Source of the DNA: Clostridia bacterium
GTDB lineage: Bacteria; CBDUZB01; JAGLHV01
Assembly (NCBI GenBank): GCA_030595925.1
Contig: JAUVLC010000017.1
Span: forward strand, 1-34,264
Reading direction: 5' to 3'
Length of the DNA: 34,264 bases
Each line of letters opens with the position of its first letter. Positions within the stretch are counted from its first letter, which is position 1. This document shows positions 1 to 34,264 of this stretch, piece after piece. A model generated the notes under the pieces. That model searched no databases, was not told where the DNA came from, and saw only the letters and a program-made list of their open reading frames with translations. The translations under genes were made by a program, and so were the position numbers.

Positions 1-84
1 GGAAATCTTTTCCCTTGTGACCAACGGTTTATAGTTGATTCTTCTTTTGAAGTAAGTATGATACGTTCGGTTATGTTCATTCAT
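1..84 (-). CDS. partial small ORF, unidentified
   Basis: An open frame of 28 codons starts with ATG at 84 on the minus strand and runs off the window edge without a stop. It begins MNEHNRTYHT and is rich in basic and aromatic residues. A second frame starting at 80 is also open, so the reading frame is uncertain. No family is recognised. It is divergent from the serine peptidase gene to its right. Confidence 0.25.
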   Translation of the reverse strand, partial: MNEHNRTYHTYFKRRINYKPLVTREKIS

Positions 85-144
85 AATATTATATAAAACA
101 AATTTTCTAATGTCAAGTTATTTATGTAACACCACACTAGTGCA

Positions 145-1191
145 TTGAGTAAACGAATACCAGATATTGTACTTAGTATGGATGATTATTACCTAATTTT
201 TGATATGTTAAACAGAAAGAATTTAAATAAACTTGATTTTTATATTGAGACACCTGGTGGTAGTGGTGAAGCTGCTGAAGAAATTGTTGGGTTTTTGCGA
301 AATAAATTTCAAAATGTGTCTTTCATTGTTTCTGGTGAAGCTAAAAGTGCAGGGACATTAATAGTATTATCTGGGGATGAAATTTTTATGACAGATAGTG
401 GTAGTTTGGGACCGATAGATGCTCAGGTTAAAATTGGAAGAGGTGTAATATCAGCTTATGATTATATTGAATGGGTAAAAGAAAAGAGGGAAGAAGCTGA
501 AAAAATTGGAAAATTAAATCCATTTGATGCAACTATGGTTGCTCAGATTAGTCCCGGAGAAATTAGCGGAGTATATCACTCTTTACACTTTGCTAAAGAT
601 TTGGTTGTAGAATGGTTAACAAAATATAAATTTAAAAACTGGAATATCACTGAAACAAAAAAAGTAAAAGTAAATGAAAAGAAGAAAAGAGAACAAGCCA
701 GAGAGATAGCAGAACAGTTAACAGATCATTCCAAATGGAGAAGTCATGGGAGATCTATTAAAATATCGGATCTAAGAGATATTGGATTAAAAATAAATAG
801 AATAGAGGACGATCCTTCTTTGGCAGAAATTGTATATAGAATACAGACAATTATTAGGTTATTATATGTTAGCACAAGTGCTTATAAAATTTTTGCAACA
901 TCAGAGGAAAAAATTCTTAAAGAAGCAATCCCAATAAATAAGTCGCTTAAAATACCAAAGGGGGAACCCGTTGTTGTCGAAATAGAACCAAAGTGTCCAA
1001 AATGCGGAAAGATTTATAACCTTTACGCAAAATTTGTTTCAGATCCTAAGATTGATGAAGATTTTAGAAAGAAAAAAAGAGTGGCATTTCCCAAAGATAG
1101 TAAGTTAAAATGCAAATGTGGTTTTGAAATTGATTTAAGTGGAATAAGAAATGAAATTGAAATAAAAACAGGTAAGAAAATTATAACCTAA
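145..1191 (+). CDS. ClpP-class serine peptidase, SDH_sah-type
   Basis: This is a probable cytosolic serine peptidase of the ClpP/crotonase-like fold (serine dehydrogenase proteinase type). The oxyanion-loop motif ETPGG lies at residues 35-39. The nucleophile is expected at Ser68 in GEAKSAGT, followed by a conserved GSLGPIDAQ stretch at 86-94. A zinc-ribbon-like C-terminus carries CPKC (284-287) and CKC (323-325). No signal peptide or membrane segment is seen. The only available start is TTG at 145, without a clear ribosome site and 15 nt after an in-frame stop. Family members usually have more sequence before the ETPGG motif, so the 5' end may be truncated. Function beyond peptidase is inferred. 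A 58-codon gene follows 11 nt downstream and is probably co-transcribed. Confidence 0.75.
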   Translation: MSKRIPDIVLSMDDYYLIFDMLNRKNLNKLDFYIETPGGSGEAAEEIVGFLRNKFQNVSFIVSGEAKSAGTLIVLSGDEIFMTDSGSLGPIDAQVKIGRGVISAYDYIEWVKEKREEAEKIGKLNPFDATMVAQISPGEISGVYHSLHFAKDLVVEWLTKYKFKNWNITETKKVKVNEKKKREQAREIAEQLTDHSKWRSHGRSIKISDLRDIGLKINRIEDDPSLAEIVYRIQTIIRLLYVSTSAYKIFATSEEKILKEAIPINKSLKIPKGEPVVVEIEPKCPKCGKIYNLYAKFVSDPKIDEDFRKKKRVAFPKDSKLKCKCGFEIDLSGIRNEIEIKTGKKIIT

Positions 1192-1202
1192 GGAGACTAA
1201 AA

Positions 1203-1379
1203 ATGAAACGATCGGTTCAAAATAAAACAAAAGAGGAAGAAAAATTAATCACTTTTTTGGCGCGTACGAAAGATGGAAAGTATGCTCCAATTGAGAAAAG
1301 TTCTTTACAGCACACAAGAATGAAGGAAGAAACGGACACAACGGAAACAGATGAAGAATATTATTACAGTGTAAGTTAG
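1203..1379 (+). CDS. small hypothetical protein (58 aa)
   Basis: ATG at 1203 is preceded at good distance by AGGAG (1191-1195), which overlaps the stop of the peptidase gene, so the two are translationally linked. The product is charged, begins MKRSVQNKTK and ends in an acidic, tyrosine-rich tail (EEYYYSVS). No domain is recognised. It could be a partner or substrate of the upstream peptidase, but nothing beyond adjacency supports that. Confidence 0.55.
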   Translation: MKRSVQNKTKEEEKLITFLARTKDGKYAPIEKSSLQHTRMKEETDTTETDEEYYYSVS

Positions 1380-1474
1380 TTTATCTCATAAATCCTAAAC
1401 TTCTCACCCCAAACACTCCGTTTCATTTTGTTTAATGTATGTTCCTTCACCAAATAATTTTTTGTTAACACTTA

Positions 1475-1506
1475 AACAGGGAACGGTCGGTTAACCGTTC
1501 CCTGTT
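1475..1506. terminator. strong hairpin between convergent small genes
   Basis: AACAGGGAACGG (1475-1486) pairs perfectly with CCGTTCCCTGTT (1495-1506) over 12 bp, with an 8-nt loop. It lies between the ends of a plus-strand gene (stop 1379) and a minus-strand gene (stop 1532), as a bidirectional terminator would. There is no clean U-tract on either side, so termination is inferred from position and stem strength. Confidence 0.5.
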
Positions 1507-1531
1507 GGCACTCAAAAAACCCTTGACACCA

Positions 1532-1699
1532 TTAAGAACAAATTTCTTTAATCCATAACTTTAGAAGCTTAATTCGTTTTTGAATGCTTTCTTCTTTCTT
1601 TTGCTCACCAGGCAATGCTTTTAATCCTGCCAATTCCCTTTTGGCATCTTCACAATTATCAGGGGTATCATCAGAAAAACAATTAGAATAAAAAGACAT
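1532..1699 (-). CDS. small hypothetical protein (55 aa)
   Basis: ATG at 1699 (minus strand) has an excellent ribosome site, AAAGGAGG, about 9 nt upstream, and the frame closes with TAA at 1534-1532. The product begins MSFYSNCFSDDTPDNCEDAK. It has three cysteines (two near the N-terminus, one at the third-last residue) and a lysine/glutamate-rich helical middle. No family is recognised. The ribosome site argues that it is a real gene. It converges on the 58-aa gene, with a strong hairpin between them. Confidence 0.5.
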   Translation of the reverse strand: MSFYSNCFSDDTPDNCEDAKRELAGLKALPGEQKKEESIQKRIKLLKLWIKEICS

Positions 1700-1929
1700 A
1701 TTATTTAACCTCCTTTCTATAAATTTTTTGAAAAAATGGTATATTTATAAATAAAATAGTATATCCATTAATACACAAAATTGTGCTATCTTTTCTTGTC
1801 AATCTTTTCAAAGAACAAAACATTTTTCAGTCTCTACTATATATTATACAGTTAAATTTTTAAAACTTGATAAGAATGTTTAGATATGCTATATTTCTGA
1901 TAACAATCCAACAAAAAAGGAGACTCTCC

Positions 1930-2019
1930 ATGGTAAAACTAACCACAAAAATTTTTGGCAAAGAATACAAATTTGAAATTACAAAAGCCTTGGTCAAACA
2001 ACGAAAGAGGCAACTATAA
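1930..2019 (+). CDS. possible 29-aa small protein
   Basis: ATG at 1930 follows an AAAAAAGGAG ribosome site at 1913-1922 with about 7 nt spacing, and TAA closes the frame at 2019. The predicted peptide, starting MVKLTTKIFGKEYKFEITKA, is basic and resembles a single beta-hairpin plus helix. It could equally be the start of a decayed gene. The surrounding roughly 500 bp hold nothing else convincing. Confidence 0.25.
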   Translation: MVKLTTKIFGKEYKFEITKALVKQRKRQL

Positions 2020-2205
2020 AACAACTAACCACCACACCAAAACCAAAGGAAAAATAAATCATAATACCACGTCTGTAAATGTTCCAAAAAACAAACTTTT
2101 CTATTGACTTTATGCTTGCATAGTCTCTAAAAATATGATATTTTAAGGAAACGAAAATTTGAGAAAAGGGAACTTGTTGTTCCCTATATACCCGGGAGGG
2201 ATTAA

Positions 2206-3537
2206 ATGAATAAGTTTAAAAAAATAATTATTTCTATTTGTTTTTTTGTTTGTAGTTTGTGTCTTTTTTCTTTAAATGCGGAAGAAGCTATCGATAGTAC
2301 TGATTCCCCTAAGGATTTATTAAAACCGGTTTATGTAGTAAACGTTGAGGGGGTAATCGATCCTGTAGTAGCCCGTTATGTAAATAGAGCTATAAATCGT
2401 GCAGAAGAAGAGAATGCACAGTGTTTAATTATTCAGATGGATACCCCCGGCGGTTTAGTTGAGTCGATGCGCACGATCGTTTTGAAAATGGAAAATAGTA
2501 GTATCCCCATAGTTGTTTATATTACTCCCATAGGGGCAAGGGCTGCTTCAGCCGGGGTTTTTATTACTATGGCCAGTGATGTTGCGGTAATGGCTCCGGG
2601 AACACATATTGGCTCTGCCCATCCGGTAAGTATGGGGAAAAAAATGGATGAGGAAATGGTTAAGAAAGCAGTTAATGATTTAGTTAGTTTTATCATTAAC
2701 CGGGCTAAAAGCCACAAGCGGAATGAAGAATGGGCGGAAAATTCAGTAAGAGAAAGTGTTTCTGTAACGGTTGAAGAGGCTCTTACCTTAAAAGTCGTAG
2801 ATTTTCAGGCCAAGGACTTTAAACAACTTTTAGAAAAATTAGAAGGCAGGGAAATAGTAAAAAAAGATGAGAAAAGTACTTTACATCCCCTTAAGGCTGT
2901 CATAAAATATTTAGATATGACCTTCAGGGAGAGATTTTTGCATACATTGGCTAATCCTAATATTGCTTATATTTTAATGATTTTTGGAATATATGGGATA
3001 ATTTATGAATTTCATTCCCCCGGGGTCGGGTTTGCCGGGACGGTAGGAGGGGTTTGTCTTATTTTAGCTTTTTTTTCTTTGCAAATTCTTCCGGTAAATT
3101 TAGCCGGTGTGTTTTTAATAATATTAGGTATAGTTTTTTTAATCTTAGAGCTCTGGATAACCAGCTATGGAATATTGGCTATGGGAGGAATAGTTTCTTT
3201 TGTGATTGGGTCTTTTATTTTAGTGGACTCTCCGGAATCTGCTGAATTTTACCGTATTTCGGTAACGTTAATTCTTTCTTTAGCCGTTACTACTTTTTTA
3301 TTTTTTGCTTTTGCCATTAGTGCTGCTTTGAAATTGCGGCGGAGTAAACCTGTTACGGGAAAAGAAGGATTTATAGGAAAAATAGGATATGCGAAAACTA
3401 AAATTGCACCGGAAGGAATGGTTTTTGTGGAAGGAGAATATTGGTCAGCTCAATCGGAAGAGGGGGTGATACAAAAAGGGGAAAAAGTTGAAGTAATCAG
3501 TATTGCAGGACAACTTTTGAAAGTAAAAAAAATATAA
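2206..3537 (+). CDS. nfeD: NfeD-family membrane-bound serine protease
   Basis: This is a long-form NfeD: an exported ClpP-class serine protease domain fused to membrane helices and a C-terminal OB-fold. Residues 1-25 form a signal peptide. Residues 40-210 are the protease domain, with TPGG at 80-83 and the nucleophile Ser115 in ARAASAGVF. Lysines near 153-154 lie at the spacing expected for the Ser-Lys dyad of archaeal 1510-N. About four hydrophobic segments span 250-375. The last 60 residues form the NfeD OB-fold ([13 protein letters not shown] onward). The ATG has a GGGAGGG ribosome site. A slipin gene follows after 14 nt; this NfeD-stomatin pairing is conserved in bacteria and archaea, where the protease can cleave the stomatin C-terminus. 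The role is membrane quality control or microdomain organisation, by family knowledge. Confidence 0.92.
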
Positions 3538-3551
3538 GGAGGATTAGGTTT

Positions 3552-4295
3552 ATGGGTGGGTTAATGTATGGTTTGTTTATTGTAGGTATTGTTATTTTAG
3601 TTAACGCGGTAAAAGTTATCAGAGAGTATGAGAGAGCAGTAATTTTTAGGTTGGGTCGTTTGTTGCCGGAACCTAAAGGACCGGGATTATTTATAATTAT
3701 TCCGTTTATAGACAAAATTGAAAGGATAAATTTGAGAGTGATAACTATGGATGTTCCTGAACAGGAGATAATTACTAAAGACAATGTTACCGTAAAGGTA
3801 AATGCAGTGGTTTATTTCCGGGTAATGAATCCTAATAATGCGGTGACCAAGGTAAATAATTATTTTCATGCAACATCCTTAATTGCTCAAACAACCCTGC
3901 GTAGTGTATTGGGGGGAGTGGAATTGGATGCGTTGCTTTCCGAAAGAGAATCAATTAACCAGAAACTGCAGAAGGTAGTGGATGAATTGACTGATCCCTG
4001 GGGTATTAAAGTGAGTGTGGTAGAAATAAAAGATGTGGAATTACCCGAAGTAATGAAGCGGGCGATGGCGAAACAAGCTGAAGCGGAAAGAGACAGAAGG
4101 GCTAAGGTTATTGCTGCAGAGGCGGAATATCAGGCCTCGGAAAAGCTTTCTATGGCGGCAAAAGTAATAGAGGAAACCGGAGTAGCAATACAGTTAAGAT
4201 ATTTACAAACTCTAAAAGAAATTGCTGCGGAAAATAATTCCACTACTATTTTCCCTATCCCCATAGATTTATTTAAACAATTTATAAAAAAATAA
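3552..4295 (+). CDS. SPFH/Band 7 slipin (stomatin-like) protein
   Basis: This is a membrane-anchored scaffold protein of the stomatin/prohibitin superfamily. A hydrophobic N-terminal hairpin (residues 3-20) is followed by the signature [14 protein letters not shown] (about 23-36). The SPFH domain runs to about residue 165 (for example [18 protein letters not shown]), then a charged coiled coil rich in Ala/Glu/Lys and a short C-terminal tail ([12 protein letters not shown]). The length of 247 aa is typical. ATG at 3552 has an AAGGAGG ribosome site that overlaps the end of nfeD. It acts with the upstream protease, forming oligomers at the inner membrane. No regulatory site of its own is seen, so it is expected to be read from the nfeD promoter. 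Confidence 0.92.
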
Positions 4296-4389
4296 ATCTG
4301 AACAAGTACATTTTTTAACGGCTAATCTAATGTAGGGGTGATATTCCTCCAAACAGATGGCGGACAAGTGGTCGCCCAAAAGACTTAAA

Positions 4390-4407
4390 GGGTGGGCAAG
4401 CCCACCC
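4390..4407. repeat. perfect GC-rich hairpin in repeat-rich spacer
   Basis: GGGTGGGC and GCCCACCC form a perfect 8-bp stem around an AA loop. This GC-rich patch (about 4333-4415) stands out from its AT-rich surroundings and looks like a decayed dispersed palindromic element. The spacer 4296-4826 holds no believable gene: only this patch, the 139-bp palindromic element and the heptamer array. Confidence 0.5.
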
Positions 4408-4482
4408 CTGCGCGAAAAATTTGCGATATCGTTTAAAACACATTGTGCTTTCATTATTTAGTTTGTAGTTGTTCCATTTAGA

Positions 4483-4621
4483 GATTGTTGAAAAAGGACT
4501 TTTTGTCTCTGTCTTTGCGAGCCCCTAAGGGCGAAGCAATCTCATTCTTTGACGAGAACGACAAGATTGCTTCGTCGTTTCTCTCCTCGCAACGACACCT
4601 TCGAAGAGTTTTTCAACAATC
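4483..4621. repeat. 139-bp palindromic element with 13-bp terminal inverted repeats (MITE/REP-like)
   Basis: GATTGTTGAAAAA (4483-4495) and TTTTTCAACAATC (4609-4621) are perfect 13-bp terminal inverted repeats. Inside, CGAAGCAATCT (near 4532) is mirrored by AGATTGCTTCG (near 4565). The element is non-coding and more GC-rich than its surroundings. A partial relative with GCGAG followed by ACGAAGCAATCTA occurs near 26655. It fits a small non-autonomous mobile element or REP-type palindrome; no clear target duplication flanks it. Confidence 0.65.
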
Positions 4622-4738
4622 GCTTTATGGAGCTGTCTTTTCATATTTATTCTTTGTCGTTAACTTATAATTCATAACTATTAACTTATAACTGTAGTTT
4701 CTGTTTCTGTGCCTTTGTGCCTGTCTTTGTCTGTTGTC

Positions 4739-4787
4739 TATGGACTATGGACTGTGGACTGTGGACTATCGACTGTGGACTATGGAC
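4739..4787 (+). repeat. heptanucleotide tandem array (7 copies)
   Basis: Seven consecutive 7-bp units follow TRTSGAC: TATGGAC x2, TGTGGAC x2, TATCGAC, TGTGGAC, TATGGAC. The array sits 40 bp before the RNase HIII start and resembles the short tandemly repeated heptamers of cyanobacterial genomes. Copy number could vary between strains. Confidence 0.85.
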
Positions 4788-4826
4788 TTAACTTTTAACC
4801 CGTAATTTTAATGAAAAGGATTTTTA

Positions 4827-5480
4827 ATGATAAAAGGAACATCTTCAAGTTGGATAGGAACAGATGAGTCGGGAAAAGGGGATTATTTTGGCCCATTGGT
4901 GATTGCCGGGTTCTATATTGAAAAAACCCGCATAAAGGAATTAACCGAATTAGGGGTGCGGGATAGTAAACGAATAACCTCGGATAATGTTATGAATAAA
5001 ATAAGCAATTCTTTGCGTAAAATGAATAGTCATTATTCTATTGTTGTTATCGGCCCGGAAAAATATAACGAGTTGTATGGTAAAATAAAGAATCTTAATC
5101 GTTTACTGGCCTGGGGGCATGCCCGGGTAATAGAAAATTTACTTGATAAGGTGGATTGTGAAAAGGTAGTTACCGACCAATTTGGTGATAAAAAGTTTGT
5201 TGTAGACGCACTGATGAAAAAAGGGAAAAAGGTTTTTTTAGAGTTAAGGCCCAGGGCGGAAGATGATTTAGCCGTAGCTGCTGCTTCCATTTTAGCCCGG
5301 GCGGAATTTATTAAAAGGATGCAAGCCCTGTCACAGGAAATCGGCACTGATTTGCCGCGGGGTGCTTCTTCCCTGGTGGAGGAAAAAGCACGGTTTTTGG
5401 TTCAAAAACATGGTCCGGAAATATTAAATAAAGTTGCTAAAATGCATTTTAAAACAACAAAAAAAATTATACAACAATAA
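4827..5480 (+). CDS. rnhC: ribonuclease HIII, short form without N-terminal domain
   Basis: The enzyme cleaves the RNA strand of RNA-DNA hybrids (R-loops, primers, misinserted ribonucleotides) in the cytosol. The motif GTDESGKGDYFGPLV at residues 11-25 carries catalytic Asp13 and Glu14. Asp117 (in VVTDQFG) and Asp147 (in RAEDDLAVAAA) complete the DEDD set at the spacing known for RNase HIII. The conserved RDSKRIT motif lies at 45-51. Typical RNase HIII is about 300 aa with a TBP-like substrate-binding N-terminal domain. This protein starts only ten residues before the catalytic motif, and the sequence upstream is repeat DNA, so that domain is absent. ATG at 4827 follows AAAAGGA. The start of the following helicase gene lies within 40 nt, suggesting a shared transcript. 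Confidence 0.92.
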   Translation: MIKGTSSSWIGTDESGKGDYFGPLVIAGFYIEKTRIKELTELGVRDSKRITSDNVMNKISNSLRKMNSHYSIVVIGPEKYNELYGKIKNLNRLLAWGHARVIENLLDKVDCEKVVTDQFGDKKFVVDALMKKGKKVFLELRPRAEDDLAVAAASILARAEFIKRMQALSQEIGTDLPRGASSLVEEKARFLVQKHGPEILNKVAKMHFKTTKKIIQQ

Positions 5481-5519
5481 GGGGACGGAGTTGAGTTGGT
5501 TGACTCAAGAGGCTTAAAA

Positions 5520-8312
5520 ATGGGAGAGAAAAAAGTCGTTTACATTACGGGGCCTCCCGGATCAGGAAAAACTGATTACCTTTATAAAAATCTAAAAGAA
5601 ATAATAAAAAGCAAAAAGGCAAAACCTGAGGAAATTCTTTTTTTTACTTTTAATGATAAGATAGCCGAAGAAGTAAAAGAAAAGCTTATTAAATGGACGC
5701 AGGAAGGATTTGCCGAACTCTGGATTAATAGTTTTTCTTCTTTTTGTAAAAAAATCCTTAGAGATAATTATTATCAGTTATCCGCCTTACCGCAAAAAAC
5801 ATTTCTTGGCCCTAATTTTCAGATAATCGGAGGGATGGAAGAAAAATTAGTTCTTAAAAGAATCTTGGAAGAAACTTCTCTTGATTTAAAATTTTATGCT
5901 AAGGCAAAGTCTTCTGTTTTTTTTATTAATGAAATGGTAAACTTTGTTGATTTAATGAAACAAAATCTCCATAAACTTGAACGGCTGAAAGACGAAGGCG
6001 GAAAATTTGCGGAATTAGAAAAAATTTTTTATAAATATAATACTCAACTTCACAAAAGTGATTATCTGGATCTTCGCGATCTTACCCTGCAGACAATTGA
6101 TTTATTTAAAGGAAGAAAGGATGTATTTGAGACCTATAAAAATAAATTCAAGTATGTTTTAGTGGATGATTTTGAGGATATTGATTATCAGCAATTTCGA
6201 CTCCTGCAAATTTTTGCTGATGATAAAAGTAACCTCATAATAGCCGGAAACGTTAGTGAAAGTATTTTTTCTTTTCGGGGAGCAAGACCGGAAGAAATAA
6301 AGAAAAAATTTATTCAGCAATTCAATCCGCAGGTTATAAACATTTCCCCTAAATCAAATATTTCCCCGGTTGAAATTTTACCTTATAAATTTGATACCGG
6401 AAAAGAAGAAAGTTTTTTTATTGCCCGCCGGATCTATAAATTAATAAGAGAAAAAAATAAAAAAGGAGAAGCCTTATGTTATAAGGATTTTCTTGTTCTT
6501 TCCCGGGATATAGGGAAAGAGATAGATAGTTTAGTCAATGCGTTGTCGTTTTACCGGATTCCCTGTACAGTACTGGGGGGAACAGGGTTTTTCAAGCAAT
6601 CGGTAATTATTACTCTTATTTCCGTTTTACAGGTAATATATAAATTTAAGAAGAAAACCCTTTCTAATTTTCATATTATTTGGGCCCTAACTACGTTAAA
6701 TTTCTGCATAGATAAAGTAGATATGGAAAGATTGGTTACGTTGAGTGAGAAAAAAAATAAAAACCTGTTGGAAATTTTTGGAGAATTGAAAAATTCTTCG
6801 TTTCCTTATTTAAAAACCCGGACCCGGGATATCCTTGCTGAATTTGTAGAGAAAATAAAAGAGTTTCAACAAAGTAAAACAGAAAAATCGCTGGAAGAAA
6901 TTCTCTATAAAATATATTTGGATTTTGGTTTTCTTCTGCAAAGTAGAGATGATAAAAAAATAGCCGGACAGCTTAATTATTTTAATGAAATAATTAAAAA
7001 ATATCAAAGAATAGAAAACCGGTTTTCCGGCAAAAAACTGGACTTTGACAAGTTTATGGAGAACTTGCAGGGATTGATGTCTTCATACGGACGGGAATTA
7101 GGTATTCAATTGGAAGAAGAAGAGGATGCTGTAAAAATAATGACGGTCCAGCAGGCTAAGGGAAAATTTTTTAAGGTAGTGTTTGTTACCGGATTAGTGG
7201 AAGGGAAATTTCCCAGGCAATATAAAGAGGATCTTCTTTTAAATAATAAGGAAAAAGAATTTTTAGGGCTTAAGCCGTTAATAAAATCAGTAGAGTATAT
7301 AAAAGAGGAAGAAAAGATTTTTCAGGTCGCTCTCAGCCGGGCAAGGAATATGCTCTATTTAACCTGTGCAAAAAGATATGATTCACAAAGAGAGCAAGAA
7401 ATATCCGGATTGCTGGTGGATTTTTTAGAAAAAGAGGGAAAAAAATTTCTTTCGGTTGATGAAGAAATTTTGACTTATGATGATTTACTGGGATTGCTTT
7501 TGCGTGACGGTCCAAATATGGAACTTGAAGAATGTTTAAAAAAAGATAGAAATAAATTTTTGTTTTACCAATGGATTAAAGAAAAATACTCGCTTGCGAA
7601 CTTGTATGATAAAGTTGAATTACCTCAAAATTTTTATTTTACCCCTTCCAAAATAAAGACATACCTTGATTGTCCCGCTAAATTCTTTTTTCGGTATTGT
7701 TTGAATATTTTTAGTCCTCCTCAACCTGCCCTTTTTTTAGGCATAGTAATTCATCGGATACTGGAGTTGTTTCATAAAGAGTATGTGACTCCGGCACAAT
7801 TACAGGATAAGGCAATAGCCCGTAATTTAGATGGAATAGTCAGGAAGGTTTGGCGGGAAGAAGCAAAAAATTTTGAAACCAGGTTTGAAAAAAAGATATA
7901 CGAGCAGGAAATATATAATATTTTAGCCCGTTATCTAAAATTGGAAAAAACAAGAACTTTTTTGAAGATATCAAAATGTGAAGTACCTTTTAAGTGGGAG
8001 ACGGAAGGATTTCGCTTTAAAGGAAGAATAGACAGGATAGATATAACCGAGGATTCTTCCTGTGAATTGCTCGATTATAAAACTACCAAAGCGTTTGCTT
8101 ATCAGGGAGATACCCTTTGGAACAAATGGATTAAAGGAAAAACAGATTTTCAGCCGGTAATTTACTTGTTGGGGGCAAAAGAAATTGTAGAGGATAAAGT
8201 TTGTGCGTTTAGTATTTATTGGTTAAAGAAAAAAACCGGTAATGATTTTAAAACAACACTCAGGATATTAACTGACGGGGAAAAGGAACCCGCTCAGAAT
8301 AAAAACAAATAA
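5520..8312 (+). CDS. UvrD/AddB-like helicase-nuclease (C-terminus frameshifted)
   Basis: This is one half of a probable AddAB/AdnAB-type double-strand-break resection machine. From the ATG at 5520, Walker A GPPGSGKT is at residues 11-18. A motif II relative (VLVDDFEDID) lies near 215 and a motif III relative (SESIFSFRGARPE) near 250. A motif VI relative (VALSRARN) lies near 610. The C-terminal PD-(D/E)XK nuclease begins with the first Fe-S cysteine in YLDCPAKFFF (about 717), and its catalytic core is GRIDRIDI plus ELLDYKT (about 840-860). The ORF ends at 8312, but the family's last three Fe-S cysteines are encoded just downstream in the -1 frame (entry at 8303-8455). A TTG at 5496 is in frame; ATG 5520, preceded by AGAGG, is preferred. 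The paralogue at 8983 is the likely partner. Confidence 0.85.
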   Translation: MGEKKVVYITGPPGSGKTDYLYKNLKEIIKSKKAKPEEILFFTFNDKIAEEVKEKLIKWTQEGFAELWINSFSSFCKKILRDNYYQLSALPQKTFLGPNFQIIGGMEEKLVLKRILEETSLDLKFYAKAKSSVFFINEMVNFVDLMKQNLHKLERLKDEGGKFAELEKIFYKYNTQLHKSDYLDLRDLTLQTIDLFKGRKDVFETYKNKFKYVLVDDFEDIDYQQFRLLQIFADDKSNLIIAGNVSESIFSFRGARPEEIKKKFIQQFNPQVINISPKSNISPVEILPYKFDTGKEESFFIARRIYKLIREKNKKGEALCYKDFLVLSRDIGKEIDSLVNALSFYRIPCTVLGGTGFFKQSVIITLISVLQVIYKFKKKTLSNFHIIWALTTLNFCIDKVDMERLVTLSEKKNKNLLEIFGELKNSSFPYLKTRTRDILAEFVEKIKEFQQSKTEKSLEEILYKIYLDFGFLLQSRDDKKIAGQLNYFNEIIKKYQRIENRFSGKKLDFDKFMENLQGLMSSYGRELGIQLEEEEDAVKIMTVQQAKGKFFKVVFVTGLVEGKFPRQYKEDLLLNNKEKEFLGLKPLIKSVEYIKEEEKIFQVALSRARNMLYLTCAKRYDSQREQEISGLLVDFLEKEGKKFLSVDEEILTYDDLLGLLLRDGPNMELEECLKKDRNKFLFYQWIKEKYSLANLYDKVELPQNFYFTPSKIKTYLDCPAKFFFRYCLNIFSPPQPALFLGIVIHRILELFHKEYVTPAQLQDKAIARNLDGIVRKVWREEAKNFETRFEKKIYEQEIYNILARYLKLEKTRTFLKISKCEVPFKWETEGFRFKGRIDRIDITEDSSCELLDYKTTKAFAYQGDTLWNKWIKGKTDFQPVIYLLGAKEIVEDKVCAFSIYWLKKKTGNDFKTTLRILTDGEKEPAQNKNK

Positions 8313-8455
8313 AATGGCTCAGTACTTCGGAATTGGAAGAATCTAAAGAAAGTTTATTGCAGATTAGCAGGGAAATTATGGAGGGGGAATATAAGCCTAA
8401 ACAGGGATTTAATACCTGTAAAAATTGTGATTTCCGCTGGCTTTGCGAATCCTGA
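8303..8455 (+). pseudogene. out-of-frame C-terminus of the upstream helicase-nuclease (Fe-S motif)
   Basis: In the -1 frame relative to the upstream gene, an open stretch reads KWLSTSELEESKES and ends TCKNCDFRWLCES before TGA at 8453. C-x2-C-x5-C is exactly the Fe-S triad expected at the end of AddB-type nucleases, and the fourth cysteine lies in the upstream frame. Adding one A to the A-run around 8301-8305 joins the frames without a stop. This is therefore a one-base loss, either a sequencing error or a real mutation. Confidence 0.8.
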
Positions 8456-8483
8456 GGCCCGGGATAATAAAAATATGAAAAGT

Positions 8484-8520
8484 AATTTCCCCCTTTGAAA
8501 AAGGGGGTTAGGGGGATTTA
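8484..8520 (+). repeat. left copy of C-run/G-run inverted repeat
   Basis: The sequence runs from a C5 block through TTTGAAAAAGGGGG to TTAGGGGGATTTA. Its reverse complement matches 8785-8820 over most of about 35 bp. It is also locally self-complementary (CCCCCTTT with AAAGGGGG). Such elements commonly sit beside or inside DUF559 genes. Confidence 0.75.
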
Positions 8521-8569
8521 GATAAAAGACGGTTAAAGACAAAGACAAACTTTCACTGTCTCTTCACCT

Positions 8570-8824
8570 TAATCCTTTCACTTTACTGATTGGTGGACAG
8601 GCTCCCGCAAGAGGAGAGGAAACAAAACAAAGATTGTAATAGAAGTGGATGGATCGCAACATAAGGAAACAGATCAGGAACAAAAAGATCTGCAACGAGA
8701 TATATATTTGAAGAACGAGGGATTATATATATTGCGTTTTAACAATCTACAAGTTTTGCAAGAACTAGATTCTGTTATGGATAAAATTCCCCTAGCCCCC
8801 TTTTTCAAAGGGGGGAAACCATAG
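8570..8824 (+). pseudogene. DUF559 (Vsr-like endonuclease fold) remnant
   Basis: An open stretch without a start codon reads KIVIEVDGSQHKETDQ, then LQRDIYLKNEGLYILRFNN, ending before TAG at 8822. This is the C-terminal half of a DUF559 protein: the (I/V)EVDGSQH core and the RFNN-x-V tail are diagnostic. The N-terminal half is missing; upstream of about 8570 the frame is closed by a stop. The last residues (PLAPFFKGGKP) are encoded by the right inverted-repeat copy. It is a degraded passenger of the insertion. Confidence 0.7.
8785..8820 (-). repeat. right copy of C-run/G-run inverted repeat
   Basis: Reads AATTCCCCTAGCCCCCTTTT followed by TCAAAGGGGGG, the reverse complement of 8484-8520 with a few mismatches. 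Together the two copies bracket the DUF559 remnant like imperfect terminal inverted repeats. Confidence 0.75.
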
Positions 8825-8947
8825 GGTAATTCTTTAAAAAGGGGGGAGGACGACGAGAACACAAAACTAAACAAATCAGTGACTTCGTTCCTATACGGGT
8901 ATTCTCGTTAATAAATTATACAAATTATAAACTAAATGTTAAACATT

Positions 8948-8976
8948 TTGGACATTACTATAAAGTATGAGATAAT
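8948..8976 (+). promoter_or_regulatory. sigma70-type promoter abutting the second helicase start
   Basis: TTGGAC (8948-8953), 17-nt spacer, GATAAT (8971-8976). The expected transcription start falls at about 8983, on the ATG itself, and there is no ribosome site. The -10 box lies in the 17-bp direct repeat, while the -35 box belongs to the inserted DNA. Confidence 0.5.
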
Positions 8977-8982
8977 AAAAAT

Positions 8983-11900
8983 ATGAATAAATTAACCGAT
9001 GAACAAATTACAGCAATAAATCAGATTGAAGGAAAGGTCTGCCTTAAGGCCGGTGCCGGTACCGGAAAAACACTGGTTTTAACCAATAGATATATCCGGA
9101 TATTAAAAACCTTGCTTAAGGAAGGATATGTTTTAGAAGATGCTATTATGAGTATTGTGGCTGTAACCTTTACCAAAAAAGCAGCTAACCAGATGCGGAT
9201 GAAAATAAAGGAAAATCTTATTGAATTTCCTAATCTGGCAGCTGTTTTATCCGGTGCTTACATCAGCACAATAGATGCTTTTTGCCTTAGACTTTTAAAA
9301 GAAAATGCTTTTTTAGTCGGAATTGATCCGGACTTTGTAATTATGGAGGAAATAGAAAGTAAGCTTTTATTTTTAAAAGAAGCAAAAAATGTTTTTAATT
9401 CCCAGGATTTACCCGCAATATCTTTCAATGTAGGCATGGATTTCTTTCTGAGAGAAGTGTATTCTTTTATCCGCCGATTGAAAAATAATGCTATAACCCC
9501 TGTTATGTTTAAGGAAAATATAGAAAAAATAAATAATTTAAATGAGAAAAAAAAATTAGGCAAGGTTATTTTTTGCCTTTATGCCGCTTATGAGGAGAGA
9601 TTAAAAAAGGAGAATAAATTTGATTTTCAAAGTATTCTTTTAGCCGGATTATCGTTGCTGGAGAATAAGCAGATAAAAGAAAAATATAAAGAGTTTTTTA
9701 AATATATTCTGGTAGATGAATATCAGGACACTACTTTTTTGCAGGATAAGTTGTTGAGGGAATTATCTTCATATAGTGGAAATTATTTTGCGGTAGGGGA
9801 TGTGAATCAATCTATCTATGCCTTTCGTGATGCCCGTCCGGAAAACATGATGAATTTTGATCAGGAAACAAAAAAAGAAGGGAAAAGTCTTTCTTTAACT
9901 ACTAATTTTCGTTCTTTTGATGAGATTTTGAAATTAAGTAACCAATGTTTTCAGGAACAAATGCCTTATTTTCAACCGCTTCATTCCGGCAGGAATAAAG
10001 ATTCTCTTTGCTGTGAAATAAATCTTGCTTGTAGTGCGGAGGAAGAAGCGGAATTTATTGCCCAGCGAATTTTGGCGCTATTAGAAAGAGATCCCGATCC
10101 GCTAAAATGTAAGGATATTGTAATTCTATTTAGGGGAATACGAAATATTGGTATTTATGAAGAAATTTTGTATAAACATCATTTGCCTTTTATGACCGTC
10201 GGAGGCTCCGGATATTACGCTCGTCCGGAAATAAAAGATATTATTTCGCTTTTAGGGGTTATTAATAATCCTTTTGACGATATAAATTTAGTGAGGGTCC
10301 TTAGGGGGCCAGTATACAGGATTAGTAATTCTACCTTACAAAAATTAGCTAATTTAAAACCCGGTGAAGATGTTGAAGATGAGGGAAAAGATATAAAAGG
10401 TAAAGGGAAATATCCTATTTATGATGCCTTGGGAAAGATGAAAAATTTAAATATTGGGGAGGAAGAAAAGGCTTCTTTAAGAAGATTGAGGGATTTCATT
10501 GATGAATTTATTTACCAAAAAAACAAATTACCGTTAGGCCGGTTTTTATATTGCCTGATTCAAAATAGCGGTTATACGAGCTATGTACAAACACTATCTC
10601 CCATAGAGCGAAGAAGAAGTCTGGCTAATATTGATAAATTTTACCAATTAGTATGCCGGTTTGAAGAGAGAAATTTGATCCCTGTTTTAGAAGATTTTAT
10701 TGCCTATCTTAAAGAGGTTATTAGTCAGGAGACAATGGAAAGCGAAGAAAATCATGAAATAGAAGATGTTATCCAGTTAATGACAATTCATCAGGCTAAG
10801 GGTTTGGAGTTTCCGGTGGTTTTTGTGGCTAATATTTCTCCGGACAGTTTTCCTTCCAGAAGCCGTACCCCCAGATATTATTTTGATGCAAAAGAAGGTT
10901 TTTTGTGTAAAGACATCAAAGAGGAAGAAGAAAAAATAAAGAAAAAAAATAAAGAGCGATTTAGCTGTGAAGAAGAAAGACTTCTTTATGTGGCAATGAC
11001 CAGGGCTAAAGAACGCTTGATTCTTTCCGGAAGAATAAAAGAAGACGGAAAAGGAAAAAGTAGAAAAAGCCGTTTTATTGATTATTTCTTTAAGATGCAG
11101 GAGGCTCAATTAACATTAAAAGAAGAATATGGCAATTTATTAATTGAAGCGAATAAGTCCTTTCCGATAAAGGAAGAATGTAGAGAAAAAAAGTACCGGG
11201 GATATTCTTTCAATCCGGAACAAAAAATAAACAGGAAGGAAATTGAGCAGTCTTTTGATTTTAAATATTGTTCTTCTGAGGGGGAAAAAACAAAAAAATC
11301 TTTTAGTGTTACTCAGCTTGCTGTTTTTGACCAGTGTCCTTTACAGTATAAATACCGCTATGAAATAGGTGTTTTAGCCAATAGTAGTCCTAATGAAAGT
11401 GTTGCTACGGGAAAAATAGATGAAACGGTTTTAGGTATGATAATGCATAAAATTTTACAGGAATTTACCTTATTTGGTGAACAGGAAAAATGGGATGATA
11501 AAAAAACATTTTCCCGATTTAAGAAATTAGCCAAAACCTACGGAATTCCTTCGGAAGATGCGGATTCTCTTTATAATAATCAAATACAGGAAATATTTAA
11601 TAAAATTATAAAAAGTGATTATAACCCTTCCCTTAAAAAAACAACGGCTGTGGAAAAAAGCTTTCATTTAAATCTTAATGGGTTTTTAATTAAAGGAACG
11701 ATAGACCGTATAGATTGTCGGGATAATGGAAGCTTTGAAATTATTGATTATAAAATGAGTAAATCAATTAAAGTAAATCGATATGATTTCCCGATGCAAT
11801 TGTATGGAATAGGTGCGGAGAACGTGTTGGGTTTAAAGCCGGTAGATAAACTAACCCTTTATTCTTTGCGTCAGGGGCAGGGATTTTCTTTGGAGATAAA

Positions 11901-12054
11901 ACCCACAGAAGAAATTTTGAAAAAAGCGGAGAGAATAATTACCCGAATTACCCGGAGTGAGTATAGAATAAGTGAAAAAAAAGAATGTTCATTTTGTGGC
12001 TTTAAGGCAATTTGCCCTAAAGCTATAATAAAACCAGTAGTAAAAGAAGAATAA
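8983..12054 (+). CDS. UvrD/AddA-like helicase with PD-(D/E)XK nuclease and Fe-S motif
   Basis: This is a complete superfamily 1A helicase fused to a RecB-type nuclease, acting in DNA double-strand-break processing or foreign-DNA degradation. It has the Q-like motif LTDEQITAI (4-12), Walker A AGAGTGKT (24-31), motif Ia TFTKKAANQM, motif II VDEYQDT, motif III GDVNQSIYAFRDARPE, motif IV TTNFRS, motif V MTIHQAKGLEFPVVFV and motif VI LLYVAMTRAKERL. The nuclease domain has DQCPLQYKYRYE (Cys near 784), GTIDRIDC and EIIDYKMSK, then the C-x2-C-x5-C Fe-S triad CSFCGFKAIC near residues 1002-1011. All catalytic motifs look intact. It is paralogous to the upstream helicase-nuclease, so an AddAB- or AdnAB-like heterodimer is the best guess. 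Start ATG 8983 lacks a ribosome site and may be leaderless. Confidence 0.92.
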   Translation: MNKLTDEQITAINQIEGKVCLKAGAGTGKTLVLTNRYIRILKTLLKEGYVLEDAIMSIVAVTFTKKAANQMRMKIKENLIEFPNLAAVLSGAYISTIDAFCLRLLKENAFLVGIDPDFVIMEEIESKLLFLKEAKNVFNSQDLPAISFNVGMDFFLREVYSFIRRLKNNAITPVMFKENIEKINNLNEKKKLGKVIFCLYAAYEERLKKENKFDFQSILLAGLSLLENKQIKEKYKEFFKYILVDEYQDTTFLQDKLLRELSSYSGNYFAVGDVNQSIYAFRDARPENMMNFDQETKKEGKSLSLTTNFRSFDEILKLSNQCFQEQMPYFQPLHSGRNKDSLCCEINLACSAEEEAEFIAQRILALLERDPDPLKCKDIVILFRGIRNIGIYEEILYKHHLPFMTVGGSGYYARPEIKDIISLLGVINNPFDDINLVRVLRGPVYRISNSTLQKLANLKPGEDVEDEGKDIKGKGKYPIYDALGKMKNLNIGEEEKASLRRLRDFIDEFIYQKNKLPLGRFLYCLIQNSGYTSYVQTLSPIERRRSLANIDKFYQLVCRFEERNLIPVLEDFIAYLKEVISQETMESEENHEIEDVIQLMTIHQAKGLEFPVVFVANISPDSFPSRSRTPRYYFDAKEGFLCKDIKEEEEKIKKKNKERFSCEEERLLYVAMTRAKERLILSGRIKEDGKGKSRKSRFIDYFFKMQEAQLTLKEEYGNLLIEANKSFPIKEECREKKYRGYSFNPEQKINRKEIEQSFDFKYCSSEGEKTKKSFSVTQLAVFDQCPLQYKYRYEIGVLANSSPNESVATGKIDETVLGMIMHKILQEFTLFGEQEKWDDKKTFSRFKKLAKTYGIPSEDADSLYNNQIQEIFNKIIKSDYNPSLKKTTAVEKSFHLNLNGFLIKGTIDRIDCRDNGSFEIIDYKMSKSIKVNRYDFPMQLYGIGAENVLGLKPVDKLTLYSLRQGQGFSLEIKPTEEILKKAERIITRITRSEYRISEKKECSFCGFKAICPKAIIKPVVKEE

Positions 12055-12305
12055 AAAAATTGTAAAAAAGAGTTTTTTAAAGTAATAGCATTGAAAAAAG
12101 GAAGAAGTGAAGAATAAAAACATTTTAAATGGATTTATTGCAAATAATAGTTTTAATCAAAAGGGTGTATATTATCTTGTTGTAGTTTCACTTTTATTAG
12201 GGGAAATTAGATTTTTAAAATTAGCCGGTTAAGATACTGATGATTTTTTTTCTAGCTTTTTCTATTTCGAACAGTTTCAGTAGCAGTAAAAAGATGGGAA
12301 ATTGC

Positions 12306-12334
12306 TTGACTTTTATAGTCTTTTCTGATAAATT
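12306..12334 (+). promoter_or_regulatory. sigma70-type promoter with no ORF behind it
   Basis: TTGACT (12306-12311), 17-nt spacer, TAAATT (12329-12334). The first credible start codon is 530 nt downstream, so it either makes a non-coding RNA, a long leader for fadL-1, or is a relic. Confidence 0.45.
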
Positions 12335-12807
12335 ACTTTTAAAGAAAGTAAACAACGGCAATTTTGGTTACTTTTAAAAAAGCAAATTGGGCTATTTGAT
12401 AATTTGGGTTTGATTTTGTTTCTTCTACAGAAAAAAGGGGGGGCAAAAATAAAAAAACAACACTTAATTATTCTTTTTTTGTTTGTTATTCAACGGGGAA
12501 AAGGATATTTAAATAGACTCTATTCGGTAAAAAAGAGTAAACTTATTTGTTAATATCCCATTCAGTTCACTTTAATTGCAAGACATATTAATTCTGATTG
12601 TCTTTTCCCCTCAAGAAATAATTTTTGCAAAAGATCCACCTCAAAGTAAAATAACAGAATAAATAAAAATTTAAATCACAAAATTCCAAATCAAAAATTT
12701 TTAGAAAACAAATCGCGTAAACCTAAGAAGTTATGAAACGGGGTTATTAAATTTTTTATGCAAACTTTTAAAGTTGATGCTTACCAAATTTGTCTTATTC
12801 AAGAATA

Positions 12808-12836
12808 TTGATATTTTACATCGTGAATTCTATATT
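12808..12836 (+). promoter_or_regulatory. sigma70-type promoter for FadL-1
   Basis: TTGATA (12808-12813), 17-nt spacer, TATATT (12831-12836), placed 34 nt before the fadL-1 ATG, which leaves room for the AGGAGG ribosome site. Confidence 0.55.
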
Positions 12837-12870
12837 CTGAAAAAATAATGTCAAAAAATAGGAGGCAGTA

Positions 12871-14178
12871 ATGAGTAAAAAATCAATTATTGCTAGTATT
12901 GTTTTTACTTTGTTTTATTCAGTGTCGTCAATTTTTGCAGGGACAATTTTTATTCCGCCGGGTGCCAGGGCAAATAGTATGGCGGGTGCTTTTGTTGCAG
13001 TAGCAGATGACGCTACAGCTATTTATTGGAATCCGGCAGGACTAACTAATTTGGAGGGAACAGGAATTGAAGGCTCTATTTTTTATATAGGCGCAGAGGC
13101 TAAAGGAAGTAGGTCGCTGTTGAATGTTGATAACCCCATAAACGCAGATGAATTAATGTTGGGGAAAATCTATCCTACTGAACCGGGAGTATATCAAAGC
13201 AAAGTATTTGAAACAAAGGCAGTGTTTCCTTTTATAGCCGGATATACAAAAGTAAACGATATAGTCGTTGCAGTAGGTTGTTATGTTGTTGGTGGCGGTG
13301 GTGGGAAATGGGAGGATGCAGTAAAAGCGGGAGCAGATGACTTAAAAGCATTGGTAGATGCATCTTATGGGTTTGTGGTCGGAAATATTTCCGGGGCAAA
13401 GAAAATAGGTTCTAATCTTTCGATAGGAGTTGGATTAAATTTTATATATATGCAGGATAATGCAGAAATTGAAAAAGCATATTTTGCAACGACGGGCTCT
13501 CCTTTTTATAGTTATGATTTAAAGATGGAAAGAAAAGGAACGGGTTCCGGCATAGAGTTAATCGGAGGGGCTTTATATAGTCCATTAGACAAATTACAAC
13601 TGGCTTTGACTCTGCGTAGCGGAGCTGCCTTAAAGATAAACGGAAAAGCAGAATATAATCAGGAGGGGTTGGCACCTCTCGGTTTCCCTGATGTTTTTCA
13701 CGAGACGGATTATAGTCAAAATTATGAATATCCTTTAACTTGTGGAATTGGTGCGGCCTATAAAATGACGGAGTTGCTTACTCTTGCTATAGGAGTTAAT
13801 ATAGAAAACTACTCTATGATGAAAGAGGATATTAATTATGACAGAAATGATACGGTTTTTAGAGATGTAAATAAAAAATTAGATTGGAAAAATATAGCAG
13901 TAATTAGTTTCGGGGCAGATTATCGTCTTAATGAAAAGTTATCGTTTCAGGGAGGCATACAAAGAAATCCTGCTCCGTATCCGCAAGACCAATTAACACT
14001 GTTAGGTACAGACCAATATACTTTAACTTATTTCACATTAGGTACAGAATACAAGGTAAATTCGTGGAAAATAAACGTTAATTATGTTCATAGTTTTTCG
14101 GATGAGCCGGAACAGAGTGGAGTAAAGTATGAATATCCATCAGATTCGTTTAGAGTCGGAATTGGGTACGGGTTTTAA
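12871..14178 (+). CDS. FadL/OmpP1/TodX-family outer-membrane transporter (copy 1)
   Basis: This is a beta-barrel channel for long-chain fatty acids or other hydrophobic molecules. Residues 1-23 are a signal peptide ending near SIFAG. The mature N-terminus carries the family signature ARANSMAGAFVAVADD and IYWNPAGL. The remainder shows alternating hydrophobic beta-strands and ends in FRVGIGYGF, with the terminal Phe expected for recognition by the BAM complex. At 435 aa it is close to the family's usual size. AGGAGG precedes the ATG. The SRPBCC and acyl-ACP reductase genes follow on the same strand. A paralogue lies at 18296. The substrate is not readable from sequence; a lipid is inferred from neighbours. 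Confidence 0.9.
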   Translation: MSKKSIIASIVFTLFYSVSSIFAGTIFIPPGARANSMAGAFVAVADDATAIYWNPAGLTNLEGTGIEGSIFYIGAEAKGSRSLLNVDNPINADELMLGKIYPTEPGVYQSKVFETKAVFPFIAGYTKVNDIVVAVGCYVVGGGGGKWEDAVKAGADDLKALVDASYGFVVGNISGAKKIGSNLSIGVGLNFIYMQDNAEIEKAYFATTGSPFYSYDLKMERKGTGSGIELIGGALYSPLDKLQLALTLRSGAALKINGKAEYNQEGLAPLGFPDVFHETDYSQNYEYPLTCGIGAAYKMTELLTLAIGVNIENYSMMKEDINYDRNDTVFRDVNKKLDWKNIAVISFGADYRLNEKLSFQGGIQRNPAPYPQDQLTLLGTDQYTLTYFTLGTEYKVNSWKINVNYVHSFSDEPEQSGVKYEYPSDSFRVGIGYGF

Positions 14179-14215
14179 ATGTTTCAGCCTCTGAGTTAAT
14201 TTATGAATAAAAAAT

Positions 14216-14809
14216 TTGTTTGTAAAGGAGGGGATAATCATTTTTACGGTAAAAGAAAAAAGTGTACGCTCTAAGAAAGGGAGAAGGGAAGAAATACGGA
14301 GAAAATTTCTTTTTGACATAAACTTTTCAGACAAGAGAAATACAGAGCGCCGAAAATGTTGGCGCAGAGCAGTTAAAGTATCAACTGTTATTAATAAGGA
14401 TATAGAAAGAGTCTATGATTTTGTAAAGCATATCGAAAATTTTCCTCAATTTATAGAAAATATCAAAAGTATAAAAATTATAAAAGAAAAAAATAATCGC
14501 AAAGTAGCAGACTGGAAGATTGATGTACAAGGAGTTCCTGTCCAATGGCGCGAAGAAATTATTTTTGATGACACTGATAAAACGATAAAATTTAAGATGT
14601 TAAAAGGGGATTATGAAGTTTATGAGGGAGAGTGGAGATTTTTACCGCTTATGGGGAGGACACAAGTTTTTATATCAGTCAATTTGGGTTGGGGATTTCC
14701 GTCTTTTGAGACCTTTGTCGGTGATGTTTTAAGAATCAAGGTAAAAGTTAATTTAAGGGGAATGCTTAGGGCTATTAAGAAAGAAATGGGGAGGAGGCTA
14801 TCAGAATAA
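14216..14809 (+). CDS. START/SRPBCC (polyketide cyclase-like) lipid-binding protein
   Basis: The product is a probable soluble carrier or binding protein for a hydrophobic ligand. A basic N-terminal tail (RSKKGRREEIRRKFLF) precedes a helix-grip SRPBCC domain from about VKVSTVINKDIERVYDFVKH through FPQFIENIKSIKII, WREEIIFDD and EVYEGEWRFLPL to a long C-terminal helix. The only standard in-frame start is TTG at 14216, but it lies before a strong AAAGGAGGGG ribosome site (14224-14233) that could not serve it. The codons correctly spaced after that site are ATC (14237) and ATT (14240), so initiation is probably at a rare AUU/AUC codon, or a base is miscalled. It follows fadL-1 by 37 nt and precedes the reductase by 3 nt. 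The same FadL-SRPBCC order recurs at 18296-20175. Confidence 0.8.
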   Translation: MFVKEGIIIFTVKEKSVRSKKGRREEIRRKFLFDINFSDKRNTERRKCWRRAVKVSTVINKDIERVYDFVKHIENFPQFIENIKSIKIIKEKNNRKVADWKIDVQGVPVQWREEIIFDDTDKTIKFKMLKGDYEVYEGEWRFLPLMGRTQVFISVNLGWGFPSFETFVGDVLRIKVKVNLRGMLRAIKKEMGRRLSE

Positions 14810-14812
14810 AGA

Positions 14813-15901
14813 ATGGGGAAATTTGCTTTTATTTTTCATCCTCACGATGTAGAAAGTTTAGGGGATTGGGTTTTTAGTGAGCCCAATCTTAAAAAAAAGA
14901 GGAGACATTTGATAGAGCGAGCTCTTCGCTGGATACCCCCTTTAAAAAGAGAGTCTGTGACTGGTCTGCAGTCTTTGACCGGTAAAAAAGCAAATGGAGA
15001 GATGATTCTTTTGCCATTAGTACCCGAGCAAATAGTGAAAATGGATTCTGGCTTTATTTTACAGAAACTAATTAGAGCCGGACGAATTGCCCAGGATTTA
15101 GGTTGCAATATAGTTGGTTTAGGGGCTTATGCCGCCTGGGTAGGGAAAAGGGGTGTTTTAGTGGCGAAAGAATTAAATATTCCGGTTACTACGGGGACCA
15201 GTTATACCATAGAAATTGTGGTGCAGGCAGTGTTAAAGGCGGCTAATGATGTTGGTATAGAGATAGATAAGGCAAAGGTATCCATTATTGGGGCTACGGG
15301 ATTAATCGGCAGTATTTGCTCTGTTATTTTAGCCGAAAAAGTGCCTTATCTTACTTTAATGGCACGCAATAAAATAAAAATGAGAAAATTAGCCGATTCA
15401 ATTATTCAGCAAAACAAGAAAAAAACGATAATTAAAATCACCGATAATCTTAAAGAATCGCTGTCTCAGTCAGATATAATGGTAGTAGTGACCAGTGTCC
15501 CTTTTGCTTTAATCAAAGTAGAAGATTTAAACCCCGGTACAATAGTTTGTGATATTTCCCTCCCCCATAATGTTTCTCCGGAGAAAGCAGCTTCAAGAAG
15601 GGATGTTTTAGTTATTGATGGTGGAGTGGTTAACCCGCCGGGAAAAGTAGATTTACATTTTAATTTTGGATTAGCTCCAGGTTTAGTTTATGCTTGTATG
15701 GCGGAAACGATGATTTTAGCCCTGGAAGAAAAGTACGAATATGCTTGTATAGGTGGAAAGGTATCCTTAGCCAAGGTAAGAGCAATTTCTAAGTTTGCAG
15801 TTAAACACGGGTTTAAATTAGCCCAATTTAGAAGTTTTGGTAAAAAAGTTTCGATTGGACAAATAGAAGAAGTAAAGAAAGCAAGAAGAGGTAAAAAGTA
15901 G
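14813..15901 (+). CDS. acyl-ACP reductase-like NAD(P)-dependent oxidoreductase (COG5322)
   Basis: The protein resembles the cyanobacterial long-chain acyl-[acyl-carrier-protein] reductase (AAR), which reduces acyl-ACP to fatty aldehyde with NADPH. Shared features, from knowledge of AAR, are the GLGAYAAWVGKRG block, TTGTSYT, the Rossmann motif GATGLIGSICSVIL (about 163-176), IVCDISLPHNVSPEK and IDGGVV. The motif YACMAETMILALE aligns with AAR's FACFAES, so Cys295 occupies the position of the AAR catalytic cysteine. The C-terminal AVKHGFKL matches AAR's SVKHGFQP. The length of 362 aa is close to AAR (about 340). It lies in a run with FadL and SRPBCC genes, 3 nt after the latter, and the next gene overlaps it by 1 nt. 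No aldehyde-deformylating oxygenase is nearby. Exact activity is inferred; COG5322 is often annotated only as 'predicted amino acid dehydrogenase'. Confidence 0.8.
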   Translation: MGKFAFIFHPHDVESLGDWVFSEPNLKKKRRHLIERALRWIPPLKRESVTGLQSLTGKKANGEMILLPLVPEQIVKMDSGFILQKLIRAGRIAQDLGCNIVGLGAYAAWVGKRGVLVAKELNIPVTTGTSYTIEIVVQAVLKAANDVGIEIDKAKVSIIGATGLIGSICSVILAEKVPYLTLMARNKIKMRKLADSIIQQNKKKTIIKITDNLKESLSQSDIMVVVTSVPFALIKVEDLNPGTIVCDISLPHNVSPEKAASRRDVLVIDGGVVNPPGKVDLHFNFGLAPGLVYACMAETMILALEEKYEYACIGGKVSLAKVRAISKFAVKHGFKLAQFRSFGKKVSIGQIEEVKKARRGKK

Positions 15902-18012
15902 TGACTTTTTATTCCGTTTTTCCGTTTTTAGGAGCTGTTTGTGTTTTATTTTTGGGTTTGTTTGTTTTTCTCAAGAAACGCAAAGAAAAGACAACCTTAA
16001 GTTTTCTAATTTTTTGTAGTAGTCTTTTTTTTTGGCTTTTAGGTTATATTTTTTCTTATTCCCTTGATGATAAAAATTTGGCTTTTCTTTTTTGTAAAAT
16101 ATCCTGTACCGGAGCAATGTTTACCGCTCCTGCTTTTTATCATTTTACAGTAGATTTTTTAAAATTAAAAAAAGAGAAAAAATGGGTAAATGTTTTCTAT
16201 GGGGTAATGCTTTTTATTACTCCCTTTTCTATGGTTTCCCCTTATTTTTTGTCAGGAGTCTATAAGTATTATTGGGGATACTATTCTAAAGCGGGTTTGT
16301 TACATCCTTTATATTTAGTAATTTTTTTTGGTATTTTTGTGTGGGGATTTTATTTATTATATTTTCACTATCGTTTGTATAGACGCTATAGGGAAGGGGG
16401 GGCACTAGATCTAACGGAAACTACCCGCATAAAATATGTTTTTATAGCTTATATTATAGCCTTGTTTGGTGCTGTTGACTATATTCCCAAATATGGCGTG
16501 GAATTTTATCCCTTTGGTTTTATCTTTGAAGTCTTGTTTGTTTTAATAATTGCTTATGCTATTGTTGCCCATCGTTTAATGGGTATTAAGGTAGTAGTGC
16601 AAAAAGCGACGCAGATTATTTTTTCTTTTCTAATAGCTATTGCCATTTATTTTGCTTTTTTTTATCTAGGATTTAATATAATAGGATGGAGTCCCTGGCA
16701 AGCTACTATTTTTGCCATTTTACCTTGTTTAGTCTGTTTTACACTACTTATCTTGAGGATGCAACAGTTAATATTTAAAAAAGAAGAGGATTATCAACTG
16801 GCACTTATACGTATTGCCCGGGAGATGGTGAGAATCAAACTCCCTTTAAAACTAATAGAAAAAGTAGCCGATTCGATTTATGAGATTATTAAAGTCAGGC
16901 AGGTAAGTATATTTTTATTGGATGTTTCAACCAACGAATATATTTTGCAGGCAACCAAAGGGAGAGTTCTTTTTCAGGGGATAGGTTTTGTTTTAAAGCA
17001 AAAAGATGCTATAATCGATTGGTTTTATAAAACAGGGAAGGAATTTTATCAACGAGGTCTAATTAGGAACGAGGAAAAAGATTTTTTACAGTTGGATATT
17101 ATAAGGGATTGGTTACATAGTGAAAAGTTATCAGATGAAAAAGAAAAAAATTTGATAGAGGTTTTAATAAGAATACAGTTTCAAATGGAATTATTGCGGA
17201 CAAGTTTAATAATTCCCTGTTGGTATGGGGAAAAGATAGTAGGGCTTTTGTGTTTGGGAGGGATGGTAAAAAGCCAGTATAGCAGGAGGGATGTTGAGCT
17301 TTTGAGCGGATTTGCCGATGATATGGCTATGAATATAAGTAATGCTTTTTTGATTCATGATTTACGCAAGGAGGTCCATGAAAAAACTTTGTTAAGCAGA
17401 GAACGCTATAATGCTTATCAGAGGTTAGAAACGATTTTCAAAGAAATTATTTCCGCATTTGCAATGACCGTTAATAAGATGGACCCTGATTATACTTATG
17501 AACATGTAGAAAAGACTTCTAAATATGCTCAGAAATTGGTAGATAAATTACAGCCAAAGCAGATAAAGGAAAAACTTATTTCCAGGGATATGTTTTTTGC
17601 CGGAATACTTCTTCATGATATAGGTAAAATATTTATTCCCAAAAATATTTTAAATAAACCGGGTCCTTTAAATGAGGAAGAATGGAAAATAGTTAGAAGG
17701 CATCCCATAGATGGGTTTGAATTATTGAAAAACATAAAAGGGATGGAGATAAGTGCTGAAATAATTAGGCATCACCATGAAAGAATAGATGGAAAAGGTT
17801 ATCCGGATGGATTGAAAGGTGACCAGATTTCTATAGGGGCAAAAATAGTCTGTGTGGTGGATTCTTTTGAAGCAATGACTGCTGACCGTCCATACAGAAA
17901 AGCAAAATCAAGAAAAGAAGCACTATCACAACTTGTAGAAAATAGTGGGACACAGTTTGATTCTCAAATAGTAGATGTTTTTGTGGAATTATGTGAAAAA
18001 GGAGAAATTTAA
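15901..18012 (+). CDS. membrane sensor with 7TM, GAF and HD-GYP domains
   Basis: This is a probable cyclic-di-GMP phosphodiesterase at the inner membrane. Residues 1-225 contain about seven hydrophobic segments and resemble the 7TM sensor region of histidine kinases, with further hydrophobic helices near 240-290. A GAF-like domain follows (about 305-480). The HD-GYP domain (about 525-695) has HVEKTSKYAQKL, the metal-binding HDIGK near 571 and HHHERIDGKGYPDG near 624 with the GYP signature intact, plus DSFEAMTADRPYR. The start is GTG at 15901, overlapping the reductase stop by one base, so it is translationally coupled to the lipid operon. It may link surface or lipid sensing to c-di-GMP; that link is inference. 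Confidence 0.9.
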   Translation: MTFYSVFPFLGAVCVLFLGLFVFLKKRKEKTTLSFLIFCSSLFFWLLGYIFSYSLDDKNLAFLFCKISCTGAMFTAPAFYHFTVDFLKLKKEKKWVNVFYGVMLFITPFSMVSPYFLSGVYKYYWGYYSKAGLLHPLYLVIFFGIFVWGFYLLYFHYRLYRRYREGGALDLTETTRIKYVFIAYIIALFGAVDYIPKYGVEFYPFGFIFEVLFVLIIAYAIVAHRLMGIKVVVQKATQIIFSFLIAIAIYFAFFYLGFNIIGWSPWQATIFAILPCLVCFTLLILRMQQLIFKKEEDYQLALIRIAREMVRIKLPLKLIEKVADSIYEIIKVRQVSIFLLDVSTNEYILQATKGRVLFQGIGFVLKQKDAIIDWFYKTGKEFYQRGLIRNEEKDFLQLDIIRDWLHSEKLSDEKEKNLIEVLIRIQFQMELLRTSLIIPCWYGEKIVGLLCLGGMVKSQYSRRDVELLSGFADDMAMNISNAFLIHDLRKEVHEKTLLSRERYNAYQRLETIFKEIISAFAMTVNKMDPDYTYEHVEKTSKYAQKLVDKLQPKQIKEKLISRDMFFAGILLHDIGKIFIPKNILNKPGPLNEEEWKIVRRHPIDGFELLKNIKGMEISAEIIRHHHERIDGKGYPDGLKGDQISIGAKIVCVVDSFEAMTADRPYRKAKSRKEALSQLVENSGTQFDSQIVDVFVELCEKGEI

Positions 18013-18131
18013 AAATAATAAGTATTTTTTAAAAAATCAAGTTGCCTTATCGGAAATTCCTGTCAATTTTAAAAAACCGAAAAATTATTGTTTAAAATAA
18101 ACTTTTTATAAAAGCTTTGTGAGAGATATTC

Positions 18132-18160
18132 TTGACTTTTTAAGTTTTTTTTAGTAAGGT
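18132..18160 (+). promoter_or_regulatory. promoter for tRNA-Glu and possibly FadL-2
   Basis: TTGACT (18132-18137), 17-nt spacer, TAAGGT (18155-18160), ending 22 nt before the tRNA. Confidence 0.5.
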
Positions 18161-18182
18161 ATTTCTATATTTAAAATATCGG

Positions 18183-18260
18183 GGCGCCATCGTCTAGCCC
18201 GGTCCAGGACGTAGCCCTCTCAAGGCTAAGACACGGGTTCGAATCCCGTTGGCGCTACCA
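18183..18260 (+). tRNA. tRNA-Glu (anticodon CTC)
   Basis: A full cloverleaf is seen: acceptor GGCGCCA with TGGCGCT (first pair G-U), D-stem GTCT/GGAC, anticodon stem TAGCC/GGCTA with loop CTCTCAA (anticodon CTC at 18219-18221), and T-arm ACGGG-TTCGAAT-CCCGT. The discriminator is A and the CCA end is encoded. The D-loop is somewhat long. The fadL-2 start is 35 nt downstream with no terminator between. Confidence 0.93.
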
Positions 18261-18295
18261 AAAGATAATAAATGAAGATGGAAAAGGGGAAAAAT

Positions 18296-19591
18296 ATGGT
18301 TAAAAAAAGAAGAAGGATTACTTTTCTTGTGAGTGTTTTTTTGTTTATTCAAGCAGGTTTTTGTTGGGGTGGAGGATTTGAAGGTCCGGGATTGGGCATC
18401 AGAGCAAATTCTATGGGGGGTGCTTTTATTGCTATGGCCGACGATTGGACGGCTGGTTATTGGAATCCGGCCGGATTAGCTCAACTCAAAGGGACAGGGA
18501 TAGGTTTTGCAGTAGATTGTGTAACGGTAACAGGAAAAGACGGTAATTCTATCGCTAACGGCAGTATTTTAGACCCGAATTATCCTGATGAGAACCAGGG
18601 GGATATTTTTTACCAGGTTCCGCCAAATGTTGAACCATTACAATTTGATAAAAAGGATATTACGGTTATTTCTTATTTGCCGGGTATAGGGGCATACAAA
18701 GAAATCAAGGGATATTTTACTATGGAAGCGAGCATTTATGAGCCGATAGGCTATAGCTCTAAATGGAAAGATATGGTGGGAGGAGTAGAAGGGGTAAATG
18801 CTTTTTACGAGGAAACTTTTTATACGGTAGTTTATAATGCGTCTCTTGCCAGAAAAATTTCCTCTAAGTTATTATTGGGAGTGGGCTTAAATATTCTTCA
18901 GGGAAAATGGGAGAAAGAAGCAAGAAAAACAACGTTAGATTATAATTACAAGTTTGGTATGGATGGTGATGGGACCGGATATGAAGGGGTTTTTGGGTTT
19001 TTATATTCTCTTCCCTGGGACAAGATGAAATTAGGTGGTGTTTACAGAACAGGAAGTGAAATTTCCCTTGAGGGGAAGGGTTTTGTTGAAGATACGCGGT
19101 TAAGCATAGACGAACGGACAAATTATACACAAAAATTCAATTATCCGGCTACTTACGGAATAGGTGTTATCGGTAAACCTTTGCGTAAACTTACGCTTAG
19201 TGTTGATTGGCAGGTGACTGATTGGACAAAAATAAAAAGAGACATAAATTTTAATAATGATAGCGGAACCACTCTTGTTGATTCTGATGAAAATTTAAAA
19301 TGGGAAAAGACAGAACGGATCCGTATCGGCGGAGAATATACTTTGGATAAGAATTTTGCTGCAAGAATTGGCTTTTATACCGATCCTACACCTGTTCCTG
19401 ATGAACAGATAAGTCTGTCTAATGTTCTGGATGTAGATAAAAAAAATATAACTTTTGGCGGTGGATATAGCGAAAAAGATTGGCAGATTGATATTGGATA
19501 CATTTATGGATGGGGTAGTAAGACAATAGATGAAGTGAAATACAAAAAAGAAGTTGGTTCTTTTCAGGTTGCCTTTAGTTATTTGTTTTAA
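18296..19591 (+). CDS. FadL/OmpP1/TodX-family outer-membrane transporter (copy 2)
   Basis: This second outer-membrane barrel is related to the one at 12871. It has a signal peptide (VKKRRRITFLVSVFLFIQAG, cleaved near CWG) and the family signature IRANSMGGAFIAMADDWTAG followed by YWNPAGLAQL. Alternating beta-strands and the C-terminal FQVAFSYLF with terminal Phe fit BAM-dependent insertion. In-frame ATGs exist at 18272 and 18278. ATG 18296 is preferred because it sits 6 nt after AAAAGGGGA and gives a standard signal peptide. It is followed by a second SRPBCC gene, repeating the order at 12871-14809, which suggests an old duplication of a two-gene module. It may be read through from tRNA-Glu. 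Confidence 0.88.
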   Translation: MVKKRRRITFLVSVFLFIQAGFCWGGGFEGPGLGIRANSMGGAFIAMADDWTAGYWNPAGLAQLKGTGIGFAVDCVTVTGKDGNSIANGSILDPNYPDENQGDIFYQVPPNVEPLQFDKKDITVISYLPGIGAYKEIKGYFTMEASIYEPIGYSSKWKDMVGGVEGVNAFYEETFYTVVYNASLARKISSKLLLGVGLNILQGKWEKEARKTTLDYNYKFGMDGDGTGYEGVFGFLYSLPWDKMKLGGVYRTGSEISLEGKGFVEDTRLSIDERTNYTQKFNYPATYGIGVIGKPLRKLTLSVDWQVTDWTKIKRDINFNNDSGTTLVDSDENLKWEKTERIRIGGEYTLDKNFAARIGFYTDPTPVPDEQISLSNVLDVDKKNITFGGGYSEKDWQIDIGYIYGWGSKTIDEVKYKKEVGSFQVAFSYLF

Positions 19592-19732
19592 AGAAAGACT
19601 CAAGATTTAAAAGAGTGTTTCGTTTAAAAAACAAAAGAAGGTCAGAAGAAAAAACAATTTATTGCTGGAGTCACCAATCCTTTTTTTGAAGTAATTTGTG
19701 AATAAAAAAAAAAGGGAAAAAAAGGAATAATA

Positions 19733-19975
19733 GTGACTTATACGGAAAGTTCAATCAGGATAAAAAGTGACATTAATACAGTGTTTAGTGTTTTTGCGGA
19801 TATGGAGAATTATCCCGGTTTCGTTCCTTATTGCCGGGAAGCAAGAATAATTAAAAGGGAAACAGCAGAAAGAATAATTATTGAGATGAAAATTAAAATA
19901 AACGGGATAACGAATAAAGAGAGAGCCAGGGTTTTTTTTCAAAAAGCGATTTTTGTTTTAAAGCGAAACAATTAA
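19733..19975 (+). CDS. SRPBCC protein, N-terminal part (frameshifted)
   Basis: The GTG at 19733 follows AAAGGA and opens a frame with the SRPBCC helix-grip start SSIRIKSDINTVFSVFADME and YPGFVPYCREARII. It stops after 80 residues, about half the family length. The missing half (a beta-strand region and the long C-terminal helix) is encoded immediately downstream in the -1 frame. A T8 run at 19932-19939 is the likely site of a one-base loss. It pairs with FadL-2 as the SRPBCC at 14216 pairs with FadL-1. A ligand-binding role is inferred from the fold. Confidence 0.7.
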   Translation: MTYTESSIRIKSDINTVFSVFADMENYPGFVPYCREARIIKRETAERIIIEMKIKINGITNKERARVFFQKAIFVLKRNN

Positions 19976-20175
19976 AAGGAATATTAAAACAATTAAACTG
20001 GATAGTTAAGATGAAACAGGTTTCTTCCGAAGTGGAAGTTGTTTCCAGACATGATTTTGATTTGGGAATTCCTGTAATCGGAAAATTAATAGAGCAATTA
20101 ATAATAAAAAAATTTTTTATGGAAAAAACAGAAAAAGCTTTATTAAAAGCCGTAAAAGAAAAAGTTCATTTATAG
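19918..20175 (+). pseudogene. SRPBCC protein, C-terminal part in the -1 frame
   Basis: The open frame 19918-20175 reads FCFKAKQLKGILKQLNW, then SSEVEVVSRHDFDLGIP and KFFMEKTEKALLKAVKEKV. This is the expected end of a SRPBCC domain with its C-terminal helix. An internal ATG at 20011 could start a 54-aa product, but it would lack the fold. Adding one T to the T8 run at 19932-19939 fuses it to the upstream part. Confidence 0.7.
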
Positions 20176-20263
20176 AAAAAAGGGAGAAAGTATTTATTTC
20201 TAAGAGCATTTTAAATAAAAAAATAAACTTTAAACCGAAAAGAACGGAAAACAATAAAAAACA

Positions 20264-20292
20264 TTGACGACAAAATAAAAAACAAATATAAT
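20264..20292 (+). promoter_or_regulatory. sigma70 promoter for the NIL-ferredoxin gene
   Basis: TTGACG (20264-20269), 17-nt spacer, perfect TATAAT (20287-20292), 51 nt before the ATG. Confidence 0.75.
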
Positions 20293-20343
20293 TTTTGGGA
20301 GTTGGATAAAAAAGTTTAAAAGTAAAATAAAACGGAGAGAGTA

Positions 20344-20751
20344 ATGATTGCGAAAAAGATTGTTTTAAAATTTCCACATCAATTAGTAGATCAGCCTATA
20401 GTATATAAATTGGTTAAGGATTATAATTTGGAGTTTAATATTTTAAAGGCGTATGTTACCCCCCGGGAAGAAGGTCTATTAGTTTTAGAATTAAAAGGGA
20501 AAGACTCTGATTATAAGAAGAGTATAGGATATTTGTCGGATATAGGGGTAAAGGTTCAGCTTTTAAGTAAGGATGTTACTCGCGATGAAGAAAGATGTAC
20601 TCACTGTGGCGCTTGTGTAACTATTTGTCCTACGGGTGCTTTGCAGGTAGACCCGGTTACCCGTAAGATAAATTTTTATAATGATAAATGTATTGCCTGC
20701 GAATTATGTATAAAGGCCTGTCCTCCCCGGGCAATGAAAATCCATTTTTAA
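20344..20751 (+). CDS. NIL-domain ferredoxin (two 4Fe-4S clusters)
   Basis: This is a small cytosolic iron-sulfur protein. Residues 1-78 form an ACT-like NIL domain (KIVLKFPHQLVDQPIVYKLV). Two classical 4Fe-4S motifs follow: CTHCGACVTICP (about 86-97) and CIACELCIKACPP (about 115-127). NIL-ferredoxins of this layout occur in anaerobes; in methanogens a relative takes part in homocysteine formation with a COG1900 protein. No COG1900 gene is in this window, so the partner is unknown. It has its own strong promoter and stands as a single-gene unit. Family assignment is firm; role is inference. Confidence 0.9.
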   Translation: MIAKKIVLKFPHQLVDQPIVYKLVKDYNLEFNILKAYVTPREEGLLVLELKGKDSDYKKSIGYLSDIGVKVQLLSKDVTRDEERCTHCGACVTICPTGALQVDPVTRKINFYNDKCIACELCIKACPPRAMKIHF

Positions 20752-20852
20752 TTCAATGAGTCTTAGAGTTTTTGTCAGCATAGCTGACAAAAATTCCGTA
20801 GTCGAATAGATCCTGAGCGTAATCGAAGGGTCTCGGATTTAATTTTTCACAG
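20749..20852. repeat. dispersed repeat, copy 1 (with hairpin)
   Basis: It begins at the ferredoxin stop codon with TAATTCAATGAG and ends at TTTTTCACAG. The same series of blocks occurs at 33827-33986: ATTCAATGAG, a palindrome, GTAGTCGAAT, CCTGAG, TCGAAGGGTCT and TTTAATTT. It contains TTTTTGTCAGC-ATA-GCTGACAAAAA (20769-20793), a perfect 11-bp stem. Confidence 0.8.
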
Positions 20853-20902
20853 CTTGTTAAGCAAAAGTTATGAGAGATAAACTTTTGATACCCTGCAACT
20901 TG

Positions 20903-20920
20903 CTACGGGGTAGTTTTTTT
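20903..20920 (+). terminator. weak terminator candidate
   Basis: CTAC-GGG-GTAG followed by T7 (20914-20920). The stem is only 4 bp, but the U-tract is clean and it lies between the ferredoxin gene and the promoter of the next operon. Confidence 0.35.
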
Positions 20921-20926
20921 AAATTA

Positions 20927-20955
20927 TTGACGAGAGACTTAAAAACAAGTATAAT
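20927..20955 (+). promoter_or_regulatory. sigma70 promoter for the FtsH-like operon
   Basis: TTGACG (20927-20932), 17-nt spacer, perfect TATAAT (20950-20955), 82 nt before the ATG at 21038. Confidence 0.75.
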
Positions 20956-21037
20956 AACAAAAATACTTTAAAAAACAAATGATTAGCGAAATGCGAAGAA
21001 TTGGTTTCAAGCAAACGAAAGAAATTAAGGAGGATAA

Positions 21038-22660
21038 ATGTTAAATAGAAAGAAAATAAAATTGTTTTTTATGAATCATTGGGTAAAATTGGTAATTACT
21101 GTGTTTTTAATTGCAATTATTTTATACCCTTTCATTATGCTTTCCAGCGTGGATTCTTATCAGCGGCTTTCTATATTGGCTTCTACCTCTGTATGGCCTT
21201 TCTTCGGATTAATTCAGACAGGGGTATTTGTTTATTTATTATATCGGTTACATTACGGAGGAGGGTTTGCTAAACTTGAAAAGTCTAAAATTAAAGGTAA
21301 TGCGGTTAATGTAAAATGGGACGATATCATTGGAATGGAAGAGGCTAAAGAAGAAGCCTGGGAAGTAGTGCAGTTGCTTAGAGATAGAACTAAACAAAAA
21401 AAAATTGGGGGGAAAATCTTAAGAGGACTTTTAATGGTTGGGCCTCCGGGATGTGGAAAAACTTATTTAGCTAAAGCTATTGCTACGGAAACTAAGGTTC
21501 CTTTTCTTTCTATGTCCGGAAGTGAATTTGTAGAGATTTTTGTGGGAGTAGGGGCAAGTCGGATAAGAAAACTTTTTAAGAAGGCCCGCCTTCTGGCTTA
21601 TGCTCATGGTGCTTGTATAATTTTTCTTGATGAAATTGATGCCATAGGCCGTAAAAGGGTGTTTAGTGTTTTTGGAGGAACGGAAGAAACCAACAGTACA
21701 CAAAATCAATTGTTAGCAGAGATGGATGGACTGAAGGATAAGGATTATAATGTTGTTGTAGTTGGGGCAACCAACGCTGCAGAATCAAGTTTAGACGAAG
21801 CATTGTTACGGCCGGGAAGATTTGACCGTAAAATATATATTGATAAGCCGAGTTTAGAAGGAAGAGAAGCAATTTTTAAATATTATCTGCAAAAAATAAA
21901 ATATGATGAGGCTATGGATATTGGACGATTAGCCAGGAAGACTGTTTATAAAAGCCCGGCAGATATTGAAAATATAGTTAAAGAAGCGGCTTTGATTACT
22001 GATAGGCAAAATAAAGAAATAGTTTCGTTGAAAGAATTAAGCGAGGCCATCGAACGGATTGATATGGGAATAAAACATAAACGGAAACTGACTAAAGAAG
22101 AAAGGGAAATGGTTGCCTACCATGAGAGTGGGCATTTGATTGTAATGTATATTTTGCATCCTACAGATGATGTTTTCAAAGCATCTATTATTTCCAGAAG
22201 GGATTCTTTGGGAGCTGTTTATCATCAGCCCCGGGAAGAATGGTTTACTTCTAATCGTGAGCGAATTATAGCTAATATTAAAGTGTCACTTGGCGGTTAT
22301 GTCGCTGAAAAGTTAAAGTTTAAAGTGACTTCTGATGGGGTAGCATCTGATTTTAGAAATGCTATGTGGCAGGCACATAATATGGTCTGGAAGTGTGGAA
22401 TGGGTAAAGGAGATCTTTTGGGGGACTTTACTATTATTCCCCAAACACAACTTTCAGATGCAATAAAAGAAAAGTTAAATAATCAAACGAATCAAATTTT
22501 TCAGGAATGTGTTAAAGAGGTTGAGAAATTGCTTAAACAGGAGATGCTTCTTTTGGATAGGTTTGCTGCTGAATTATTGGAAAAAGAAGAATTAGAATAT
22601 GACGAAATAGAATCAATCTTTAATGAGTTTGGTAAAGAACAAGAAGGAAAAAGAAAATAG
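21038..22660 (+). CDS. FtsH-like membrane AAA+ zinc metalloprotease
   Basis: This is an ATP-dependent protease of the inner membrane that degrades membrane and regulatory proteins. Two hydrophobic segments (about 12-35 and 48-68) anchor it. The AAA domain has Walker A GPPGCGKT near 134, Walker [12 protein letters not shown] near 197 and the SRH stretch [23 protein letters not shown]. The M41 peptidase domain carries HESGH (HExxH zinc site) at about 362-366 and a downstream [11 protein letters not shown] with the expected third Asp ligand. At 540 aa it is shorter than canonical FtsH (about 600-650 aa), mainly because the periplasmic loop is small. It is therefore probably a divergent paralogue rather than the housekeeping FtsH. 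AAGGAGG precedes the ATG. A lipoprotein gene follows after 4 nt. Confidence 0.9.
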
Positions 22661-22664
22661 ATTT

Positions 22665-23507
22665 ATGAATGAAAAAAGAAGATTAATTTATTTATTAATT
22701 TGTGGTTTTTTAATGCTTTATATTGCCGCCTGTACACCTACTTATCCCCAAGAAAAAGTCTCAGAATCAATAATAAAAATATGTAAGGAAAACTATAGTT
22801 TAGATGTGGAAGTAAAAATTACAGGGGAAACGCTGGGTGTTGGTATAGTGTTAGACAATTTAATTGAAGAAAATTTTTATTTTACTAAACAAGCAAAAAA
22901 TAAAATGGACAGGATTTTTTTAACTGTAACCCGGGTTTGTTTAAGTACGGATGCGCCCTTGAAATTTTTTGTAATTACCTGTAAGGATACTGTTTCGAAG
23001 ATAGATATTTCCTTTATCAGATATATAGATGATATTAAAAAGTCTTTTTTTGGATATATATCTCAGGAAGATTATTTTAATAGATTGGTTTTAGAATCAG
23101 CTCATCAGGATTTTTGGAACAAAGATGATTTTCCTTTCTCGGAAATTAATTTATCCGGTTTTTTAGCTGCACAAATGGTTCAACGGCTTAACAATCAAAT
23201 TAATCAGCAGAATCTTTCGGTTCCTAAGTTTTATATAAATGCTATTGATAAAAAAGAAAAAAATGATGAATTAATTGTTTTTGAATGTAAATTGGAAACG
23301 GAAGAAAATAAGGACTCTTCAGATTATATGTGGGATGATTTTTTAGAATTATTAATGGAAACGGTTGATAATGTTTGTTGTAAATATAAATTTTCCGATT
23401 ATGAGGGCCTTCGATTATTGGAAGCAGACGGGGAAGAAATTATAAATATAAAAAAGACCGCTTTAGAAAATATGCAAAAAGGAAAAAAGAAGTGGGTTTT
23501 TAAATAA
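22665..23507 (+). CDS. hypothetical lipoprotein (280 aa)
   Basis: ATG at 22665 lies 4 nt after the FtsH-like stop, so the genes form an operon. Residues 1-18 are a lipoprotein signal with lipobox YIAAC, making Cys19 the lipidated residue. The mature protein is a mix of beta-strands and acidic helices (LDVEVKITGETLGVGIVLDN, later SDYEGLRLLEADGEEI). No family is recognised. Because it is co-transcribed with a membrane protease it could be an adaptor or substrate; that is only inference. Confidence 0.75.
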   Translation: MNEKRRLIYLLICGFLMLYIAACTPTYPQEKVSESIIKICKENYSLDVEVKITGETLGVGIVLDNLIEENFYFTKQAKNKMDRIFLTVTRVCLSTDAPLKFFVITCKDTVSKIDISFIRYIDDIKKSFFGYISQEDYFNRLVLESAHQDFWNKDDFPFSEINLSGFLAAQMVQRLNNQINQQNLSVPKFYINAIDKKEKNDELIVFECKLETEENKDSSDYMWDDFLELLMETVDNVCCKYKFSDYEGLRLLEADGEEIINIKKTALENMQKGKKKWVFK

Positions 23508-23673
23508 TATTTTTGTTATGGTTATTCTTGCTGGTATTGAAGGTATTCAGTTTGTAGCCAAGTTTTAAAACTTATCTAAATTCCTACAAAATTATTATAA
23601 GAAACTTATGTAAAAGAGTCATAGAATATAAAGGATGAGTAGATATTTTAGATTTTTGTTTTCAAAGTTTATC

Positions 23674-23696
23674 ACTGAAAAAGTGTGTTTTTCAGT
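23674..23696. repeat. perfect 9-bp hairpin
   Basis: ACTGAAAAA-GTGTG-TTTTTCAGT, a perfect stem with a 5-nt loop, lies between the lipoprotein gene and the AbiE promoter. No U-tract follows. The 302-bp gap 23508-23809 holds only this hairpin, the AbiE promoter and its operator. Confidence 0.5.
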
Positions 23697-23737
23697 AGGC
23701 CTGCCGGTGTAATTTCTTAGAAAAACCCATTTTATGA

Positions 23738-23766
23738 TTGACATGTCTACTATATTTGTATAAAAT
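23738..23766 (+). promoter_or_regulatory. consensus sigma70 promoter of the abiE operon
   Basis: TTGACA (23738-23743), 17-nt spacer, TAAAAT (23761-23766). This is a near-perfect promoter, overlapped at its 3' edge by an inverted repeat. Confidence 0.8.
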
Positions 23767-23784
23767 ACAGTATGTTGTACTGTA
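23766..23784. promoter_or_regulatory. operator-like inverted repeat at the AbiE transcription start
   Basis: TACAGTA-TGTTG-TACTGTA is a perfect 7-bp inverted repeat starting at the last base of the -10 box and covering the expected +1. AbiEi antitoxins are known to autorepress by binding inverted repeats in their promoter, so this is the likely AbiEi binding site. Confidence 0.7.
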
Positions 23785-23809
23785 AAAACAACATAAAAGG
23801 TGGAAAAAA

Positions 23810-24634
23810 ATGAAATTCTTAAAGACCTTGGGTAAAATAAGTGCCAACTTAATTAGTGCTTTGTATGACCGGAATAAAACTATTTTCAAGATTAATGATG
23901 CACAACTAATTACCGGAAAAAATTACAACGAGGTTACGGATTTATTATCTGAATTAGTGCGTAGAAAAATAATTGCTCGTTTGAAAGCCGGAAAATTTTT
24001 AATAATACCTCAGGAATTGGGCAATATAGAACAGCAGTATATTGGTAATTGGTACATAGCTGCTCGAGAGGTAGTTAATTCCCCGAATTATTATATTGCT
24101 TTTTATAGTGCTATGCATTATTGGGGGATGTTGACACAACCGCTGGTTAAATTGTTCGTAGCTATTTCCCAAAGGCAAACAGTCCCTCTGGAAATGAAAA
24201 ACAAATTGGTTTTTGTTTTTGTAAATAAAAAATTTGTTTGGGGAATTAATGATCAGTGGGTAACAAAAACTGAGAAAGTGAGAATGTCGGATTTAGAAAA
24301 GACCATTGTTGATGCTTTGGGTTTTCCTCGCTATTGTGGGGGTATTTCCGAAATTGCTAAGGGAATTTGGTTGGTAAAGGATAAAATTGATTATACAAAA
24401 TTAAATAAATATATAAGTAAGTATAATAAGAATATAGTTGCCAAAAGATTGGGGTATATTTTAGATGTTCTTAAAATTAATCAGCCTGATTTAAAGGCGG
24501 AATTAAAAAAATATATCAAAAATCGTTATGATTTATTAGATCCTACTTTGGCAGTAAAAAGAATTAGTAAAAATAGTTGGCGATTGATTGATAATGTAGG
24601 ACAAAAACAAATTCTTAATTTAATCTGGCATTGA
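23810..24634 (+). CDS. abiEi: AbiEi-type antitoxin/repressor
   Basis: This is the antitoxin of an AbiE (type IV) toxin-antitoxin system, cytosolic and DNA-binding. The first 80 or so residues form a winged helix (FKINDAQLITGKNYNEVTDLLSELVRRKII). They are followed by the AbiEi core with YYIAFYSAMHYWGML and the conserved VRMSDLEKTIVDALGFPRYCGG. The length of 274 aa is normal. It directly follows its own promoter and operator and a GGTGG ribosome site. Its stop lies 5 nt before the toxin's preferred ATG, so the two are coupled. Known members repress their own promoter and neutralise AbiEii without stable binding. Confidence 0.88.
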   Translation: MKFLKTLGKISANLISALYDRNKTIFKINDAQLITGKNYNEVTDLLSELVRRKIIARLKAGKFLIIPQELGNIEQQYIGNWYIAAREVVNSPNYYIAFYSAMHYWGMLTQPLVKLFVAISQRQTVPLEMKNKLVFVFVNKKFVWGINDQWVTKTEKVRMSDLEKTIVDALGFPRYCGGISEIAKGIWLVKDKIDYTKLNKYISKYNKNIVAKRLGYILDVLKINQPDLKAELKKYIKNRYDLLDPTLAVKRISKNSWRLIDNVGQKQILNLIWH

Positions 24635-24639
24635 TAATT

Positions 24640-25437
24640 ATGATTGATTATTATAAAATTAAAAAATTATCTACTAAATTACAAGTTCCGGAAGAAATAA
24701 TTGAAAAAGATTTCTTTATTGAGCTTGTTTTATTTTATTTAGCAAGGGATAGTTATTTTAGGGAAAAGATTATTTTTCGTGGGGGGACTTCTTTAAAAAA
24801 AATTTATTTTCAAAACTATCGTTTTTCGGAAGATTTAGATTTTTTATTACCAGATAGAGAAAACCTTGCAGAAATTGAATATAAATTGAATCAATGTTTA
24901 TTAAAAATTAATGCGGATTATCCTGTTAAGTTGGATAAACGTTGTGAATACAATAAGGATCGACTACAATTTTTTATTCTTTATGATTTGATTTCAGAGA
25001 TTCATGCTATCAAGGAATTAAAAGTAGATGTTTTAAAAGATAATTTTGTTCCTGCTTTTCAACCCAAAAAAATATTATTTAACTATCACGAATTTAAACA
25101 GGAAGATCTTTATCTTGGGACTTATGATTTGGAATCCATAGTCAGTGATAAAATAGGTAGAATTTTAGATGTGGTAGATGAACCTCGTGACCTTTATGAC
25201 CTCTGGTGTCTTTTGAAATTAAAATTGGATATTATAAAAATAAAAGATGAATTTAAAAATAGATATAGAGTTGAGATGTATATTCCTAATCTTTTAAGTG
25301 AGATTAAGAAAGAAAATTATAAACGAAACTGGCGGATTAGATTGGAAAAACAAATTACAAATCTGCCCGAATATGATATGATAATAAAAGAGTTAGAAAT
25401 GATGATTAAAACAAAATTAATAGACAGAAAGAGATAA
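24640..25437 (+). CDS. abiEii: AbiEii nucleotidyltransferase toxin
   Basis: This is a DNA polymerase-beta-fold nucleotidyltransferase toxin that causes reversible growth arrest and, in known systems, phage abortive infection. Motif I FRGGTSLKK lies near residues 46-54, with RFSEDLDFLLP supplying the catalytic acidic pair. Motif II-like KVDVL follows, and motif III SDKIGRILDVVDEPRDLYDLW is present. A TTG at 24631 is in frame, but ATG 24640 gives the usual family N-terminus (MIDYYKIKKL). All key residues look intact, so the toxin is probably active. A 30-nt gap separates it from mnmA. Confidence 0.88.
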   Translation: MIDYYKIKKLSTKLQVPEEIIEKDFFIELVLFYLARDSYFREKIIFRGGTSLKKIYFQNYRFSEDLDFLLPDRENLAEIEYKLNQCLLKINADYPVKLDKRCEYNKDRLQFFILYDLISEIHAIKELKVDVLKDNFVPAFQPKKILFNYHEFKQEDLYLGTYDLESIVSDKIGRILDVVDEPRDLYDLWCLLKLKLDIIKIKDEFKNRYRVEMYIPNLLSEIKKENYKRNWRIRLEKQITNLPEYDMIIKELEMMIKTKLIDRKR

Positions 25438-25467
25438 TTTTTAAAAGTAAGGGATAAAACAAATAAA

Positions 25468-26547
25468 ATGAGTAGAAAGAAAGTAGTGGTAGCGATGAGC
25501 GGGGGAGTAGATTCTTCGGTAGCTGCGGCTTTGCTTAAAAAGAAAGGGTTTGAAGTTGTTGGTATTACTATGCAGATTGACCGGGAATACGAACAGGGTG
25601 AACGGGGAGGCGGTGAAGGAGTAGTAGAAAAGGCAAAAGAAGTGGCCGATCAATTAGGGATTAGCCATTATGTAGTAGATTTAGAGGATTTTTTTAGGAA
25701 GAAAATAATTAATTATTTTTGTAAGGAATATAAATGTGGGAGAACTCCCAATCCTTGTATAAAGTGCAATCAATATATAAAATTTGGTGTTTTGTTGAAA
25801 AAAGCAAAAGAACTCAACGCCGATTATTTTGCCACAGGACATTATGCTCAAATAGAATACGACCAAAAGAGAAAAGAATTTTTGCTTAAAAGAGGAGTGG
25901 ATTTAACTAAAGACCAATCTTATGTCTTATACGGGCTAAAACAAAGACAACTTAAACATATTTTATTGCCCTTGGGTGGTTTTTCCAAAAAAAAGATAAA
26001 ACAAAAGGCACAGGAATTAAAACTGTCTATAGACACAAAATCAGAATCACAGGAAATATGTTTTATTCCGGATAATAATTATCGAAATTTTCTTAAAAAG
26101 CAGAGACTGAAGAAAGTAAATCCCGGAAATATTTTAAATAAACAGGGTAAAGTTATCGGCAAACACCAGGGAGTTATGTTTTATACTATTGGTCAGCGTA
26201 AGGGGATAGGTATTGCTGATAAGTACCCGTTGTATGTAATTAAAATTGATAAAGAAGGTAATACCGTTATTGTAGGCAAACGGAAAGATGTTTATCAGGA
26301 TGAATTAATTGCCGATAATATCAATTGGATAAGTAAAAATAAATTAAAATCCCCTTTTAAAGCTCAGGTAAAAATACGCTATCGTCACACTCCTTCCCCG
26401 GCAATGATTATGCCTTTAGATAAAGGCAATTTGAAAATAAAATTTGACCGACCTCAATGGGCTATAACCCCCGGCCAAGCAGTAGTTTTTTACCAGGGAG
26501 AGGTAGTTATCGGAGGGGGGAGAATAGTAACTACCGGTATTGTTTGA
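25468..26547 (+). CDS. mnmA: tRNA-specific 2-thiouridylase MnmA
   Basis: The enzyme thiolates U34 of tRNA-Lys, tRNA-Glu and tRNA-Gln using ATP and a persulfide relay. The PP-loop SGGVDSS lies at residues 11-17. Catalytic Cys97 sits in GRTPNPCIKC and the second catalytic cysteine, Cys198, in SQEICFIPD. FYTIGQRKGIGI and the C-terminal beta-barrel complete the usual 360-aa protein. It sits between the AbiE pair and the restriction island and is a core gene in an accessory neighbourhood. Start ATG 25468 has only a weak ribosome site. Confidence 0.95.
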   Translation: MSRKKVVVAMSGGVDSSVAAALLKKKGFEVVGITMQIDREYEQGERGGGEGVVEKAKEVADQLGISHYVVDLEDFFRKKIINYFCKEYKCGRTPNPCIKCNQYIKFGVLLKKAKELNADYFATGHYAQIEYDQKRKEFLLKRGVDLTKDQSYVLYGLKQRQLKHILLPLGGFSKKKIKQKAQELKLSIDTKSESQEICFIPDNNYRNFLKKQRLKKVNPGNILNKQGKVIGKHQGVMFYTIGQRKGIGIADKYPLYVIKIDKEGNTVIVGKRKDVYQDELIADNINWISKNKLKSPFKAQVKIRYRHTPSPAMIMPLDKGNLKIKFDRPQWAITPGQAVVFYQGEVVIGGGRIVTTGIV

Positions 26548-26551
26548 ATCA

Positions 26552-26577
26552 AAACAATCGTTGTCCAATGATTGTTT
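26552..26577 (+). terminator. hairpin after mnmA, weak terminator candidate
   Basis: AAACAATC (26552-26559) pairs with GATTGTTT (26570-26577) across a 10-nt loop, 5 nt after the mnmA stop. Only three T follow, so termination is uncertain. Confidence 0.4.
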
Positions 26578-26604
26578 ACAGGTTGTGTCATAATTTTACT
26601 TTAG

Positions 26605-26680
26605 GTAGCCGCAGGCTTTAGCCTGCGTAATTTCTCCGTATAAAATGTGTTACCATCGCGAGTGAAACGAAGCAATCTAA
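26605..26680. repeat. GC-rich hairpin and relic of the 4483-type element
   Basis: CGCAGGCT-TT-AGCCTGCG (26610-26627) is a perfect 8-bp hairpin. It is followed near 26655 by GCGAGTGAAACGAAGCAATC, which resembles the interior of the 139-bp element at 4483. The roughly 300-bp gap 26548-26846 contains nothing else that can be supported. Confidence 0.5.
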
Positions 26681-26846
26681 TTCTCCGTTTTGATAACAGA
26701 ATAAGCTCAACTTATTAATTATGATAGATTTTTGCTGTTTTTATTGAAAAATAATAAAAAATATGGTAACCTTAACATCATAGTAAAAAATGTAATGAAA
26801 TATGGAGGTCGTTCATTATTAAATGTTAAAGGAAATAAAATGAAAC

Positions 26847-27734
26847 ATGATTTCAAAATGTAAGCTTTGCCAGCGAGCTTGTGATGTTCAAAATAGTCAT
26901 ATAATTCCAAAGTTTGTGGGAAAATGGTTAAAGGAAACTTCTGCCACTGGATATTTTATGACGTTTGATGTTGATGGACAAGCAAAAAGGTCTCAAGATA
27001 TTGAAAAGAAACCACTTCTTTGTAAGAAATGTGAAAGCATTCTTAATGATTTTGAGACATATTTTGCTAATAATATATTCTATCCGTTTAAAAAAGGGAT
27101 GCTTAAATCTATACCAATAAATGAGAAAATAAGCAAATTTGCTGTTTCAGTAAGTTTGAGAGTATTATGGGTACTACGTGAAAATCAGGATTCTTTGGCT
27201 TTTAAATGGGAAAAAGAACTTCTTCAATTAGAAAAAGAATGGCGTGAATATATTATTGATTTTCCGGGTTTTGTGAAAGGGAATAACAGCCATCACATTA
27301 TGCTTTCCAGCAAGGAATCGTTGGCTACAGGGTTGTCAGAAAATCCCAATTTAATATTGAATCTGATGCGGGTGTCGACATTTTATATTTATGAAAAATT
27401 TAAAAAGGCATATTTGTTTTCAAATATGGCAGGAGTACAAATAATTTCGATGATAAATTTACCTGCATTGCCTTTATCTCAAGGTACACAAGTATATCCG
27501 GAACAAACATTTGGAAAGGTAAGACCTGAAGGTATTGGTTGGGGAGGATATTATCAAAATTTGATAAATTTTAATCGTGATTGCAATGTAATGCGAAGCA
27601 AGGTAAAAAAAGAATATAACACAATGATTGTGAACACAATGATAAAAAATATTGATAAGACCCGTAATTCGGAAGACATCAAGCTAATTGCTGAACAAGA
27701 GTTGTTTCTAAAAAATGGAAGGTTAAAGAAATAA
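26847..27734 (+). CDS. HNH-like zinc-binding protein of unknown function
   Basis: The N-terminus has Cys5 and Cys8 (CKLC), a conserved SHIIP with His18, and a second pair CKKC at 59-62. This layout is shared by HNH-type endonuclease-like proteins, but the final catalytic His is not obvious, so nuclease activity is uncertain. The rest (about 90-295) is mixed helix and strand with no recognised domain. It lies directly upstream of the methyltransferase and restriction genes on the same strand and may be an accessory defence component. The ATG at 26847 has an AAAGGA about 12 nt upstream. A short GTTGAC-containing motif follows its stop codon. Confidence 0.7.
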   Translation: MISKCKLCQRACDVQNSHIIPKFVGKWLKETSATGYFMTFDVDGQAKRSQDIEKKPLLCKKCESILNDFETYFANNIFYPFKKGMLKSIPINEKISKFAVSVSLRVLWVLRENQDSLAFKWEKELLQLEKEWREYIIDFPGFVKGNNSHHIMLSSKESLATGLSENPNLILNLMRVSTFYIYEKFKKAYLFSNMAGVQIISMINLPALPLSQGTQVYPEQTFGKVRPEGIGWGGYYQNLINFNRDCNVMRSKVKKEYNTMIVNTMIKNIDKTRNSEDIKLIAEQELFLKNGRLKK

Positions 27735-27759
27735 GCAGGATGATAAAGAGCATGGAGTT

Positions 27760-27778
27760 GACTTGGTTGACATAAAAA
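27760..27778 (+). repeat. post-stop GTTGAC motif (copy B), left border of the R-M genes
   Basis: GACTTGGTTGACATAAAAA matches 18 of 19 positions at 30207-30225. The preceding GGAGTTGACTTGGTTGAC matches 17 of 18 positions near 5487. The two 19-bp copies bracket the methyltransferase-endonuclease pair. Confidence 0.6.
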
Positions 27779-27795
27779 GGAAATCCATTTTAAAT
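27767..27795 (+). promoter_or_regulatory. promoter candidate for the R-M genes
   Basis: TTGACA (27767-27772), 17-nt spacer, TTAAAT (27790-27795). The -35 box lies inside the repeated motif. Transcription would start near 27802, about 15 nt before the methyltransferase ATG. Confidence 0.5.
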
Positions 27796-27816
27796 AAAAA
27801 AAGGAAAATAAACACT

Positions 27817-29394
27817 ATGAATCAATTATTATCAATAGATGAAGCGAGTAAATGGGCAACAAATATTCTAAAAAGAAATATAACTCCATCGAATATTTCT
27901 TATTTAATACAATACGGGCGAATAAGAAAATATGGAGATAATGGAAGAACATTGGTTGATTTATCTGAGTTAAATAAGTATTTTAAGTCACAATTAGAGG
28001 TCAAAGAAACAATGTGGAGAAAACGTTTGGGAAAAGACTTAAATTGGGTTCTTTCTTTTGATGAGTATAAAGAATTTGAGAGAACGAAGCATGTTCATAG
28101 AATTCATCCCTACAAGGGGAAGTTTATCCCACAGCTGGTAGAATATTTTTTGGATACCCATACCGATAAATTTAAAAGAGAGGTATTTTTTAAACCGGGT
28201 GATATAGTTTTAGATCCGTTTTGTGGTAGTGGTACGACTTTGGTTCAAGCTAATGAGTTAGGGGTTCATGCTGTTGGGATAGACATTTCTGTATTCAATT
28301 CATTAATAAGCAATGCAAAGATTAATAGATATGATATTTCAGATATTAATGATACAGCAAAGAGAATTACTCTCAAGCTTAAAGAATTTCAGAAAAATAA
28401 ACAAAATCTGGAATTTGAAAATAGCTTATTATATGAATTGAGTATTTACAATAACAAATATTTTCCCTCTCCAAAATTTGAAAAAAAAGTGAAAAAACAA
28501 AATATTAGTGAGAAAGAATATTCAGGAAAAAAGGAAAAAGAGTTCCTTGATATTTATAATAATTTGATTAAACGATATAAGATTCAGTTAAGGCAAAAAA
28601 ACAACGCAATATTTCTTGATAAGTGGTTTTTACAACCAGTTAGAAATGAAATAGATTTTGTATTTAGGCTGATAAAACAAATTAAAAATGTACCTACTAA
28701 AAAAATGCTTGCAATTGTTTTAAGTCGAACGATTCGTTCTTGTAGAGCAACAACCCATTCTGATTTAGGAACCCTTAAAGAACCGGTAACAACAACATAT
28801 TATTGTAGAAAACATGGTAAGATTTGTAAACCTGTTTTTTCTATTTTTGGTTGGTGGGAAAGGTATACAAGAGATACAGTTAAAAGACTTACCCAATTTG
28901 AAAAAATAAGAACAAACACATTTCAAAAATGTTTAACCGGAGATAGTAAAGTTATTGATGTTTTTTCAGAATTGGAAGCTAAATTTCCAAAATTTGGCAA
29001 ATTAGCCCGAAGACAACAGATTAAAGGAATATTTTCCAGTCCTCCGTATGTTGGTTTAATTGATTATCATCAACAACATGCATATGCATATGATTTATTT
29101 GGTTTTAAGCGAAAGGATAAATTAGAAATAGGTTCGTTATTCAATGGCCAGGGGCGGGAAGCAAGAGAATCATATAAGAAAGGGATTGTTGAAGTCCTTT
29201 TAAATTCTAAGAAATTTTTACAGAATAATTATAATGTTTTTTTAGTTGCTAATGATAAATATGGACTTTATCCTCAAATTGCAGAATTAGCAAGGATGAA
29301 AATAGTTAATCAATATAAAAGGCCCGTATTAAATAGAGTTGAAAAAGACAGGTCGGCTTATGCTGAAATTATATTTCACTTAAAGGAAAAATAA
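27817..29394 (+). CDS. DNA methyltransferase (amino-MTase type) of a TdeIII-like R-M system
   Basis: It transfers methyl from SAM to an exocyclic amino group (N4-cytosine or N6-adenine) and protects DNA from the nuclease encoded next. Residues 4-55 look like a helix-turn-helix or MerR-like module (LLSIDEASKWATNIL). Then come HRIHPYKGKFIPQLVEYFL, SAM-binding motif I DPFCGSGTT at 133-141 and, after a long insertion, catalytic motif IV SPPY at 408-411 in FSSPPYVGLIDYH. The order I then IV is gamma-like. ATG 27817 is preferred over the in-frame TTG at 27763, because a promoter overlaps that earlier segment. The endonuclease ATG is 2 nt after the stop. S before PPY favours N4-cytosine; this is inference. 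Confidence 0.85.
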   Translation: MNQLLSIDEASKWATNILKRNITPSNISYLIQYGRIRKYGDNGRTLVDLSELNKYFKSQLEVKETMWRKRLGKDLNWVLSFDEYKEFERTKHVHRIHPYKGKFIPQLVEYFLDTHTDKFKREVFFKPGDIVLDPFCGSGTTLVQANELGVHAVGIDISVFNSLISNAKINRYDISDINDTAKRITLKLKEFQKNKQNLEFENSLLYELSIYNNKYFPSPKFEKKVKKQNISEKEYSGKKEKEFLDIYNNLIKRYKIQLRQKNNAIFLDKWFLQPVRNEIDFVFRLIKQIKNVPTKKMLAIVLSRTIRSCRATTHSDLGTLKEPVTTTYYCRKHGKICKPVFSIFGWWERYTRDTVKRLTQFEKIRTNTFQKCLTGDSKVIDVFSELEAKFPKFGKLARRQQIKGIFSSPPYVGLIDYHQQHAYAYDLFGFKRKDKLEIGSLFNGQGREARESYKKGIVEVLLNSKKFLQNNYNVFLVANDKYGLYPQIAELARMKIVNQYKRPVLNRVEKDRSAYAEIIFHLKEK

Positions 29395-29396
29395 AT

Positions 29397-30191
29397 ATGG
29401 GATTAAATAAAAACCAAAAAAAAAGAATAAGGGAGCTTTTATCAAATAAAATTGAAGCAAAACTAAAATTATATGGTCGGGAAACTACTTCAATGCCTTT
29501 TTTGGCTAGATTGATTCAAGATAATGAAAAAATAGCAGCTTATTCTTTTATTCATTCAATGGCAACGACATTAGGAATGTCAATATATGAAGATGTTTCT
29601 GTTATTATTGCATCGGATAGTTCTGATGAATGTTTTAGAAATTACGGAGTTGGTGGAGCAATTTCGAAAGAACAGAAAGCTGTAATAAATAATATTGTTG
29701 TCAAGCTGCGGAATGGAGAAAGAAAGGCTAACATTGAAAAGGAAAAGCAGGAAATTTTATCTGCATCTGCAGAAAACGGAGAATTTCAAAAGACAGGAAA
29801 TATTGCCGATTTCTATATGAAACGTGATGGGCAGGAATATTATTTCGAAATTAAAACCGTTAAACCAAACATTGATGTTTTTGAGAAAAGCAAAACAAAA
29901 CTATTAGAATGGATAGCCAGAAGAAGAAAGTCTATTAATGTTTTTCTTGCATTCCCCTATAATCCGTACCATCCACAACCCTATTCAAGGTTTACAGAAG
30001 TTGGTATGATGGATGCGCCAAAAGATTTTTTGGTAGGAGACCAATACTGGAATTTTATTGGCGGTAAGAATACTTTTCCTGAATTGCTTAAAACATTTGA
30101 TGAAGTTGGGAAAAAATTTAAAGAACAGTTAAAACAAAAATTTAAAGCAATTGCCAAGAAAAAAATTGGATTCATACTAAAATGCATATGA
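29397..30191 (+). CDS. TdeIII-family type II restriction endonuclease
   Basis: This is a double-strand DNA endonuclease of the PD-(D/E)XK superfamily. The catalytic core is Asp138 in GNIADFYMKRDG with Glu151 and Lys153 in YYFEIKTVKPN. Also typical of the family are FLAFPYNPYHPQPYSRF and DAPKDFLVGDQYWNFIGG. Characterised relatives (TdeIII, MjaII) cut GGNCC, so a GGNCC-like target is possible here but not shown. It starts 2 nt after the methyltransferase stop, so the toxic enzyme is translated from the same message as its protector. No frameshift or missing residue is seen, so the system is probably active. Confidence 0.88.
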   Translation: MGLNKNQKKRIRELLSNKIEAKLKLYGRETTSMPFLARLIQDNEKIAAYSFIHSMATTLGMSIYEDVSVIIASDSSDECFRNYGVGGAISKEQKAVINNIVVKLRNGERKANIEKEKQEILSASAENGEFQKTGNIADFYMKRDGQEYYFEIKTVKPNIDVFEKSKTKLLEWIARRRKSINVFLAFPYNPYHPQPYSRFTEVGMMDAPKDFLVGDQYWNFIGGKNTFPELLKTFDEVGKKFKEQLKQKFKAIAKKKIGFILKCI

Positions 30192-30194
30192 TGA

Positions 30195-30225
30195 GAAGTC
30201 GAGGCCGACTTCGTTGACATAAAAA
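30195..30225 (+). repeat. hairpin plus post-stop GTTGAC motif (copy C), right border of the R-M genes
   Basis: GAAGTCG-AGGC-CGACTTC (30195-30212) is a perfect 7-bp hairpin that starts 3 nt after the endonuclease stop. It overlaps GACTTCGTTGACATAAAAA (30207-30225), the second copy of the 19-bp motif found before the methyltransferase gene. Confidence 0.6.
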
Positions 30226-30356
30226 AATTAAATTTAAGTTTTTCCATAACAATCAACTATTCTGCAGCAAACTACAGGTAATTAGACCCGAGATCCAGAC
30301 TCATTGAGTTAAAATAAATCGCCGGTACTTTTATTTAATTAGGAGGTAAAAATAAA

Positions 30357-30803
30357 ATGGGTAATAGAGAGCAAAGTTGTTTTAATCGTAGAAAGATAGG
30401 TTTCATATTAATGAGTATTATAGCGGTATTGATGAGTATTTCGACTTTTTGTATGACTAGGGCTTATAATAAAGAACATGCAAAAAACATTAGATTTATT
30501 CGCCAGAGTGAACGCAAAGAATCTTCTGTTATCGATAAAACCGAGACAATTAAAAAACATAATTATAAGCCGGAAAAAGGGTATGTTGCTGATAAAGAAA
30601 TCGCGGTTAACATTGCAAAGGCTGTGTGGATATCAATTTATGGGAAAGAGCAGATTGAAAGGGAAAAGCCATATAAAGCTTTTTTAAAAGAAGGAGTTTG
30701 GTATATTGAAGGGTCATTACCTGAAGGGTGGTTGGGAGGAGTAGCAGAAGCTGAAATAGCTAAAGATGACGGGCATATTATTAGAATTAGCCATGGAGAA
30801 TAA
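30357..30803 (+). CDS. membrane-anchored NTF2-fold immunity-like protein (YbbC/YhhH family)
   Basis: An N-terminal hydrophobic segment (about 13-35) is followed by a linker. The domain beginning GYVADKEIAVNIAKAVWI and continuing IYGKEQIEREKPYKAFL, GVWYIEGSLPEGWLGGVAEA and GHIIRISHGE matches the NTF2-fold immunity family (YbbC/YhhH) recalled from Rhs and other polymorphic-toxin loci. AGGAGG precedes the ATG. The next gene starts directly after its stop. No toxin gene is in the window, so immunity is a family label rather than a demonstrated role. It may be a general periplasm-facing binding domain. Confidence 0.75.
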   Translation: MGNREQSCFNRRKIGFILMSIIAVLMSISTFCMTRAYNKEHAKNIRFIRQSERKESSVIDKTETIKKHNYKPEKGYVADKEIAVNIAKAVWISIYGKEQIEREKPYKAFLKEGVWYIEGSLPEGWLGGVAEAEIAKDDGHIIRISHGE

Positions 30804-31022
30804 ATGAAAAAAATATTAATTATCTTAGTATTGCTTGGTTCTTTTGCAATTCCGGTATTTGCCGGAGGATCGGTTAGTTTAGAGAAAGAGTTAAAACCTC
30901 TTCTCGATCAAAAACCTGCTTTAGGAGAAATAATAATAAAGACTTTTGATATTGCTGAAAGTGGTTGGGCTCCCCATAGAATAGGATCAAATGTAAATAT
31001 GAAATATGGGGAAAACGTTTAG
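30804..31022 (+). CDS. secreted hypothetical protein, N-terminal part (frameshifted)
   Basis: The ATG follows the NTF2-type gene's stop directly. A clear signal peptide (MKKILIILVLLGSFAIPVFA) precedes SVSLEKELKPLLDQKPALGE, and the frame then stops after 72 residues at TAG 31020. The remainder of the protein continues in the -1 frame to 31258. Adding one G or A within GGGGAAAA (31008-31015) joins the two parts as MKYGGKRLGPYFFYAKPKGF. No family is recognised. Adjacency to an immunity-type gene is the only functional hint. Confidence 0.65.
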   Translation: MKKILIILVLLGSFAIPVFAGGSVSLEKELKPLLDQKPALGEIIIKTFDIAESGWAPHRIGSNVNMKYGENV

Positions 31023-31258
31023 GCCCGTATTTTTTTTATGCTAAGCCAAAAGGATTTAAAGGTGAATACATCTTTGAGTTGGTATTTCATACAGAGCGTA
31101 TATTTCTAGATAGCGAAGGTAAATCAACAAATATAAGAAATGCATATACAATAAAAGAGAAACTTACATCCATCGAAATAAAAATTAAAGAGAAAAGCTG
31201 CTTTCCCGGAGATGGGCAAATAAATAAGGCAACTACAACTGTTAATAACTTACACTAA
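31013..31258 (+). pseudogene. secreted hypothetical protein, C-terminal part in the -1 frame
   Basis: The open frame reads RLGPYFFYAKPKGFKGEYIF, then ELVFHTERIFLDSEG, and ends TTTVNNLH before TAA at 31256. There is no start codon or ribosome site at its beginning and it follows the upstream frame without a gap, so it is the rest of the same gene. Its beta-rich content fits a periplasmic domain. Confidence 0.65.
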
Positions 31259-31360
31259 TTTTTATCTGAGAAGGCGATGGGCCAATAACGACAGAGGGTA
31301 TTGTAAAATATCATAATAAATTCGGAAGGAATGTATTTTCCCGATTTGGAGATTCATAGG

Positions 31361-32203
31361 ATGAAGAAAAATTTTACTTGTAGTAATTTTTTTGTCAGTA
31401 CTGTTGTGGGAATAGTAGTGGGTTTATTGTCTTGTCCTGTATTGGCAAAACAGAGTTCCCGGACAAAGGGTTTTACATTTGCACAGATATGTGATACACA
31501 ATTAGGACATGGTGGTTATCAGCACGACATTAAATCATTCAGGCAGGCTGTGAAACAGATTAATATTCTTAGTCCGGATTTTGTAGTTATTTGTGGTGAC
31601 TTAGTCGATGAAAGGGACAAGCAAATGTTTGAGGATTTTAACAGAATTAAAAAGGAATTACTTGTGCCTTGCTATTGTGCTGTTGGAAATAATGATATTG
31701 ACAATATGCCGACACAGGAGACATTACAACTATATCGTAAATTCATAGGGGAGGATTACTATTCATTTAAACATAAAGGATACACTTTCGTTATCGTTAA
31801 TACACAATTATGGAAATCGCCGCTTAAAGGCGAGTCAAAAAAACACGATTTTTGGTTCAAAAAAGCGTTGCGGGTCGCAAGTAAGAAAAGAAGTCCGATT
31901 TTTTTGGTAGGACACTATCCTCTATACTTGAAAAGTCCTGACGAAAAGGAGAGTAAGAGAAATTTACCGTTGAAAAAAAGAAGGAAATTATTATCCCTGA
32001 TGAAAAAAAGAGGCGTTGTTGCCTATCTTACAGGACACATACATAAGCTAATTGTTAATGATTACGAAGGAATTCAACTGGTAACTGGTGAGACGACCAG
32101 TAAGAACAGGGATGAGAGGCCTTTAGGGTTTAGACTTTGGTATGTTTCTCCGACATTGATAAATCACCGGTTTGTTCCTTTAGAGTATAAAAATCTTAAA
32201 TAG
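31361..32203 (+). CDS. exported calcineurin-like metallophosphoesterase
   Basis: This is a binuclear-metal phosphoesterase directed out of the cytoplasm. The signal peptide runs from MKKNFTCSNFFVSTVVGIVV to VLAK. Metal-binding motifs appear in order: CDTQLG (D-x-Q in place of the common D-x-H, as in CPPED1-like members), VICGDLVDE, AVGNNDI, VGHYPLY and TGHIHKL. An ATG at 31331 is in frame, but ATG 31361 is preferred: it gives a standard signal peptide and has GGAG at suitable distance. The substrate cannot be read from sequence. It ends about 100 nt before the strong bidirectional terminator. Confidence 0.85.
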   Translation: MKKNFTCSNFFVSTVVGIVVGLLSCPVLAKQSSRTKGFTFAQICDTQLGHGGYQHDIKSFRQAVKQINILSPDFVVICGDLVDERDKQMFEDFNRIKKELLVPCYCAVGNNDIDNMPTQETLQLYRKFIGEDYYSFKHKGYTFVIVNTQLWKSPLKGESKKHDFWFKKALRVASKKRSPIFLVGHYPLYLKSPDEKESKRNLPLKKRRKLLSLMKKRGVVAYLTGHIHKLIVNDYEGIQLVTGETTSKNRDERPLGFRLWYVSPTLINHRFVPLEYKNLK

Positions 32204-32302
32204 TGTCTGCCGAAAAACCAAGCAGTTCCTAAGTAAGGTTCTGTATCGGAGGTAGATAAATTTCATCGTTGGATTGTACCATTAAATTGAAAAAACGATA
32301 AG

Positions 32303-32340
32303 AAAAGGGGTCAGAGAGAAAATTACTCTGACCCCTTTTT
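32303..32340. terminator. strong bidirectional rho-independent terminator
   Basis: AAAAGGGGTCAGAG (32303-32316) pairs perfectly with CTCTGACCCCTTTT (32326-32339) over 14 bp, with a 9-nt loop and T-runs on both strands. It ends the plus-strand phosphoesterase unit and the minus-strand tRNA unit. Confidence 0.92.
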
Positions 32341-32345
32341 CAAAC

Positions 32346-32424
32346 TGGCGGGGACGACGAGATTCGAACTCGCGATCTCTGCCTTGACAGGGCAGCGTGA
32401 TAAACCAGGCTACACCACATCCCC
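32346..32424 (-). tRNA. tRNA-Asp (anticodon GTC)
   Basis: On the minus strand: acceptor GGGGATG with CGTCCCC, anticodon stem CTGCC/GGCAG with loop CTGTCAA (anticodon GTC), T-loop TTCGAAT, discriminator G and encoded CCA. It is the last gene of a three-tRNA run and ends 6 nt before the terminator. Confidence 0.95.
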
Positions 32425-32484
32425 TTTTTTTAAAAGATACATTCTTATTCAATTATAAAAGAAATATTGCTTATCCATCTTTAT

Positions 32485-32559
32485 TGGTGGGCGGGAGAGG
32501 ACTCGAACCTCCGACCTCTGCCGTGTAAAGGCAGCGCTATCCCTCTAAGCTACCCGCCC
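32485..32559 (-). tRNA. tRNA-Val (anticodon TAC)
   Basis: On the minus strand: acceptor GGGCGGG with CCCGCCC, anticodon stem CTGCC/GGCAG with loop TTTACAC (anticodon TAC), T-loop TTCGAGT, discriminator A and encoded CCA. Confidence 0.95.
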
Positions 32560-32606
32560 GAATTTATATTATATAATTTTTATTAGATGTATAATATCTT
32601 TCTTTT

Positions 32607-32683
32607 TGGTAGCGGCGGAGGGATTTGAACCCCCGACATAGCGGGTATGAGCCGCCTGCTCTGCCAGACTGAGCTACACCGCC
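32607..32683 (-). tRNA. tRNA-Met (anticodon CAT, elongator type)
   Basis: On the minus strand: acceptor GGCGGTG with CGCCGCT, anticodon stem GGCGG/CCGCT with loop CTCATAC (anticodon CAT), T-loop TTCAAAT and encoded CCA. Position 1 is paired (G-U) and the stem lacks the three G-C pairs of initiators, so elongator Met is favoured. A lysidine-modified Ile tRNA cannot be excluded. It begins 8 nt after the DUF748 stop. Confidence 0.92.
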
Positions 32684-32691
32684 ATAATTTT

Positions 32692-33810
32692 CTATTTTTT
32701 TAAATAAAAAATTTTTCTAAAAAGTTTATCTATTTTCCCGCCAATTTTTCTGCCCATTTTTATAGAAAGAGTTTTGGCTGTACTGTCTTTAAATTTTCCT
32801 TTAAATGCCTTTAAAAGTATTTGACTGATTGCCGTGGAGAAACCAAATTGTGGATCCCGAATATCCCCGCTTATGGGCAAGTTAAAAGAAATTTTATCGG
32901 TTTTAAAAAAATCAGTTACAATTTTTACCGGTAAACCGAAAATTTTCTGCGTTTTTGTCATTCCATTCCCGAATCTAATGTACAAATTTTCCAGGGTAAC
33001 TAAATTGCTGGAAACTAGCCAGTCATTTTGACACTGGATAATGGAATGAATCTGCAAAACACCATTTTCTATGTTAAAGTTACTATTAGGCTCAAAAAAC
33101 GAATTAAAATAAGGTAAAAAAATATTTTTCGCTTGAAGTTCACCGGTTAAAGTTACTTTTTGATTAACCGCGAGAAATTCGCCTTTACAGGAAATATTTC
33201 CTTTCGGAGACGAAGGAATTTCTCCTTTTAAACCAAATTTTACTCCTGAATTTTTTACATTTATATTTTCAACTAAACAGCTTAAATTGTCAATTAATAA
33301 AAATTGATTATCATCCGGATAACTGGTGAAAACAAGTTTTCCTTTTTTTAAGACAATTTTTTCTATAGTCAAAGGAATTGATAACGAAGAAGAAATGTTT
33401 TTTGTTTCTTCGACATTTTTTGTTCCTATTGTTCCTGTTAAACAAGAAAAAACTTCATTAAATCTCGGATGGTCAATGTTTATTACCGGTTGATGAAAAA
33501 ATATTTCCTGGAAAAGCAAATTTCCCTTCAAAAGAGAGAAAATCCCAATATTTATTCGTAATTTTTTAATAAAGATTATTCTTTTTGCGGAAGAATCTGC
33601 CGAATCACTAATGGCTAATTCATTAAACGTTACTTTTCCTTTTAAAAAACAAACATTCACACTTTTCAAATCAATCTTTGTATCGGTTAATTCCGGAATA
33701 TTTTTTACTGTCAAATTATAAACAAATTTTCCGGTAATAACTTTTAGAAAACCCGCAATTACAATCAGTCCAATGAAAACAACTAAAACGCATTTTACCC
33801 AAAATTTCAA
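32692..33810 (-). CDS. AsmA/DUF748-like periplasmic protein
   Basis: The protein has one N-terminal membrane helix (VKCVLVVFIGLIVIAGFLKV) and a long beta-rich periplasmic region typical of AsmA/DUF748 (TamB-related) proteins. Typical stretches are TDTKIDLKSVNVCFLKGKVTF, KKLRINIGIFSLLKGNLLFQ and VINIDHPRF near the start, and FNLPISGDIRDPQFGFS near the end. Such proteins are thought to bridge the envelope and move phospholipids to the outer membrane. The start is TTG at 33810 with AAAGGA 7 nt upstream. Transcription can begin at the promoter at 34111-34083 and run on into three tRNAs, because only 8 nt separate its stop from tRNA-Met. Domain assignment is by pattern; substrate unknown. Confidence 0.8.
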   Translation of the reverse strand: MKFWVKCVLVVFIGLIVIAGFLKVITGKFVYNLTVKNIPELTDTKIDLKSVNVCFLKGKVTFNELAISDSADSSAKRIIFIKKLRINIGIFSLLKGNLLFQEIFFHQPVINIDHPRFNEVFSCLTGTIGTKNVEETKNISSSLSIPLTIEKIVLKKGKLVFTSYPDDNQFLLIDNLSCLVENINVKNSGVKFGLKGEIPSSPKGNISCKGEFLAVNQKVTLTGELQAKNIFLPYFNSFFEPNSNFNIENGVLQIHSIIQCQNDWLVSSNLVTLENLYIRFGNGMTKTQKIFGLPVKIVTDFFKTDKISFNLPISGDIRDPQFGFSTAISQILLKAFKGKFKDSTAKTLSIKMGRKIGGKIDKLFRKIFYLKK

Positions 33811-33826
33811 GAGTTTTTCCTTTGGT

Positions 33827-33986
33827 TAATTCAATGAGACTTAGAGGTTTTTCAGCTACGCTGATAAAAACTCTGTAGTCGAATTGACCCTGAGTACTTC
33901 AGCTGAGTTTATGCTCAGTAAAGCGAAGTGCTCAGCATAAACTCTCTTACAGGAAGTCGAAGGGTCTTCGGTTTAATTTCCCACAG
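33827..33986. repeat. dispersed repeat, copy 2, with nested palindrome
   Basis: It shares blocks in order with 20749-20852 (TAATTCAATGAG, palindrome with CAGC..GCTG, GTAGTCGAAT, CCTGAG, GTCGAAGGGTCT, TTTAATTT, CACAG). It carries about 55 extra bp that include a perfect 11-bp inverted repeat GAGTTTATGCT/AGCATAAACTC (33905-33915 and 33934-33944). It lies in the leader of the DUF748 gene. The remaining sequence to 34264 holds a promoter and the end of another minus-strand frame. Confidence 0.8.
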
Positions 33987-34082
33987 TCTACTGCGGAGTA
34001 GTTCATTTGAAATAATTCAACTTATTATCCGACAGTTGCTACAATAAAACGAAAAAGTAACTAAAAACTATTTCGAGTGTTT

Positions 34083-34111
34083 ATAATATAAAATCTGCTT
34101 TAAAAAGTCAA
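34083..34111 (-). promoter_or_regulatory. sigma70 promoter for the DUF748-tRNA unit
   Basis: On the minus strand: TTGACT (34111-34106), 17-nt spacer, TATTAT (34088-34083). It leaves a leader of about 270 nt that contains the dispersed repeat. Confidence 0.7.
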
Positions 34112-34202
34112 TACATTTTTGTTAAGAGCTATTTGCGTTGTAGCACTTTTTGGTTTTTGAATTGATAAAAAACTTCCTCATTAAAAAATCGTGTTCAATT
34201 TT

Positions 34203-34264
34203 TCAATTTTTTTTCTTCCCGACACCTATTTTAATACCTTTTTCACCAATTAATTTACCAATTC
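34203..34264 (-). CDS. C-terminal end of an unidentified gene
   Basis: A minus-strand frame enters from the window edge, reads IGKLIGEKGIKIGVGKKKN and stops with TGA at 34205-34203. It is open and lysine/glycine-rich, but only about 20 codons are visible, so no family can be named. Its stop lies about 90 nt before the DUF748 promoter. Confidence 0.35.
   Translation of the reverse strand, partial: IGKLIGEKGIKIGVGKKKN

Follow-up and report, generated by a model that had tools for sequence, protein, structure and literature searches.

Positions 8469 to 8959 of the window (the whole stretch of 34,264 nucleotides that was analysed) are, in the explanation that as a whole is strongly favoured, a copy of a DNA transposon that is old and left-truncated and that had been inserted 23 bp upstream of the start of a helicase gene. 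An insertion between two helicase genes had originally been predicted at this place, and this part of the prediction was upheld. The inverted repeats with C/G runs that had been described within it were likewise found (8486-8519 and 8784-8817, 91%), as was a DUF559 remnant between them, which corresponds to Pfam positions 51-104. The features of the region are the following.

8463-8479, forward strand: left copy of a 17-bp direct repeat, of which 8469-8479 (AAAAATATGAA) is the left subterminal sequence of the transposable family; 8463-8468 (GATAAT) has no match in it
8469-8959, forward strand: left-truncated transposable-element copy, recognized by homology to dispersed copies; the left terminal inverted repeat is missing
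8489-8519, forward strand: left class-II intrastrand-triplex motif (putative), CCCCCTTT-GAA-AAAGGGGG-TTA-GGGGGATTT, third strand towards the nuclease gene
8621-8788, forward strand: DUF559 remnant comprising the C-terminal half (KIVIEVDGSQH...LRFNNLQVLQELDSVM); the conserved E23 and D52 belong to the N-terminal half, which is missing
8785-8814, reverse strand: right class-II intrastrand-triplex motif (putative), inverted, third strand towards the nuclease gene
8836-8852, forward strand: purine G-run aaaaaggggggaggacg
8947-8959, forward strand: right terminal inverted repeat TTTGGACATTACT, from the family alignment
8960-8982, forward strand: native host sequence of 23 bp, from the element end to the helicase ATG
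8960-8967, forward strand: expected target duplication ATAAAGTA, of which the left partner was lost
8971-8987, forward strand: right copy of the 17-bp repeat; native DNA of the helicase start, including the helicase ATG (8983)

When the genome of the window was searched with 8463-8987, 107 matches were obtained; the combination of inverted repeats and DUF559 recurs elsewhere in this genome, and more than 30 copies of the repeat family are present. An alignment of 57 loci (39 from the same genome and 18 from others) revealed a dispersed family with GGTAGTGTCAAAA ends, the left end being GGTAGTGTCAAAAATTAGATGAAAAAATATGAAAAGTAATTTCCCCC and the right end ...AAACTAAATGTCAAATACTTTTGACATTACC. Intact members have the termini GGTARTGTCAAAA...TTTTGACAYTACC and 8-bp target duplications, and paired ends within loci give elements of 121 to 1,810 bp. 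The duplications, which were read by eye from the element flanks, are exact in four members (AAAACGAG, TCTATTAA, TATTTGTA and ATTTGAGA) and contain one mismatch in four further members. The window copy belongs to this family by its homology to the dispersed GGTARTGTCAAAA-ended copies in the window genome (G000), by its right terminal repeat at 8947-8959, and by the presence of a start codon about 20-27 nt after its right end (23 bp to the ATG at 8983). It was filed as truncated, because the left terminal repeat and the 8-bp target duplication, both present in its relatives, are absent.

The 1,810-bp member (L116) has the same ends and contains a frameshifted DDE transposase with traces of rve_3 and IS240-type domains. 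This decayed transposase remained below the NCBIfam cut-offs (18.6 versus 125 bits for the IS6 model) and was therefore not placed in a named IS family. The DDE_Tnp_IS240 domain trace and the 8-bp target duplication resemble IS6/IS240 elements, whereas the score far under the IS6 cut-off, the Cys-rich N-terminal part and the size of about 1.8 kb do not. A DDE transposase like the one in L116 is likely the mover. Among 386 sampled genomes, homologues of it were distant or partial and occurred in three others; an intact copy was not found. IS256 (PF00872) was rejected as the mover, the single match being an ISL3-like transposase without these ends. Two relatives of the truncated window copy (L031 and L025) share terminal repeats with L116, carry a passenger gene and have no transposase, as is the case for mobile insertion cassettes (MICs). 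The family resembles MICs and MITEs in that its ends are shared with a transposase-bearing element, in that its members have no transposase of their own and in its target duplications; the passenger gene (DUF559) of some members is a further likeness to MICs. It differs from both in that its distance and orientation relative to start codons hardly vary and in that the passenger is bracketed by triplex motifs. Rfam gave no match within the element. In L118, two matches to the c-di-GMP-I-GGC riboswitch (21-104 and 2324-2464) were just under the gathering score (58.6 and 55.8 versus 59 bits). Besides, the short members L118, L106 and L124 share an internal GGGGGAGG purine run, which resembles a Shine-Dalgarno sequence and to which the run at window 8836-8852 is similar.

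The cargo of the window copy scored 49.1 bits against the DUF559 model (PF04480; Pfam cut-off 20.6). In intact members of the family the DUF559 product has a length of about 109-119 aa. The residues E23, D52, H69 and D78 are invariant in DUF559 proteins, and this EDxHD/Vsr-like catalytic set is complete in the intact copies and incomplete in the window remnant, from which the half with E23 and D52 is gone. As its N-terminal half is missing, no nuclease activity is expected of the remnant. A predicted DUF559 model (mean pLDDT 87) matched 3hrl (NGO0050), 3r3p (the catalytic domain of the homing endonuclease I-Bth0305I) and, weakly, 1vsr (Vsr). In a PDB sequence search with DUF559, 3hrl was retrieved at 4e-27 and the remaining matches were at chance level. 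The predicted fold and the invariant residues are thus like those of the EDxHD homing endonuclease I-Bth0305I and of Vsr; unlike for I-Bth0305I, homing and a cleavage site are not established for DUF559, and the window copy is without its N-terminal half. Two loci of the window genome (L122 and L123; G000:C49 and C73) have a long frame in which a DUF559/MTES_1575-type domain is fused to the start of a UvrD-type helicase.

The DUF559 nuclease and inverted triplex motifs were shown to be associated across many bacterial phyla. A scan of the genome collection with an alignment of three intact DUF559 members yielded 80 loci from many phyla, and their flanks carry inverted copies of a hairpin with a G-run tag. 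In this tag the purine arm is mirrored, A being faced by A or T; this is the layout of a class-II intrastrand triplex. Both window motifs have the pyrimidine arm, the purine arm and the mirrored purine/T third strand of this class and are putative triplexes; triplex formation has been reported in vitro for TMECO, not for the window sequence (Holder et al., 2015; PMC4666352). A motif was located within about 200 bp in 78 of the 80 loci, on both sides in 50, at a density of 5.40 motifs per kb versus 0.14 beyond 500 bp. The second sample consisted of the stronger Pfam matches in 386 genomes, namely 64 standalone loci, five long-frame ones being excluded. Here a motif was present within about 200 bp in 48 loci and on both sides in 28, and the density was 3.57 versus 0.115 motifs per kb, 31-fold over distal sequence. 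Shuffled flanks contained no motifs. The exact C5T3 form of the motif occurred in 30 of the 386 genomes (zero for the reversed control), and DUF559 was present in 17 of these 30 versus 71 of the 356 others (Fisher p = 3e-5, uncorrected for relatedness).

It could be argued that the motifs near DUF559 are mere terminators or general intergenic repeats without a special link to the nuclease, since hairpins are able to terminate transcription and most motif copies within a genome are not beside DUF559 genes. This explanation keeps some credibility but is unlikely for several reasons. The enrichment within about 200 bp is 31- to 38-fold over distal sequence of the same loci, and the motifs bracket the gene in inverted orientation with the third strands pointing inward rather than outward (75:21 in the Pfam sample). 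Furthermore, the third strand covaries with the arm, which a terminator does not need: 167 of the 414 unique arm-tag pairs, with 36 distinct purine arms near DUF559, were perfect mirrors, compared with a mean of 38 and a maximum of 52 in 500 tries of tag swapping, in a test in which hairpins were read on both strands, so that about half cannot carry a tag, and in which related loci are not independent. Finally, the boundaries of homology coincide with the motifs. Between organisms that share only the cassette of 380-700 bp (206 ordered pairs from 50 loci, not independent), the distance from the end of homology to the closest outer edge of a motif was at most 10 bp in 148 of 192 cases on the left and 132 of 179 on the right, the choice of the closest edge being biased towards small offsets. 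In one locus (L247; G377:C1:759391-763717) the motifs beside the DUF559 gene are repeated in tandem every 111 bp, with starts at 761779, 761890, 762001, 762112 and 762223. No good inverted repeat was found in the flanks of Acinetobacter DUF559 genes (L172, L176, L178 and L179; scores 9-10).

The triplex motifs near DUF559 are like TM/TMECO in having a pyrimidine arm, a purine arm and a purine-motif third strand, but they occur here as inverted pairs around a nuclease gene, unlike TM/TMECO as described by Holder et al. (2015; PMC4666352), who never found genes providing mobility near triplex motifs. In E. coli MG1655 (K-12), ycjD is a DUF559 gene and a known TMECO is situated about 170 bp away from it. 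These loci have in common with REP/REPIN sequences and RAYTs that a gene stands between short palindromes in inverted pairs and that many other copies of the palindromes are solitary. In contrast to that system, the repeats have triplex potential and the protein is a nuclease of the PD-(D/E)XK/EDxHD type; the gene is DUF559 and not that of a tyrosine (Y1) transposase. A link between DUF559 and triplexes was not found in the literature searched, which covered a minority of the subscription papers, and is provisionally regarded as new.

Whether the cassette moves was approached by comparison of related genomes. In one genus, the place of the cassette in G362 is taken by a short junction in G392, and in G391 and G398 the flanking genes are adjacent there; this presence and absence supports movement and does not prove it. 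In a genus of another family, a second copy of the cassette, at a different place, has ends similar to those of the window family (L289; also L227), which is suggestive of movement. The ycjD locus of E. coli was rejected as an empty-site test, because the eefRABCD operon stands there instead in strains without ycjD (PMC12817139) and these do not offer a clean empty site. Plasmids and phages, considered as sources of empty sites, gave few DUF559 matches, all of them distant. In Legionella, segments that contain a transposase together with DUF559 have been reported as hotspots of recombination (PMC12308824).

Cassettes of this kind, with a nuclease gene (decayed in the window) between inverted triplex-forming motifs as cargo, are probably selfish units with a REP- or homing-like behaviour, whose nuclease would act on the motifs that flank it. 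We tentatively propose, as a possibility that falls short of being probable, that DUF559 is the engine of a widespread minimal selfish element with triplex-motif ends, that the nuclease would recognize and nick its own folded motifs while copies of the unit spread by repair or inside transposons, and that the solitary triplex repeats of bacteria (those of E. coli included) are what remains of this element, in the way that REPs are to RAYTs. How intrastrand-triplex repeats arose and spread has so far lacked an explanation, to which a nuclease that is consistently bracketed by them offers a direct handle. The window locus is itself only a decayed copy, and its value is that of a route to the family.

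The right ends of the family, measured mainly in one genome, face the Shine-Dalgarno sequence in a single orientation, and the distance from them to the start codon that follows is nearly constant. At the discovery loci, a start codon that has a Shine-Dalgarno-like sequence comes after 28 of the 38 right-type end matches, in almost every case 20-26 bp away. For left-type end matches this was 1 of 31, and that one (L110) has a right-end inner sequence; random positions precede a start codon, within a 62-nt range, in 13% of cases. An open start codon 21-27 nt after TTAC is present at 20 of the 23 ends with right-type inner sequence, the mean distance being 24.4 with an sd of 1.2 (20 ends). At column 16, in the Shine-Dalgarno sequence, a G occurs in 19 of these 20 right ends, the window site being the sole exception. 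The second set comprised 40 further, previously unused places that were fetched after the rule had been seen. With a filter for exact TTTTGACAWTAC matches without left-type inner sequence, a start codon was found 20-29 nt away in 25 of 30 (median 24); as this filter is looser than that of the discovery loci, the two rates are not to be pooled. Two of the five failures have a non-family inner sequence (L332 and L334), and the other three have an ATG at the expected place that failed the 60-codon open-frame test (L340, L341 and L348). In both sets some end matches were identified as non-family or left ends from their inner sequence. Similar spacing was observed for copies in a genome of the same genus and in genomes of another family (L064, L065, L070, L289 and L227).

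The triplex motif is ruled out as the reason for this placement, because the rule also holds for short members that have no such motif. We infer that the rule reflects target choice by the transposase and does not come from survival alone. Insertions in genes are expected to be selected against and the intergenic gaps of operons are short, so that insertion could be random, with survivors that spare the Shine-Dalgarno sequence and the upstream gene. That the fixed spacing results from such selection and not from targeting is nevertheless distinctly unlikely. Selection alone predicts neither the single orientation (left ends at most 1 of 31) nor a spread of 1.2 nt in distance, and reversed insertions or insertions farther upstream should survive as well. 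If targeting by the transposase is the true explanation, insertion at a fixed distance and in one orientation before ribosome-binding sites would be an unusual target rule for a bacterial transposon, because it keeps the translation start intact and puts the element in the leader of the gene. Nothing on Shine-Dalgarno-directed transposition was found in a literature search that covered a minority of the subscription papers.

There remains the exact 17-bp direct repeat GATAATAAAAATATGAA. As had been noticed, its copies are at 8463-8479 and 8971-8987, and the helicase ATG falls inside the second one. Even with one mismatch allowed, it has just these two sites in the 2.6-Mb genome. Exact 17-mers that recur anywhere in the window number four versus 0.68 expected under a Markov model and are thus not rare, but chance does not readily explain the placement of the copies around the segment. 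The original prediction of a recent 491-bp insertion that duplicated a 17-bp target site and regenerated the start of the helicase gene took account of an exact flanking repeat absent from the rest of the genome, but is very improbable, as intact members have longer ends and 8-bp duplications, family sequence accounts for 11 of the 17 bp, the right terminal repeat stops 11 bp short of the right copy and the element is decayed. A 17-bp target duplication is thereby rejected because of the family ends and the 8-bp duplications of the relatives. The start was never interrupted, the element end being 23 bp upstream of the ATG. Collapse of the repeat does give the 19-nt spacing that had been calculated (TGA at 8453-8455; ATG of the left copy at 8475), but this is not the ancestral arrangement, because with the right end 23 bp before the ATG the sequence between them is native. 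A recent date is unsupported, since the N-terminal half of DUF559 and the left end have both been lost. No helicase orthologue was found in two genomes of the same genus, which hence offer no orthologous empty site.

Under the transposon explanation, the 17-bp repeat would be younger than the insertion, the left terminal repeat having been lost in a later rearrangement. This would have used the 11-bp AAAAATATGAA common to the left end of the element and the helicase start and would have left a longer match. We infer that it is the most economical origin of the repeat. GATAAT in the left copy is unaccounted for by family sequence; at a per-base match probability of 0.28, six more matching bases at one position have a probability of about 5e-4. 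Template switching, or deletion plus coincidence, may both fit the loss of the left end. On the other side of the element, the upstream helicase/PD-(D/E)XK gene (5496-8312) has an apparent frameshift near its end (window 8290-8456), and its other frame runs to the TGA at 8453 with a Cys-rich C-terminus (FNTCKNCDFRWLCES); it appears to be a pseudogene or to contain an assembly error.
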